54,568 nucleotides of DNA from Balneolaceae bacterium (GTDB taxonomy: Bacteria; Bacteroidota; Rhodothermia; Balneolales; Balneolaceae). Positions 1-54,568 of this stretch are shown in pieces (the first letter of the stretch is position 1; each line of letters begins with the position of its first letter). The position numbers and the translations under genes are program-made. The notes beneath the pieces were generated by a model, which searched no databases, was not told where the DNA came from, and saw nothing but the letters and a program-made list of their open reading frames with translations. Location of the stretch: NCBI GenBank assembly GCA_020832415.1, contig JAFIES010000093.1, positions 1-54,568 on the forward strand, read 5' to 3'.

Positions 1-47
1 CCAACCATATAAATGAAAAAATGGAGAGTTTTTTTCCTTAAAAGTAC

Positions 48-1049
48 CTAAGAATTTTTGATAATTGTCCTTAACTCTTCATGAGTTTTAAAATGACGGA
101 GGTTTTCACTGTTTTCAAGCTCTTTTAAACATCCTTTTAAAGGCAGGATAATAGGCTTATCGTAACTTCTTGCAAGTGGCACACCACCGGATGAAAGCAC
201 ATCTTTATAGTTAAAAACCACATAATCGGCCGCATTCATAAACTCCGGTACGCACTCTTCTTTGATGAACTGAGGAATTAAAATGATATTTTTGGTATTT
301 CGGGTCAATCTTCTGATCCGTTTATAGAGCTTTAATTGCCCTTTTTTTACCGGCCCAACTATGATCAGCTTTTTTTGAATGGGCTCATCTTTGAAGATTT
401 CACACACTTTTTCGATCTGCTTATAGGCGCTGATGTGGCCAAACATCAGAAACAGGCGATCTTGTACTTTAATATTTACGTTATAACGATGATTAATAGC
501 CTCAACTGCTGCAGCACGTGGCATTAACTGTGGCGGATATTCAGGGTGTGGCCAAACACGCATTTTCTTCTCTGAAACACCAAAAAAAGCGGCCAGATCA
601 ACCGCGACAGATTCACACTCTATCAAGAGCAGATCGGCCTTTTTGGCCAGCCACTTTCTTCCCTTGAAATTCACCCATTCGAGGCTGCAATCAAGCGGCA
701 TTTTATTATGAACTGACCAGATAAGTTTGCCACCGAGCATGATGAAACAGCGAATACAAATCAGCTTGAAGAGATATACAAAAATTGAAAAGAGGCCGGT
801 ACATTCAATCCAGTGATAATGGAGTAAAGTATTTTTTTTGACAAGCTGATGGACCAAAAACTTGAGATGGCCAAGAGTACTTACCCCGGTTATTTTGAAC
901 TCTTTCGATGCGAGTAACTCTTTATAGAGTAAGTAGAGATAATCCGACTTCTTATAAGCATATCGAATAGGTGGGGCAATAAAGAGCCTGCAGGGGGAGC
1001 CGCAATCAAGTTCTGTGTATAGATCCTGTAATTGGTTAAGCTTTTTCAT
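48..1049 (-). CDS. Glycosyltransferase, GT-B fold (GT4-like)
   Basis: The 333-residue product resembles GT-B glycosyltransferases of exopolysaccharide or lipopolysaccharide synthesis. The N-terminal half has a membrane-associating hydrophobic stretch (about residues 85-108) followed by the short motif WSVHN, which is common in this group. The C-terminal half has the nucleotide-sugar-binding Rossmann pattern (LFMFGHIS, then KLIIVGP) and ends with an SSGG loop near residue 290, where retaining GT4 enzymes contact the donor. There is no signal peptide, so it probably acts at the cytoplasmic face of the inner membrane. The ATG start lies 14 bp after the stop of the PorV-like gene, so it may be the last gene of that operon. 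Donor and acceptor cannot be read from sequence. The fold is fairly certain; the pathway is unknown. Confidence 0.75.
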   Translation of the reverse strand: MKKLNQLQDLYTELDCGSPCRLFIAPPIRYAYKKSDYLYLLYKELLASKEFKITGVSTLGHLKFLVHQLVKKNTLLHYHWIECTGLFSIFVYLFKLICIRCFIMLGGKLIWSVHNKMPLDCSLEWVNFKGRKWLAKKADLLLIECESVAVDLAAFFGVSEKKMRVWPHPEYPPQLMPRAAAVEAINHRYNVNIKVQDRLFLMFGHISAYKQIEKVCEIFKDEPIQKKLIIVGPVKKGQLKLYKRIRRLTRNTKNIILIPQFIKEECVPEFMNAADYVVFNYKDVLSSGGVPLARSYDKPIILPLKGCLKELENSENLRHFKTHEELRTIIKNS

Positions 1050-1063
1050 TATTCACTTCAGAA

Positions 1064-2011
1064 TCAAAAGAAGTATTGTAAACCAAATGAGTGAACCGTA
1101 CCAAATCCTGTAGAAAAAGGCACAAGGGCATAGTTTATTCTAATCGGTTCAATCTCCATACCCAGGCCGAAACTCAACGGGCGCTCGGTTGGGCCAAATC
1201 TGTAGCCTGCCTGCAGATAAAAAAGATTGCTCACATCTGCATTCAAAGCAACACTGAAAAAACCTTCATCAGGATCGCGATCAATAAAATCGCTGGTGGG
1301 ATTCTCTTCAATCGGTTTACTCCAGTCAAGGTAAATTGAAAGCAGTACGGGCAAATCATTTGCTCCCGGTGTTGTGAAATCAATCAGGCTCAATGCAGCA
1401 CCAATATTAAATGTTGCAGGCAGAACGGTAGATTCCAGATCGAGACTTTCCATGGTGCCAAGATTCTTGACGGAAGCCCCTGTTCGTATTCTTCTGTCTA
1501 AAAACTCTGCAGCCACTCCGGCACTAAGGGCATATCCGTTAGCCCGGAACTGAAAAACTTCCTCCCGTAAATATTGGGCTGTTATACCAAATGATAAAGG
1601 CCCGATCTTGTGTGCTGCCGCACCAGCGAGCGACAAATAACCGATTGAAAAATCACCTGCTGATGGACCGGGTGTATCCCTTGCTTCAAAACCGTCTGCT
1701 CTGGAGTTGTAAATTCCGGCTGCAAAAGCAGAATTTCCCCGCAAAAAGTTAACAGCTGCAAATTGGTTGTTCACACCGGAAATCCAGAGTGTGTAGCTTG
1801 CATCCAGACTGTTTTGATCTTCAAATGCAAGAAGAGCAGGATTCGTATAAATAGCTGATGGACCTGTTAATACTGCTGTAGAGGCTTCTGATATAGATAG
1901 CAATCGGGATGATGGCCCAATATTCAAAAAATCGAGGCCGCTGCCTGTATCCTGTGAGTGGGCAGTAGCAGCAAGCAGTAGTGAAATAAGTAGTACGAAT
2001 ATCTTTTTCAT
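1064..2011 (-). CDS. PorV/PorQ-like outer-membrane beta-barrel protein
   Basis: A 315-residue protein with a Sec signal peptide (about residues 1-19, ending AHSQ). After it comes the pattern LNIGPSSRLLSISEA...IYTNPALL, which matches the N-terminal signature of PorV/PorQ (UPF0164-like) barrels, including the NPA tripeptide. The rest is alternating beta strands and the protein ends in aromatic residues (QYFF), as expected for an outer-membrane barrel. PorV in Bacteroidota carries type IX secretion substrates to the sortase PorU; PorQ has a related role. Here the gene sits 7 bp downstream of a second PorV-like gene and both follow a secreted protein with a FlgD-like C-terminal domain, so a partnership is plausible but inferred. 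It could instead be a FadL-like transporter of the same superfamily. Confidence 0.75.
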   Translation of the reverse strand: MKKIFVLLISLLLAATAHSQDTGSGLDFLNIGPSSRLLSISEASTAVLTGPSAIYTNPALLAFEDQNSLDASYTLWISGVNNQFAAVNFLRGNSAFAAGIYNSRADGFEARDTPGPSAGDFSIGYLSLAGAAAHKIGPLSFGITAQYLREEVFQFRANGYALSAGVAAEFLDRRIRTGASVKNLGTMESLDLESTVLPATFNIGAALSLIDFTTPGANDLPVLLSIYLDWSKPIEENPTSDFIDRDPDEGFFSVALNADVSNLFYLQAGYRFGPTERPLSFGLGMEIEPIRINYALVPFSTGFGTVHSFGLQYFF

Positions 2012-2018
2012 AGTGCCT

Positions 2019-3059
2019 TTAAATATGTAGCCTGATCGAAAAAACGTGCATAGACGATAGCTGCGAAGGTTCTCTTACAAATGCATAATCTATGGATGGA
2101 GAAAACCTGTCGTAAGGTAAATGTATAGAAAATCCGCCACTTGGCTGCAATTGATTTTCACCGCCTATATCGTAATACTCCAGGCCACCTCTTATGGTAA
2201 CACGCTCATGAATTGAATATCGCGAGCCTGCTCTGAAAAACGTGGATTGAGTTGTTTCTTCTGCTCTTACCATTGGAGGAAATCCTGCAGCATTTCTGCG
2301 ATTTGGATCTGCCCGGAGTATATCATACTGTTGAAATCGAAATTCCGTATCCATGCTGATGAGCCAGTCATTGGAAAGATCATAAGCAGCACCTACGATA
2401 ACCCGTACCGGGAAATTGTAGCTGCTCACAGATCCCGCAGTCTGACCAAATAAATCTGTGGAATCAAACCGGTACTCGGAAAGCAGATCTTTCACCGAAG
2501 CAGCTATAGTAAGATTCGAATTCAGAGCTATTCGAAGGCCGGCATCGATCCCCACATTCTGCGAATTTGGAACTTCGGGATGATAATTGGCCAAATTGTA
2601 TTTAATGCCAATTCCGGCCCAGACTTTTTCAGAAAAACGAATGGCAAAATTTCCAATGAGCTGAAATTCATTTGTAGAAAGCATGTTTGTGTGATATCCG
2701 CTTGATGTACGTCCGTCAATATTGCCAACCCGGGCATTCATCAAACTGATGGAGAGTCCGGCTGAGGGCGGCATCTGAATATTGGCAGTAATCATGTGCA
2801 GACGGCGATCGAAACGGAGAGCAGCGGTTGAAAAATCAACCTGGATAGTTTCGGATGGTATTGCAGCCATCGCAGGATTATAATATGCGTAACTCCCTTC
2901 CTGGTGAACGGCTGTCAAAGCATTTCCCATTGCCATTCCTCTTGGGGAAAATCCCATCCGGGAAAAAGAGCCGGCATAACCACCACTTTGTGCTGCAACA
3001 TCCGCTGCAAAAAACAGGGCAATCATCAGCGGCATGATATGTAAGATTTTATTTCTCAT
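2019..3059 (-). CDS. PorV-like outer-membrane beta-barrel protein
   Basis: About 346 residues, with a signal peptide ending near VAAQ and then the classic PorV-family start: GMAMGNALTAV followed by YAYYNPAM. Beta strands fill the remainder and the C terminus is IRLHI. Family members are 14-strand barrels related to FadL; PorV itself shuttles type IX secretion cargo. The reading frame extends upstream to a TTG that overlaps the preceding stop, but the ATG at 3059 directly precedes the signal peptide and is the better start. It lies between a putative T9SS-type cargo gene (7 bp upstream) and a second PorV-like gene (7 bp downstream). This one is closer to the PorV signature than its neighbour. 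I cannot tell whether it is the housekeeping PorV or a locus-specific paralogue. Confidence 0.78.
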   Translation of the reverse strand: MRNKILHIMPLMIALFFAADVAAQSGGYAGSFSRMGFSPRGMAMGNALTAVHQEGSYAYYNPAMAAIPSETIQVDFSTAALRFDRRLHMITANIQMPPSAGLSISLMNARVGNIDGRTSSGYHTNMLSTNEFQLIGNFAIRFSEKVWAGIGIKYNLANYHPEVPNSQNVGIDAGLRIALNSNLTIAASVKDLLSEYRFDSTDLFGQTAGSVSSYNFPVRVIVGAAYDLSNDWLISMDTEFRFQQYDILRADPNRRNAAGFPPMVRAEETTQSTFFRAGSRYSIHERVTIRGGLEYYDIGGENQLQPSGGFSIHLPYDRFSPSIDYAFVREPSQLSSMHVFSIRLHI

Positions 3060-3066
3060 GTGATGA

Positions 3067-4683
3067 TTAATCAATCAAAAGTATTTTCCCATTCGATGCA
3101 GATCCCGGGGTTTCAATGGTGTAAAAGTAGGTACCGGCAGCTAAAATACGGCCTGATTCGTCCCTGCCATCCCAAAGTGTTTCGTATGAACCGGAAGCAG
3201 GCACCGAATCAATAGGAATGGTACGAACCGGGTTCATGCCAAAATCGAATATACGAACTGTTGCACGGCCGGCCTGTTCTGTGTCAAATTTGATGCGTAC
3301 AACGGAGTGCACGGATGGAGAAAATGGGTTCGGATAGGCGTAAGTATCTACATCGGGAGCATCCGGTTGATATATATTGCCGCCACGTAATGGAAGATCA
3401 ACCCGTATGATGCGCCAGGTGTTGCCGCCATCATTGGTCGAGGCGAGGCCATCGCCGGTACCAACCCATAAATTTTGATCGGTAGCCGCAACAGCAAAGT
3501 ATCTTGTATCCCCCCGGATGAACGTATTGGGACTTTGAATTTGATCAACCCGCTGCCAGTTTTCTCCGTCATCATGTGAAATGAAGAGCCCCTGATCAGC
3601 CGCAGCGAAAATGGAGCCGTTGAAAAATCCCACATCATTTACCCGAACTCCTTCTAAAAAATGGCTGAATGATTCACCATCATCATCGGTGTAAACTAAC
3701 CCGAAAGCATCGAGGTTGTCGGGATCTGCCCGCCAGTTTGTCATCCAGATTCGATCTGTTCCGGGCTGTTGACGTATAGCAACAATCCAGTTTGCCAGGA
3801 GGCCGGTTTCATTTTCAGAATCAAAACTGATTCGTTTCCATGATATTTGATCATTTGGGGCATCCAGTGCATTATTTGACAGATTCACACCGCCGGCTGT
3901 GCCCACCCAAACTCGTTGCTGATCGTCAATCAACAAGCCAAAACCAAGCAGGTTATTATCAAAACGTGGATCGTACCTGTTGATCGTTTCTCCATCGGAA
4001 GTTCGCGAAAACCATTGGTAACTGTTTGCCGGGTCGAGTTGATCCTGAAAAGAGGGTGGGAGGATGATTCGCTCCCATGATTGGCCATTATCAATGCTTC
4101 GCAACAGGCCGGAAGCCCAGTGAACAGCCAAGAGGGTGTTCTCGTGGAAATCTACTTCGAAAGGAGGAGATTGTTCGGGTACTGTAATTCTTGTGCGAAT
4201 GTAGGTTTCATTGCCATACTGAAATTCAATATCACAGGGCGGACCAACGGAGTTACCGTCGCACTCAGCCGGCGGACGTTCATCAAGCAGAAAAGGTATG
4301 AAATTCCACTCTTCACCATTGTTGAACGTTTGATAGTAACCCTGTGCTGCATTTACACTTTCTCCGCCTGCAGTTGATGTAAATCCTGTACCTGCAAAAA
4401 TCCGGTTTCCATCAACAGAAAGAGAAAAAACACGTCCCCGTCCGCCGAAAATACTGTCGGCATTTTGAGGCACAAATATGTCTCCGCTTAATTCAAAATA
4501 GGCATTTAACCCCGGGCCCATCCAAAGTGTGCTGCCGGAAGCCTCAAGAGACGAGATAGAGTTTTGCTGAATGGTTGAAAAGCGATCATCAACCGGTCCG
4601 AATGTTTGTGCAATTACTGCCGGTGCGATATTCAGGGCAGTGAGTGCTAATAAAACGCTAAGAGAATAAAAAATCTTCATCAT
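3067..4683 (-). CDS. Secreted beta-propeller (BNR/sortilin-like) protein with FlgD-like C-terminal sorting domain
   Basis: A 538-residue exported protein with a signal peptide ending near AVIAQ. The body contains repeated SxDxGxxW-type elements (SIDNGQSW, SHDDGENW, STNDGGNTW), typical of BNR/sortilin-like propeller blades that bind polymers or proteins. The last ~90 residues start with the YPNPFSP motif and continue through VRIFD and LWDGRDESGR to a glycine-containing beta hairpin (AAGTYFY). This is the FlgD-Ig/type IX C-terminal domain architecture used for export and surface attachment in Bacteroidota relatives. Two PorV-like genes follow at 7-bp spacing, the kind of shuttle that would handle such a C-terminal domain. 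The start is ATG (two tandem ATGs). The ligand is unknown; a surface sensor, adhesin or sugar-binding role are all possible. Confidence 0.72.
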   Translation of the reverse strand: MMKIFYSLSVLLALTALNIAPAVIAQTFGPVDDRFSTIQQNSISSLEASGSTLWMGPGLNAYFELSGDIFVPQNADSIFGGRGRVFSLSVDGNRIFAGTGFTSTAGGESVNAAQGYYQTFNNGEEWNFIPFLLDERPPAECDGNSVGPPCDIEFQYGNETYIRTRITVPEQSPPFEVDFHENTLLAVHWASGLLRSIDNGQSWERIILPPSFQDQLDPANSYQWFSRTSDGETINRYDPRFDNNLLGFGLLIDDQQRVWVGTAGGVNLSNNALDAPNDQISWKRISFDSENETGLLANWIVAIRQQPGTDRIWMTNWRADPDNLDAFGLVYTDDDGESFSHFLEGVRVNDVGFFNGSIFAAADQGLFISHDDGENWQRVDQIQSPNTFIRGDTRYFAVAATDQNLWVGTGDGLASTNDGGNTWRIIRVDLPLRGGNIYQPDAPDVDTYAYPNPFSPSVHSVVRIKFDTEQAGRATVRIFDFGMNPVRTIPIDSVPASGSYETLWDGRDESGRILAAGTYFYTIETPGSASNGKILLID

Positions 4684-4973
4684 GACTATTCCTGCCGGCT
4701 GGAGGAATATAGAAAGCTATCAACTTTTTAGGTTTGGTGTGGATTTCGCAAGATATGTTCAAAAGGTCAATGATGTTAAATAAAATTCGAACTATTTGAA
4801 TGGTTCAAGATGCACCGGGCAGGATGAATTTAATATCCAAACAGATGGAAAACGAAGGTTTAAAGAGAAAGTAGTACGAATCAGACAGATGTCGAAAATC
4901 TTTAAAAATCCCGGAACACTATGCACTTCAATTAGATAGAAGATCCTGTTCACATTAACAAAACAATTGAATT
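4684..4973. other. Divergent intergenic region (290 bp)
   Basis: This region separates the minus-strand propeller/PorV operon from the plus-strand lipoprotein and must carry both promoters. It is AT-rich. I see no TAnnTTTG box, no strong hairpin and no ORF with a credible start. Neither flanking ATG has a clear Shine-Dalgarno sequence. Confidence 0.5.
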
Positions 4974-6281
4974 ATGTTTTTGAAGAATAAATTGTCAATA
5001 TTTTCAGGACTTCTATTACTTTTGATGACTTTCCAGGCTTGCTCCGACGGCAGTGTTAGTGTTGATGAAAACGTCGCCCTGATTCAGGGTTCGGTTGAAT
5101 CATCAGGTATATCGGAAAAAGCTGTATCCAATGCAGATGTAAGTGCGGCAACAGTTACTGCTGCGAGAATATCATCAAATGGCTCATTCGATATAATCAG
5201 TGAAACTGAAACACAGGTGGATGCTTCGGGTAATTTCACACTTGAGGTTGATGCTAATTCACTAAATCACATAGCTGTTTTGGTTGAAACTAACGGCGAG
5301 ACACTGAAAGGATATCTTTCAAAAAGCATTGAGAACGGCCAAAGTTATACAATAAAACCGGTGAATAGTGTTTCTACTGCCGAGGCCGTGGTTTTTGCTG
5401 ATATCGTAGCAAAAGGAAAAGCTGATATTGTACATAAAGCAGATATTGAGGCCGTTGTGAACCAGCGAAGTGCAACTGCTATTCGATCAAGCAGTACTGC
5501 TTCAGGCCGCGTTGCAACAGCCGTAGAGAATTCAGCTGATGCACGAATGACCTTCTTTTCAGAGTATGGTGAAGCTGATGCAGAAACAAAAATGGACACC
5601 TGGTTTGAAATAATGACTGAAGCCCAGGCTGAGTTTGAAAGTGCAATCAGCAATAATTCATCGGCCGAAGCCAAAGAAGCAGCTTTTGATGCCTTACTCG
5701 ATGCAAAACTCTTTGCATATGCAGAAGCTGGCCTCAGTGAAGTTGAAATCTCCAAACTGGTACATATGCAGGCTAAAGTGAAGAATAACAGCCTTGGTTC
5801 GGCATCGTCTGATATCAGATCGGATGTGAGGGCTTCATCATCACTACTAGTAGCTCTAGCTGTGGATAATGCAACAATAGCCAGAGCTGAAGCCTCCGGT
5901 ATGTCGCAGGCAACGATATCGGCGATATCAGATGCGGGCGCTAAACTAACAGGAGAAGTTAGAACAAGTGCCGGTACAAATTCACAGATTCAGGCTGCTT
6001 TTGAAACATATCACGAAGAGGTAAAAGCTGCTATTGAGAGTGATTCTTCTGTTGAGGGATCTGTAATTGTAACCATAGACCTTGAAATAAACGCAATCGG
6101 CGGAGCAAAATTTATCTTTGATTCTGCTATTTCAGGAATTCTGAGCCTGAATATTTTAAATGATGCTTATGCAGAGTTTGCAGGTTCTGTTCGAAATAGT
6201 GTGGAGTCGCGTAGTGATTCTATAGGCTCTGTTGAAGCAGAAGCAATGGCTGATATTTTATTACTAATTAATCTCTTCTAA
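4974..6281 (+). CDS. Hypothetical Ala/Ser-rich lipoprotein
   Basis: A 435-residue protein I do not recognise. A lipoprotein signal peptide ends at FQAC (Cys near residue 23), so it should be lipid-anchored. Residues about 35-115 look like a small beta domain of the carboxypeptidase-regulatory/transthyretin type (VALIQGSVESSG ... GNFTLEVDAN), common in Bacteroidota lipoproteins. From about residue 140 the sequence becomes low-complexity and rich in Ala, Ser, Glu and Asp, probably mostly alpha-helical and possibly coiled coil. It ends in a hydrophobic stretch (ADILLLINLF). The gene stands alone, with a strong terminator 34 bp after the stop. No catalytic motif is visible. A surface or structural role is a guess. 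Confidence 0.7.
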   Translation: MFLKNKLSIFSGLLLLLMTFQACSDGSVSVDENVALIQGSVESSGISEKAVSNADVSAATVTAARISSNGSFDIISETETQVDASGNFTLEVDANSLNHIAVLVETNGETLKGYLSKSIENGQSYTIKPVNSVSTAEAVVFADIVAKGKADIVHKADIEAVVNQRSATAIRSSSTASGRVATAVENSADARMTFFSEYGEADAETKMDTWFEIMTEAQAEFESAISNNSSAEAKEAAFDALLDAKLFAYAEAGLSEVEISKLVHMQAKVKNNSLGSASSDIRSDVRASSSLLVALAVDNATIARAEASGMSQATISAISDAGAKLTGEVRTSAGTNSQIQAAFETYHEEVKAAIESDSSVEGSVIVTIDLEINAIGGAKFIFDSAISGILSLNILNDAYAEFAGSVRNSVESRSDSIGSVEAEAMADILLLINLF

Positions 6282-6314
6282 GAGCTTATTAAATAAACCT
6301 ATCTAAACACAATA

Positions 6315-6342
6315 GCCCGGACTTATTCCGGGCCATTTTTTA
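6315..6342 (+). terminator. Intrinsic terminator after the lipoprotein gene
   Basis: A 7-bp GC-rich stem (GCCCGGA / TCCGGGC, arms 6315-6321 and 6327-6333) with a 5-nt loop is followed by six T residues. It is correctly oriented and 34 bp beyond the plus-strand lipoprotein stop. Confidence 0.85.
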
Positions 6343-6383
6343 TAAAAAAAGAAAAGGAGCCTCCGGTCAAAGAGACTCCTTTT
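6343..6383 (-). terminator. Intrinsic terminator of the dcw (cell division) operon
   Basis: Read on the minus strand, arms at 6376-6383 and 6352-6359 (AAAAGGAG / CTCCTTTT) form a stem with an inner 3-bp extension, followed by a T-rich run (6343-6350). It lies 80 bp past the ftsZ stop. The A/T tracts on both sides mean it may also work on the plus strand, backing up the 6315 terminator. Confidence 0.7.
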
Positions 6384-6462
6384 TGATTTAGCAATCTAAA
6401 GAGTGGGCACAGAATGCCCATCTTGGGTATTAAAGCAATCATAAACGTGTGGCGAACAACCT

Positions 6463-7788
6463 CTAATCCATTATTTTTCTAAGGAATGCGGGCTGATCTG
6501 AGTCGCGCTTGTCAATTCTCGGTGTGTTATTGTTGAATGATGTGTCATTGCTGGCGCGCCTCTGCTCACGTATTGGTTCGGCAAAATCCTCATCCACTTC
6601 TGCTTCATCCACTGTTTTGAAATATTTAAGATCTCTGCGGTGAATGGCCGGTGTATCGAGGTTTTTCAGGTTTTTTTCACCTTTGTAAAACTGACCGTCC
6701 GGGGTGGCCCGTCGATTTGCAATATCGCTGGCTTTAGGCAGAGTTAATGATGATTCTCTTTGTCGAGGTTCCGGACGTGAATTAGGGGCTACTTTTGCCT
6801 CGTTTCTGTTTTCGCTCAGTTCAAAACCTGTGGCTATTACAGTAACCCGCAGTTCTTCATCGTACGATTCATCCAGCACGGTACCGAGTATAATTTCGGC
6901 ATCCTCACCGGCTTCCTGTTGAATAATACTTGTTGCTGTAGTGGTTTCACGCATACCAAGATTTGCACCGGCAGAGATGTTTACCAATACATTTCTGGCA
7001 CCGCGGATACTAACACCATCAAGCAGCGGAGAATTAATTGCTTCTCGTGCAGCGATTTCAGCTCTGTCTGGTCCGTTTGCAGTAGCTGAACCCATAATTG
7101 CCGCTCCGCCATCCATCATGGTTGTCCGAACGTCGGCAAAATCGAGGTTTATGAGTCCCGGCATTAAAATGAGATCTGAAATACCTCTTGTTGCATTGTA
7201 AAGCACCTCATTTGCATTTTCGAACGCCTCCATGAGTGTGGTATTTTCATCAGAAATGTCCAGCAGCCGTTCATTTGGGATTACGATTACTGTATCGCAA
7301 TTTTTTTTCAGTTCGGTGATGCCTTCAAGGGCGTATTTCATCCGAACTTTCCCTTCACAGTGAAATGGTGTGGTAACAATACCAACTGTGAGAATTCCTT
7401 TACGCTTGGCAATACCGGCCACAACCGGTGCACCACCGGTTCCTGTTCCGCCACCCATTCCTGCAGTTATGAAAATCATATCCGCTGAATCAACAGCTTC
7501 ATCCAGTTCGTGCCGGTTCTCTTCAACGGCTTCACGGCCAATTTCTGGTCGTGCGCCGGCACCAAGGCCGGATGTTAAGTTCGAACCAACCTGTATGGTT
7601 ATATCAGCACTGTTGGTTTTTAATGCCTGTGCATCTGTGTTCAGGGCGATATACTCTACGCTATCAAGACCCTTATTTATCATGTTGTTGATGGCATTTC
7701 CTCCGCCACCGCCAACTCCAATTACTTTTATTTTCGCGTTGTCCTGACCTTTTTCGTCAAAACGAAAGCGTGATGTTACGTATTCCAT
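6463..7788 (-). CDS. ftsZ: Cell division protein FtsZ
   Basis: Tubulin-like GTPase that forms the Z ring at midcell. The glycine-rich nucleotide-binding loop VGGGGGNA is at residues 25-32, the tubulin signature GGGTGTG at 112-118 and the T7-loop sequence NLDFADV (catalytic Asp) at 214-220, so all key elements are intact. After the globular core (to about 325) comes a variable charged linker of roughly 100 residues and a C-terminal peptide DQPAFLRKIMD, the expected tether for FtsA. At 441 residues it is of normal length for Bacteroidota relatives, longer than E. coli FtsZ because of the linker. The start is an ATG with GGAG about 7 nt upstream. It is the last gene of the dcw cluster, 71 bp after ftsA, with a terminator downstream. 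Confidence 0.98.
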   Translation of the reverse strand: MEYVTSRFRFDEKGQDNAKIKVIGVGGGGGNAINNMINKGLDSVEYIALNTDAQALKTNSADITIQVGSNLTSGLGAGARPEIGREAVEENRHELDEAVDSADMIFITAGMGGGTGTGGAPVVAGIAKRKGILTVGIVTTPFHCEGKVRMKYALEGITELKKNCDTVIVIPNERLLDISDENTTLMEAFENANEVLYNATRGISDLILMPGLINLDFADVRTTMMDGGAAIMGSATANGPDRAEIAAREAINSPLLDGVSIRGARNVLVNISAGANLGMRETTTATSIIQQEAGEDAEIILGTVLDESYDEELRVTVIATGFELSENRNEAKVAPNSRPEPRQRESSLTLPKASDIANRRATPDGQFYKGEKNLKNLDTPAIHRRDLKYFKTVDEAEVDEDFAEPIREQRRASNDTSFNNNTPRIDKRDSDQPAFLRKIMD

Positions 7789-7859
7789 AGTTTACTCCGT
7801 TTAATGATTGCTCTGTTTATCTGTAGATTGCTGATTGTTACTGTTTGATTGCTACTGTT

Positions 7860-9122
7860 TTAAAGTTCTTTGAACCAGCTTTTCATGCGTTCGGTAATGC
7901 TGTTCATCACCTTTTCCACACCGGCAGATTTACTGCCTTCGGAAATCATGTTTTGGTTCTCAACTCCCTCTGCTTTCAGGGCGTGAAGTACAAGCCCAAC
8001 ACTGGTTGCATAAATAGGGCTGTTTACCTCCTCTATCAGGCCACCGGCAAGCCCGAGTGGTCTGCCAATTTTTGCATCCATTCCAAGTACTTCCGTGGCA
8101 AGAGGACAAATATTTTTGATGAGTGAACCACCACCTGTAATCACAATACCTGCACTAAGTGAGTCTGAATAACCGCTTCGTTTAACTTCTATCTGTACAA
8201 TTTCAAGGATTTCTTCCATTCTGGCCTGTATGATTTTGGCAAGAATGCTCTTGGTGATCTCTTTTGGAGGCCTGCCTGCAATACCCGGTATTGTGATGGT
8301 TTCGTCATTTTCAATCATGTCTACAAAGCACTCTCCATGATTGTGTTTCAGTTTTTGTGCCTGGTCATCAAGCACACTCAGGCCAAGCTTGATGTCGTCT
8401 GTTACTTTTTTACCTGCAACCGCTATCACTGCGATGTGCCGGATGGTGTTGTCCTGAAATACGGCCAGATCGGTAGTGCCGCCTCCAATATCAACTAAAA
8501 TCACACCGGCTTCTTTCTCTTCATCATCCAGTACGGCATAGCTCGATGCGAGTGGTTCTAGAATGATATCTGCTACCTGGTAGCCCGCTCTTTCAACACA
8601 TCTGTAGAGGTTTTTTGCGGCAGAAACCAGGCCTGTAATAATGTGTACTTCAGCTTCCATTCGCATTCCGCTCATGCCAACGGGATCACTGATTCCATCC
8701 TGTCCGTCAACCACAAACTCTTGCGGAATCACATGGATAATCTGCTGATCGGGCGGGAGCATAATTTGCTGGCAATCTTTGAGGATTCGCTCAACATCCT
8801 GCACCGTAATTTCTTTCTCTTTGTTGTTGATGGTGATAACACCTTTACTTCGGATACTTCGGATGTGATCACCGGCAATGCCTACGTTTACGGAATTTAC
8901 CTCAATCCCGGAAGCAAGCTCAGCCTGCTGAATGGCCGTTTTGATGGCATTAACCGTTTTGTCGATGTTTACAACCACCCCGCGGTTCAGTCCTTCGCTT
9001 GGTGCCTTGCCCACCCCAAGAATATGAATGCGATCTTGCTGATTAATAGAAGCCACCACTGCACAAACTTTTGTGGTTCCGATATCAAGTCCTACGACGA
9101 TGCGTTCATTTTCATGTTCCAT
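7860..9122 (-). CDS. ftsA: Cell division protein FtsA
   Basis: Actin-like ATPase that anchors FtsZ to the inner membrane and recruits later divisome proteins. The phosphate-1 motif VGLDIGTTKV is at residues 9-18, the phosphate-2/connect region is DIGGGTTDLAVF near residue 215, and the adenosine loop ITGGGSLI is near 330. Domain 1C is present between about 85 and 165. The C terminus is an amphipathic helix (NSITERMKSWFKEL), the usual membrane-targeting sequence. The length of 420 residues is standard. The ATG is preceded by AGGA at about 9 nt. It lies between ftsQ (38 bp upstream) and ftsZ (71 bp downstream), the conserved order, and is probably co-transcribed with both. Confidence 0.97.
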   Translation of the reverse strand: MEHENERIVVGLDIGTTKVCAVVASINQQDRIHILGVGKAPSEGLNRGVVVNIDKTVNAIKTAIQQAELASGIEVNSVNVGIAGDHIRSIRSKGVITINNKEKEITVQDVERILKDCQQIMLPPDQQIIHVIPQEFVVDGQDGISDPVGMSGMRMEAEVHIITGLVSAAKNLYRCVERAGYQVADIILEPLASSYAVLDDEEKEAGVILVDIGGGTTDLAVFQDNTIRHIAVIAVAGKKVTDDIKLGLSVLDDQAQKLKHNHGECFVDMIENDETITIPGIAGRPPKEITKSILAKIIQARMEEILEIVQIEVKRSGYSDSLSAGIVITGGGSLIKNICPLATEVLGMDAKIGRPLGLAGGLIEEVNSPIYATSVGLVLHALKAEGVENQNMISEGSKSAGVEKVMNSITERMKSWFKEL

Positions 9123-9160
9123 AAATATTCCTGCTGTTTTTTATTGCTAAATGTAGAGTT

Positions 9161-9919
9161 TTAAATATGTTGAGTTACCACTTGTCCCTCGAAGCGCAAA
9201 TCGACACTTCTGAATGTTTGTATGCCTTTGCCTGTGACTATATTGGTGTAAAAAGCTTCCCAGTTTCTAACCTTTTCACGAAAATTATCCCGGCCAAAAA
9301 TCAGTTTTACACCATTTTCATAAGTCAGGGCGATTACACCTTCACGCTCGTTCCATGCCACCTCACTGATAGTTACCCAACTGATTTCATTGGATTTTGC
9401 TTCAGTTAGAAACTCTTCAACCTGTTTAAATTCATCCGATGAAAGTGTATCTCTGGCTGAAGTGACGGAGAATCCATACAGAAGTGGCACATTTCTGATC
9501 TTGCCGGGAATAACGGGCAGAATAACTCCGCCTTCTCCCACGTAAGTTCTTTGATTACCATCAATAAGCATAGCGATAGGATCCCGTTCTTCAACAGTAA
9601 AAGTGAGTGTTCCTCGGATGTTCATATTCATGGATACATCTTTTACATAAGGCACGGATTTAAGGCTTTCAACCAAGCCGCTAAAGTGAACACTATCAGC
9701 CAGCACACCCACGGGCGACTCAATTGCGGCAGTAAGGGTAGAATCATCCGTAAATGAATTTCCCTGAAAGCGTACTTCCTGAATCACAGTATTTTTTTCC
9801 AAATAGATACCTGCATATACACCACCGCCAACCAGTGCGATAGACAGCACAAGCCATATCAGCGAACTCCATTTTCGCCGGCTGTTCTTTTGTTTTCTAT
9901 GTGATTTCTTCTTTGGCAA
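9161..9919 (-). CDS. ftsQ: Cell division protein FtsQ/DivIB
   Basis: Bitopic divisome protein linking early and late division proteins in the periplasm. It has a very basic cytoplasmic N terminus (MPKKKSHRKQKNSRRKW), one transmembrane helix (about residues 18-40) and a POTRA-type domain starting near VIQEVRFQGN, followed by the beta domain. FtsQ sequences diverge strongly; the assignment rests on topology, the POTRA start, and position between murC and ftsA. The start is TTG: no in-frame ATG lies between it and the murC stop 11 bp upstream, and an internal start would lose the transmembrane anchor. The length of 252 residues is normal. Confidence 0.9.
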   Translation of the reverse strand: MPKKKSHRKQKNSRRKWSSLIWLVLSIALVGGGVYAGIYLEKNTVIQEVRFQGNSFTDDSTLTAAIESPVGVLADSVHFSGLVESLKSVPYVKDVSMNMNIRGTLTFTVEERDPIAMLIDGNQRTYVGEGGVILPVIPGKIRNVPLLYGFSVTSARDTLSSDEFKQVEEFLTEAKSNEISWVTISEVAWNEREGVIALTYENGVKLIFGRDNFREKVRNWEAFYTNIVTGKGIQTFRSVDLRFEGQVVTQHI

Positions 9920-9930
9920 ATTGAGTTCTG

Positions 9931-11337
9931 TTAAATACCTGTTATTTCCACAAATTTTTCACCATATCGGTAAATATCGCCGGCACCCATGGTGATCACG
10001 ATATCGCCGGGTTTAGAAATTTCTTTTAGCTTTTGAGGGAGATCGGATTTTTCTTTTACATAAATCACCTGCTTATGGCCATAGTTTTTGGCCGTATTGG
10101 CAATCAGTTCCCCGGTAACGCCCTCAATGGGTTTCTCTCGCGAGGGATAAACATCGGTTACAACAAGCAGCTCAGCATCGAAAAATGAAAGCCCAAACTC
10201 TTTGTACATCTGCTCTGTACGTGAGTATAAGTGGGGCTGGAAAACCGCTACAATTCTTCGTGCGGGCCACCCTTTTCGGGCTGCCTGAATAGTTGCCTGC
10301 ACTTCAGTTGGATGGTGTGCATAATCATCAATAACAATTAACTCCTCACTATTGAGCTTATGCTGAAATCTTCTGAATACTCCTGAAAATCGTTCAAGAC
10401 CCGATTTGATCTTTTCAAACGGAATTCCCAATTCAATTCCTACCGCAACAGAAGCGAGTGCATTTTTGATGTTGTGGTCGCCGGGGGCCATCAGGTTGAT
10501 CTCTCCCAGCTCCTCTTTTTCAAATATTACAGTGAATTTGCTGTTGAACGACTCCTGAGTGATTTTTACTGCCCGAACCTGCGCCTGAGGATTGTATCCA
10601 TAGCTGATGGTACGCCGTTTTATACGGGGCAGAATACTTCGCACTTCCGGGTCGTCAAGGCAAACAATTACAGCGCCATAAAAAGGCACTTTGTTTGCAA
10701 ACTGTACGAATGCGTCTTTCACATCATCGAGATCTTTGTAGATATCAAGATGTTCGGCTTCAATATTTGTAATTACAACCATTGAAGGGGAGAGGCGAAG
10801 GAATGTTCGATCATATTCATCAGCTTCAACGATAATGATATCGCCCTTGCCAACCACTGCATTGGTTTTATCGAAACTGTGGACACGGCCGCCTACAATA
10901 ATTGTAGGATCGAAAGTACCATCCTGTACTACATGGCCGGTCATTGTGGTTGTGGTTGTTTTACCGTGAGTTCCTGCAATGCCAATTCCATATTTCATGC
11001 GCATAAGCTCTGCAAGCATCTCAGAACGCTTTATTACCGGAACTTGCCGCGCGATAGCTTCGTGGGTTTCTTCATTTTCTTCAGCTTTTACAGCGCTGGT
11101 GTAAACAACTACATCTGCACCTTCAATATTTGTTGAAGAGTGGCCTTTAAAGATCATTGCACCAAGTTCTTTCAGCCGTTTAGTGGTTTCTGATTCACTG
11201 CTGTCAGATCCGGAAACTTTATAACCGCGCAGAAGAAGTATTTCGGCCATTCCGCTCATACCAATTCCACCAATACCCACCATGTGGATATGCTTTGTTC
11301 GGCCAAAAACGGGTTGTGTTTGTATCTTTTTGCTCAT
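9931..11337 (-). CDS. murC: UDP-N-acetylmuramate--L-alanine ligase MurC
   Basis: Cytoplasmic ATP-dependent ligase adding L-Ala to UDP-MurNAc, the first amino-acid step of peptidoglycan precursor synthesis. The N-terminal Rossmann motif GIGGIGMSGMAE binds UDP; the ATP loop GTHGKTTTTT lies near residue 115; the Mur-ligase metal/ATP region EADEYDRTF and the DDYAHHPTE motif of the C-terminal domain are present. About 468 residues, a typical length. The ATG at 11337 overlaps the murG TGA by one base (TGATG), pointing to translational coupling. A GTG one codon earlier is possible but less likely. It follows murG and precedes ftsQ as in Bacteroidota dcw clusters. Confidence 0.97.
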   Translation of the reverse strand: MSKKIQTQPVFGRTKHIHMVGIGGIGMSGMAEILLLRGYKVSGSDSSESETTKRLKELGAMIFKGHSSTNIEGADVVVYTSAVKAEENEETHEAIARQVPVIKRSEMLAELMRMKYGIGIAGTHGKTTTTTMTGHVVQDGTFDPTIIVGGRVHSFDKTNAVVGKGDIIIVEADEYDRTFLRLSPSMVVITNIEAEHLDIYKDLDDVKDAFVQFANKVPFYGAVIVCLDDPEVRSILPRIKRRTISYGYNPQAQVRAVKITQESFNSKFTVIFEKEELGEINLMAPGDHNIKNALASVAVGIELGIPFEKIKSGLERFSGVFRRFQHKLNSEELIVIDDYAHHPTEVQATIQAARKGWPARRIVAVFQPHLYSRTEQMYKEFGLSFFDAELLVVTDVYPSREKPIEGVTGELIANTAKNYGHKQVIYVKEKSDLPQKLKEISKPGDIVITMGAGDIYRYGEKFVEITGI

Positions 11338-12497
11338 CACTTCTTTTGCTTCACATAGGTTGAAATTTCATCAGCTATCTTTTTTGCGGCATCCGGTTTT
11401 GCAAGTGATAACATGGCTTGAGACATCGCTTCTAACTTCGCTGTATCTTTTATGTATGCTTCTATTGTGGCAGAAAAATCGGCTTCAAGAGTCTCTTCTA
11501 TCAGTATCTCAGCAGCACCTGCATCAACAAGGGAACGGGCATTTTTTTCCTGATGATTGCCTGCCACATTTGGTGATGGCACTAAAATAGCAGGCAGACC
11601 AACTGTCATCAGTTCACTGCATGTTCCGGCTCCTGCACGGGTAACAACCAGATCTGCAGAACCATATGCGGCAGACATATCATCAATAAAAGCAGTGAGC
11701 CTCAAATTTGGGAAACTTGAAAGATCTATTCGGCTTGTAATTCCTTTTAGGTATTTCTCGCCACATTGCCAGATAATCTGAAGCCCGAGCTTGTTGTGTA
11801 ATATCTCTAACTGATTGATCATCAATTCGTTGAGTGCCAAAGCACCACCACTGCCGCCCATTACCAATAGTACCGGGCTTTCAGAATGGAACTTATATGA
11901 GCTGAGTGCAGCTTCCCGATCCGCTTTTTTAAAAATATTACGAACCGGGTTGCCGGTTAGGTGAACTTTCTCTTTGGGTAAAAATTGAGATGCATCATCA
12001 AACGCAGTAAATATCATTTCGGCATGTTTTGCCAGCATACGATTTGTAACACCCGGATAACTGTTCTGCTCTTGCAATATCAGCGGAATTCCCAGTTTTA
12101 CAGCTACCCATCCTACAGGGCCCGAAGCAAAACCGCCACAAGCAATAAGCATATCGGGTTTGAATGATCTAAGAATGAAGAAACTCTGAATAACACTAAC
12201 AATCAGTTTAATCGGGAAAATCAGGTTTTGTATGGTAAGCCTTCGGTGAAAACCGCTTATCCACACACTTTTAATTTCATAACCATATTTTGGAACCGTT
12301 TGCCACTCCATTCGGTCTCGGGTGCCAACAAACAGCACCTTGGTCTCCGGATGCTTTTTCACAAAGGCATCCGCAATGGCTATTGCGGGATATACATGAC
12401 CACCCGTGCCACCTGCTGCCATGACGATCCTTGCGGGACTCATGGCAGCGGTGAGGGTGTCTGTAGATGATATGTCCTTTGCAACGGTTGCGATCAT
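11337..12497 (-). CDS. murG: UDP-GlcNAc transferase MurG (lipid II synthesis)
   Basis: Peripheral inner-membrane GT28 enzyme that adds GlcNAc to lipid I to make lipid II. The signature GGTGGHVYPA is at residues 29-38, a second glycine-rich loop (VMGGSGGA) lies near 190, and the donor-site region TRAGAGTCSE and the NHQEKNA motif are near 285 and 325. It is 386 residues, with about 20 extra N-terminal residues compared with E. coli; an internal ATG at 12443 (MSPARIVMAAGG) is a possible alternative start. The upstream ATG forms an ATGA overlap with the ftsW stop, which favours it. It is followed directly by murC. Confidence 0.96.
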   Translation of the reverse strand: MIATVAKDISSTDTLTAAMSPARIVMAAGGTGGHVYPAIAIADAFVKKHPETKVLFVGTRDRMEWQTVPKYGYEIKSVWISGFHRRLTIQNLIFPIKLIVSVIQSFFILRSFKPDMLIACGGFASGPVGWVAVKLGIPLILQEQNSYPGVTNRMLAKHAEMIFTAFDDASQFLPKEKVHLTGNPVRNIFKKADREAALSSYKFHSESPVLLVMGGSGGALALNELMINQLEILHNKLGLQIIWQCGEKYLKGITSRIDLSSFPNLRLTAFIDDMSAAYGSADLVVTRAGAGTCSELMTVGLPAILVPSPNVAGNHQEKNARSLVDAGAAEILIEETLEADFSATIEAYIKDTAKLEAMSQAMLSLAKPDAAKKIADEISTYVKQKK

Positions 12498-13687
12498 CCG
12501 TTATAAAATCTTACGTTCTGATTTTGGTTAAATCTCGAAATATTGAGCAAAATGCCCATTAACAGGCCGGCAAAAAGCATGCTTGTGCCACCATAGCTTA
12601 TAAACGGCATAGGTAAACCTGTTACAGGAAACAGACCTGTAGCCACGGCAGCATTTACAAATCCATAGAGAGTTATCATCAATGTGGCTCCAAGAGCCAT
12701 TAATGTTCCTAAAACATCGGGTGCATGGCGGGCAACAGAGGCTATTCCGCGTATCATGATTATTGTAAATACAAGAATCACTGCAGCAGAACCAACAAGA
12801 CCGTACTCTTCAGCGATAATGGCAAAAATGAAATCGTTGTAGGGTGCCGGCAGAAAATCGCGCTGGGTGCTTTTACCAACTCCAACACCAAAGAGCTGCC
12901 CCTGGGCAATTGCTATATGCGCCTGTTGTGCCTGGTATCCACTGCCCGACTCGAAATGAGAGTTGTTAATATTGGTGATTTGAGTCACATAGTTTGTGAT
13001 GCGGCTTTGCCGTTCAGCTGATGAAGTAACAAAGGCTGAGCCGCCTATAATGCCGATTAAAATTAATCCGAAAATTTGTGGCGCACTGATTCGCCCGACA
13101 AACATCATGAGCACTGTGATTCCCATCAAAACGGCTGCACTGCTAAAATCTTCTACCGCAATGAGCGCACAGGTAACCACAATCCAAAACATAATTGGCA
13201 TAAATGCTCTTTGAAAGCTCTTTATATACTCCTGTTTTTCATGCAGAAGTACAGCCACATGTATGATGAGCGTAATAGCAGCCAGTGAAGAGGGCTGGAA
13301 CGAGATAATACCAAGAGAGAGTGAACGACGGGCACCAAACTGAAACTCACCGTAAAAAATCACTGCTACCAGTAATACCCAGCTGATCAGCATGCCTACC
13401 CGGCTGAACCTTGCCAGTACGCTGTAATTGATTTTTGATACAAAAACCATTACCAAAAAGGCGATTCCAAGTTTAATGATATGGCCCGAAACCAATTTTC
13501 CGGCTGTTGTTTCATGGGTTTGCGCAAAAAATGCGATGGATGAAAACACCGCGAGAATGCCAAATATCATCAGCATGATTATGGAGACAAACAGAAACTG
13601 ATCACTGCCATACTTTGGCACCTCGAGCTCATCCTGAGTGGTCTCGAATATGGTGCCTACTTTGCTATTTGGTGTGGTGTAGTACAA
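12494..13687 (-). CDS. ftsW: Peptidoglycan glycosyltransferase FtsW (SEDS family)
   Basis: SEDS-family polymerase that works with the class B penicillin-binding protein FtsI to make septal peptidoglycan. Around ten hydrophobic helices are visible. The conserved SEDS elements include the long extracytoplasmic loop with the catalytic-region Asp (VEDFSSA), GVGVGKSTQRDFLPAPYNDFIFA, and the diagnostic GLPMPFISYGGTS near the C terminus. The length of 397 residues is normal. The frame has only a TTG start at 13687 before an upstream stop; the next Met would cut into the first helix, so TTG is accepted despite no clear ribosome-binding site. It overlaps murG by 4 nt (ATGA). Confidence 0.96.
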   Translation of the reverse strand: MYYTTPNSKVGTIFETTQDELEVPKYGSDQFLFVSIIMLMIFGILAVFSSIAFFAQTHETTAGKLVSGHIIKLGIAFLVMVFVSKINYSVLARFSRVGMLISWVLLVAVIFYGEFQFGARRSLSLGIISFQPSSLAAITLIIHVAVLLHEKQEYIKSFQRAFMPIMFWIVVTCALIAVEDFSSAAVLMGITVLMMFVGRISAPQIFGLILIGIIGGSAFVTSSAERQSRITNYVTQITNINNSHFESGSGYQAQQAHIAIAQGQLFGVGVGKSTQRDFLPAPYNDFIFAIIAEEYGLVGSAAVILVFTIIMIRGIASVARHAPDVLGTLMALGATLMITLYGFVNAAVATGLFPVTGLPMPFISYGGTSMLFAGLLMGILLNISRFNQNQNVRFYNG

Positions 13688-13706
13688 TAGTTACGTTTTA
13701 TTTTGT

Positions 13707-15068
13707 TTAGAGATCGAGTACTGCTTGTTTAAACTGGTTGCCGCGGTCTTCGTAGTTTTCAAACATATCGAATGAAGAGCAGGCCGGGCTTAGAAGCACA
13801 ACTTCGCCCCGTTTGGCCGCTTTTTTCGCTGCTTTTACAGCTTCTTTCATGCTGTCGGCTTCAAGAAGGTGAGGTACAGTATTGCCAATTTGATTTTTAA
13901 TTTTTTCCCTGGCTTCGCCAATGGCAATGATGGTATGCACTTTCTCTTTGAGCTCTTTTTCGAGCTGCAGATAATCATTGCCTTTATCCCGGCCGCCGAG
14001 AATTAAGACGATCGGCATGTTGAAACTTCTCAGCGCAAACCATACTGCATTTACGTTGGTGGCTTTGCTGTCGTTTATGTACCGTACTCCCTTGTAGGTA
14101 CGTACCTGTTCGAGCCGATGGGTAACACCCTCAAATGTTTTGAGGCTTTCACTGATAAATTCATTTTTAATTTCTGAAGCCCTGGCAGCAAGTGCAGTAG
14201 CCATTCCGTTTTGCAGGTTATGCTGTCCAAGTAGTCCTATTTCGCCAATTTGCATGAGTTCTTCTTCTTTATTGTTGATTTTTAAAATCAGGTTGCCATT
14301 GCGAACAAATGCTCCGTTCATTACCTCATTTTGGCTCGAAAAAGCGAGCAACTGAGGTGCATTTTCTCTGTTTGCCAGCCGTGAAGCGTGGTCTGAGAGT
14401 ACAGGGTCATCAACATTGTATATGAACCAGTCTGATGCCGTTTGGTTTTTGGTGATATTCAGTTTTGATGCTGCATATTTATCAAAATCATTGTCATATC
14501 GGTCTAGATGATCCGGTGTGATATTGAGAATCAGGCTGATTTTTGGATGAAAAGACTTTATATGATCCAGCTGAAAACTGCTTACTTCAAGAATTACATC
14601 TTCTTCGGGAAGGGTGTGTTCTACTTGCTCAGAAAATGCTGTACCGATATTACCTGCAAGGATGGGATTTTGCCCCGATTTCTTCCACATGTGTGCCAGC
14701 CAGCTTGCAACGGAAGTTTTGCCATTGCTGCCTGTAACAGCAACAATTGGTGAACTGCAGAACCAGCTTGCCAGCTCAATTTCAGAGAAAATCTCTTTCC
14801 CTGTTTTTTGATAATGTTGCGCAATTGTTGAGGATGTAGGAACACCGGGGCTTAAAACAAGAAACTCACCGGAAAGTGCCTTTTCCGAATGCTGATTCTG
14901 TTCGAAATCAATGCCTTCTGCCTTCAATTTTTCAACAGTAGTTGATTCAATTGAACCGTAATCGGAAACAAATGGGATCGCTCCATTGCGTTTCAGCAAC
15001 AGAGCAGCGGCTACACCGCTTCGGGCAGCACCTGCAACTACGATATGTTTTCCTTCGAGGTTTCTCAT
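13707..15068 (-). CDS. murD: UDP-N-acetylmuramoylalanine--D-glutamate ligase MurD
   Basis: Cytoplasmic Mur ligase adding D-Glu to UDP-MurNAc-L-Ala. The N-terminal UDP-binding domain begins IVVAGAARSGVAAA, the ATP loop VTGSNGKTSVA lies near residue 112, the NITPDHLDRY motif near 182 and the C-terminal YINDSKATN element near 307. The length of 453 residues is typical. The gene overlaps mraY by 4 nt (ATGA) and is followed 19 bp later by ftsW. All active-site motifs are intact, so the enzyme should be functional. Confidence 0.97.
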   Translation of the reverse strand: MRNLEGKHIVVAGAARSGVAAALLLKRNGAIPFVSDYGSIESTTVEKLKAEGIDFEQNQHSEKALSGEFLVLSPGVPTSSTIAQHYQKTGKEIFSEIELASWFCSSPIVAVTGSNGKTSVASWLAHMWKKSGQNPILAGNIGTAFSEQVEHTLPEEDVILEVSSFQLDHIKSFHPKISLILNITPDHLDRYDNDFDKYAASKLNITKNQTASDWFIYNVDDPVLSDHASRLANRENAPQLLAFSSQNEVMNGAFVRNGNLILKINNKEEELMQIGEIGLLGQHNLQNGMATALAARASEIKNEFISESLKTFEGVTHRLEQVRTYKGVRYINDSKATNVNAVWFALRSFNMPIVLILGGRDKGNDYLQLEKELKEKVHTIIAIGEAREKIKNQIGNTVPHLLEADSMKEAVKAAKKAAKRGEVVLLSPACSSFDMFENYEDRGNQFKQAVLDL

Positions 15069-16201
15069 CGCAGCTTCAGGGTTAAAAGGCTGATGATTCC
15101 AAGGAGGATTGCAATAATCCAGAATCGCACTACAATTTTTGATTCCGGCCAGCCTTGCTTTTCAAAGTGGTGATGGATGGGGGTCATCAAAAATACACGG
15201 CGCCCTTCACCATATTTTCTTTTGGTATATTTAAACCAGGTTGTTTGAATAATTACAGAGACCGTCTCAACAAAAAATATTCCACAGATAATGGGCAAAA
15301 GAAGTTCTTTGTGGATCATCACGGCAAATGCGCCCAAAGCGCCACCAAGGGCAAGTGAGCCTGTATCACCCATAAAAACAGAGGCAGGGTAGGAGTTGTA
15401 CCATAAGAAACCCAGGCACGCACCAACCAGTGCCGCTGCAAAAATGGTGAGTTCTCCCGCACCCGGCAGATACATGATGTTCAGGAAGGATGAAAAATCA
15501 ACCCGGCCTGAGACGTAGGCAAAAATCCCGAGAATAATGCCTGCAATTGCAGATGTTCCGGAGAGCAAGCCATCAAGACCATCGGTGAGATTTGCCGCAT
15601 TACTTACCGCTGTGATGATGAAAATTACAACAGGAATGTAAATCAGCCATCCGGTAGATTCGCCAAAAAAGGCGTAATCAATATTTACATCCTTCAGAAA
15701 TGGCACCGTAGTTAAGGTATTATAATCCTGAAATGCAGGCCAGAAATAGAGTGTCACACCAATCACAACTCCCACTAGAACCTGCCCGATGATTTTAAAC
15801 CATCCGTGCAGGCCTGATTTATCTTTCTGAACTACCTTGATGTAATCATCTATAAAACCAACTCCACCCAAAACAATCACTACAAACACAATCATCCATG
15901 TATAGATACTGTCCATGCGCATCCATAAAAGTGCGGGAATTACAGTGGCAAGGATAATAATTACTCCACCCATAGTTGGTGTATCTGCTTTTACGAGATG
16001 CGTTTTCAGCCCGATGTCATCGCGGATTACCTCTTTCAGCTGCATTTTCTGCAGCCATTTAATGATTTTTTTTCCAATAAAAAGGCTGATCAGCAGAGCG
16101 GTGGCTGCTGCAAAGGCCGTTCGGGTGGTTATGTAATCAAAAGCGCCAAATCCGGGTGGATTGAAAACATCGTTCATCCATGAGAGAAGTTCGTAGAGCA
16201 T
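15065..16201 (-). CDS. mraY: Phospho-N-acetylmuramoyl-pentapeptide transferase MraY
   Basis: Polytopic inner-membrane enzyme that transfers phospho-MurNAc-pentapeptide to undecaprenyl phosphate, making lipid I. About ten transmembrane helices are evident. Conserved cytoplasmic-loop motifs are present: KADTPTMGGV, the catalytic-region aspartates in FIDDYIKV, NLTDGLDGL and the terminal-loop PIHHHFE. At 378 residues it is slightly longer than E. coli MraY (360). The ATG overlaps the murE stop by one base (TGATG), suggesting coupled translation. There is nothing unusual in the catalytic residues. Confidence 0.97.
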   Translation of the reverse strand: MLYELLSWMNDVFNPPGFGAFDYITTRTAFAAATALLISLFIGKKIIKWLQKMQLKEVIRDDIGLKTHLVKADTPTMGGVIIILATVIPALLWMRMDSIYTWMIVFVVIVLGGVGFIDDYIKVVQKDKSGLHGWFKIIGQVLVGVVIGVTLYFWPAFQDYNTLTTVPFLKDVNIDYAFFGESTGWLIYIPVVIFIITAVSNAANLTDGLDGLLSGTSAIAGIILGIFAYVSGRVDFSSFLNIMYLPGAGELTIFAAALVGACLGFLWYNSYPASVFMGDTGSLALGGALGAFAVMIHKELLLPIICGIFFVETVSVIIQTTWFKYTKRKYGEGRRVFLMTPIHHHFEKQGWPESKIVVRFWIIAILLGIISLLTLKLR

Positions 16202-17688
16202 CAGGCAACCTCCTCAGTTTCAGGGTGGCCATTCCGCTCTTTTAGTGCTTTTCGAGCGATTTCACGATCGTCAAAATGAGAGCGCACACCGTTAATCTCC
16301 TGGTATGTTTCATGTCCTTTACCGGCAATCAGGATGATTGTGTTTTTATCGGCATTGCGGATTGCTTTTTCGATGGCCTTATCGCGCAGTGTGATAGATT
16401 CCACTCGTCCGGCATCGTTAAACCCTGTCATTATCTCACTGATAATAGCATCGGGATCTTCTGTTCGCGGATTGTCAGAGGTAACAATTACTTTATCACC
16501 ATATCGCTCGGCAATTTCTGCCATCACGGGACGCTTTGTTTTGTCGCGATCACCACCGCACCCAAACACGATGGTCAGTTTTTGATTGGATTTTTTAATC
16601 CTTTTTAAGGTGGAGGCTACATTTTCGAGTGCATTTGGCGTATGAGCATAGTCAACAAAAGCGATGGGTTCATCACCTTGTTTATCTGCAAAGTTCACTC
16701 TCTCCATACGTCCTGCGGCACCATTGCAGCTTCTTAGGGCATCCGCAATTTTTTTACCATCAATGCCAAGCACTGTACAAACCAAAAGTGCTTCAACAAC
16801 ATTATAGGCATTAAACTCACCTACAAGTGGAGATTGAATTACTGTTCCATCGATGGAGATGGTGAGTCCGGTTGCATCGGATTTCAAAATCTCTGCATTG
16901 ATCAGCCCTTTATTTTTAAAACTGATCGACAACACTTTGGCCGGAGTTGAATTTGTGATCCACTCGCCACGTTCGTCATCAACATTTGTGATGGCCCAGC
17001 TGTTCTCTTCGAGTGAATTGAACAATCGTTTCTTGGCAGAGGCGTACTCATTCATCGATTCATGATAATCCAGATGATCGTGAGTGAGGTTGGTAAACAC
17101 AGCTGCTTTGAACGGAATACCCTTTACACGTTTTTGATCCAACGCATGGGACGAAACTTCCATCACAAGATATTTACTTCCTGCATCAACCATCTGCTTC
17201 ATATCGTTTGCGAGCTCGATGGGATCTGCAGTTGTTAAACGACTCTTGAAAATCTCGCTGTTTACCCTTTTTTCAACGGTGCCAAGCATGGAGGCGTTGT
17301 AATTAAGTCGGGTGAGAATTTGCCAGATGAGTGTTGCAACCGTGGTTTTCCCATTTGTACCTGTAATTCCAATAATAGTAAGCTTTTCGGCCGGGTTTCC
17401 TGCCATCTTTTGTGCAAGCGGCCCCAATAGCTTTCTTGTACTTTGTACTACTATCACACAAACTGTAGATGGCAGATCAACCTTTTTCTCAGTAATTACA
17501 ACAGATGCACCCCGGTTTACTGCTTCGGATATAAAATTATGTCCGTCTGATTTGAGGCCTTTCACTGCGATAAACAGATCACCTTTTTGCACATCTCTCG
17601 AATCCTGACACAGCTTTCCAATGATAGCCGGCTTTTTGCCGAAAACAGTAATTGGATTACAAAATTCTATGATGTTGTGTATGGTCAT
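16201..17688 (-). CDS. murE: UDP-MurNAc-tripeptide ligase MurE, meso-diaminopimelate type
   Basis: Cytoplasmic Mur ligase adding the third amino acid of the stem peptide. The ATP loop TGTNGKTT is at residues 109-116, the NLTHDHLDYH motif near 200-209, the lysine region expected to be carbamylated near 219-220, and DNPR at 405-408. DNPR is the established selectivity motif for meso-diaminopimelate, so the wall should be the m-DAP type. The length of 495 residues is standard. It overlaps the ftsI stop by one base (TAATG) and mraY by one base, so three consecutive genes are translationally coupled. No murF follows mraY here; murF must lie elsewhere. Confidence 0.97.
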   Translation of the reverse strand: MTIHNIIEFCNPITVFGKKPAIIGKLCQDSRDVQKGDLFIAVKGLKSDGHNFISEAVNRGASVVITEKKVDLPSTVCVIVVQSTRKLLGPLAQKMAGNPAEKLTIIGITGTNGKTTVATLIWQILTRLNYNASMLGTVEKRVNSEIFKSRLTTADPIELANDMKQMVDAGSKYLVMEVSSHALDQKRVKGIPFKAAVFTNLTHDHLDYHESMNEYASAKKRLFNSLEENSWAITNVDDERGEWITNSTPAKVLSISFKNKGLINAEILKSDATGLTISIDGTVIQSPLVGEFNAYNVVEALLVCTVLGIDGKKIADALRSCNGAAGRMERVNFADKQGDEPIAFVDYAHTPNALENVASTLKRIKKSNQKLTIVFGCGGDRDKTKRPVMAEIAERYGDKVIVTSDNPRTEDPDAIISEIMTGFNDAGRVESITLRDKAIEKAIRNADKNTIILIAGKGHETYQEINGVRSHFDDREIARKALKERNGHPETEEVA

Positions 17689-19829
17689 TAATTGGAGACG
17701 ATATTTCGTTGCTGATTGAATGACTGTGCACGGCCTCTAACGGTTACTGTTCTTCCTTTGCGCATCAAATCTCCGGCGCGCGGAAATTGCTCGTAAATTG
17801 TTCCGGAACCCACCATTTCAATTTCAAGACCTGCTTTTGAAAGTAAATAAACCGCCTGGCGCATGTTTTTGTCTCTCAGATTGGGAATCCTTGCAAAGCC
17901 TTCCGGAATAGAATCTGAAGCTGCATCTGCTAACTGCAATTCGATGGGGGAGTTTCGGTAAATTTGTTCACCAGCAGAGGGGTTTTGTCCGGTTACATAC
18001 TGACCGCGGCCATTTGTTTTATAAGGTATTCGGCTTCGCTGCAGTAAAATTTCTGCATCAGATACAGTCATCCCCTCAAGATTGGGCAGTACGAGTTGGC
18101 CGCTTTCTGCAATAAGGTCGGAAGGTTGTGTGCGTTGTATGGAATTTTGGAGACCGGACACGCGCTGTGCGATTTCCCGAAATACTGATCCGGCTGTGAA
18201 CCCGCCATAAATACTCGACCTTGGTTCGTCGAGAAGTACAAGAATTACAAATTCAGGATCTTCAACCGGGAAAAATCCTACAAATGAGGCTCTGTATCGT
18301 GCCTGATAGCGGCCATCGATGAACTTCTGAGCCGTACCGGTTTTGCCTGCAATTCGCAATCCGTCTACGGCTGCCCAGCGAGCGGTACCGGAATCGGATA
18401 CAGCCTGCTCGAAAACAGGCAGCAGTTTTTCAATAGTAGATGGCCTGGCTATTCTTCGAACCCGCTTGGGTTGATTTCTTTCGATTACATTTCCAATTTC
18501 ATCCGTAATGGATTCAACTACATATGGTTTCATCAGGTAACCCCCATTGGCAAATGCAGCATACGCTTGGGTTAGCTGAATTGGAGAAACCTGTACTTCA
18601 TATCCAATAGACATCCAGGGGAGGGTTACCCGGCTCCACTCGTAGGGACGCTGCAGGCGACCGGCCAGTTCGCCGGGCAGGTCGATATTGCTGGGTGTGC
18701 CAAACCCCATATTTCTTGCGTACTGATAGAATGTATTTGGTGGAATACGTTGTGCAATCTCTGATGTGGCAATGTTTGAGCTTTTTGCCATCACTTCTGC
18801 AAAGGAAAGTGTGCCGAGGGGGTCATGATCTCTCATCATCTGCCCATGGATCATCTTTTGGCCATTTTCGGGAGTTTTGAACTTCTCATCAAACCGAACT
18901 GCATTTTGCTCAACCGCGGCGATTGCAGTTACCAGTTTGAAAGTTGAGCCCGGTTCAATTATATCAGCTACAGCAAAGTTTCGCCGGTTTTCATTTTCGA
19001 TGGTTGCAGGTGCATTGGGGTTATACACGGGATAATTGGCCATCGCCTTAATTGCCCCGGTTTTGGGGTCCATCACAATAGCTGTACCATATTTCGCAAG
19101 ATGGCGTGTTACACCATCTCTGAGCTCCTCTTCAACAATAGCCTGAATTTTTGAATCGATTGTGGTGTGTAGTGAATATCCCTGTTTAGGCAATTTTCGC
19201 GGAGCACCTACATAAGCAAAAATTTGATTGAGGCGATCCTTACGAACCTGCTGCTGGCCATCACTGCCGCGAAGAATGTTGTTATAACGGCTCTCGAGGC
19301 CGGCCATTCCATCCATATTATGGTTTACAAATCCAACTACATGGGCAGCCAGGCTTTCAAAATTATAATTTCTTCTGTACTCCTCTTCCAGGATTAAACC
19401 TCTGAGGCCCAATTCAGTCAGATCTTCGTACGCCTGTACAGGCACACTGCGTTCAAGCACAAGATATTGTGATCTTGAAGGCGAACTGTTTATTCTGTTG
19501 ATATAAGACTGGGCAGAGCGGCCTGTATGAGAACTCAGAACAGAAGCGATATTTCGAACGGCATCAGTGCCTCTTATAAGAAGTGGATCAACAGCTACCT
19601 TATATATAGCGGTGTCGGTTACAAGAAGGGAGCCGTTCGAATCGTATATATTACCTCGCTGTGCAGGAATGGATATAAAGTCGATAGCTTGTGAATTCCA
19701 AAGCTCCCTTAAACCTTCGCCTTCAACAAAATTTACACGTAAAATTTGCACAAGAATAGCGGTTGGGAGTAACATCAATAAACCCAAAAGCAAAAACATA
19801 CGGCCCATAATGGAGCTGCGTTCGTTCAT
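17688..19829 (-). CDS. ftsI: Class B penicillin-binding protein FtsI/PBP3 with PASTA domains
   Basis: Septal transpeptidase that crosslinks peptidoglycan with FtsW. After a short basic N terminus and one transmembrane helix (about 10-33) comes the class B dimerisation domain, then the transpeptidase: SxxK as STFK (Ser295), SxN as SSN (350-352) and KTG at 496-498. Two C-terminal PASTA domains follow (about 570-625 and 638-705). PASTA-bearing division PBPs are well known in Gram-positives and also occur in Bacteroidota-lineage and related phyla; E. coli FtsI lacks them. At 713 residues it fits that architecture. It overlaps ftsL by 4 nt (ATGA). Residues needed for catalysis are all present. Confidence 0.96.
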   Translation of the reverse strand: MNERSSIMGRMFLLLGLLMLLPTAILVQILRVNFVEGEGLRELWNSQAIDFISIPAQRGNIYDSNGSLLVTDTAIYKVAVDPLLIRGTDAVRNIASVLSSHTGRSAQSYINRINSSPSRSQYLVLERSVPVQAYEDLTELGLRGLILEEEYRRNYNFESLAAHVVGFVNHNMDGMAGLESRYNNILRGSDGQQQVRKDRLNQIFAYVGAPRKLPKQGYSLHTTIDSKIQAIVEEELRDGVTRHLAKYGTAIVMDPKTGAIKAMANYPVYNPNAPATIENENRRNFAVADIIEPGSTFKLVTAIAAVEQNAVRFDEKFKTPENGQKMIHGQMMRDHDPLGTLSFAEVMAKSSNIATSEIAQRIPPNTFYQYARNMGFGTPSNIDLPGELAGRLQRPYEWSRVTLPWMSIGYEVQVSPIQLTQAYAAFANGGYLMKPYVVESITDEIGNVIERNQPKRVRRIARPSTIEKLLPVFEQAVSDSGTARWAAVDGLRIAGKTGTAQKFIDGRYQARYRASFVGFFPVEDPEFVILVLLDEPRSSIYGGFTAGSVFREIAQRVSGLQNSIQRTQPSDLIAESGQLVLPNLEGMTVSDAEILLQRSRIPYKTNGRGQYVTGQNPSAGEQIYRNSPIELQLADAASDSIPEGFARIPNLRDKNMRQAVYLLSKAGLEIEMVGSGTIYEQFPRAGDLMRKGRTVTVRGRAQSFNQQRNIVSN

Positions 19830-20263
19830 TTAGCTTCCGCTTGAATATAGATGATTTGATCTGCCGGCCCGGCATTTACAAAGCCTTGCTGGCGTGCAAT
19901 TCGATAAATTTGCTGAGGACCGGTAATCCGGTCGTACTCAAGTCTTGTTTGATGATAATGCCGCTGTGCTTTATTAAACTCATTTTCAAGCTGATTAACT
20001 TCGGTTAATGTCTGCTGAGTATTAAACACATGGGCGATATAGAGAATCCCGCAAATTCCGATCAGGAAACTTGCGAGCACAACCTTCCAGGGGGTAAAAG
20101 CCGGAAGTTTTGTTTTTTTGTCTGTAGGGGTGCGTCTGCCATGGGATGGGGCAGAACCGCCTGTATTAAGCTTTTTGGTGGTAATAGTACGTCGTTTATT
20201 TCTGGCTATCTTTCCACCGGAAATTCCATTTTTTTGTGCTATGGGAGGACTTTTCACAATCAT
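19826..20263 (-). CDS. ftsL: FtsL-like cell division protein
   Basis: A 145-residue bitopic protein in the position always held by ftsL, between rsmH and ftsI. It has a long, strongly basic cytoplasmic N terminus (about 55 residues), one transmembrane helix (about 58-78) and a periplasmic heptad-rich segment (QTLTEVNQLENEFNKAQ...) consistent with the leucine-zipper coiled coil that pairs with FtsB/DivIC. FtsL sequences are barely conserved, so the call rests on topology and context. The overlap with rsmH (4 nt) and ftsI (4 nt) supports obligate co-expression. The N-terminal extension is longer than in E. coli FtsL. Confidence 0.85.
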   Translation of the reverse strand: MIVKSPPIAQKNGISGGKIARNKRRTITTKKLNTGGSAPSHGRRTPTDKKTKLPAFTPWKVVLASFLIGICGILYIAHVFNTQQTLTEVNQLENEFNKAQRHYHQTRLEYDRITGPQQIYRIARQQGFVNAGPADQIIYIQAEAK

Positions 20264-21198
20264 TCTTCGCTCCCTGTTTTTTCCGCTACCCGCAGTTTGG
20301 CACTTCGAGCAGCAGGGTTGGCTTTAATCTCTTCGTCGGATGGCGTAATGATTTGCCGTGTGATCATTTTGACTGATGAAACCGGATTTCCGTAAAAATC
20401 TTTTTCGATAGCGCCTTCAAAATTTCCGCTCTTAAAGAAGTTTTTTACCAATCTGTCTTCAAGTGAATGGTAGGAGATGGCCACAATTCTGCCGCCAGGC
20501 TTTAAAATTTCAAGTGCCTCGGCCAATCCCTGCTTCAATACATCAAGTTCTCTGTTTACCTCTATCCGTATTGCCTGGAAAACTCTTGCAACAGATTTGA
20601 TGATATGCCTACCATAGAGAACACTTTCAATCGCTTCGCGAAGTTCAAGAGTGGTTTCAATTGGCCTTCTGTCGATGATCTCTTTGGCAATTTGCCGGCT
20701 GAGCCGCTCTTCACCGTAATGGAAAATTATATCGCGCAGTTTTTCGTAGTCGTAGCTGTTCACCACATCATACGCTGATACCCCGCTCAGTTCACTCATT
20801 CGCATATCCAATGGCCCATCGTGCTGAAAGCTGAACCCTCTGCCGGGTTCCCGTATTTGATGGGTTGATACACCCAGGTCAAAAAGAATGCCTGATATGT
20901 TTCCGTGATATTCAGCAGGAACGATGGTTTTCAGATACCCAAAGTTTCCTGAGATGGGAGTGAACCGATCGTCATTACCGATCTTTTCTGCAGCGGCTTT
21001 GTGAGCTTCACTATCCTGATCTACTCCAAGTAGTTTTGCTTCTTTATTAAGATTCGCGAGGATTTTAGCGCTGTGGCCTCCGCCACCAAGAGTGGTGTCT
21101 ATATATATACCCGCTTTGTCTGTAATGAGAAACTCAACAGAAGCATCGAGCAGAACCGGTATATGTGGAAAAAAATCAGTCATAAGATCAGTCCTCAT
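20260..21198 (-). CDS. rsmH: 16S rRNA (cytosine(1402)-N4)-methyltransferase RsmH (MraW)
   Basis: SAM-dependent methyltransferase modifying C1402 in the 16S rRNA P site. It contains HIPVLLDASVEFL at the N terminus, the SAM-binding motif DTLGGGGHS (near 34-43), LFDLGVSTHQ near 115, and the C-terminal KPGGRIVAISYHSLEDRLVK. The length of 312 residues is normal. Two starts are possible. The ATG at 21198 overlaps mraZ by 11 nt and has a near-perfect GGAGGAG nine bases upstream. The ATG at 21183 begins closer to the conserved family N terminus and has GAGG about nine bases upstream. I kept the first because its ribosome-binding site is stronger. Confidence 0.96.
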   Translation of the reverse strand: MRTDLMTDFFPHIPVLLDASVEFLITDKAGIYIDTTLGGGGHSAKILANLNKEAKLLGVDQDSEAHKAAAEKIGNDDRFTPISGNFGYLKTIVPAEYHGNISGILFDLGVSTHQIREPGRGFSFQHDGPLDMRMSELSGVSAYDVVNSYDYEKLRDIIFHYGEERLSRQIAKEIIDRRPIETTLELREAIESVLYGRHIIKSVARVFQAIRIEVNRELDVLKQGLAEALEILKPGGRIVAISYHSLEDRLVKNFFKSGNFEGAIEKDFYGNPVSSVKMITRQIITPSDEEIKANPAARSAKLRVAEKTGSEE

Positions 21199-21652
21199 CG
21201 TCTATGTCTCCTCCCATTACCTGCTCAAAGAGCTCCTGGTAAGATTCAAAGCTCAGTTCGTTGTCGATTTGATCAAGTTTTTCAGGCGACCAGATTTCAA
21301 TTCGCTCACCGCTGCCGATAAAAATGGCTGTAGAACTGATTTCAGAAAAGTCCATCAAATGAGAGGGGAGAGAGAGACGATTTTGCTTATCTAAAACCAG
21401 ATCTTCGGCAAATCGAAGAAAATTCCGGATTACTGTACGGCCTTTTCGTGAGAAATTGTTGATCTTTGAGAGCTTTTCTTCAACAAGTTCCCAGCGGTCT
21501 TGTGGGTAGAGATAGAGGCAAGGTTCAAGGCCGCGAAGTATGGTAAATCGATCCTGAGCTGCAGGGCTGACAGTTTTGCGCAACTTGGCCGGAAAAGCAA
21601 CACGGCCTTTATTGTCTACACTGTGTTCATATTGCCCTTTGAAGCTTGGCAC
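21188..21652 (-). CDS. mraZ: Transcriptional regulator MraZ
   Basis: DNA-binding protein of the MraZ/AbrB-like double-psi barrel family, first gene of the dcw cluster. Both duplicated half-domains are visible: HSVDNKGRVAFPAKLR (about 10-25) and LVLDKQNRLSLPSHL (about 85-99), each with the conserved DxxxR signature. The length of 154 residues is usual. The start is GTG (MPSFKGQ), the only one that keeps the first psi element complete. In other bacteria MraZ binds TGGG repeats upstream of its own gene and represses the cluster; four such motifs lie 69-104 bp upstream here, so autoregulation is likely. The acidic C terminus (GGDIDDED) overlaps the rsmH ribosome-binding region. Confidence 0.97.
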   Translation of the reverse strand: MPSFKGQYEHSVDNKGRVAFPAKLRKTVSPAAQDRFTILRGLEPCLYLYPQDRWELVEEKLSKINNFSRKGRTVIRNFLRFAEDLVLDKQNRLSLPSHLMDFSEISSTAIFIGSGERIEIWSPEKLDQIDNELSFESYQELFEQVMGGDIDDED

Positions 21653-21720
21653 GAGGATCTCTGTTTTTGATTGCTAAAAATTCTTTAGGATAGCCGGAAT
21701 AGGAAATACAGACAGTTTCT

Positions 21721-21756
21721 CCCACTATCCCCCACATCTCCCCACAATGTACCCCA
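21721..21756 (-). promoter_or_regulatory. MraZ operator: TGGG repeats with 10-bp period
   Basis: On the minus strand, TGGG occurs at 21724-21721, 21734-21731 and 21744-21741, exactly 10 bp apart, and again at 21756-21753 (12 bp away). Three of the four are preceded by G to give GTGGG. This matches the arrangement reported for E. coli MraZ (TGGGN repeats separated by 5 bp). The repeats overlap the putative -10 region and start of transcription, so bound MraZ would block the dcw promoter. Confidence 0.88.
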
Positions 21757-21775
21757 TTGACCCCTATTTTGTCAA
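21746..21775 (-). promoter_or_regulatory. Putative dcw cluster promoter
   Basis: The minus strand reads TTGACA (21775-21770), an 18-bp spacer, then TACATT (21751-21746). This fits a housekeeping sigma-70-like promoter; read as a Bacteroidota type, TTG is 21 bp from TACATTGT, a one-step deviation from TAnnTTTG. Transcription would begin near 21739, giving a leader of about 85 nt before mraZ. The rest of the gap from 21776 to the plus-strand barrel gene is AT-rich with no other feature I can support. Confidence 0.6.
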
Positions 21776-22010
21776 GAAGAAACTGAAAGAAAAATGGATG
21801 AATCTGTGAAAACCTGTTAAAGAGCGGAATAGAGTACTAATTAAGCATAATTACACCGAAATGATGTGCGGTGGTAAAAAGTGGGGCATTTTTTTATGAA
21901 GAAAAAAAACTATGATCTGTTTCTGTAAAAATTCTCGTGTTGATAGGTAGAAGAGATGAATAATGTATCATCGATAAATATAAATAATGATTAAAAAACA
22001 GATTAGAGAT

Positions 22011-22691
22011 ATGAAAAAACTATTACCAGCATTTTTAATAGCAGCTTTACTCGCTATAGGGTTTTCAGATTCACAAGCACAGGATACCAGATTTGGTTTA
22101 AAGGGTGGTCTCTCTTTTTATCAGGTTGGAGGCGAACTTAGCGTATCGTTTATGGGCTTTAGTGAAACTGAAACCTTCGATAGCGGCACACGCATGGGTT
22201 TTCATGGGGGGATCTTCATGGAGAAACCAATTAATGAGTACCTGTCTATTCAGCCGGAAATTAACTTTATCCAGAAGGGTGGATCCGAATCGGATAGTGA
22301 CGAATTTGTGGATTTCAGTGATGAGGACGTAACCCTCAGTTATATTGATGTGCCCCTTCTCTTAAAAGTAAATATCCCTCTTGATGGTAACATCTCGCCA
22401 TTTATTACCGCCGGCGGATATTTAGGCTATTTACTGGATGCAAAAGCTGAATTTGGAGGCACTACAGAAGACATATCAGACGAGGTAAAGGATATTAGCT
22501 ATGGCCTCTTATTTGGAGTGGGTGCCAACTTTGGCAATTTCTTTATTGAAGCCCGATATGATTATGGCTTGAGTAACGTTTTTGATGATGACCTCTTTGA
22601 TGATGAGCTGAATGGTGATTTTGATGATATTAACTTTGACTTCAAAGTAAGAAACAGTGGTTTCAGTATTGCAGTTGGGATAATGTTCTAA
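22011..22691 (+). CDS. Outer-membrane beta-barrel protein (porin-family, OMP_b-brl)
   Basis: About 226 residues with a clean Sec signal peptide (MKKLLPAFLIAALLA...SQAQ), then alternating amphipathic strands starting RFGLKGGLSFYQVGG, the usual opening of PorT/OmpX-like small barrels in Bacteroidota. The final strand, SGFSIAVGIMF, ends in Phe as outer-membrane barrels do. An acidic insert near residues 195-210 (DDDLFDDELNGDFDD) could be a calcium-binding or surface loop. The frame also has an ATG at 21987 giving eight extra residues; 22011 is preferred because it directly precedes the signal peptide. It is a single-gene unit with a strong terminator 31 bp downstream. Substrate or function is unknown. 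Confidence 0.8.
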   Translation: MKKLLPAFLIAALLAIGFSDSQAQDTRFGLKGGLSFYQVGGELSVSFMGFSETETFDSGTRMGFHGGIFMEKPINEYLSIQPEINFIQKGGSESDSDEFVDFSDEDVTLSYIDVPLLLKVNIPLDGNISPFITAGGYLGYLLDAKAEFGGTTEDISDEVKDISYGLLFGVGANFGNFFIEARYDYGLSNVFDDDLFDDELNGDFDDINFDFKVRNSGFSIAVGIMF

Positions 22692-22722
22692 GCAAACTTT
22701 TTGGTCAAAACATACGAAAAAG

Positions 22723-22755
22723 CCTCATGTTGTGAACAGCATGAGGTTTTTTTTT
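22723..22755 (+). terminator. Intrinsic terminator after the outer-membrane barrel gene
   Basis: A 10-bp stem (arms 22723-22732 and 22737-22746, one G-T pair) with a TGAA loop is followed by nine T residues. An A-run precedes it, so weak activity on the minus strand is possible. The remaining sequence up to 22933 is AT-rich; I see no gene there. Confidence 0.92.
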
Positions 22756-22933
22756 GGCTATTATTTTGAGTGTAAAACTCCTGTTATTCTAAGTTCCATA
22801 AAATCAATACCAAATTAGGCGGTATTAATTAAATCTAACAGAAGAGTTTCTGTTTTTTTGTTAAGCGATGTATTAAATTTAATTAGATAAAGAGAGGTAA
22901 AAATACTTTAATAGAATTAACAACGGAGGAGTT

Positions 22934-23383
22934 ATGAACAGAACAAAGAGAGCCTTATACATAGTAGTTGCTCTTCTTTTTGTGCCATTTATGGTATTAA
23001 GTTGTAGCGACGATAATAGCACTGCACCAGTTGATGATGGGCCATTACCACCAACTTTCAATATCAGTTCATTACAAACAACATTAGTAGGTGGAGATCC
23101 CGGAATTCGTTTCAGGGCCTCTTCAAATGTACGTGTAAGATTGGTTGAGATTGTAGTAACAAACCCAAATAATGCATCGATTAGCTATAGTCCTCAAGGT
23201 TTAATTGTTCAGGCGAATCAGGCTTTCGATCTTCAGGAAGATGGAACAGCGTTCTTTAAGTGGAGCGGAACATGGAGATTTAAGTTTGTTGGCAACCATG
23301 AACCCGGGGGCGAGGCATTTGATATAACTCAGCAAATGAGTGTAAGTGCTAAAGAACTACCCTTTATCATTGAAGGGCAATAA
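22934..23383 (+). CDS. Hypothetical small lipoprotein
   Basis: A 149-residue protein that I cannot assign. The N terminus is a lipoprotein signal (basic MNRTKR, hydrophobic core, lipobox VLSC with Cys near residue 24), followed by an Asp/Ser/Pro linker typical of Bacteroidota lipoproteins. The mature domain (about 40-149) is predicted beta-rich by eye, with strands such as VRVRLVEIVV and FFKWSGTWRFKFVG, reminiscent of a small beta sandwich. The ATG has an excellent Shine-Dalgarno sequence (GGAGGAG, 2-3 nt closer than usual), rare in this window, so the protein may be well expressed. It is a single-gene unit ending at a strong bidirectional terminator shared with the convergent homoserine dehydrogenase gene. 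Confidence 0.72.
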   Translation: MNRTKRALYIVVALLFVPFMVLSCSDDNSTAPVDDGPLPPTFNISSLQTTLVGGDPGIRFRASSNVRVRLVEIVVTNPNNASISYSPQGLIVQANQAFDLQEDGTAFFKWSGTWRFKFVGNHEPGGEAFDITQQMSVSAKELPFIIEGQ

Positions 23384-23394
23384 TAATCTTTAAA

Positions 23395-23417
23395 AAAACC
23401 CCGCAAGTCGGGGTTTT
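23395..23417. terminator. Bidirectional terminator between lipoprotein and methionine operon
   Basis: A perfect 9-bp stem (AAAACCCCG / CGGGGTTTT, arms 23395-23403 and 23409-23417) with a 5-nt loop gives T-runs on both strands. It sits 12 bp after the plus-strand lipoprotein and 26 bp after the minus-strand hom stop. Confidence 0.9.
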
Positions 23418-23442
23418 ATTCTAGTGCCTAATGATTCAGTTG

Positions 23443-24516
23443 TTAAATACTTAGAATATCAGCCAAAATTCCTGCAGCTGTAACTTCTTTACCTGCACCG
23501 GGTCCCTGGATGATCAATGGCTGATCGAAATATCGCCGGCTTTTAATACTTAACAGATTATTGGTACCTGTAAGCTGGCCAATGGATGATGACTTCGGAA
23601 CAGATTGGATTCCCACTTTTATCTTACCGTCTTTCAGAATTCCGGTATATCTCAATGTGTGTCCTGCGGTATTGGCTTCTTCCAGCTTTGATTTCCACTC
23701 ATCATCAAATGTGTGCAGCTCTTCAAGAAATGTAACTGAGTCCACCGATTTCAATTTTTCCGGGATCAGCGATTCAACTTCCAGCTCATCACGCTCTATG
23801 TAGAGTCCACAAATACGTGCAAGAATCAGAAATTTTCTGGCTACATCTTCACCTGAAAGGTCATCACGCGGATCCGGTTCGGCATAGCCAAGTGTTCTTG
23901 CCTGGATCACCGATTCACTGAAACTCTTTCCTTTATCAAGTTCTGAGAAGAGATAGGTCATTGTGCCGGATACTACTCCGCTGATTTCAATGATTTTATC
24001 TCCGGTATACTGCAAATTTTTGATGGCATAAATCAACGGTAAACCGGCGCCGACGTTTGTTTCGTAAAGAAACTGTACGCCATTTTCGGCCGCACAGTGG
24101 TGGAGCAGATCAAATTTTTCCTGGCTTTGAGTATTGGCGAGTTTACTCGGCGTTACTACGTGGATATTGTTTTTGAGAAGCCGCGGATAGAGTTCAGCTA
24201 CTTCGGCACTTCCGGTTGAATCTATAAAAACCACACTTCCTTTTTCATAAGATGAGAGTTTTTCGATGATCTCATCCCAATCTCTTTCAGGTGCTCTGAG
24301 CAGATTTTTAAGTGAGTAGTTGCTTTGGCTGCGGTCGTACCATAAGGTGTGTTTGCGATTGCATACACCAAGCACCCGAAGTGATTTTTCCGTGCCATAT
24401 TTTGAAACCTGTTTCAAAAGCGTGTTACCTACAGCGCCAACTCCGGCTATAAACAGTTTTTTCACTTTCTCAGCTTTTTCTGGTGTGGGACTCTTAAAGG
24501 CTTTTAACTGTGTCAT
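23443..24516 (-). CDS. hom: Homoserine dehydrogenase
   Basis: NAD(P)H-dependent enzyme reducing aspartate semialdehyde to homoserine, the branch point to methionine and threonine. The Rossmann motif FIAGVGAVGNTLL is at residues 22-34, the substrate-domain motif SGVVSGTMTYLF near 180-191, the catalytic-region Asp/Lys in SGEDVARKFLILAR near 220, and the C-terminal nucleotide contact PGAGKEVTAAGILADI. At 357 residues it lacks an ACT regulatory domain and an aspartokinase fusion, so it corresponds to the C-terminal half of ThrA. The ATG lies inside metX, overlapping it by 23 nt in another frame. It is the last gene of the SAM-riboswitch operon, feeding homoserine to MetX. Confidence 0.95.
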   Translation of the reverse strand: MTQLKAFKSPTPEKAEKVKKLFIAGVGAVGNTLLKQVSKYGTEKSLRVLGVCNRKHTLWYDRSQSNYSLKNLLRAPERDWDEIIEKLSSYEKGSVVFIDSTGSAEVAELYPRLLKNNIHVVTPSKLANTQSQEKFDLLHHCAAENGVQFLYETNVGAGLPLIYAIKNLQYTGDKIIEISGVVSGTMTYLFSELDKGKSFSESVIQARTLGYAEPDPRDDLSGEDVARKFLILARICGLYIERDELEVESLIPEKLKSVDSVTFLEELHTFDDEWKSKLEEANTAGHTLRYTGILKDGKIKVGIQSVPKSSSIGQLTGTNNLLSIKSRRYFDQPLIIQGPGAGKEVTAAGILADILSI

Positions 24517-25564
24517 AGTATTTTGATCTGTTTCTCTGTTTTTTCAAAAAGGGTTCAATTATCTTGTTTAGTTGTTCAAATTCAATAAGGAATGCATCAT
24601 GACCGTAATCCGATGTAATCTCACTGTATGCAGCATTACCAAGCAGGCGAGCTAATTCTTTCTGTTCGTAAACGGGGTAGAGATGGTCCGAGTTAATCCC
24701 AATTACTTCAACAGGGATAGCGATCTTCTTCAACACCTCCTCAGCTGAACCTCTGCCTCTGGTTACATCATGCGTATCCATTGATTTTGTAAGTGAAACG
24801 TAGCTCAGGGCATCAAAACGTTTGGCCAGTTTCTCACCCTGATAGTTCAGGTATGACTCTACCTGGAACTGTCCGTCCTCGTTTTGAAGCTTCCTGCCAA
24901 ATTTCCGGTTGTAATCTTCAGGTGTGCGATAGGTTATCATGGCCATCATACGGGCGGCTGCAATTCCCTGAAAGGGAGCATCATCCTTCTCATAATCACC
25001 GTTATTCCACTTCAGATCACTAAAAATAGCAGTACGTTGGGCATGGCTTATACCGATAGCCCAGGGTGTGTGCGATTTGCCCATTGCAATGAGTGCAGCT
25101 GATCTGATCCGGTTGTCTGTAATGATAAACTCAAGAGCCTGCATACCTCCCAAAGATCCTCCGATGATCAGCTCAATGCCTTTGATATCAAGCTGATCAA
25201 GCAGCATCTGCTGGAATTTCACCATATCTCTGATGGTAATAGTTGGAAAACTGCTTTTATACGGTCTTCCGGTTTCCGGATTGATGGTCCACGGCCCGAT
25301 AGAACCGTAACAACTTCCGGGTACATTGATGCACAGGATAAAATTTTTGGCCGGATCAGCTATTCGCCCTTCACCAATCAATCCCGGGAACCATTCATCT
25401 GCTGCAGCGTGGCCGGTTAGGGCATGGCAAATCAGTATAACATTATCCCTCGAATCGTTCAGAGTGCCCCAGGTTTTGTAGGCAATTTCTGCGTTATCGA
25501 AGCGAAATCCCGATTCGGTAATAAATTGTTTTTCCAGGTTTGATTTGGTAATACCCTGATTCAT
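24494..25564 (-). CDS. metX: Homoserine O-acetyltransferase MetX
   Basis: Alpha/beta-hydrolase-fold enzyme that acylates homoserine. The nucleophile elbow GGSLGG is at residues 135-140 (Ser137); the Asp and His of the triad are seen in NSDHLYP and YGHDAFL near the C terminus. HALTGHAAAD and the oxyanion-region NVPGSCYGSIGP are also conserved. The length of 356 residues is typical. Members of this family can use acetyl-CoA or succinyl-CoA; acetyl is likely because an O-acetylhomoserine sulfhydrylase (metY) lies in the same operon. The start is ATG. The riboswitch far upstream should lower its expression when SAM is abundant. Confidence 0.95.
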   Translation of the reverse strand: MNQGITKSNLEKQFITESGFRFDNAEIAYKTWGTLNDSRDNVILICHALTGHAAADEWFPGLIGEGRIADPAKNFILCINVPGSCYGSIGPWTINPETGRPYKSSFPTITIRDMVKFQQMLLDQLDIKGIELIIGGSLGGMQALEFIITDNRIRSAALIAMGKSHTPWAIGISHAQRTAIFSDLKWNNGDYEKDDAPFQGIAAARMMAMITYRTPEDYNRKFGRKLQNEDGQFQVESYLNYQGEKLAKRFDALSYVSLTKSMDTHDVTRGRGSAEEVLKKIAIPVEVIGINSDHLYPVYEQKELARLLGNAAYSEITSDYGHDAFLIEFEQLNKIIEPFLKKQRNRSKYYDTVKSL

Positions 25565-25623
25565 GCAAATATTTTAGTTTATGCTCACCTGTTTTTGTGG
25601 TACCGACAAGTGAACGTACTTAT

Positions 25624-26172
25624 TCAAATTGTTTTGGGATTTAGAAACTCAATTTTTCCATTTACAGGCACAGGGTTCTTGATAATGTCGAGAACCGGGC
25701 ATCTGTTTACAGAAAATAATTCGAGTTGTTTAAGTTTTTCCGGATTAGTTTCTGATGTTTCAATTACAGTTTTAAAAGAAACACTGTTGAAGCCGGGGCG
25801 TTCATCGTTAAGGTTTAAAAAACCGTGGAGATCCAGATTACCCTCCGCCTCTACTTTTACCGAATTAACATCGATTCCAAGCACTGAAGCGTATGCCTTA
25901 ATTACAATTTCCTGGCAGGCTGCAAATGCACCAAGTACATATTCTACCGGGTTCGGACCAAGATCAGTACCGCCAAGTTCTTTCGGTTCATCAGACAGAA
26001 AACTGAAATCACGAACAGATATGTGAGCACGGAAACCCTCAGTAAGCTCTGACTTAGCTCTGAATACAGCATTCGCCTTTGAAGGGTCATCCTGAATTCC
26101 ACGTATGAGGCTGAGTATTGAGTGCTCTATTTGTTTATCGATATTTGTTTCTGGAATTGTTGTAGTACTCAT
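25624..26172 (-). CDS. OsmC/Ohr-family protein
   Basis: A 182-residue member of the OsmC superfamily, whose characterised members are thiol peroxidases for organic hydroperoxides. The two catalytic-type cysteines are present: C86 in GAFAACQEI and C158 in VNRCPVLD, and the LGGTDLGPNPVEYVLGAF segment is strongly conserved. This subtype (YhfA/OsmC-like, with a ~35-residue N-terminal extension) is less well studied than OsmC and Ohr. It sits between metY and metX in a SAM-regulated operon, 59 bp upstream of metX and 116 bp after metY. A role in protecting thiols, handling sulfide/persulfide or repairing sulfur intermediates is possible but only inferred from that context. Confidence 0.9.
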   Translation of the reverse strand: MSTTTIPETNIDKQIEHSILSLIRGIQDDPSKANAVFRAKSELTEGFRAHISVRDFSFLSDEPKELGGTDLGPNPVEYVLGAFAACQEIVIKAYASVLGIDVNSVKVEAEGNLDLHGFLNLNDERPGFNSVSFKTVIETSETNPEKLKQLELFSVNRCPVLDIIKNPVPVNGKIEFLNPKTI

Positions 26173-26244
26173 TTGTATATTTATTTTTGAATGATGCCGG
26201 TTGACCTTCCGCTAAAAAGTTTCATCCGGCGTTGATCATTGAAG

Positions 26245-26282
26245 ACCCGGTTCCGTTTTACGGAGCCGGGTTTTTATTTTTT
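26245..26282 (+). terminator. Strong hairpin with T-run, opposite to the surrounding operon
   Basis: An 11-bp stem (arms 26245-26255 and 26261-26271, one G-T pair) with loop TTTTA is followed by a T-rich run only on the plus strand. All nearby genes are on the minus strand, where the same hairpin has no T-run. It lies 7 bp beyond the metY stop. It may stop antisense transcription, or on the minus strand act as an mRNA-processing or stability stem separating metY from osmC. Confidence 0.65.
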
Positions 26283-26288
26283 GTTGAG

Positions 26289-27677
<1,389 letters not shown>

Positions 27678-27694
27678 TCAATGCCGGCCGATGA

Positions 27695-28168
27695 TCAGTT
27701 TTTATCACGAATCAAAAACTGGTGATCGACCTTCATACACCTGTTTTGAAACATTTTTACTCCTGCCGCCCGGGCTTTTTCGATTTCGGTTTCGTGGCTT
27801 CCAACACCGAGCTGAAGCCATATTGCTTTTGGGTTTACTTCAAGAGCTTCATCCACTACCTGTGGCACATATTCCGGTTTTACAAAAATGTCTACCGCAT
27901 CTATTTTGTCAGGAATGGATTTTAAATCGGGATAGGCTTTAACTCCCAGAATTTCATCAGCACCGGGGTTTACCGGGTAGATGGTGTAACCGGCTTTTTG
28001 AAGATATCGGCCAACAAAATGACTGTCTTTCTGTCTGTTTCTGGAAATTCCCACGATGGCTATGGTTTTAATTTCATGTAAAAGCAGTTCGAGTGAATCG
28101 GTTTCAGCCGCAAGTTCGGGTGTAGACCTCATCTTTTTGTCGAACCAGTTGGTAAATGTGTTTTTCAA
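27695..28168 (-). CDS. CoA-binding domain protein (YccU-like)
   Basis: A 157-residue stand-alone CoA_binding Rossmann protein. The nucleotide/CoA loop is AIVGISRNRQKDSHFVGRYLQ (about 37-57), followed by YPVNPGADEILGVKAYPDL and the C-terminal RCMKVDH signature seen in E. coli YccU relatives. No catalytic domain is attached. It is the first gene after the SAM riboswitch and its terminator, so it should be co-regulated with metY, osmC, metX and hom. The family's biochemical role is not established. Because MetX uses acetyl-CoA, it may bind CoA or an acyl-CoA in this pathway, but that is inference. The start is ATG, 44 nt after the riboswitch terminator. Confidence 0.85.
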   Translation of the reverse strand: MKNTFTNWFDKKMRSTPELAAETDSLELLLHEIKTIAIVGISRNRQKDSHFVGRYLQKAGYTIYPVNPGADEILGVKAYPDLKSIPDKIDAVDIFVKPEYVPQVVDEALEVNPKAIWLQLGVGSHETEIEKARAAGVKMFQNRCMKVDHQFLIRDKN

Positions 28169-28211
28169 ATCTTCAATATTTTTACAGTACAGCCCACAAA
28201 CTTTTGAGCAT

Positions 28212-28265
28212 AAAAAAAGCCTCTTCCGAAAATCCTTACTTGGGAAAGATTTTCAGAAGAGGCTT
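28212..28265 (-). terminator. Rho-independent terminator of the SAM-I expression platform
   Basis: Two 18-nt arms (28248-28265 and 28217-28234, one mismatch) with a 13-nt loop are followed by seven T residues on the minus strand. The 5' arm (AAGCCTCTTC) is also complementary to GAGAAGA-CA-GGCT at 28289-28277, which overlaps the 3' strand of aptamer helix P1. SAM binding would hold P1, free this arm and let the terminator form. Confidence 0.93.
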
Positions 28266-28286
28266 TGTGTAATGGGAGCCTGTCTT

Positions 28287-28413
28287 CTCATCTTTCCCTG
28301 ATTCTGTATTTTTACAAAATCGGGCAGGATTTAGCACCTGACTCCCGACAATTAACTTGTCGGGACGGTTGCTAAGGTTTCGCAGGGCCTGTCCCTCCAC
28401 CTTTCGTGATAAG
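28287..28413 (-). ncRNA. SAM-I (S-box) riboswitch
   Basis: The minus strand contains the S-box core: CTTATC ... GGTGGAGGGAC ... GAAACC ... GCAACC ... GGTGCTAA(A)TCC ... GATGAG. The first and last elements pair as P1 (28413-28408 with 28292-28287). A P3 hairpin is formed by GTCCCGAC/GTCGGGA and a P4 hairpin by the CTGATTCTGT/ACAAAATCGG-type arms. The aptamer is followed by an antiterminator/terminator switch and the five-gene methionine operon. The expected logic is transcription off when SAM is high. Confidence 0.97.
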
Positions 28414-28453
28414 AGTTCAATGTTTTAAAGAACAAATCCGGAAGTACGGATAA

Positions 28454-28482
28454 CAAAAAAGCCCTGCTGTTACCAGAGGGCT
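28454..28482 (-). terminator. Intrinsic terminator upstream of the SAM riboswitch
   Basis: On the minus strand, AGCCCT-CTG-GTAA-CAG-C-AGGGCT (28482-28460, GNRA loop, one bulged C) is followed by six T residues. It separates the pdxJ-era-hydrolase-phosphoesterase transcript from the riboswitch, 204 bp after the phosphoesterase stop. The 28483-28686 gap is AT-rich and I see no gene in it. Confidence 0.85.
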
Positions 28483-28686
28483 TATCAAAATGTTTATAAA
28501 ATCAATATACCCTCTGTATTATGTACAACAGCACATACACATCAAACAGGTAATATTTTGTTCTGATTTTTTCACTATGTAGATGATAACACTCTTTTCA
28601 TACACAATGCAAAATTTTTTTTTGTATAGATATTGGATTGTAAGATCAATTGAGTTTTACTTTTCTGCATTCAAGCCAATAATCAT

Positions 28687-29670
28687 TCACTCTGAGAGAT
28701 CGTAGCGTTTAAGAGTTCCATTTACGCCTTCAATTATTTCCGGGAGATCCTCCGGATTGATCTTCTCCAGGTTATTTTCGAGATCGAAGGTGGTGATTTC
28801 AAAATTTTCGGTATCCTTAAAAAAATCGATCAGGGTTACGGTTCGGCGCGCAGGTAAATTGGAATTCAGTAAAGCCCGTGGCCCACTGCCAATCGCTCCG
28901 GCTGAGAGCAGTAAAACCCCCTCTTTTTCGGCCGGATAATAAGCATGATGATGTCCGCCGATGTAAATATCGAGTCCGGCACCACGAACGGCTTCAAAAA
29001 GCTTGTCAGCATCTCTCAGGATTTCCCCTTCGCGATTTCGGCCCTCAGCTACTGCATGGAAGGGCAGATGCCCCATCAGTATTCTGTAGCTGGCATTTTT
29101 TGCTTCATCAATTGCCAGTTGATCCATCACCCACTCTTTGTCCCGGTCAGAAATAACTGAATAGGATGCATCCCAGCTCATTACAAAAAGATCATTCACA
29201 GTAAAGCTGTAATTGAACGGATAGTTTTCACCATCCACCATATCCAGCAAGTGTGGGTGTTGGGTCCAGTAGTTTTTAGCAATTTCCCGTTCATGATCGA
29301 AGGTGCCGCTGCGCGATGCATCATGATTCCCCATCGTAACACCAAAGGGGATATTCATGTTGCGTACAGGCGCCGCAATGGTTTCTTCGAATGCTTCCCA
29401 CATGGCATGAATATTTTCTTCGTCCAGCGCAAGGCTTTGTCCGGCTATATAATCCCCGGCCGATAATATCGCATCGGGCTGCCATCTCTCAATCCAGGCG
29501 AGTGTAGTATCAACATATACATCGTAGTGTGTTGAACCGTAGCTTTCGTTCATATCGGATATGATAACGATACGTGTATCACCTCTTTCAGGGCTTTGAG
29601 CGTTAACTGTATTAAAACCTGAAATGAGGCAAAATGCGAACGATATCAGTAGCATTATTGCAGTATTCAT
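28687..29670 (-). CDS. Secreted calcineurin-like metallophosphoesterase
   Basis: A 327-residue exported phosphoesterase: signal peptide ending near VNAQ, then the metallophosphoesterase motifs SDMNES (residues 38-43), SAGDY (70-74), MGNHD (113-117), GHLPFH (about 200-205) and GGHHHAYYP (about 242-250). The dinuclear metal ligands are thus mostly intact, but the first motif is D-x-N where most family members have D-x-H (Asn41). It should be periplasmic or surface-exposed; the substrate (phosphomonoester, nucleotide or phosphodiester) cannot be told. It is 31 bp after the serine-hydrolase gene and probably the last gene of the pdxJ-era transcript. A purple-acid-phosphatase-like subfamily is an alternative. 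Confidence 0.85.
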   Translation of the reverse strand: MNTAIMLLISFAFCLISGFNTVNAQSPERGDTRIVIISDMNESYGSTHYDVYVDTTLAWIERWQPDAILSAGDYIAGQSLALDEENIHAMWEAFEETIAAPVRNMNIPFGVTMGNHDASRSGTFDHEREIAKNYWTQHPHLLDMVDGENYPFNYSFTVNDLFVMSWDASYSVISDRDKEWVMDQLAIDEAKNASYRILMGHLPFHAVAEGRNREGEILRDADKLFEAVRGAGLDIYIGGHHHAYYPAEKEGVLLLSAGAIGSGPRALLNSNLPARRTVTLIDFFKDTENFEITTFDLENNLEKINPEDLPEIIEGVNGTLKRYDLSE

Positions 29671-29701
29671 AATGGTGCTTTAACAGATACTGAGGATTCA
29701 A

Positions 29702-31114
29702 TTATTCTCTTGGGGTTTTGCCGTATATAAACGGTACGGTTTTGGCCACACCTGCAGAGAAATGGCTGACGGAAAAGTCGAAAATTTCATCAACCAGGGC
29801 GAACCAGTTTGAATGTACATCTTGAGTGTGAATGGCAATAGTGAGGTCGGTTTCAGGAATGTACATTAGAATGTTGCGGTAATCCATCAGGGCGCCTGTA
29901 TGGCCATGATGGGGAATTCCGCCTATATCCCAGATTCTCGTTCCCAAACCGTAATTCTGCCCGCCAAGATCAGCTCCAATGTTCTTATTCAGTTTTGATG
30001 TGAGTTCATCCGACAGAAAACGGCCGCCATAAAACATTCTGCCAAACTCAGCTACATCAGCGGGGTTGGCAGCTATAGCTCCGGCTGAAGAAACAGTGGT
30101 GAGGTGATATTCGTAGGAACGCGGGTTAAGAGCGAGCTCATCTATAGGGTTTGATGAGGTAGAAAAATTGTCGTACAAAGTATTTTTGAGGCCAAGAGGT
30201 TCAAAAATATATTGAGTGTAAGCATCACTCAGATGAAGCCCGGTGACCTCTTCAATCAGAGCGCCCAATACATAAAAAGCAGTATTTGAGTAGCCATAAC
30301 CTGATCCGGGACTAAACAGCGGACCGTTATTTCTGGCAAACTCAACAATTTCATCAACTGTCCATATTTTTGTGGATGAAAATGACGGGTGCCCCCAAAA
30401 TGAGTTGGAGTTCAGGTGATCGAAAACCCCTGCAGTGTGGCTTAGTATCTGGCGAATGGTCATACTGCCGGAGTTTGGAAGCAGTGTTTCGTAATGATCT
30501 GCAAGCTTATCATCCAGACTGAGTACACCTTCTTCCACAAGTTTTAATATGATTGCCGTGGTCATCGGTTTTGTAACACTTGCAACTCTGAATAAATTAG
30601 TGTGGTCGACAGCCGGAGCATTAAAACCGGATCCATGGGTTCCGGTAAATGCTCGATACAAATTTTGATCGGTATCAATAACATTAACTGCTAACCCCTG
30701 TAATCCCGGTGTACGAAGTCGAGTCATCTCATCAACTGCACTTTGAAAGGCAGCTTCAGTGTGATTAATAAAAACCTGAACCTGGATATTTGAAGAGTAT
30801 GTAAGCGTTCCGTTGGTTGCCTCCACTTCAATCTGATACAGGCCTGCATCCTGCTCCGTGGGCAAACCGGACAGGCGTGCCCCGTCGGGGGAAAAGGTAA
30901 GCCAGGGCGGCAGATTCTCTGCGATAACTTCAACGGGCAAACCCTGCGGGTCATCCGTATCAATTATGAGTGAAAAATCTTCGCCAATAAAGGCTGAAAA
31001 GCGGCCTTGTGTTAAAATTTCGGGTGGCTGATCTACAGTGGATGATGTGTCACTGCAGCTATAGATAATGAGTGAAAACAGAATGAATACACTGAATAGA
31101 TAACGTTGATACAT
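29702..31114 (-). CDS. Serine hydrolase lipoprotein, beta-lactamase class C/DD-peptidase fold
   Basis: About 470 residues. A lipoprotein signal ends at IYSC (Cys20). Residues about 30-118 form a putative-Ig/cadherin-like domain (PEILTQ...FSPDGARLSGLPTEQDAGLYQIEVEATNG). The rest is a Beta-lactamase-family serine hydrolase: SVTK at 179-182 (catalytic Ser/Lys), YSN at 275-277 and HTG near 412. The family includes DD-carboxypeptidases, esterases and class C beta-lactamases; the extra Ig domain and broad motifs argue against a dedicated resistance enzyme. The frame extends to a GTG at 31147, but the ATG at 31114 directly precedes the signal and is preferred. It lies between era and the phosphoesterase. 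Confidence 0.87.
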   Translation of the reverse strand: MYQRYLFSVFILFSLIIYSCSDTSSTVDQPPEILTQGRFSAFIGEDFSLIIDTDDPQGLPVEVIAENLPPWLTFSPDGARLSGLPTEQDAGLYQIEVEATNGTLTYSSNIQVQVFINHTEAAFQSAVDEMTRLRTPGLQGLAVNVIDTDQNLYRAFTGTHGSGFNAPAVDHTNLFRVASVTKPMTTAIILKLVEEGVLSLDDKLADHYETLLPNSGSMTIRQILSHTAGVFDHLNSNSFWGHPSFSSTKIWTVDEIVEFARNNGPLFSPGSGYGYSNTAFYVLGALIEEVTGLHLSDAYTQYIFEPLGLKNTLYDNFSTSSNPIDELALNPRSYEYHLTTVSSAGAIAANPADVAEFGRMFYGGRFLSDELTSKLNKNIGADLGGQNYGLGTRIWDIGGIPHHGHTGALMDYRNILMYIPETDLTIAIHTQDVHSNWFALVDEIFDFSVSHFSAGVAKTVPFIYGKTPRE

Positions 31115-31189
31115 CTGGTTAATATAAATTACAGTTAAGAAATTCACGAGATAATCAATCAGGATAAAAACATGGATTGAATCCGTTAA

Positions 31190-32071
31190 TTAGTATCCTA
31201 AACTTCTCACCATGTTCTCTTTTTCCCGCCATTTTTCCCGCACTTTCACATGCAATTCAAGAAACACCTGTTTTCCGAGAAATAGCTCAATCGATTCGCG
31301 TGATTTAATGCCCAGTTTTTTGATTGCTTCACCGCCTTTGCCAATCAACATTCCTTTTTGTGATTTGCGGTTTACAATGATATCTGCACTGATTCGGTCA
31401 ATATCGGCTTCCTCCTTGTACTGTATGACGTCTACTGTGCAGGAGTAGGGGATCTCTTCATGAAACTGCAAAAAAACCTGTTCTCTGATCAGCTCCGATA
31501 CAAAAAACCGGAGCGGATGTTCACTCAAATCTTCCTTAGGATAGAAAGGAGGCCCGGGTAAAATAATCGAGCGAATACTGCTCATCAGCTCTTCGATTCC
31601 ATCCCCTCTTAAAGCAGATACAAAATGTGTGGATCGGATTTTAAGTTTTTCAGAAAGTTCAGCGGCTTTAATTTTCGCTTCGTTTTCATTGACGGCATCA
31701 ACTTTATTTACAACAAGCAGAATCGGCTTGTTGATTGATCGAAGCAGCTCAATAACCTCGTCAGTGGGATGACGGTCGGTGGGATCATAAATAAACAGGA
31801 TTACATCGGCATCGGCCCGGGCGCGTTCCACTGTGTTCATCATTGCGCGCTGCAGCTCATATTTTGGTGTAATAACTCCCGGTGTGTCCAAAAATATGAT
31901 CTGGGTGTCATCATCAGAAAAAATACCCACAACCTGGTGTCGCGTAGTCTGCGCTTTGTGCGTAGTGATGGATATTTTGCTGCCAAGTATGCGGTTCATC
32001 AGCGTGGATTTTCCGGCATTTGGTTTGCCAATGATGGCTGCGTAACCCGATTTATGTTGTGATTTTGTCAA
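31190..32071 (-). CDS. era: GTPase Era (30S ribosome assembly)
   Basis: Essential GTPase that binds the 3' end of 16S rRNA during 30S maturation. The G1 loop GKPNAGKS is at residues 15-22, G3 is DTPGV near 61-65 and G4 is NKVD near 121-124. The C-terminal KH RNA-binding domain is present with its GxxG-type loop IGKGGEAIKK near 238. The length of 293 residues is standard. Start ATG. It is 18 bp after pdxJ, probably co-transcribed. All motifs are intact. Confidence 0.97.
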   Translation of the reverse strand: MTKSQHKSGYAAIIGKPNAGKSTLMNRILGSKISITTHKAQTTRHQVVGIFSDDDTQIIFLDTPGVITPKYELQRAMMNTVERARADADVILFIYDPTDRHPTDEVIELLRSINKPILLVVNKVDAVNENEAKIKAAELSEKLKIRSTHFVSALRGDGIEELMSSIRSIILPGPPFYPKEDLSEHPLRFFVSELIREQVFLQFHEEIPYSCTVDVIQYKEEADIDRISADIIVNRKSQKGMLIGKGGEAIKKLGIKSRESIELFLGKQVFLELHVKVREKWREKENMVRSLGY

Positions 32072-32089
32072 AATTTATCCATTAGGGTT

Positions 32090-32809
32090 TTAAGCATTCA
32101 TGATTCTGATGTATTCCTTGACTGTTTTTTCAAGACCCAAATAGAGTGCTTTTGAAATCAGTGCGTGCCCAATACTTATATCGTGTAAATGAGGTACTTC
32201 ACGAATTAGTATGGGTAGATTGTCCAGATTTAAACCGTGCCCCGCATTCACAATCATACCTGCATCATGAATAAGTTCTGCCCCTTTTTTCAGGCGATCA
32301 AGCTCTTTTTGCCGAGATTCTTCGTCCGGAGCATTTGCAAAGGTGCCGGTGTGAAGTTCTATGGCGTGGGTACCTAATTCGTGGGCAAGTTCAATATCGG
32401 TTGGATTGGGATCGAGAAAAAGGCTTAGTTTGATATCAGTATCTTTAAATGCGGGGAACACCCGGTTTTTATAATCTTCAAATACGGTTTTCATGTTGAG
32501 CCCGCCTTCCGTTGTAAGCTCTTCACGGCCTTCGGGAACAAGAGTGCAGAGCTCCGGTTCTATCTCCCTGCAGATGGTAATCATTTCATCGGTTGCGGCC
32601 ATTTCAAAATCAAGGATGCCTTGTACAGACTTTTTTAATCTGTAAACATCATCATCGCGAATGTGGCGTCTGTCGCCTCGCAGATGGAATACAACTCCGG
32701 CAGCACCGGCATTTTCACAAATTTCGGCTGCTTCAACCGGGTCTGGATAACCTTCGCCACGGGCATTGCGAAGTGTGGCAACATGATCGATATTTACTAA
32801 TAACTGCAT
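32090..32809 (-). CDS. pdxJ: Pyridoxine 5'-phosphate synthase PdxJ
   Basis: TIM-barrel enzyme that closes the ring of pyridoxine 5'-phosphate in the DXP-dependent vitamin B6 pathway. The N terminus NIDHVATLRNARG (residues 5-17), the FHLRGDRRHI segment near 42-51 (phosphate-binding), the glutamate region EPELCTLVPE and NAGHGLNLDN near 190 are diagnostic. The length of 239 residues is normal. Its presence indicates the DXP-dependent route rather than PdxS/PdxT. It is the first gene of the minus-strand unit, divergent from the NlpC/P60 gene across 66 bp. A TATCTTCA sequence upstream might be a degenerate -7 box. Confidence 0.97.
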   Translation of the reverse strand: MQLLVNIDHVATLRNARGEGYPDPVEAAEICENAGAAGVVFHLRGDRRHIRDDDVYRLKKSVQGILDFEMAATDEMITICREIEPELCTLVPEGREELTTEGGLNMKTVFEDYKNRVFPAFKDTDIKLSLFLDPNPTDIELAHELGTHAIELHTGTFANAPDEESRQKELDRLKKGAELIHDAGMIVNAGHGLNLDNLPILIREVPHLHDISIGHALISKALYLGLEKTVKEYIRIMNA

Positions 32810-32875
32810 AACTTTTTATTCTTGTTTCGTTGAAGATACAATAATCGTAACCAAATAATCATTCGGCAATATCCG

Positions 32876-33397
32876 TTGAAGCGTTCTCTTTTTTTAATAC
32901 CATTCATTTTTGCACTCATTGTTAGTTCTTGTGGAGTCATCAGGGAGGGCCAGCGGCAAGCGCCAAAAAGCCCAACTCCCCCATCAACTACGCCGGCTAT
33001 CACGGTATCTGAAGAGACCCCTTCAATGACTGCTGTGCAGGATCAACTCCAAAGTGCTCATGCTCAGTGGCGGGGCACACCATATGTTTTGGGTGGTAGC
33101 AGCCGATCCGGTATTGACTGTTCAGCGTTTACACAAACAGTATTCAGGGAATATTTCGATGCACCTTTACCAAGAAATACGCGGGAACAGCTTCAGGTAG
33201 GAAGCGGTATTCGCCGCCAGTTAATCCGGCCGGGTGATCTTGTTTTCTTCAGAACGGCTCGGAACGTGCTCCATGTTGGAATTGCCATGGAGGATGGAGA
33301 TTTTCTTCACGCATCCGTATCGAACGGTGTGATGATTTCGAACTTATCGGATTCATACTGGGCAGGAAGATATCTTGGAGCGAGAAGAGTGTTGTAA
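32876..33397 (+). CDS. NlpC/P60-family peptidoglycan endopeptidase lipoprotein
   Basis: A 173-residue lipoprotein (lipobox VSSC, Cys19) with a C-terminal NlpC/P60 cysteine-peptidase domain. The catalytic Cys is C82 in GIDCSAFT, His is H133 in LHVGIA, and the third polar position is H145 in FLHAS. This matches E. coli MepS-type DD-endopeptidases that cleave crosslinks or D-Glu-mDAP bonds in the wall, consistent with the m-DAP type inferred from MurE. The residues 25-58 linker is Pro/Thr-rich. The start is TTG, with no nearby ATG that keeps the signal peptide. It is divergent from pdxJ and separate from the following unit. Confidence 0.92.
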   Translation: MKRSLFLIPFIFALIVSSCGVIREGQRQAPKSPTPPSTTPAITVSEETPSMTAVQDQLQSAHAQWRGTPYVLGGSSRSGIDCSAFTQTVFREYFDAPLPRNTREQLQVGSGIRRQLIRPGDLVFFRTARNVLHVGIAMEDGDFLHASVSNGVMISNLSDSYWAGRYLGARRVL

Positions 33398-33466
33398 AAA
33401 AAAATGGTACGTTGGTAATCGCGTTGAATCACTCCAAAAAAAACTGAAGTTTCCCCTCTCAAACTG

Positions 33467-33474
33467 TATCTTTG
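33467..33474 (+). promoter_or_regulatory. Putative Bacteroidota-type -7 promoter box
   Basis: The sequence TATCTTTG followed by TA exactly fits the TAnnTTTG -7 consensus. It lies 49 nt upstream of the small membrane protein ATG. No clear TTG element is found about 20 bp further upstream, so support rests on the -7 box and position. Confidence 0.5.
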
Positions 33475-33523
33475 TAACAATCACGCAATCGATTCGTTTT
33501 AAGGCAAAAAACAGTGCTTTGTT

Positions 33524-33733
33524 ATGATCAGACCAATGTTCGGCCATAGAGCCAAGCCAAAAAAATTTGATATACCACTCAGATATTACGACCCTGAGGA
33601 GGATGAAAAACGCAGAAAACGGATTCGAATTCAGACCAATCGTAACAGGCACCGCCACCGAAGCCAAAACATTCGGGTGATAGTTTATGCACTCGGGCTT
33701 GGACTTGTGATCTGGATAATTTCAGTACTTTAA
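33524..33733 (+). CDS. Small basic membrane protein upstream of mutL
   Basis: A 69-residue protein of unknown function. The N-terminal two thirds are very basic and hydrophilic (RYYDPEEDEKRRKRIR, then RNRHRHR), and residues about 50-69 form one hydrophobic helix ending at the C terminus, so it looks like a tail-anchored inner-membrane protein with a charged cytoplasmic part. The motif RYYDPE resembles small proteins that I recall lying before mutL in Bacteroidota genomes. A TATCTTTG promoter box lies 49 nt upstream and the gene ends 40 bp before mutL, consistent with co-transcription. The coding assignment is supported by the regular composition and the promoter. Confidence 0.7.
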   Translation: MIRPMFGHRAKPKKFDIPLRYYDPEEDEKRRKRIRIQTNRNRHRHRSQNIRVIVYALGLGLVIWIISVL

Positions 33734-33773
33734 CTCATCAATTCATCTCAAAAAAAAAGGATTCCAAAGCTTT

Positions 33774-35615
33774 TTGAATCAAACAGGAGACATCGGGCAG
33801 TCCATTATCAGGACCATGCCCCCCGAACTATTCAACAAAATTGCAGCAGGCGAGGTTATACAACGCCCGGCTTCCGTTGCCAAAGAACTACTCGATAACG
33901 CCATCGATGCAGGAGCCGACCGCATCAAACTGATTGTGCAGCAGGCCGGCCGAACACTTGTTCAGGTGATCGACAATGGCTGTGGGATGTCGCAGGCGGA
34001 TACCCGGCTCTGTTTTGAGCCCCATGCCACATCAAAAATTCAATCGATTGAAGATCTTTACCGGGTACGAACCATGGGCTTTCGGGGTGAGGCGATGGCG
34101 TCGATTGGCTCCATTTCGCAGGTGGAAATGAAAACCAAACGGGTTGAAGACGATTCGGGTACGCTGCTTGAACTTTGGGGAGGAGAAGAGAAACGGTTTG
34201 AACCGGTAGCGGTTGATGATGGGACCTCAATTGCCGTTCGCAACCTTTTTTACAATGTTCCGGCACGCCGTCAGTTTTTAAAGACCGATGCAACCGAGCT
34301 TCGTCATATCATCAGAACTTTTCAAACCGCAGCACTTGCAAACACAAATATAGAATTTGAGATGCATGCCGATGGAGAACAGATCCACCATCTGCCGGTG
34401 CAAAAACTTGAACAGCGGATTGCATCCCTTTTTGGCAAACAGTACAAAGCCAGCCTTATTCCGTTTGAAGAGCAGACCAGTTACGTGAAAATCAGCGGTG
34501 TTCTGGCCGACCCGAAACTTGCCAAAAAAAGCCGGGGTGAGCAATTTCTTTTTGTTAACGGTCGCCCGTTTCAGCACCGGTATTTAACGTATGTGCTGCT
34601 CAGCCTGTTTGATACATGGACCCGACAAAATGAGTACCCGTTTTATGCCATCTTTTTTGAAATGGACCCTACTCAGCTCGATGTAAACGTGCACCCAGCC
34701 AAACTGGAAGTGAAATTTGATGATGAAAAAAGCATCATTCAGCTGGCACGCTCGGTAGTGAAAAAGGCGATTAACCAATATTTTGCGGTGCCTGATGTTA
34801 GCAGGTCCGATACGTTTCAGAATGATTTTGATCTCTCATTTGAGCGAATATCAGGAAGTCCTTCTCAAAAGAGTAATTTTCGAAGAGGGGAAGAGCCGGT
34901 TCAGTTTCCATCCAGGATCAATTTTCCATCAGGCCGGGTTGATGGTGACGATGCAGCCGAACGATTATATAGTGATTCAGGCCGGTCAATTCAATCAGAA
35001 TACAGAAAAACTGATTCATCAACTGATACTGAACGAGGCCAAAAAGAGTTTTCAGAGCGGGGATTCTGGCAGCTTCATAACCGGTATATCCTTACGCAAA
35101 CACGATCCGGATTAACCATTATTGATCAGCATACAGCTCACAAACGTATTATCTACGAAAAAGCGCTGAGTGCAACCGAGGAAACGTTGCCCGGTACCCA
35201 GCAGCTTCTGTTTGCCCAGACAGTAGAACTCTCAGCTACCGATTTTTCGCTGCTGAAGGAGTTGTTGCCGATCATTTTACGAATGGGATTCAGTATTCAG
35301 CTTTTGAGCGGAAATACAGCCATTATCAATGGTGTTCCTGCCGATATTGAAATTGGGGATGAGCGCCAGGTACTGCGCGAAATGCTGCAGCAGTATAGAG
35401 AACTGAATAAAAGACCGGCATTGGATGCCCGCCGAAAAGTGGCTATCGCATTTGCATCGCGCACGGCTATCCCGCGAGGCAAGCGGCTCACTGAGGCAGA
35501 GATGGAGATGCTGATCGATCAGCTTTTTGCATGCGAAGAACCCTACTCAGACCCGCTCGATAAGCCCACCCTTATCTATATGCCGATGGATGATATCAAA
35601 AATCGGTTCAGGTAG
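33774..35615 (+). CDS. mutL: DNA mismatch repair protein MutL
   Basis: GHKL ATPase that links MutS to downstream mismatch-repair steps. The N-terminal ATPase motifs are intact: KIAAGEVIQRPASVAKELLDN, DNGCGMS and TMGFRGEAMASI, then NVPARRQFLK. The transducer domain follows, a low-conservation linker (about 340-430), and the C-terminal dimerisation domain. The metal-site motif of endonuclease-type MutL, DQHA(x2)E(x4)E, reads DQHTAHKRIIYE (from residue 451): Lys replaces the first Glu. The distal CPHGRP-like motif reads DPLDKP near 593. Nuclease activity is therefore doubtful. The length of 613 residues is normal. TTG at 33774 is the only start that preserves the residues before IAAGEV; an ATG at 33816 would trim them. 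Confidence 0.95.
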   Translation: MNQTGDIGQSIIRTMPPELFNKIAAGEVIQRPASVAKELLDNAIDAGADRIKLIVQQAGRTLVQVIDNGCGMSQADTRLCFEPHATSKIQSIEDLYRVRTMGFRGEAMASIGSISQVEMKTKRVEDDSGTLLELWGGEEKRFEPVAVDDGTSIAVRNLFYNVPARRQFLKTDATELRHIIRTFQTAALANTNIEFEMHADGEQIHHLPVQKLEQRIASLFGKQYKASLIPFEEQTSYVKISGVLADPKLAKKSRGEQFLFVNGRPFQHRYLTYVLLSLFDTWTRQNEYPFYAIFFEMDPTQLDVNVHPAKLEVKFDDEKSIIQLARSVVKKAINQYFAVPDVSRSDTFQNDFDLSFERISGSPSQKSNFRRGEEPVQFPSRINFPSGRVDGDDAAERLYSDSGRSIQSEYRKTDSSTDTERGQKEFSERGFWQLHNRYILTQTRSGLTIIDQHTAHKRIIYEKALSATEETLPGTQQLLFAQTVELSATDFSLLKELLPIILRMGFSIQLLSGNTAIINGVPADIEIGDERQVLREMLQQYRELNKRPALDARRKVAIAFASRTAIPRGKRLTEAEMEMLIDQLFACEEPYSDPLDKPTLIYMPMDDIKNRFR

Positions 35616-35752
35616 AGCTATCGGGGAAAAAAGGTATTTCTTGAGATTGGATCATGTTTTGATTGTGACCACGTGAATTTTCCTTTTCAGGTTGCTTCTG
35701 AGTTGGTTACTCCATTACTTCGATAGAAACGGTAATCACTCATTGGATTTTT

Positions 35753-36883
35753 GTGAACATACTTGCAGTTGAACCATTTTATAACGGATCGCACCGGGCT
35801 TTTTTGAAAGGGCTTCAGGAGAATTCCCGCCATAACATCATTCCCATAAAACTGGATTACCGGCGCTGGAAATGGCGTATGCATGGCGATTCTGTGAAAC
35901 TGGCTGAGATGTCAGCCGAAATCAATGAAGAGATCGATCTTCTGCTGGTGAGCAGCATGGCGAACTTGCCGGCTTTTCTTGCACTAACCAATCCCCGGTT
36001 TGCACACACTCCCAAGGTGATGATGATGCATGAAAATCAGCTTACACAGCCGATGCCTGAGGGAGAGGAACGCGATATTACCTACTGTTATGTGAATTAT
36101 ATCAGTATGCTTTCTGCTGATAAATTGATCTTTACTACGAAATTTCACCTGAATGATCTGCTTGAAGAGCTTCCGAAATTTCTGGAGAATTTTCCGGATG
36201 ACAAACATTACAAAACCGTTGATCAGATTCGGGAAAAAAGTTTGGTGATGTACCCCGGACTGGATCTCTCTGTTTTTGATAAACAACCCGACACCCGTAA
36301 GAATAATAACCGTCCTGTGATTGTGTGGAACCAGCGCTGGCAGTTCGACCGGAACCCTGCCATGTTTTTCAAAGTGCTGAACCGACTGAACGATATTGAC
36401 CTGGAATTCGACCTGATTCTTGCCGGAGACTCACAGCATAAAAAACCCGAGGAGTTCGAAAAAGCGTGGAAACGGTTTGGTGATCAGATTACCCATTTCG
36501 GTTATGTTGAAAATGTTGAGAACTACAGCAAACTGCTGCATTCAGGTGATATTGTGGTTTCAACGGCTACGCATGAATTTTTCTGTGTGGCGATTATGGA
36601 AGCGATCTATTGCGGCTGCCATCCACTTGTTCCAAACAGCCTTCACTACCCCGAGCTTATTCCTGACTCCCTGCATAAACCATTGCTGCATGCTCCGGTA
36701 ATCTATGAGACGGAGGATGATCTTTTTCATGCCCTGAAAGATCTGCTTACAGGTAAAACGCAGCCGCTTCCTAAGGCATCATTGCAGAACATCAATAAAC
36801 ATCTCGACTGGAGCCGGATGATTGATCGTTATGATTCACTGTTTGACCAGCTCAAAAAAACGAAAAGCCTGGCTGCATTTTAG
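35753..36883 (+). CDS. GT-B glycosyltransferase, tRNA-queuosine alpha-mannosyltransferase-like (DUF3524)
   Basis: A 376-residue cytosolic protein whose opening matches the DUF3524/GTDC1 family: EPFYNGSHRAF, then HENQLTQP near residue 98, ERDITYCYVNYIS, and WNQRWQFDRNP near 192. The second domain has the GT4 pattern (DLILAGDS near 222; STATHEFFCVAIMEAIYCGC near 273, where the E-x7-E donor-binding pair lies). Vertebrate GTDC1 is the tRNA-queuosine alpha-mannosyltransferase, adding mannose to queuosine in tRNA-Asp. A bacterial homologue may glycosylate queuosine or another nucleoside, or a different acceptor; this is unproven. Start GTG. It is 137 bp after mutL and not obviously linked to queuosine genes in this window. 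Confidence 0.85.
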   Translation: MNILAVEPFYNGSHRAFLKGLQENSRHNIIPIKLDYRRWKWRMHGDSVKLAEMSAEINEEIDLLLVSSMANLPAFLALTNPRFAHTPKVMMMHENQLTQPMPEGEERDITYCYVNYISMLSADKLIFTTKFHLNDLLEELPKFLENFPDDKHYKTVDQIREKSLVMYPGLDLSVFDKQPDTRKNNNRPVIVWNQRWQFDRNPAMFFKVLNRLNDIDLEFDLILAGDSQHKKPEEFEKAWKRFGDQITHFGYVENVENYSKLLHSGDIVVSTATHEFFCVAIMEAIYCGCHPLVPNSLHYPELIPDSLHKPLLHAPVIYETEDDLFHALKDLLTGKTQPLPKASLQNINKHLDWSRMIDRYDSLFDQLKKTKSLAAF

Positions 36884-36890
36884 AAGGTGG

Positions 36891-36957
36891 CAGCTCATTG
36901 AATCGTTAACCCGCAACGCCTGAAGGTCTTTCTGACGCTTCAGGGATGCTCAACTTT
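36891..36957 (+). repeat. 67-bp direct repeat, copy 1
   Basis: This block and the one at 37131-37197 are identical at 64 of 67 positions, and their starts are exactly 240 bp apart. Each contains a hairpin with 7-bp arms (here 36919-36925 and 36938-36944) plus an inner 3-bp helix. It starts 7 bp after the glycosyltransferase stop. The 173 bp between the copies are not repeated and contain no convincing gene. Confidence 0.9.
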
Positions 36958-37130
36958 ACGCTTGCGCGAGTGTTTAGTCAGACATGGTATTTCTTATGAG
37001 TGGAAAGGTTTTGATAACGTATAGGATTTAAGAACGTATTGGATGAAGTTACCGGCACGAGAAATACAATGTCTTGTTCAAGCTGAAACGAAGTTCATTG
37101 ATTTGGTAAAGGTTATCTTTCAGTCGTGCG

Positions 37131-37197
37131 CAGCTCATCGAAGCGTTAACCCGCAACGCCTGAAGGTCTTTCAGACGCTTCAGGGATGCTCAACTTT
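37131..37197 (+). repeat. 67-bp direct repeat, copy 2
   Basis: Second copy of the repeat, ending 8 bp from the dnaB stop. Its hairpin (arms 37159-37165 and 37178-37184) has a 4-bp inner helix, one more base pair than copy 1 because of the T-to-A change. Without a T-run after it on either strand, it is not a standard terminator. Confidence 0.9.
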
Positions 37198-37205
37198 CAA
37201 TTTTG

Positions 37206-38717
37206 TTAGAAGGGGGCTTCATCATCCCCGCCGGGAATGTGTGGTGGCGGAGGTGGCAGCGCAGCATTAGATTCAGCAGGTTCATTCAGAAAATCGTTAC
37301 CACCGGGCCCCGACTCTACTCTCGAGAGGCGTTCAAAACGGGCATACTCTTTCACAAAGAACATTCGGGTTGAACCAACAGGCCCGTTACGCTGCTTCCC
37401 GATAATTAACTCAGCAAGACCGTTGGTCGATTCACCCTCGGGTGTTGTCGTAATACCATAATATTCAGGCAGGTAGAGGAAACAGACCACATCGGCATCC
37501 TGCTCAATAGAGCCTGATTCCCGCAAGTCACTAAGCTGAGGCCGTTTGTCTCCGCCACGCTGCTCAACCTGACGGCTAAGCTGAGACAGTGCAATCACAG
37601 GAACATCGAGTTCTTTGGCAAGAGATTTGAGACCACGCGAGATGGTGGCAATTTCCTGCTCCCGGTTCCCGATATCCCGGGAACTTGCTGTCATCAGTTG
37701 GAGATAATCAACCACCACAAGCCCAATATCGTGCTCACTTTTTAGCCTTCTGCACTTGGTTCGCAGTTCCATTAAGCTAAGGCTTGGCGTATCATCAATA
37801 AAAATCTTGGCGGTAAAGAGGCGGCTGGCCGCATCAATAAGTCGTTTAAAATCCTCATCCTTCACTTTTCCCGTTCGGGCAGATTGAGCATCTACACGGG
37901 CCTCCATCGTTAGAAATCGCTGTACAAGCTGCTGTGCAGACATCTCAAGGCTGAAAATAGCCACATTGGTCTGCAGATTTTCATTGGGATGGAGAGCAGC
38001 GTTACGGGCTGCAGTAAGAGTGAATGCTGTTTTACCCATCGACGGACGAGCTGCGATGATAATCAAATCACCTCTTTGCCAGCCGGAGGTGTATCGGTCA
38101 ACATCGAGGTTACTCGGAACCCCGGTTACACCTTCTGGTTTGCCGCGAAGTTCTTCAAGATAGCCGAGGGTATCTGTAAGAATATCGCCGATAGCTGTAG
38201 CCTGTGCACGTGATTTTGTGTTGGCAATTTCAAATATTCGCTGTTCCGCTCCGTCCAGTACATCATTTGCATCGGTGGTTGTATCGTATGCCGATTTAAT
38301 AATCTCATTGCAGTTCAGAATCAGGTTTCGTTTGATCGCCTTCTCTGAAATAATCTGTGAGTGATAATCGATATTTGCTGCAGAACTAACAGAGCGTGTC
38401 AGGTCGGCGAGGTATCCGGTGCCACCAACAGTGTCGAGGAGATTCTTATCACGAAGTTCGTTCTCGATAGTAAGCAGATCGAGTGGATTGCCCCGCTCAT
38501 AGAGATCGAACAGGGTTTCGAAAATGTGGCGGTTTGCCGGTTTGTAGAAATCATCCGGCTTCAGAAGCTGAAGGGCAATTGTTGCCGCTTCACGTTCAAT
38601 AAGCATGGCACCGAGCACGGCTTCTTCAACCTCAACAGCCTGCGGGGGTACACGTCCGCCATCCTGGCGATTGGGTTGAGAGTTGATTTGTGAGTCAGAG
38701 CCGTTACTGTTGGGCAT
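37206..38717 (-). CDS. dnaB: Replicative DNA helicase DnaB
   Basis: Hexameric helicase that unwinds the replication fork and recruits primase. The N-terminal domain begins PPQAVEVEEAVLGAML; the RecA-like domain has Walker A ARPSMGKT at 223-230, Walker B LVVVDYLQLM near 333, and the arginine-finger/DnaB signature SQLSRQVEQRGGDKRPQLSDLRESGSIEQDAD near 380-410. The C-terminal tail is proline-rich (PPPPPHIPGGDDEAPF), a feature of many Bacteroidota DnaB proteins. The length of 503 residues is standard and there is no intein, although this site is a common intein location. The start is ATG. The repeat block lies right after its stop. Confidence 0.97.
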   Translation of the reverse strand: MPNSNGSDSQINSQPNRQDGGRVPPQAVEVEEAVLGAMLIEREAATIALQLLKPDDFYKPANRHIFETLFDLYERGNPLDLLTIENELRDKNLLDTVGGTGYLADLTRSVSSAANIDYHSQIISEKAIKRNLILNCNEIIKSAYDTTTDANDVLDGAEQRIFEIANTKSRAQATAIGDILTDTLGYLEELRGKPEGVTGVPSNLDVDRYTSGWQRGDLIIIAARPSMGKTAFTLTAARNAALHPNENLQTNVAIFSLEMSAQQLVQRFLTMEARVDAQSARTGKVKDEDFKRLIDAASRLFTAKIFIDDTPSLSLMELRTKCRRLKSEHDIGLVVVDYLQLMTASSRDIGNREQEIATISRGLKSLAKELDVPVIALSQLSRQVEQRGGDKRPQLSDLRESGSIEQDADVVCFLYLPEYYGITTTPEGESTNGLAELIIGKQRNGPVGSTRMFFVKEYARFERLSRVESGPGGNDFLNEPAESNAALPPPPPHIPGGDDEAPF

Positions 38718-38817
38718 GTAAAAACGTGGTTAACCTTGGAAAAATTGAATTTATGCTGAACCGATATAAAACTTTCAGGTACTGTTCGCAGGTAAATAAA
38801 GTAACAAAAGTGAGCCT

Positions 38818-39192
38818 CTAATGTGAAGAGGTTTTATCTTTTTTTGATCTTTTTGGGGCGGGATTTTGAGGGTGTTCAAACAGACCGAAATATGAAAACA
38901 GCTTCAAGAAGATGTAGCTGAATAACCCTCCCTGAGGCACTGAAATGAGAAAAAACTCCATCGAAAGAAATTCAATTTCAAGATCAGTAGAAGCTTCCAG
39001 AATTCCGGAGAGGATACCCGCCAAAAAAGATGCCAAAATGATGGCCAAACCAACTTTCAGTGCAATAGTAATCAAGCTGTCTGCTTTTTTCTCGATTCCT
39101 TTTAGTTCTTTTTCAGAGGGGTTTTCTAATGGCTGAGTTATATTTGATTCGCCAGTTTTCCGCGCCTTCGAACGTGATTTTTCTCCTTGCAT
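38818..39192 (-). CDS. Hypothetical small membrane protein
   Basis: A 124-residue protein with no recognisable domain. The N-terminal ~40 residues are charged and cytoplasmic-like. Two hydrophobic segments follow (about 43-66 and 80-103; the first ends LASFLAGILSGIL, the second includes FSYIFLKLFSYF), separated by an acidic loop (STDLEIEF). The C terminus is Lys-rich (KRSKKDK). This suggests a two-pass inner-membrane protein with both ends in the cytoplasm. It lies 37 bp after the cupin gene and 100 bp before dnaB on the same strand, so it may be co-transcribed with the cupin. Function unknown. Confidence 0.6.
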   Translation of the reverse strand: MQGEKSRSKARKTGESNITQPLENPSEKELKGIEKKADSLITIALKVGLAIILASFLAGILSGILEASTDLEIEFLSMEFFLISVPQGGLFSYIFLKLFSYFGLFEHPQNPAPKRSKKDKTSSH

Positions 39193-39229
39193 AGAGCATT
39201 AAATTTTTTGGTGTGGTATAAAGTACCTA

Positions 39230-39691
39230 TCAGGGTTCGTTGGTGGTAATTACGAAAATAATCAACGGATCATTGCCGCTGTTTTCAACTGAATGAAAAC
39301 CATTTCCCCGAATCGTTGTTACCGAACCTTTTTGAATGTGAACGGATTTGATACCCGATTCCCAATTTTCTTTTTCAAAATAGAGTCCTTCACCGTGAAT
39401 CACAATGTAGAGTTCCTGCTCGTTTCGGGTTCCATGTGTGTGAAAACCCGCACTGGTTCCTTTTTCCGGCAGAATCATGTAAGCGCCTATACGGTTATTT
39501 ACAAGTTCAGCTTCTTCAAACATCTGCAGCAGATAAACCACACCATTGCCGCCATACATTTTTTCGCGCTCGTCAATTTGAGCGAACGTATTTCGCTTTG
39601 ACCCAAAATGATGAAGATGAGGTGTGAGAAACGGCTCTATTTTTTCAAGGAGTTCTTTTTTTTCCTGATCGGTCGGTTCAGTTCTGCTCAT
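39230..39691 (-). CDS. Cupin-domain protein
   Basis: A 153-residue single-domain cupin. Motif 1 is FHTHGTRNEQELYIVIHGEG (about 83-102), giving the two His and the Glu of the metal site; motif 2 is GNGFHSVENSGNDPLIIFVI (about 129-148), giving the last His and the Asn. A metal-dependent role (isomerase, dioxygenase or sensor) is allowed, but small cupins of this type are too broad to name. A regulatory DNA-binding domain is absent. It lies between the membrane phosphoesterase (15 bp upstream) and the small membrane protein, all on the minus strand. Confidence 0.85.
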   Translation of the reverse strand: MSRTEPTDQEKKELLEKIEPFLTPHLHHFGSKRNTFAQIDEREKMYGGNGVVYLLQMFEEAELVNNRIGAYMILPEKGTSAGFHTHGTRNEQELYIVIHGEGLYFEKENWESGIKSVHIQKGSVTTIRGNGFHSVENSGNDPLIIFVITTNEP

Positions 39692-39706
39692 GAGATATGG
39701 TTACGA

Positions 39707-40897
39707 TTAACTTTCCGGGTTTACTGTAATTACAGACACCTGTGCAGGTGCATGATAACGAACAGGAGTGAGGGTGAATCCGAGTCCGTTGTTTACGTTT
39801 AAAAGCATGTCACCCAGCATCCAGTTTCCGTTTACGTAACGAGTCTCTGCCAGGGCTGCAGTTACGGGGTAAAAGAAGATCGGGATGCGAATTTGTCCGC
39901 CATGTGTATGGGCTCCATGCAATTGATGTACTCGATGCTGAAGTGACTGTTCGATGAGGCGGTCTGATGCCTGGTGACTGAAAACGATTCGTAAGGCTTC
40001 ATTTCGTGACTCCTCCAGCAGTGCAGTGAGCGAATCGGTATGAACCTGAGAACTGTATAGCTCAGTAATTCCGGTAAGTTTGATGGTTGCCCCATGATGA
40101 TCAATCCAGCTGTTTTGATTGTCGAGAGTGAGAATACCCCGTTCTTCCAGTTCACGAATAATTCGCTCTGTATCGGTCCAATAGTCGTGATCACCAATAA
40201 CAAACCAAGTGCCATATGTTGCATCGATTCCTGCAAGTGCATCCGCTCCCGCTCTAATATAATCGGTGCCTGATGTTATCAGATCCCCTCCGAAAATCAC
40301 AAGATCGGGGTTGAAACTATTCACCCTGTCAACGTAACGCTGCATTTTTGTTTCGCCGGTATATTGATCAGCATGCAGATCAGAAATGTGTACAATGGTT
40401 AACGGTTCAAATGATGAGCCGGATCCGGATAATGTGTAGGTAATTTTTTCAGTGGTGATCCGATGTGTATCCCAAACCATTTTTGATGCAGTAAAGATAG
40501 ATGTAATCAGTGTGATGATGAGAAAACCGCGGGCAAAAAGGCGTTTAATTTCATCAGCTGTTCGGGATGATAAACGTCTTGCAACAGGTTTAAGAAGATC
40601 ATGGAGGATAAGCCAGTTAAGCATCGTGCCCATAAAAACAAGTCCGTACCAGAAGAGATAAATTATGGGATCCGGCCATCCGGTTCTGTCGAATGATCCC
40701 GTTAAGCGGTATTCGATCTGGCCTGCAACGGGATATGCGAAAAAACCAAGCGCAGCTATGATGTACAGAATGTTAAAAAGCCGGGTATTCTGATACTCAC
40801 TCGAGCGAATACTTTTGAAATATCGAAAACTGAAATAGATAAAGATTATCAGAAGGATGATGGCAGCGTAGGTTACCATCCGCAATGACCAGGGCAT
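39707..40897 (-). CDS. Membrane-anchored metallophosphoesterase (YaeI-like)
   Basis: A 396-residue protein with four N-terminal transmembrane helices (about 8-26, 42-60, 78-98, 122-142) followed by a calcineurin-like phosphoesterase domain. Motifs seen are ISDLHADQ (171-178), FGGDLI (202-207), VIGDHDYW (233-240), FSHQASD and AHTHGGQIRIP. The Asn of the canonical GNHD is Asp here (GDHD), a conservative ligand change. Characterised relatives (YaeI/LpxH-like and YkuE) act on lipid-linked phosphates; the membrane anchor makes a lipid or undecaprenyl-pyrophosphate substrate plausible, but this is inferred. The start is ATG. It is divergent from the following Gfo/Idh/MocA gene. Confidence 0.88.
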   Translation of the reverse strand: MPWSLRMVTYAAIILLIIFIYFSFRYFKSIRSSEYQNTRLFNILYIIAALGFFAYPVAGQIEYRLTGSFDRTGWPDPIIYLFWYGLVFMGTMLNWLILHDLLKPVARRLSSRTADEIKRLFARGFLIITLITSIFTASKMVWDTHRITTEKITYTLSGSGSSFEPLTIVHISDLHADQYTGETKMQRYVDRVNSFNPDLVIFGGDLITSGTDYIRAGADALAGIDATYGTWFVIGDHDYWTDTERIIRELEERGILTLDNQNSWIDHHGATIKLTGITELYSSQVHTDSLTALLEESRNEALRIVFSHQASDRLIEQSLQHRVHQLHGAHTHGGQIRIPIFFYPVTAALAETRYVNGNWMLGDMLLNVNNGLGFTLTPVRYHAPAQVSVITVNPES

Positions 40898-41022
40898 GAG
40901 AACTGTGATGATTTATGATTTTCTGAGCTCACAAAGTATCAAAAAAATGGATGGAAACGCATTTAAAGAACGAAATTCAGTATGTTGTTAACCAATTCAG
41001 AGAATGTAAACCGGAAAAGAGT

Positions 41023-42045
41023 ATGACAAAGAAGCTGAAGATTGGAATAGCAGGACTTGGAAATATCGCAGCAACCCATGCGCGTGCTATTCAGGCTTTG
41101 CCAAATACAGAACTTCACTCTGTATTCAGCCGCAGTGATGAAAACCGGTCTCAATTTAGAAATGAGTTTGAAGTGCCGGACTTTTCTGATGTCCACGAAT
41201 TTCTTGCACAACCTGAACTTGATGCGGTTGCCATTTGCACCCCAACCGGAACCCACTTGGAGATTGGCAGGCTGGCAGCCAAGGCCGGCAAACATCTCAT
41301 CATTGAAAAACCAATAGAAATAACCGTTGAGCGGGGCAGGGAACTGATTCAAATTTGTGGAGAGAGCGACGTACAACTTGCCGTGATCTATCAAAACCGG
41401 TTTTCGGATGAAGTATTGAAGATGAAAGAAGCTCTTGATTCGGGCAAAATCGGGAACCCTGTTTTAATTCGCGGAGCTGTTAAATGGTATCGCGATCAGA
41501 ATTATTATTCCGATTCAGCCTGGCGCGGAACTTTCAAACTGGATGGCGGCGGGGCAGTGATAAATCAATCGATCCACACCATCGATCTTATTCAGTGGCT
41601 TTTTGGTGATGTAGAATCTGTTTCAGCGCTAACTGCAACACTCACTCATGAAGGCATCGAAGCGGAGGACAATGCAGTGGCTGTTTTTAAATTTACGAGC
41701 GGTGCACTTGGAGTGTTTGAAGCATCCACTTCTGTTAGTCCCGCACAGCCGCGCTCCATTGAAGTGAATGGAGAAAAGGGGACAGCTAAACTCATTGGCG
41801 ATCAGTTTTCCTTGTCGTTTACTAAAGATTCCGGCTCTAAAGCAGCACCCGAATCTGCCGGAGCAGATAGCCCGCTTGCAGGTCTTTGCCATGAGAACCA
41901 CCGCCGGCAGTATGCTCAGATTGTGAATGCAATTATTATGGGAGATGAACCGATCGTGAACGGGCATGACAGCCTTAAATCTCTTGCCATCGTGGAGGCG
42001 ATATACAAATCTGCGAGAGAAAAACGAGCTGTAAACCTGTTTTAA
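41023..42045 (+). CDS. Gfo/Idh/MocA-family oxidoreductase, cytosolic
   Basis: A ~340-residue NAD(P)-dependent sugar oxidoreductase. The N-terminal Rossmann loop is GIAGLGNIA (8-16); the signature EKP is at 95-97 in LIIEKPIE; the C-terminal domain begins with YRDQNYY and has GGGAVINQSIHTIDL, where His and Asp are the usual catalytic pair. No leader peptide is present. The frame extends 24 residues upstream to an ATG at 40951, but that extension is not conserved-looking, and the ATG at 41023 directly precedes the Rossmann start, with GGAAAAGAG nearby. First of five such genes in 10 kb. Substrate (inositol, glucose, glucuronate, deoxysugar or other) not determinable. Confidence 0.9.
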   Translation: MTKKLKIGIAGLGNIAATHARAIQALPNTELHSVFSRSDENRSQFRNEFEVPDFSDVHEFLAQPELDAVAICTPTGTHLEIGRLAAKAGKHLIIEKPIEITVERGRELIQICGESDVQLAVIYQNRFSDEVLKMKEALDSGKIGNPVLIRGAVKWYRDQNYYSDSAWRGTFKLDGGGAVINQSIHTIDLIQWLFGDVESVSALTATLTHEGIEAEDNAVAVFKFTSGALGVFEASTSVSPAQPRSIEVNGEKGTAKLIGDQFSLSFTKDSGSKAAPESAGADSPLAGLCHENHRRQYAQIVNAIIMGDEPIVNGHDSLKSLAIVEAIYKSAREKRAVNLF

Positions 42046-42099
42046 CAAAAGATTCGTTTTTAACCATGATAAAATGCCCCGAAAATTATAGATTGCAGA

Positions 42100-43044
42100 A
42101 TGAGCAAAACGGTGCATCATAGCTATTACTCCATGGGAACCCGGTTTCATCTGATGCTGCCGGGTGTGGATGAGGATTACGGTTTCAGAATATTTCAAAA
42201 AGTGAAAAATGAACTGAACCGTGTGGAAAAAAAACTAAGCCGGTTTCTGCCACAGAGTGATATTTACCGGTTAAACATTGCAGCAAAACGCCACAGTGCA
42301 AAAGTGGATGGTGAACTGTTTGACATCCTGAAAGCGTGCAAACTCTGCCATGAAATCACAGGCGGAGCATTCGATCCAACTTTACGTCCGCTGTATGAAT
42401 ATCAGCAAAAAATGGTCGGAGAATTTGTGCCGGATCAGCTCTTTTTCGATCTGAAAGATCAGCTCGGTTTCGATAAGGTGCAGCTCGATGAAGATAACAG
42501 TGTAGTTCGATTTGGCAGCCATATGCTCGAAATAGATCTGGGCGGTTTCGGAAAAGGATATGCACTGGAGAAAGTGAAAAATATCCTGGAAAACAGCTCT
42601 GTTAAGAGTGCATTTGTAAGTTTTGGGGAGAGCTCAGTGTTAGCATTTGGCAATCACCCGGCCGGTGGATTCTGGAAAATCGGAATGAATAACTATCTGA
42701 AACCGGGAAAAACGGTTGCTGAGTTTGAGCTGTCGGGAGGATCGGTATCAACAAGCAGTAATTTTTATCTGGATGATAACGGCAGACTCGAAAATCATTC
42801 ACATATCATCAATCCGAAAACAGGAGAAATCGATTCGAACCAAGTAGCTGTAAGTGTATCGGCACGATCGCCTCTGCTTGCAGAGATGTTGTCAACCGCA
42901 TTTTTATCGATGAGTGATGATGAGATTGAAGATGTAGTGAATCAATATGAAGAAGTTTCAGCTGCAAAAGCCGATTATAGCAGCGGATCACCGGTTATCA
43001 CCCGTTACGAAAAAATTGAAATTGCTGAAGATATTTCAGTTTAA
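42100..43044 (+). CDS. ApbE-family FAD:protein FMN transferase-like, no leader peptide
   Basis: A 314-residue ApbE-domain protein. Recognisable elements are MGTRFHL (12-18), ITGGAFDPTLRPLY (86-99), DLGGFGKGYA (146-155), SFGESSV, HIINPKTG (235-242) and LSTAF (264-268). ApbE transfers FMN from FAD to a Thr/Ser on target proteins, usually in the periplasm, and is normally a lipoprotein; this copy has no signal peptide. The usual metal-binding DALST reads EMLST here, with Glu262 for Asp. Metal coordination might be retained. It lies 54 bp after the first Gfo/Idh/MocA gene and 26 bp before the second, so it is probably in one transcript. No obvious FMN-acceptor protein is encoded nearby. Confidence 0.88.
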   Translation: MSKTVHHSYYSMGTRFHLMLPGVDEDYGFRIFQKVKNELNRVEKKLSRFLPQSDIYRLNIAAKRHSAKVDGELFDILKACKLCHEITGGAFDPTLRPLYEYQQKMVGEFVPDQLFFDLKDQLGFDKVQLDEDNSVVRFGSHMLEIDLGGFGKGYALEKVKNILENSSVKSAFVSFGESSVLAFGNHPAGGFWKIGMNNYLKPGKTVAEFELSGGSVSTSSNFYLDDNGRLENHSHIINPKTGEIDSNQVAVSVSARSPLLAEMLSTAFLSMSDDEIEDVVNQYEEVSAAKADYSSGSPVITRYEKIEIAEDISV

Positions 43045-43070
43045 AAAAATCTATAAGAATTAGAAAAGCT

Positions 43071-44348
43071 ATGTATCTCAACCGAAAAAAGTTTCTTGAA
43101 ATGACTGCCGCAATGGCCGGTTCTACCGTAATGGCCTCGGCCATGCCCTGGTTCTCCGTGTTTAATAATCCTGCACCGTTTGGAATGGGTGCTTCAGACC
43201 GGGTCCGGGTTGGGGTAATTGGAGTTGGGTCCCGCGGGCTCACCCTTTTATACAATCTTCTAGAGCTGAAAAACAGAATGAACCTGGAGATTGCCGCTGT
43301 TTGCGACACCTATGAACCGCACTATGAGCGTGCAAAAGAGGTGATGAACGGTGAGGCTGCAGCATACAAAGATTTCCGGGAGATGATTGAAAAAACGGAG
43401 CTTGATGCCGTGGTAATTGCAACGCCACTGCATGAACATGCACATCAGACCATTGAATGCATGAGGGCAGGCATTCACGTATTCTGCGAAAAAGCGATGG
43501 CACGTACGCTGGATGATGTGAAGGAGATGTATGATGCTCACCTCGAAACCGACAAAATTATGCTGATTGGTCATCAGCGGCTGTTTAACCCAGTCTATCT
43601 GCAGGCGATGGAAAAAATTGAACGAGGGGATATCGGACCGATTACCATGCTTCGGGGCTGGTGGCACCGGAACACTCCATGGGTTTTTTATGATGACACA
43701 GGCGGGCGCGGAACAGCGCTTGATCGTCAGCGAAACTGGCGATTTTATGATGAATATTCGGCCGGAATGCTCACAGAGCTTGGTTCACACCATTTTCAGG
43801 TGGCCAACTGGGTACTGGGTGAAGTTCCCGTTTCGGTAATGGGAGCAGGGAGCATCAACCATTTTGATGATGGCCGTGAAGTGTACGACAATTTCGGGCT
43901 GATATTTAAATATCCAAATGATATACATTTTACGTACGATTGCATCACCAGTAATAAGCATAACGGCATGCAGGTACAGGTTCTTGGAAATGATGGTACC
44001 ATCGAGCTGGAATCGAATATGTGGTTTGAGGAATTTCCCGCTGAACCACCGGCTGTTCAGCAGTTAATTGATGATATCACCGATGATGAAAATGCAACGA
44101 TACCCATTGGCGGGGCAACATGGATACCCAATGCCCCCATTCGACTGGGAGGCCGGTACATTTCTCCGGACTATGAACTGAACGATACACTGCTCTATAT
44201 GGAGGGGTTTCTCAATTTCGTACGAAAGGGTTCTGCACCTGAAAAACTTACTATTGAAGGGTACAACGCTTCAATCTGGACACTGCTCGCCGAAGAGGCT
44301 GCAAAAACCGGGAAAGAGGTGGTAGCTCCTGAGCGGTATATTCTCTAA
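43071..44348 (+). CDS. Gfo/Idh/MocA-family oxidoreductase, exported (Tat-like leader)
   Basis: A 425-residue protein. The N terminus (NRKKFLEMTAAMAGSTVMASA) resembles a Tat leader but has Arg-Lys in place of Arg-Arg. Rossmann loop GVIGVGSRG at 48-56; nicotinamide-region motif at 141-143 reads EKA, not EKP; the C-terminal catalytic region is TELGSHHFQVANW, where Gln244 replaces the Asp of the usual HxxD. The expected cofactor is NAD(P) bound before export. With two catalytic-region changes, ordinary sugar dehydrogenase activity is uncertain; a different 3-keto-sugar or lyase-type reaction is possible. Followed after 34 bp by another family member. The ATG start has no strong ribosome-binding site. 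Confidence 0.88.
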   Translation: MYLNRKKFLEMTAAMAGSTVMASAMPWFSVFNNPAPFGMGASDRVRVGVIGVGSRGLTLLYNLLELKNRMNLEIAAVCDTYEPHYERAKEVMNGEAAAYKDFREMIEKTELDAVVIATPLHEHAHQTIECMRAGIHVFCEKAMARTLDDVKEMYDAHLETDKIMLIGHQRLFNPVYLQAMEKIERGDIGPITMLRGWWHRNTPWVFYDDTGGRGTALDRQRNWRFYDEYSAGMLTELGSHHFQVANWVLGEVPVSVMGAGSINHFDDGREVYDNFGLIFKYPNDIHFTYDCITSNKHNGMQVQVLGNDGTIELESNMWFEEFPAEPPAVQQLIDDITDDENATIPIGGATWIPNAPIRLGGRYISPDYELNDTLLYMEGFLNFVRKGSAPEKLTIEGYNASIWTLLAEEAAKTGKEVVAPERYIL

Positions 44349-44382
44349 TAATCTTGTCCGAAATCAATCATTCTATAAGCTC

Positions 44383-45744
44383 ATGTCAGATTTAAGAAAT
44401 TACTCCCGTAAAGATTTTATCAAAACCACAGGGGCACTTGCCGGCGGGGCAGTTTTGGCCAGCCCATACATGAGCAAGGCTGCAAATCTGTTTCGTGAAA
44501 AACGGAAGATGGCGTTGGTAGGGACAGGTGTGCGGGGTATTAGCATGTTTGGCAGAAGAGTGCGTGATATATATCCCGATACCGTGGATTTGGCTGCAAT
44601 TTGCGACATTAACCCAGGCAGGCTGCGTTATGCCCGTGAGTATATCGGTGGAAACCTGCCCGCATACACAAATCTTGAAGAGATGTTGCGGGAGCATAAA
44701 CCCGATACACTAATCGTAACTTCTCGGGATGATGTGCACCATGAACATATCATTACCGGTATGAAGATGGGCTGTGATATCATAACGGAAAAACCGCTCA
44801 CAATTGATGAAACCAGGGCGCAGCAGATTCTCGATGCGGAGAGGAAATACGGCAAAAAAATTATCGTGACGTTCAATTACCGATATCCGCCATATCGTGC
44901 CAAAATAAAAGAACTGGTAATGGAAGGCTGGGTCGGCAAGCCCACCAGTGTGGATTTTCACTGGCACATCAGGCATAGCCACATGATGCAATATATGCAG
45001 CGATGGCACGGTCACAGGCAATTTGGAGGTTCCCTTTGGGTGCATAAATCAACCCACCATTTTGATATGGTGAACTGGTTTATCAACTCAGATCCGGTTG
45101 ATGTATATGCAAATGCAAGCCTCGAACGATTCGGAAAACACGGGCCGTTTCGCGGGAAAAATTGCAGAAACTGTGCATTTACGGATCAGTGTTCATATCA
45201 CTGGAACATCAATGAAAATACCCACCTGAAAGGACTCTATGCCGATAATGAGCAATATGACGGGTATATTCGGGATAACTGTGTATTCCGTGAAACGATC
45301 GATATTTTTGAGAAACACTCTGCCATTGTAAACTATGCGAATGGAGCTATTCTCAACTACTCATTCACCGCCGATACCGAACACGAAGGGTATACTCTTG
45401 CTATTAATGGAACTGAGGGCCGTATAGAAGTAAGGGCTGGTGGGTGGCCACAAAAAGGGCATGAGGATATTATTTTCATGCCGAACAGACGCTATTCAGA
45501 TCGTGAAGAGCAAATAATTACCGTGGAGCATGGCAGTGGTGGTCACTGGGGCGGTGATCCCATTATGAATGATCAGCTTTTTAAAGATCCCGACAGGCCC
45601 GATCCGCTTGGCCAGCAGGCGGGTACACGTGATGGTGTGATGTCGATCCTGATAGGAGTTGCTGCACGGAAAAGTGTAGACAGTGGTAATCTTATAAAAA
45701 TTGCTGATTTAATTGATCTGACACCAACCGCTGACAGAACCTGA
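44383..45744 (+). CDS. Gfo/Idh/MocA-family oxidoreductase, exported, with cysteine cluster
   Basis: A 453-residue protein with a Tat-like leader (YSRKDFIKTTGALAGGAVLAS, again Arg-Lys). The Rossmann loop is ALVGTGVRG (44-52), EKP is at 136-138 and the catalytic HxxD is intact in STHHFDMVNW (His225, Asp228). Between residues 261 and 300 four cysteines occur: C261-x2-C264-x5-C270 and C300. This could hold a Zn or Fe-S centre. A related cysteine cluster (C-x2-C...CPY) appears in some Bacteroidota Gfo/Idh/MocA proteins. It is likely an exported oxidoreductase whose NAD(P) is acquired in the cytoplasm before Tat export. Its stop is only 5 bp from that of convergent uxuA. Confidence 0.88.
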   Translation: MSDLRNYSRKDFIKTTGALAGGAVLASPYMSKAANLFREKRKMALVGTGVRGISMFGRRVRDIYPDTVDLAAICDINPGRLRYAREYIGGNLPAYTNLEEMLREHKPDTLIVTSRDDVHHEHIITGMKMGCDIITEKPLTIDETRAQQILDAERKYGKKIIVTFNYRYPPYRAKIKELVMEGWVGKPTSVDFHWHIRHSHMMQYMQRWHGHRQFGGSLWVHKSTHHFDMVNWFINSDPVDVYANASLERFGKHGPFRGKNCRNCAFTDQCSYHWNINENTHLKGLYADNEQYDGYIRDNCVFRETIDIFEKHSAIVNYANGAILNYSFTADTEHEGYTLAINGTEGRIEVRAGGWPQKGHEDIIFMPNRRYSDREEQIITVEHGSGGHWGGDPIMNDQLFKDPDRPDPLGQQAGTRDGVMSILIGVAARKSVDSGNLIKIADLIDLTPTADRT

Positions 45745-45749
45745 AACTT

Positions 45750-46934
45750 TCAGAGAACAGATCGAATTCCGGCTTCCAGTCCCCTCAACTCTGCAAGGCC
45801 CCGCATGCGGCCGGTCAATGAGTAACCCGGGTTTGATTTAGATGTAAAATCAGAGAGCATTTTGTGTCCGTGATCCGGCCTCATCGGGATATTGAAATCC
45901 TTCCTCCCACCATTTTTTCGACGAATTTGTTCTTCAATCAAAGATTTCATCACGGCAGCCATATTCGTACTGCCGCCAAGATGATCGGCTTCGTGAAATG
46001 AACGGCTCCCGCTTTCGAGCTGAACATTCCTCAGATGAATGAAATGAATACGATGGCCAAACCGCTTTACAATTCCGGGAAGATCATTGTCAGCCCGTGC
46101 ACCAAATGATCCGGAGCAGAATGTGAGGCCGTTTGCTGGCAGATCAACGACTTTAAAAAGTTTATCCAGATCTTCTCTGGTGCTAACTACTCTCGGCAAT
46201 CCGAAGAGCGGAAATGGTGGGTCATCCGGATGTATGGCCATTCGTACGCCACACTCTTCAGCAACCGGTATCACCTCTTTTAAAAAATCGATGAGATTCT
46301 GACGGAGAACTTCATCCGTGATGTCGCGATAGGCAGCAAGTTTCTCTTTGAACTGGGCAACGGTATATCCCTCCTCTGAGCCGGGTAGTCCTGCAATAAT
46401 GGTTTGAGTAAGTAGCTCTGTATCATCTGCAGATAATTTTTCAAAAAAACGAAGTGCTTCTTCTCTGATGGCTTCAGTATAGTCCGTTTCACCATTTTTT
46501 CTTTTCAGGATATACAGATCGAATGCTGCCAGGGCTGTTTCATCAAATCGAAGTGCTGTAGAGCCATCCGGCATCGGGAAATTGAGGTCGGTTCGGGTCC
46601 AGTCCAAAACAGGCATAAAGTTGTAGCATACAGTGTTGATACCGCACTTCCCCAGGTTTCGAACAGATTCTTTGTAGTTGTCAATGTAAACTTGGTACTT
46701 CCCAGTTTTTTGCTTGATATCCTCATGAATCGGTATACTTTCTGTAACCGACCATCTGAGTCCGGCTTTTTCAATCTCATTTTTCCTCAGCAGGATATCT
46801 TCAACACTCCATATTTCACCATTTGGAATATAGTGCAACGCGGTAACAATGCCCGTTGCTCCGGTCTGCTTTATCTCGTTGAGAGATATCGGGTCATCCG
46901 GGCCGAACCATCGCCAGGTTTGTTCAAGCTGCAT
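45750..46934 (-). CDS. uxuA: Mannonate dehydratase UxuA
   Basis: TIM-barrel enzyme converting D-mannonate to 2-keto-3-deoxygluconate in glucuronate (or alginate-derived) catabolism. The N terminus [12 protein letters not shown] (8-19), [15 protein letters not shown] near 105, [14 protein letters not shown] near 235, CSGSFG near 270, HLRNV near 299 and RPDHGH near 350 carry the expected metal ligands and substrate contacts. The length of 394 residues is normal. The start is ATG, 3 bp after the preceding lipoprotein-type oxidoreductase, so the two are co-transcribed. No uxaC, uxuB or kdgK lies in the window; any fructuronate reductase might be supplied elsewhere or by one of the Gfo/Idh/MocA proteins (speculative). 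Confidence 0.96.
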
Positions 46935-46937
46935 GGA

Positions 46938-48350
46938 TTAATTCTCCATTGCCAGTTCTCTGGCCATTGTTGTGATGTAATATTTGGTAATCATATTGGG
47001 TACTTCCCAGGCGGGTAGTTCGCCCTCTTGCAGATAACCGAAATAGGCTTCAGCAACTTTTCCGAAATGAGCTTCGTGGCCAAGGTAGTGAACGTCCGGA
47101 ATGTTTAGTTGCCAGCCGTTTTCAGTTTCCGTTAATTCTGTGCCGGGAAATTCATCCTGCAAATTTTCTACCGCAAGTTCTAAACTCGCTCTGAGATCAT
47201 CCCTGTTTTCACCTGCTGCCGGTTCCACAAAGAGTGTACTTTTGTAGCCCTGATCAGCTCCCTGCCTTATGATAAGATTGGATGTTGTACCTCGCATTTC
47301 CGAGTAGTGAGTATCATTGCCGCCGGGTGGTGCTTCATAAGCCCACTCAACGGATACACGTACATGGTGACCGCGTAGCGTAAAATTGATTTCGCCGTTG
47401 CTGTAGTAGGGAAGTTCTCCATCCTGTAACTGATCCTGCAAATAATCCGGGAATTCGGCGTGTCCGGTAATATTTTCAAACTGCTGCCTTGTAAGTATGG
47501 TTGGCCATCTGCGGGCATCGGTCATTTCAATGTCAGACTCATAATAGATCGGTTCATCAGGAAATGCCCCCCAAAGTGAGAGATCAACCAGGTGTGTGGT
47601 TACATCAACTATACCTTCACCCTGCTGGGTTACATCAAAATACCATGGTGGCCTTCGGAGAGGCTGGCCGGATACAATTTTATAGAGATGGTGAATACTC
47701 TCTTTTACAACTGCGGGATTATCGGTATCACCGGTAGCCAGCTCACCAAACAGATCCCTGTTTTGGGCAAGAATGCGCTGAATTCGTGATGTTACTTCGT
47801 AGCGTTCCGTCATGATATCATATAAAAGAACATCTCTCTCTTCGGCATATCGAAAAGCCTCTTTTAGTTTTTGCCAACCGCCTGCATCTATCGCCATCGG
47901 TTTATCTGAGAGCACATGAATTCCCTCGTTTACAGCCTGAAGAATATAATCGGTTTTCATGCGATTGTTACCGGCTGTAACCATCACATTTCCGGGGCGC
48001 TCACTCAGCATTGCATCAAAGTAATCGGGCCCGGCGTGGATATTGAGATTCCAGTTTGCGGGATTTTCATCCCGGGTGTTGAAAGCATCAATCCGTTCCT
48101 GATGAAGAGTGAGATCATCACCTTCGGGTGCGAAAATGTACACATCGGGATTTACGCCGGATATCATATTTTTTTGAACCAATGCCGCATGAAAATGCCC
48201 GGGGTTCAGTGTCATCAGGGTTACATCGTAAGAAGATTCGCTGCCGTTATGCTGATTGGTTTGATCTGATTCACAGGCTGAAGTCATAAATCCGAAAGTT
48301 ATTCCAGTGAAGAGTGTAAGTAATGCTGTAATAGTTGTGGGTTTTACCAT
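46938..48350 (-). CDS. Gfo/Idh/MocA-like oxidoreductase lipoprotein with PF16490-type C-terminal domain
   Basis: About 470 residues. A lipoprotein signal ends at TSAC (Cys26), so the protein should be lipid-anchored. The N-terminal domain is Gfo/Idh/MocA-like, but the usual Gly-rich loop is replaced by VTLMTLNPGHFHAALV near 43-58; the EKP motif reads DKP (149-151), and HLVDLSLW near residue 265 offers an HxxD. The C-terminal half resembles the putative oxidoreductase C-terminal domain (PF16490). The altered Rossmann loop makes NAD(P) binding uncertain. Start: the frame extends to an ATG at 48422, but 48350 directly precedes the signal. It is co-transcribed with uxuA and divergent from the next Gfo/Idh/MocA gene. 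Confidence 0.85.
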   Translation of the reverse strand: MVKPTTITALLTLFTGITFGFMTSACESDQTNQHNGSESSYDVTLMTLNPGHFHAALVQKNMISGVNPDVYIFAPEGDDLTLHQERIDAFNTRDENPANWNLNIHAGPDYFDAMLSERPGNVMVTAGNNRMKTDYILQAVNEGIHVLSDKPMAIDAGGWQKLKEAFRYAEERDVLLYDIMTERYEVTSRIQRILAQNRDLFGELATGDTDNPAVVKESIHHLYKIVSGQPLRRPPWYFDVTQQGEGIVDVTTHLVDLSLWGAFPDEPIYYESDIEMTDARRWPTILTRQQFENITGHAEFPDYLQDQLQDGELPYYSNGEINFTLRGHHVRVSVEWAYEAPPGGNDTHYSEMRGTTSNLIIRQGADQGYKSTLFVEPAAGENRDDLRASLELAVENLQDEFPGTELTETENGWQLNIPDVHYLGHEAHFGKVAEAYFGYLQEGELPAWEVPNMITKYYITTMARELAMEN

Positions 48351-48448
48351 TCTGAATTGTAATAATAGTGTCAAATATCTATGTTCAGGAAGCATATTAA
48401 ACGCTTCACCACAGGTTTCCAAATTTAAACAGACTAAATATCGGTACT

Positions 48449-49768
48449 ATGGACAGACGAACTTTTATCAAAAGCTCAGCATTAACATCAGCAGCAATTG
48501 GGTTAAGTGGCCCTCTTACTTTTGCGCGCGGAATAGGCTCACCAAATGAGAAAGTAGTGGTTGCAATAATGGGCGGCCGCGGAAGAGCCGGATATCTTGC
48601 AGAGGTGTTTGCTGAAGTTGAAGGAACAGAGGTGAAGTCGATTTTTGATGTGGACAATCGTCCGCTTGAGGAGCTGGCTGATAAAGTTGCAGAAATACAA
48701 GGCCGCCGCCCTGAAATCGGAACCGATTTCAGGAAAGCACTTGAGGATCCCGATGTTGATGCACTCGTAATTGGAGCCCCCGATCACTGGCATACACCTG
48801 CCGCAATTATGGCGATGCAGGCCGGAAAGCATGTTTATATTGAGAAGCCGGGCAGCCACAACCCTGCAGAGGCAGAACTGATTGTCAGAGCTCAGCAGCG
48901 ATATGGCAAAGTAGTGCAGATGGGCAACCAGCAGCGCTCTGCTCCCGAATCGATTGAGGCAATAAGTGAGATTCGTGATGGATTGATTGGTGATGTGTAC
49001 TATGCAAAATGTTTCTACGCAAATGCCCGCGGACCAATCGGGCATGGGGAAATTGCCGATGTACCCGAATGGCTGGATTACGAATTGTGGCAGGGTCCTG
49101 CACCGCGAACTCCCTATCGCGACAATGTGATTCACTACAACTGGCACTGGTTCTGGAAGTGGGGAACCGGCGAGCTTCTGAACAATGGTACGCATGAATA
49201 TGACATTTGCCGATGGGCGCTGGATGTAGATCTGCCAAATAAAGTAGCATCCAACGGCGGACGCTATCACTACGATGATGACTGGGAATTTTACGATGTG
49301 CAAAATGTAAACTTCGATTTTCCTGAAGGCAAAAGTATTAACTGGGAGGGGAGAAGCAGCAACGGTTTCAGATTCTGGGATGGGAAAGGTCGCGGATCGC
49401 TCATACACGGTACCAAAGGAACCATGTTCATCGATCGTGACGGATATATCGCTTACAATCTCGATAATGAAGAAATAAAACGCAGAGTGCGCGGCAGTAA
49501 ATCAGATGGCCTCGATACCGTTGGCGGCGGTGATTTAACAGGAAATCATATTATAAACTTTGCTGCGGCCATTCGACAGGGTGAAGTGCTCACCTCGCCG
49601 ATTGACGAGGGGCAGAAAAGTGTAATTGCTCTTCACATTGGAAATATTGCGCAATATGTGGGCCGTTCACTCAACCTGAATCCTCAAACCGGCCGTATTA
49701 TCGGAGATTCGGAAGCAATGAGTATGTGGCGGCGTGATTATGAATTAGGGTGGGAGCCACGTATTTAG
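48449..49768 (+). CDS. Gfo/Idh/MocA-family oxidoreductase, Tat-exported
   Basis: A 439-residue protein with a genuine twin-arginine leader (DRRTFIKSSALTSAA, then a cleavable region near TFARG). Rossmann loop IMGGRGRAG at 40-48; EKP at 132-134 in YIEKPGS; catalytic HxxD in NGTHEYDICRW. The motif PDHWHTPAAI near 111-120 matches exported family members in Bacteroidota. The Trp/His-rich segment YNWHWFWKWG near 225 is the sugar-side pocket. Enzymes of this type include glycoside-oxidising proteins that act through 3-keto intermediates; the substrate here is not known. It is divergent from the lipoprotein member and 12 bp upstream of the DAO-type flavoenzyme, likely in one transcript. Confidence 0.9.
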   Translation: MDRRTFIKSSALTSAAIGLSGPLTFARGIGSPNEKVVVAIMGGRGRAGYLAEVFAEVEGTEVKSIFDVDNRPLEELADKVAEIQGRRPEIGTDFRKALEDPDVDALVIGAPDHWHTPAAIMAMQAGKHVYIEKPGSHNPAEAELIVRAQQRYGKVVQMGNQQRSAPESIEAISEIRDGLIGDVYYAKCFYANARGPIGHGEIADVPEWLDYELWQGPAPRTPYRDNVIHYNWHWFWKWGTGELLNNGTHEYDICRWALDVDLPNKVASNGGRYHYDDDWEFYDVQNVNFDFPEGKSINWEGRSSNGFRFWDGKGRGSLIHGTKGTMFIDRDGYIAYNLDNEEIKRRVRGSKSDGLDTVGGGDLTGNHIINFAAAIRQGEVLTSPIDEGQKSVIALHIGNIAQYVGRSLNLNPQTGRIIGDSEAMSMWRRDYELGWEPRI

Positions 49769-49780
49769 TAATCTGATTGA

Positions 49781-50872
49781 ATGGAAAAACAACATTCATT
49801 TTGGGAGCGTGAAGAGTGGCTAAAACCTCCCGATCTGCTGATCATCGGAGGAGGAATTGTAGGAGCGTCCACTGCTCTCTTTTATAAAGAGAAATATCCG
49901 GATCACGATGTAATCATAGCAGATAAAGGGATTACACCTGAAGGAGCGAGTACCAGAAACGCCGGTTTTTCCTGTATTGGATCGGTTTCTGAGCATCTGG
50001 CAGATCTGGAAATTTCGGGAGAGGAGACGGTTTTCAATCGGATTGAAAGGCGATGGAACGGACTGCAGCTCCTCCGGAAAATCATCGAAGATGATGTGAT
50101 GGATTATCAGAATACAGGCGGGTTTGAAATTTTTAAAGATGAAAAGATTTATAAAACGTGTGCTGATAAAATCACCTGGTTTAATCAAAAATTGAAGGAC
50201 AGACTTGGACTTGAGGATGTCTATTCTGAAAGTGAATATGAAGGATATCCCGCAATTTATAACTGTGTAGAAGGTGCCATAAACAGCGGTAAACTGATGC
50301 GAAATCTTCATACAAGGCTGGCAAAAGCAGGTGTGAGAATTTGGTGGAACTGCAAAGCAGAACGAGTTGAAAGCTCTTCAGTACTGTTCGATAGTGGATT
50401 TGAAATGAAGCCGAAAAAAACGGTGGTAGCTGTAAATGGTTTCACACAGCGATTGGAAGATTTACCCATAAAACCGGCACGTGGTTTTGTACTTGTTACT
50501 AAACCGATTCAGGATTTCAAATGGAAAGGCACCTTCCACTATGATGAAGGGTATGTTTACTTCAGAAATGTGGGTAACAGGCTTCTGCTTGGTGGTGGCA
50601 GAAACGTTGCTAAAGATGAAGAGACAACCGATCAGTTTGGTACCAATCAAAAAATCAGGGAATATTTAATCAGATTCGCGAATGAGACCCTGAAACTGCC
50701 CGAAAACTGGGAAATCGATATTGAGTGGAGTGGTATTATGGGTATGACAGAAAACAAAGAACCGATTATTCAGCAAATTAAGCCAGGGGTATGGGTTGCT
50801 GCCGGGCTGAGCGGAATGGGTATAGCCATCGGTATGCAGGTAGCCGCTGATCTAGTAATAAGTCTTGATTGA
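49781..50872 (+). CDS. DAO-family FAD-dependent oxidoreductase
   Basis: A 363-residue flavoenzyme of the D-amino-acid-oxidase/GlpD-like family. The FAD-binding loop IIGGGIVGAST is at residues 21-31, followed by the family strand DVIIADKG and GASTRNAGFSCIGS; the C-terminal signature VWVAAGLSGMGIAIG contacts FAD. No signal peptide or transmembrane helix is seen, so it is probably cytosolic. Substrates of the family include amino acids, glycine, sarcosine and hydroxy acids. Its tight link (12 bp) to a Tat-exported sugar oxidoreductase suggests an intermediate of the same pathway, but this is only positional. The start is ATG. No terminator is evident before the convergent toxin gene, 99 bp away. 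Confidence 0.88.
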   Translation: MEKQHSFWEREEWLKPPDLLIIGGGIVGASTALFYKEKYPDHDVIIADKGITPEGASTRNAGFSCIGSVSEHLADLEISGEETVFNRIERRWNGLQLLRKIIEDDVMDYQNTGGFEIFKDEKIYKTCADKITWFNQKLKDRLGLEDVYSESEYEGYPAIYNCVEGAINSGKLMRNLHTRLAKAGVRIWWNCKAERVESSSVLFDSGFEMKPKKTVVAVNGFTQRLEDLPIKPARGFVLVTKPIQDFKWKGTFHYDEGYVYFRNVGNRLLLGGGRNVAKDEETTDQFGTNQKIREYLIRFANETLKLPENWEIDIEWSGIMGMTENKEPIIQQIKPGVWVAAGLSGMGIAIGMQVAADLVISLD

Positions 50873-50971
50873 ATAAAGTAACTCCGCTTTTCCTTGAAAA
50901 CCATGAATTTGTGGAATTTGAACCACTTTACAACCTAAAAATGAGAGTTCCTTTGTACAAAACTTTTATAA

Positions 50972-51271
50972 TCAACTTCTGCTAATGTGATCTTGGATCC
51001 AATCAGGATCTCGTCTGCAATCGGTAACTGCATGAATATATACATTTTGATCTCTCTGTGAATAGTAAATAGCCCAGGGAAAACGTTTCGATAGTGCCCT
51101 GTGAAAATCTTTATATGTAACGGCGTGTGCACCTGCAGTAAATTTCAGCGATTCAATATCACTGTAGAGGTTATCCAAAAAATAGCTACCAAGGCCGACC
51201 GACTGTTTCTCATAAAAATGATATCCATCAATCAGATCATCTCTTGCTAAGTCGAGGATGCGAATGGTCAT
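50972..51271 (-). CDS. Type II toxin, RelE/ParE superfamily
   Basis: A 99-residue protein of the RelE/ParE fold. It begins with RILDLARDDLIDGYHFYEKQSVGLGSYF, the usual helical hairpin, and ends with the strand pair KRFPWAIYYSQRDQNVYIHAVTDCRRDP, where the conserved FPxxIYY and final C/R-rich H/R residues lie. ParE toxins target gyrase and RelE toxins cut mRNA on the ribosome; the C-terminal DCRRDPDWI makes the ParE-like branch more likely, but this is not certain. The start overlaps the antitoxin by 4 nt (ATGA), the standard arrangement. Confidence 0.9.
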   Translation of the reverse strand: MTIRILDLARDDLIDGYHFYEKQSVGLGSYFLDNLYSDIESLKFTAGAHAVTYKDFHRALSKRFPWAIYYSQRDQNVYIHAVTDCRRDPDWIQDHISRS

Positions 51272-51486
51272 TGAATGGCTTTATGTATCTGGTTTTTTGC
51301 CTGTTGCCAATCTAAAAATTCTGCTTCACCGCGTGCTTCCATTGCTTCCCGTTTATCTAACATTTTTTTATGAGATTCTGGGATTTTCAATTGATCTTCA
51401 TCGGCACTGATCTGGTGCCAAAGGGTTTCAATCAGATGTAATTTTTCCTGAATTGACAGATGTTTGATATCGGAAGGGGTGATCAT
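51268..51486 (-). CDS. Antitoxin, addiction module component (TIGR02574-like)
   Basis: A 72-residue protein of the addiction-module-component family that pairs with RelE/ParE toxins. The opening MITPSDIKHLSIQEKLHLIETLWHQI is typical, with a linker (IPESHKKMLDKREAMEARGE) and a hydrophobic patch (FLDWQQAKNQI) that would bind the toxin. The gene precedes the toxin, as usual. The upstream region has two overlapping palindromes at the promoter, consistent with autorepression by the antitoxin or complex. Confidence 0.88.
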   Translation of the reverse strand: MITPSDIKHLSIQEKLHLIETLWHQISADEDQLKIPESHKKMLDKREAMEARGEAEFLDWQQAKNQIHKAIQ

Positions 51487-51495
51487 TAGTGTTAG

Positions 51496-51528
51496 GTCAT
51501 ATTATTCAAGTTAACTTATTGTCAATAA
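51496..51528 (-). promoter_or_regulatory. TA promoter with palindromic operator
   Basis: On the minus strand TTGACA (51525-51520) is a -35 candidate, with TAATAT (51504-51499, 15-bp spacer) or TATGAC (51501-51496, 18-bp spacer) as the -10. Two palindromes overlap it: AAGTTAACTT (51508-51517, perfect) and TTATTG-T-CAATAA (51516-51528, perfect). Both are suitable repressor sites. Confidence 0.55.
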
Positions 51529-51603
51529 CGTAAAAAATGATACAAGATGGTACAATAATTAAAATGATATGCCATAAGCTAACTCAGTACGTAAGACCCA
51601 AAA

Positions 51604-51695
51604 CTGGCGCAAGTGTCCACTTGTGCCTTCCCTTTACTATAGAGGTGGGCGTTTACGGGCAATAGAGGTGGCACAAGCGGGGACGCTTGCGCCAG
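51604..51695. repeat. Paired REP-like inverted repeat
   Basis: Two blocks, 51604-51627 and 51670-51695, are near-perfect inverted copies (CTGGCGCAAG...CTTGTGCC). Each block is itself a small hairpin with 8-10-bp arms. A 10-bp direct repeat ATAGAGGTGG occurs between and into them (51639-51648 and 51662-51671). The structure fits a REP/BIME-type element between the TA module and the UPF0182 gene; no transposase is present. Confidence 0.85.
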
Positions 51696-51707
51696 GGTTC
51701 TTTTCAA

Positions 51708-54434
51708 CTACTGATCATTGATTTTTTCATCAAGCTCCCGAAGCAGTTCACCGTAACGGGTCCAGTTGCCCTCTTCAAGTGCCGCAAGCATATCGCGCCA
51801 GGTTGATCGGATTTCACTTAGCTGCTGTGCTGTGAAGTCGGGGGCAGCTCCTTCTGTAATGGCTGCAGGCAGTTCTCCGTCAGCAATAACAGGCATAGCT
51901 GCTCTTGGCAGTATGAAGTCAGCTTCCTGGCCAAAGAGCTCATAAATGGCTTGCTCTATGGTTGGCTGCATGGCAATATTATCACCGATGGCTACTATAA
52001 CACGTTGTAATTGAGGGATTTCCACGTTGTCAGCTAACAAGAAAACCGGCTCAACATATAAGAATGAGTTTTCAATAGGTATTACCATCAGATTGCCGCG
52101 AATTACACGAGACCCCCGCTGATCCCAAAGTGCAATTTGCCTCGAAATTTCGGGATCCTGATCAATTCTCGCCTCGATCTGTGCCGGGCCGTAAATAAGC
52201 CGTTCTTTGGGTAGTTTATACACAATCAGTTCGCCATAGCTGCCGGGATCGGATTTTGCTGCCATCCAGGAGATCATATTATCCCTGTTTTCGGGTGTGA
52301 GCGGACTGATGAGCATAAATTCAAGTCTTTCCTCACCGGGCAATCGTGCCAGCACATAGTATGGTTCCATCAGGATTCTTCGGCCTCCGTAACTTTCATT
52401 TGGCCGGGTCCACAAATCCTCCTGGTTGTAGAATACCTGCGGGCGGGTCATATGGTAGCGGGCAAACGTTTCAATCTGCACTTCAAACAGGTCCTGCGGG
52501 TAGCGGAAATGGCTGTCAAGGCCGGCAGGGAGTTCCTCAAGTGATTTGAACAGGCCGGGGAAGAGGTTGCTGTATACCTGGAGAACGGGATCCTCCTCAT
52601 CAACTACGAAATAGTCCACAGAGCCTTCGTAGGCATCCACTACAATTTTCACGGAATTTCGGATGTAGTTGAACCGGTTCCGATACTGCTGCGAATAGGG
52701 AAAATGGGATGATGTTGTGTAAGCATCCTGAATCCAGAGTAAACGTCCATCGTGCAGCACAAGGTATGGGTCATTATCCAGCTGAAGGAAAGGCGTAATT
52801 TTGTTGATTCGCTGCTGAACACTTCTCCAGATCTGCAGACGGCTTTCGTTGTGGATATAGTCTGAAAGCAGAATATTAATATCACCCAGTTCCCAGGCAA
52901 ACAGCAACTTCCTGAAAAGGCTGAAAATCTGTATACCTCCCTCTCCGTCGTAGTGGATGTAAACATTTTCATCACCATCAGGATAGTGAAGCTCCTCAAC
53001 ACCGGTGTTTACAATGTAGTAACCCGTGCTGTTTTCACCATAATATATGGCCGGATTATCAACCCGCAGATCGGGGCTTTCGTACACAGGCGGCAGGTTC
53101 CTGATGATGAGACGAGGCTCGCCCTGCCGGTTTGTTTCGGTAACGGGATTCATCACAAGGCCGTAACCGTGTGTGTACTGCATATGCCGGTTTACCCAGG
53201 TATCGGACTGGCTGGGAAGTGTTCGTGCAATTTCACGGGCGGCCAGCATCATTTGAGTTACTTCACCATCCACGGTATATCTGTCATTATCAACACTGTA
53301 AAACTCGTAGTAAGAGCGGATTTCCTGAAGCTGTTTGTAGGTGCCTAACAGTAACCGAGGATCCCACAGCCGGATGTTATCAATCGCATCCTGATTGTTT
53401 CGAATGTCGCTTATGTTGAGGGTATCATCCGCCATATACTCCACTTCAATAACATTGTGGAGATTGTAAGCAAGGCGCGTCATGTTGATGTTATTTTCGA
53501 GATAGGGGGTCTCTAGTTGCAGCTCATTCGGTTCTACATTAAACTGCTGCACAACGGATGGGATCAGACCACGCCCAAATACAAGTACTATCACCAGCAA
53601 GCCGCCAAGCAACGGGATAAAGCGATTTAGATTTACCCAGCGGTTTACAAGAAAAACTACAGATAGAAGCAGGGTAAGTATAAACAGTATCCAGATTGCG
53701 GGAAGCTGAATGGTTACGTCGGTATAGCCGGCACCGTAAACAATACCATCTCCCTTAAAAAGAAGGCCGTAACGATCCAGGAAAAATCCCCATGCCAAAA
53801 GAGCAAGCCAGATGGCAATATTTAGATTCAGATGGTTCATAACCCGCTTTGGAGCATCGAAATTGGTGAGTGATTGAACCCTCAGAAGCCCGGTAAAAAT
53901 GTATGAGAGAGCCAGAATTGCAACGGTTAGAAATGCGATGGATGTGAGCGAACTTTGAATAACACCCCAAAAAGGATATTGAAACATGTAAAACCCAATA
54001 TCGCGGCCAAAAAGAGGATCCACCTCACCAAACTCCACGCTGCTGATAAACCTGAGGGATTCATCCCAACGGATGAAAAAACTGAGCGCAAATAACAGGG
54101 CCATCACCAGTGCCCCAAGAGTGAAAAATTGTTTAACCCGTTTGTTTGCAAACTCACTATTCAGGTCAAATTCAATGCCTTGCAGAGGTGAGCCGTGCAA
54201 ATTGAGATTTTTCAGCTGGGATGCAAGATGCCTGAAGTTTAGTGTAAAATAGATGGCTGAGATCACAAAAGCTCCCACAATGAGAATGAGCTGTGTGCTT
54301 CTGAGAACCCAGAATACACGATCATAACCGAGCTCTTTGAGCCAGAGCCATTCAAAAATCCAGCTTGATGAGATGGAAAGCAGTATCAGCGGAATGGCAA
54401 TAAAAAGTACAAGTTTAATCAGGCGTGATGACAT
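51708..54434 (-). CDS. UPF0182 family large membrane protein
   Basis: A 908-residue protein of UPF0182/COG1615. The first ~300 residues contain seven hydrophobic helices, starting with SRLIKLVLFIAIPLILLSI and including a FEWLWLKELGYDRVFW motif characteristic of the family. Residues about 310-870 form a large, presumably extracytoplasmic region containing the family pattern NLHNVIEVEYMADDTLN, TRLAY, SLFRKLLFAWELGD, LDNDPYLVLHDGRLLWIQDAYTTS and the block QIEARIDQDPEISRQIALWDQRGSRVIRGNLMVIPI. The C terminus is an acidic helix. Function is not known; the family is best known from actinobacteria, cyanobacteria and clostridia. The start is ATG with a Bacteroidota-type -7 box 46 nt upstream. It is a single-gene unit. 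Confidence 0.93.
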   Translation of the reverse strand: MSSRLIKLVLFIAIPLILLSISSSWIFEWLWLKELGYDRVFWVLRSTQLILIVGAFVISAIYFTLNFRHLASQLKNLNLHGSPLQGIEFDLNSEFANKRVKQFFTLGALVMALLFALSFFIRWDESLRFISSVEFGEVDPLFGRDIGFYMFQYPFWGVIQSSLTSIAFLTVAILALSYIFTGLLRVQSLTNFDAPKRVMNHLNLNIAIWLALLAWGFFLDRYGLLFKGDGIVYGAGYTDVTIQLPAIWILFILTLLLSVVFLVNRWVNLNRFIPLLGGLLVIVLVFGRGLIPSVVQQFNVEPNELQLETPYLENNINMTRLAYNLHNVIEVEYMADDTLNISDIRNNQDAIDNIRLWDPRLLLGTYKQLQEIRSYYEFYSVDNDRYTVDGEVTQMMLAAREIARTLPSQSDTWVNRHMQYTHGYGLVMNPVTETNRQGEPRLIIRNLPPVYESPDLRVDNPAIYYGENSTGYYIVNTGVEELHYPDGDENVYIHYDGEGGIQIFSLFRKLLFAWELGDINILLSDYIHNESRLQIWRSVQQRINKITPFLQLDNDPYLVLHDGRLLWIQDAYTTSSHFPYSQQYRNRFNYIRNSVKIVVDAYEGSVDYFVVDEEDPVLQVYSNLFPGLFKSLEELPAGLDSHFRYPQDLFEVQIETFARYHMTRPQVFYNQEDLWTRPNESYGGRRILMEPYYVLARLPGEERLEFMLISPLTPENRDNMISWMAAKSDPGSYGELIVYKLPKERLIYGPAQIEARIDQDPEISRQIALWDQRGSRVIRGNLMVIPIENSFLYVEPVFLLADNVEIPQLQRVIVAIGDNIAMQPTIEQAIYELFGQEADFILPRAAMPVIADGELPAAITEGAAPDFTAQQLSEIRSTWRDMLAALEEGNWTRYGELLRELDEKINDQ

Positions 54435-54480
54435 AGATGGATTGGGCTTGTTGGTAATTTTTTAACAGACTTTTAAAATA

Positions 54481-54488
54481 CAAAGATA
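54481..54488 (-). promoter_or_regulatory. Putative Bacteroidota-type -7 promoter box
   Basis: The minus strand reads TATCTTTG followed by TATT, an exact fit to TAnnTTTG, 46 nt upstream of the UPF0182 ATG. The spacing is nearly the same as for the box at 33467. No clear TTG partner is seen about 20 bp upstream. The last 80 bases of the window show no other feature. Confidence 0.5.
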
Positions 54489-54568
54489 CTGACTTAAGCT
54501 CGACAGCTAATTTGCAGGTAAGTACTTTCGGAAACTGTACGATTAGTGCATGGAGAGTTGACTAACCC

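Follow-up and report, generated by a model that had tools for sequence, protein, structure and literature searches.

A gene in a contig of a Balneolaceae bacterium was found to encode a glycosyltransferase of the QTMAN family, and we lean towards the view that the enzyme transfers a sugar, probably mannose, to queuosine 34 (Q34) of tRNA in this organism. The window referred to below is the whole stretch of 54,568 nucleotides that was analysed (contig JAFIES010000093.1, assembly GCA_020832415.1). The protein would act as a cytosolic, retaining GT-B (GT4) enzyme. Its donor would be an NDP-sugar, with GDP-mannose the likeliest, and the sugar would be attached to one of the cyclopentene hydroxyls of Q34 in a GUN-anticodon tRNA. 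The acceptor could be tRNA-Asp as in mammals or tRNA-Tyr as in mosquito.

Human QTMAN is described as linking alpha-mannose to Q34 of tRNA-Asp through the allylic 3-hydroxyl (PMC12518689), and the rat-liver enzyme is reported to accept GDP-mannose (PMC4425180), which we counted in favour of transfer to Q34. In Aedes aegypti, mannosyl-queuosine (manQ) is reported on tRNA-Tyr (PMC11705514) and the tRNA acceptor can therefore differ between lineages. The mosquito finding also makes too narrow the statement in an earlier note on this DNA that sugar-modified queuosine is known mainly from vertebrates.

Domain organization and conserved motifs

The features of the window that are needed here are as follows (coordinates, strand, feature and basis).

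33774..35615, plus strand: mutL, upstream neighbour (Pfam)
35753..36883, plus strand: QTMAN-family GT4 glycosyltransferase, 376 aa, GTG start (ORF and Pfam)
35756..36262, plus strand: QTMAN_N domain (PF12038), residues 2-170 (Pfam)
35771..35794, plus strand: EPFYNGSH motif, residues 7-14 (alignment)
36029..36043, plus strand: HENQL motif, residues 93-97 (sequence and alignment)
36326..36340, plus strand: WNQRW motif, residues 192-196, at the start of the C-terminal GT4 domain (sequence and alignment)
36575..36601, plus strand: E275-x7-E283 (alignment)
37206..38717, minus strand: dnaB, convergent downstream neighbour (Pfam)

The open reading frame was found to be complete. Its QTMAN_N domain matches all of the Pfam profile (positions 1-168 of 168) with 165.3 bits and an E-value of 1.4e-48, where the cut-off is 25 bits, and judged by sequence this match is far from chance. 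C-terminal to it lies a Glycos_transf_1 domain (PF00534; 45.5 bits, E 7.6e-12). The protein is a GT-B/GT4 glycosyltransferase of the QTMAN family and so belongs to an already known family. The homology to tRNA-queuosine mannosyltransferase proposed in the earlier note was borne out by the full-length domain, and the three motifs that it had listed (EPFYNGSH, HENQL and WNQRW) are all present. In addition, the catalytic-type residues E275 and E283, which were observed to be invariant across 25 aligned sequences, form an EX7E motif, by which GT4 enzymes that retain configuration are recognised. With a pI of 6.0 the protein is mildly acidic, which counts against a tRNA substrate carrying Q34.

Predicted structure

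An AlphaFold2 model built from 25 sequences has a mean pLDDT of 84.1 and a pTM of 0.80, and 401 PDB chains were found to match it at a Foldseek E-value of at most 0.001. The best structural alignment is with sucrose-phosphate synthase (SPS; Z 29.0, rmsd 3.3 over 335 residues), while the matches also include PimB' (Z 25.3) and PimA (Z 24.1), whose structures were determined with GDP-mannose. For the model, these Z values show a GT-B fold and not a function. No PDB chain matches the protein by sequence in a phmmer search at E <= 1, and a profile search of the PDB returned one partial C-terminal match (E 0.0032).

Distribution and phylogeny

The QTMAN_N domain was found in 66 genomes of a phylum sample of 247, and these comprise all 62 genomes of the window's class and 4 of the 185 outside it. 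Across the whole class set it is present in 225 of 244 genomes and in 156 of the 162 of good quality (completeness of 90% or more, contamination of 5% or less). The gene is therefore a near-universal, mostly single-copy trait of the class. None of 14 control genomes has the domain, though nine of them have QueA. Relatives at 59-99% identity were observed in 67 named loci, of which 60 come from records titled as Balneolota members and seven from records titled Bacteroidetes, Chitinophagaceae or Rhodothermia. Searches of phages, plasmids and viral contigs gave no QTMAN-family relative; in one of them seven stretches matched the pattern and none was confirmed.

A tree of 67 rows, which uses 22 of the 67 named loci and from which six short ORFs and repeat copies of the same gene were dropped, divides into two well supported clades. 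The topology of clade I (48 rows, including the window) largely tracks the family codes, and its members seem to have been passed on vertically. In clade II (19 rows), the second paralogue of 15 genomes from the window's family groups with the four copies from outside the class, and the internal order of this clade is unsure because of long branches. Among 244 genomes of the class, 27 gave two domain matches, and family f1 accounts for 16 of these and f45 for 11; a 28th genome with two matches, G404, looks like a case of a split gene.

The clade II rows (L069-L075, L077, L079-L081, L085-L088, L115-L117 and L122) show near-fixed differences from clade I, among them E275D, S270V, A224L and H263W, with Asp replacing E275 in most of them. 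On sequence grounds, these differences suggest a second specificity. Furthermore, the HENQL and GSH motifs are altered in families f6 (L118, L119) and f5 (L113) despite the presence of TGT, QueA and QueG; altered forms of HENQL include RKNPL in G018 and HNNRL in G013. The NG86 omega of the f6 copies is 0.091.

Genomic neighbourhood

Sixty-two loci were entered in the neighbourhood comparison and 58 were compared, four having lost the gene in greedy gene picking. At the 48 clade I loci, the MutL cluster (cluster 1, named by its place in the window) lies within five genes 30 times and the DnaB cluster (cluster 2) 24 times, and several Balneolaceae loci have other neighbours. Neither cluster was observed at any of the 11 loci from class families outside the window's order. 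The adjacency to mutL to which the earlier note drew attention is thus present in the window, but it is synteny of the window's order that is not common to the other class families compared. We rejected it as a functional clue and infer no functional link of the gene with mutL or dnaB.

Nineteen neighbour clusters inspected by eye include ComF-like, isocitrate dehydrogenase-like and ABC ATPase-like proteins among others, and neither a queuosine-pathway gene nor a polysaccharide gene cluster was recognised among them. Cluster 19, a GT2 gene which by eye resembles dolichol-phosphate-mannose synthase, is found near the gene in three class loci (L112, L130 and L132). This could hint at a role with a lipid-linked sugar and counts against the Q34 reading. 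A similar GT2 gene (L136:1621-2346) adjoins tgt in the window's genome.

Probable queuosine supply in the host

The window's genome encodes TGT (530 bits), QueA (424 bits) and QueG (359 bits, 315 aa), each above its NCBIfam equivalog cut-off, and QueH was not found there. With these three enzymes, Q34 is probably made in the window's organism. A lack of queuosine, which the earlier note had set against its own proposal, is thus not what the host's genes indicate.

The co-occurrence with tgt, queA and queG that the note had suggested checking holds in the host but barely discriminates across the phylum sample, where QueA is present in 246 of 247 genomes and QueG in 63 of 66 carriers of the gene versus 171 of 181 non-carriers (Fisher p = 1). 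Both being near universal, we regard them as uninformative. For TGT, the domain was found in 11 of 13 TGT-negative versus 145 of 149 TGT-positive class genomes of good quality (Fisher p 0.07). The window's genome has two QueA-like genes (G000:C116:2356-3387 and G000:C95:76383-77360; L168 and L181), both above NCBIfam QueA cut-offs, and two QueA matches were observed in 35 of 35 genomes of the window's order in the phylum sample.

GluQRS scores above its cut-off in six of the 62 class genomes (G096, G167, G179, G219, G231 and G246), all six with the QTMAN-family gene, and in one of 185 elsewhere; below the cut-off it is not told apart from GluRS and GlnRS. Mutual exclusion of the two enzymes was considered as evidence for tRNA-Asp and rejected, as six of the seven genomes above the cut-off carry the gene. 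Where they share a genome, the two enzymes would compete for Q34 of tRNA-Asp or serve different tRNAs.

Retention of the gene in a genus without detectable TGT

TGT was matched in 212 of the 244 class genomes and in 149 of the 162 of good quality, twelve TGT-negative genomes having been identified by their absence from the TGT match rows. The 13 misses of good quality consist of six scattered drafts, in which they are probably assembly gaps, and seven genomes from the Salinibacter-like genus g20 of family f10, which includes G147 (presumably Salinibacter ruber DSM 13855). Among the 13 genomes of g20, ten gave no TGT match (seven of good quality and three only 62-83% complete), two gave a full match and G388 a weak one. 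In G147, G195 and G199, the three tested in this way, there were 1, 0 and 0 TGT candidates with no match, and QueG and QueH were undetected. Furthermore, a search for a plasmid-borne TGT showed no Salinibacter among 60 of the 67 matching plasmid records.

Eight of the ten TGT-negative g20 genomes still match the QTMAN-family gene. Seven of these copies were examined and six are intact (G147, G199, G387, G392, G393 and G395), while the G195 copy (L141) is disrupted by a frameshift and a stop codon. G396 (93% complete) and G391 (83% complete) lack the gene. Counting good-quality genomes only, one copy is broken and one missing among the seven TGT-negative g20 members, versus 4 of 149 TGT-positive class genomes that lack the gene.

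One-ratio GY models gave an omega of 0.044 for five TGT-less genomes and the same value for five TGT-bearing relatives, a set that is much more diverged (tree length 8.4 versus 2.7), and the comparison with omega = 1 also had kappa fixed at 2. These codon sets omit G393 (TGT undetected, 62% complete), G195 (broken), G388, G377, G378, G381 and G389. Pairwise NG86 values range from 0.074 to 0.136 within the TGT-less five, while the closest TGT-bearing pair gives 0.046 and pairs that involve G388 give 0.15-0.25. Most of the TGT-less values lie near those of mixed pairs, though above that of the closest TGT-bearing pair.

In 51 clade I rows taken as background, 87 sites were found to be invariant when a single exception was tolerated; this set leaves out f5, f6 and those g20 rows that lack a full TGT, and its TGT status is known for part of the rows. 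Only one of these sites, H14, is replaced in all six rows of the S. ruber group, where it is Arg. Among rows with a residue there, His occupies the position in 50 of 50 from the clade I background and in 17 of 17 from clade II. However, G393, in which TGT was undetected, still has H14, and the residue is replaced by Arg in f5 and by Tyr in f6, both of which have TGT. This mismatch argues against a simple link of the H14 replacement with loss of queuosine.

QueA is also retained in g20, with the G147 copy scoring 398 bits against an NCBIfam cut-off of 324, and its omega is 0.030 in the TGT-less group versus 0.021 in relatives. Of 63 QueA sites that do not vary among E. coli and 14 TGT-bearing genomes, 14 are changed in one or more of the seven g20 rows (L171 and L174-L179), and T180, T211 and S336 are changed in every one of the seven. 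As the QTMAN-family gene and QueA both outlive a detectable TGT, either TGT is replaced or undetected there, or both enzymes have another job; in the Salinibacter-like group, queuosine synthesis follows a route that escaped notice or the enzyme has acceptors besides queuosine. The different acceptor that the earlier note had offered as an alternative therefore gains ground at least in this sister lineage, where most copies are intact and constrained, but the window's host has TGT, QueA and QueG.

Alternative explanations

For the Q34 reading we counted the QTMAN_N match, the GT-B fold shared with PimB' and PimA, the presence of TGT, QueA and QueG, and the class-wide presence of the gene, together with a tree that largely follows family codes, neighbours that vary between families, the lack of a recognisable polysaccharide cluster among those inspected and the absence of relatives on the mobile elements searched. 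Against it stand the retention of gene and omega without TGT in g20, QueG co-occurrence at background level and GluQRS in 6 of 62 genomes. Alternatively, the gene might encode a common GT4 enzyme that makes lipopolysaccharide, exopolysaccharide or a small glycoside of the thiol type and is misnamed after QTMAN. GT4 folds are alike, MshA, BshA and SPS are among the structural matches of the model, NCBIfam models for BshA and EPS enzymes match weakly, each with a score well under its cut-off, and a GT2 gene lies nearby in three loci. We consider this improbable in view of the specific QTMAN_N domain, absent from the control genomes, its near-universal and mostly single-copy presence in the class, a tree that largely tracks taxonomy and the lack of a recognised polysaccharide cluster in the neighbourhoods inspected.

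The g20 genomes bear on two further readings. TGT may have diverged or been replaced there, in which case queuosine synthesis would continue and the enzyme would simply glycosylate queuosine in all lineages. This is a serious possibility although we put it below an even chance; the retained and constrained QueA and the weak TGT match in G388 (E 4.7e-10) speak for it. On the other side, TGT scores above 500 bits among the matches listed and gives E-values of 5e-151 and 5e-150 in two g20 species, and the three genomes searched for candidates yielded neither a TGT match nor QueG or QueH. The enzyme may instead act on a small molecule or on a tRNA nucleoside other than queuosine, Q34 being at most one of its substrates, and work without queuosine in the Salinibacter-like group. 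We think this unlikely but well worth considering, as eight of the ten TGT-negative genomes keep the gene, six of seven copies are intact with the low omega found for five, H14 alone among the 87 sites is replaced throughout the S. ruber group, and QueA is altered as expected if queuosine synthesis were gone. The same QueA is nevertheless kept and constrained, so that an unseen or replaced TGT is possible; the broken copy in G195 and the missing one in G396 suggest that the gene may matter less without TGT; and the H14 replacement does not follow TGT status in f5, f6 and G393. The likelihoods that we attach to these readings and to the Q34 reading do not sum to one because a missed TGT is compatible with the latter.

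A broader and rather doubtful conjecture is that the QTMAN family is at root one of nucleoside glycosyltransferases with acceptors beyond queuosine. The class might then have an undescribed glycosylated nucleoside, the H14R enzyme and altered QueA of the S. ruber group might represent a queuosine-independent modification after TGT loss, and the two paralogues found in part of the Balneolaceae might serve different tRNAs or sugars.

Significance

Since most of the class carries the gene, including some members in which TGT was not detected, a sugar modification not yet on record may exist in bacteria. With named Rhodohalobacter and Balneola strains in existence, a class that keeps the enzyme would give practical access to sugar-modified queuosine, and the bacterial enzyme could bear on the origin of the animal one. 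In the Salinibacter group, nature offers a way to ask if queuosine is required by the enzyme at all. Zhao et al. (Cell 2023) are said to have named QTMAN and may mention bacterial homologues. Among the matches listed in the literature searched, we recognised no report of manQ or galactosyl-queuosine (GalQ) in bacteria or of a bacterial QTMAN. The relevant passages of a 2020 review place ManQ and GalQ in eukaryotes and not in bacteria (PMC7694415), and the corresponding part of a 2026 lectin-based study describes glycoRNA in E. coli without a queuosine result (PMC12873605). Hexosyl-queuosine is reported to be tracked by the transition 572.2 to 163.1 (PMC8654956).

Comparison with known systems

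The predicted enzyme shares the GT-B fold with PimA and PimB' but only 15-16% identity, and the acceptors of those enzymes are phosphatidylinositol-type lipids. QTGAL (B3GNTL1), which glycosylates Q34 of tRNA-Tyr in animals, offers a parallel in the proposed substrate and is a member of a different glycosyltransferase family. GluQRS (YadB) likewise modifies Q34 further, acting on tRNA-Asp in bacteria (PMC3542578), but by aminoacyl rather than sugar transfer, and it coexists with the QTMAN-family gene as noted above. The closest counterpart is animal QTMAN (GTDC1), to which the window protein is likened by domain: both have the N-terminal domain that bears the family's Pfam name and a C-terminal GT4 domain, and the host is expected to supply Q34 as substrate. 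The putative activity differs from that of the animal enzyme in being bacterial, in a gene that outlives detectable TGT in a sister genus and in the second paralogue carried by part of the family.
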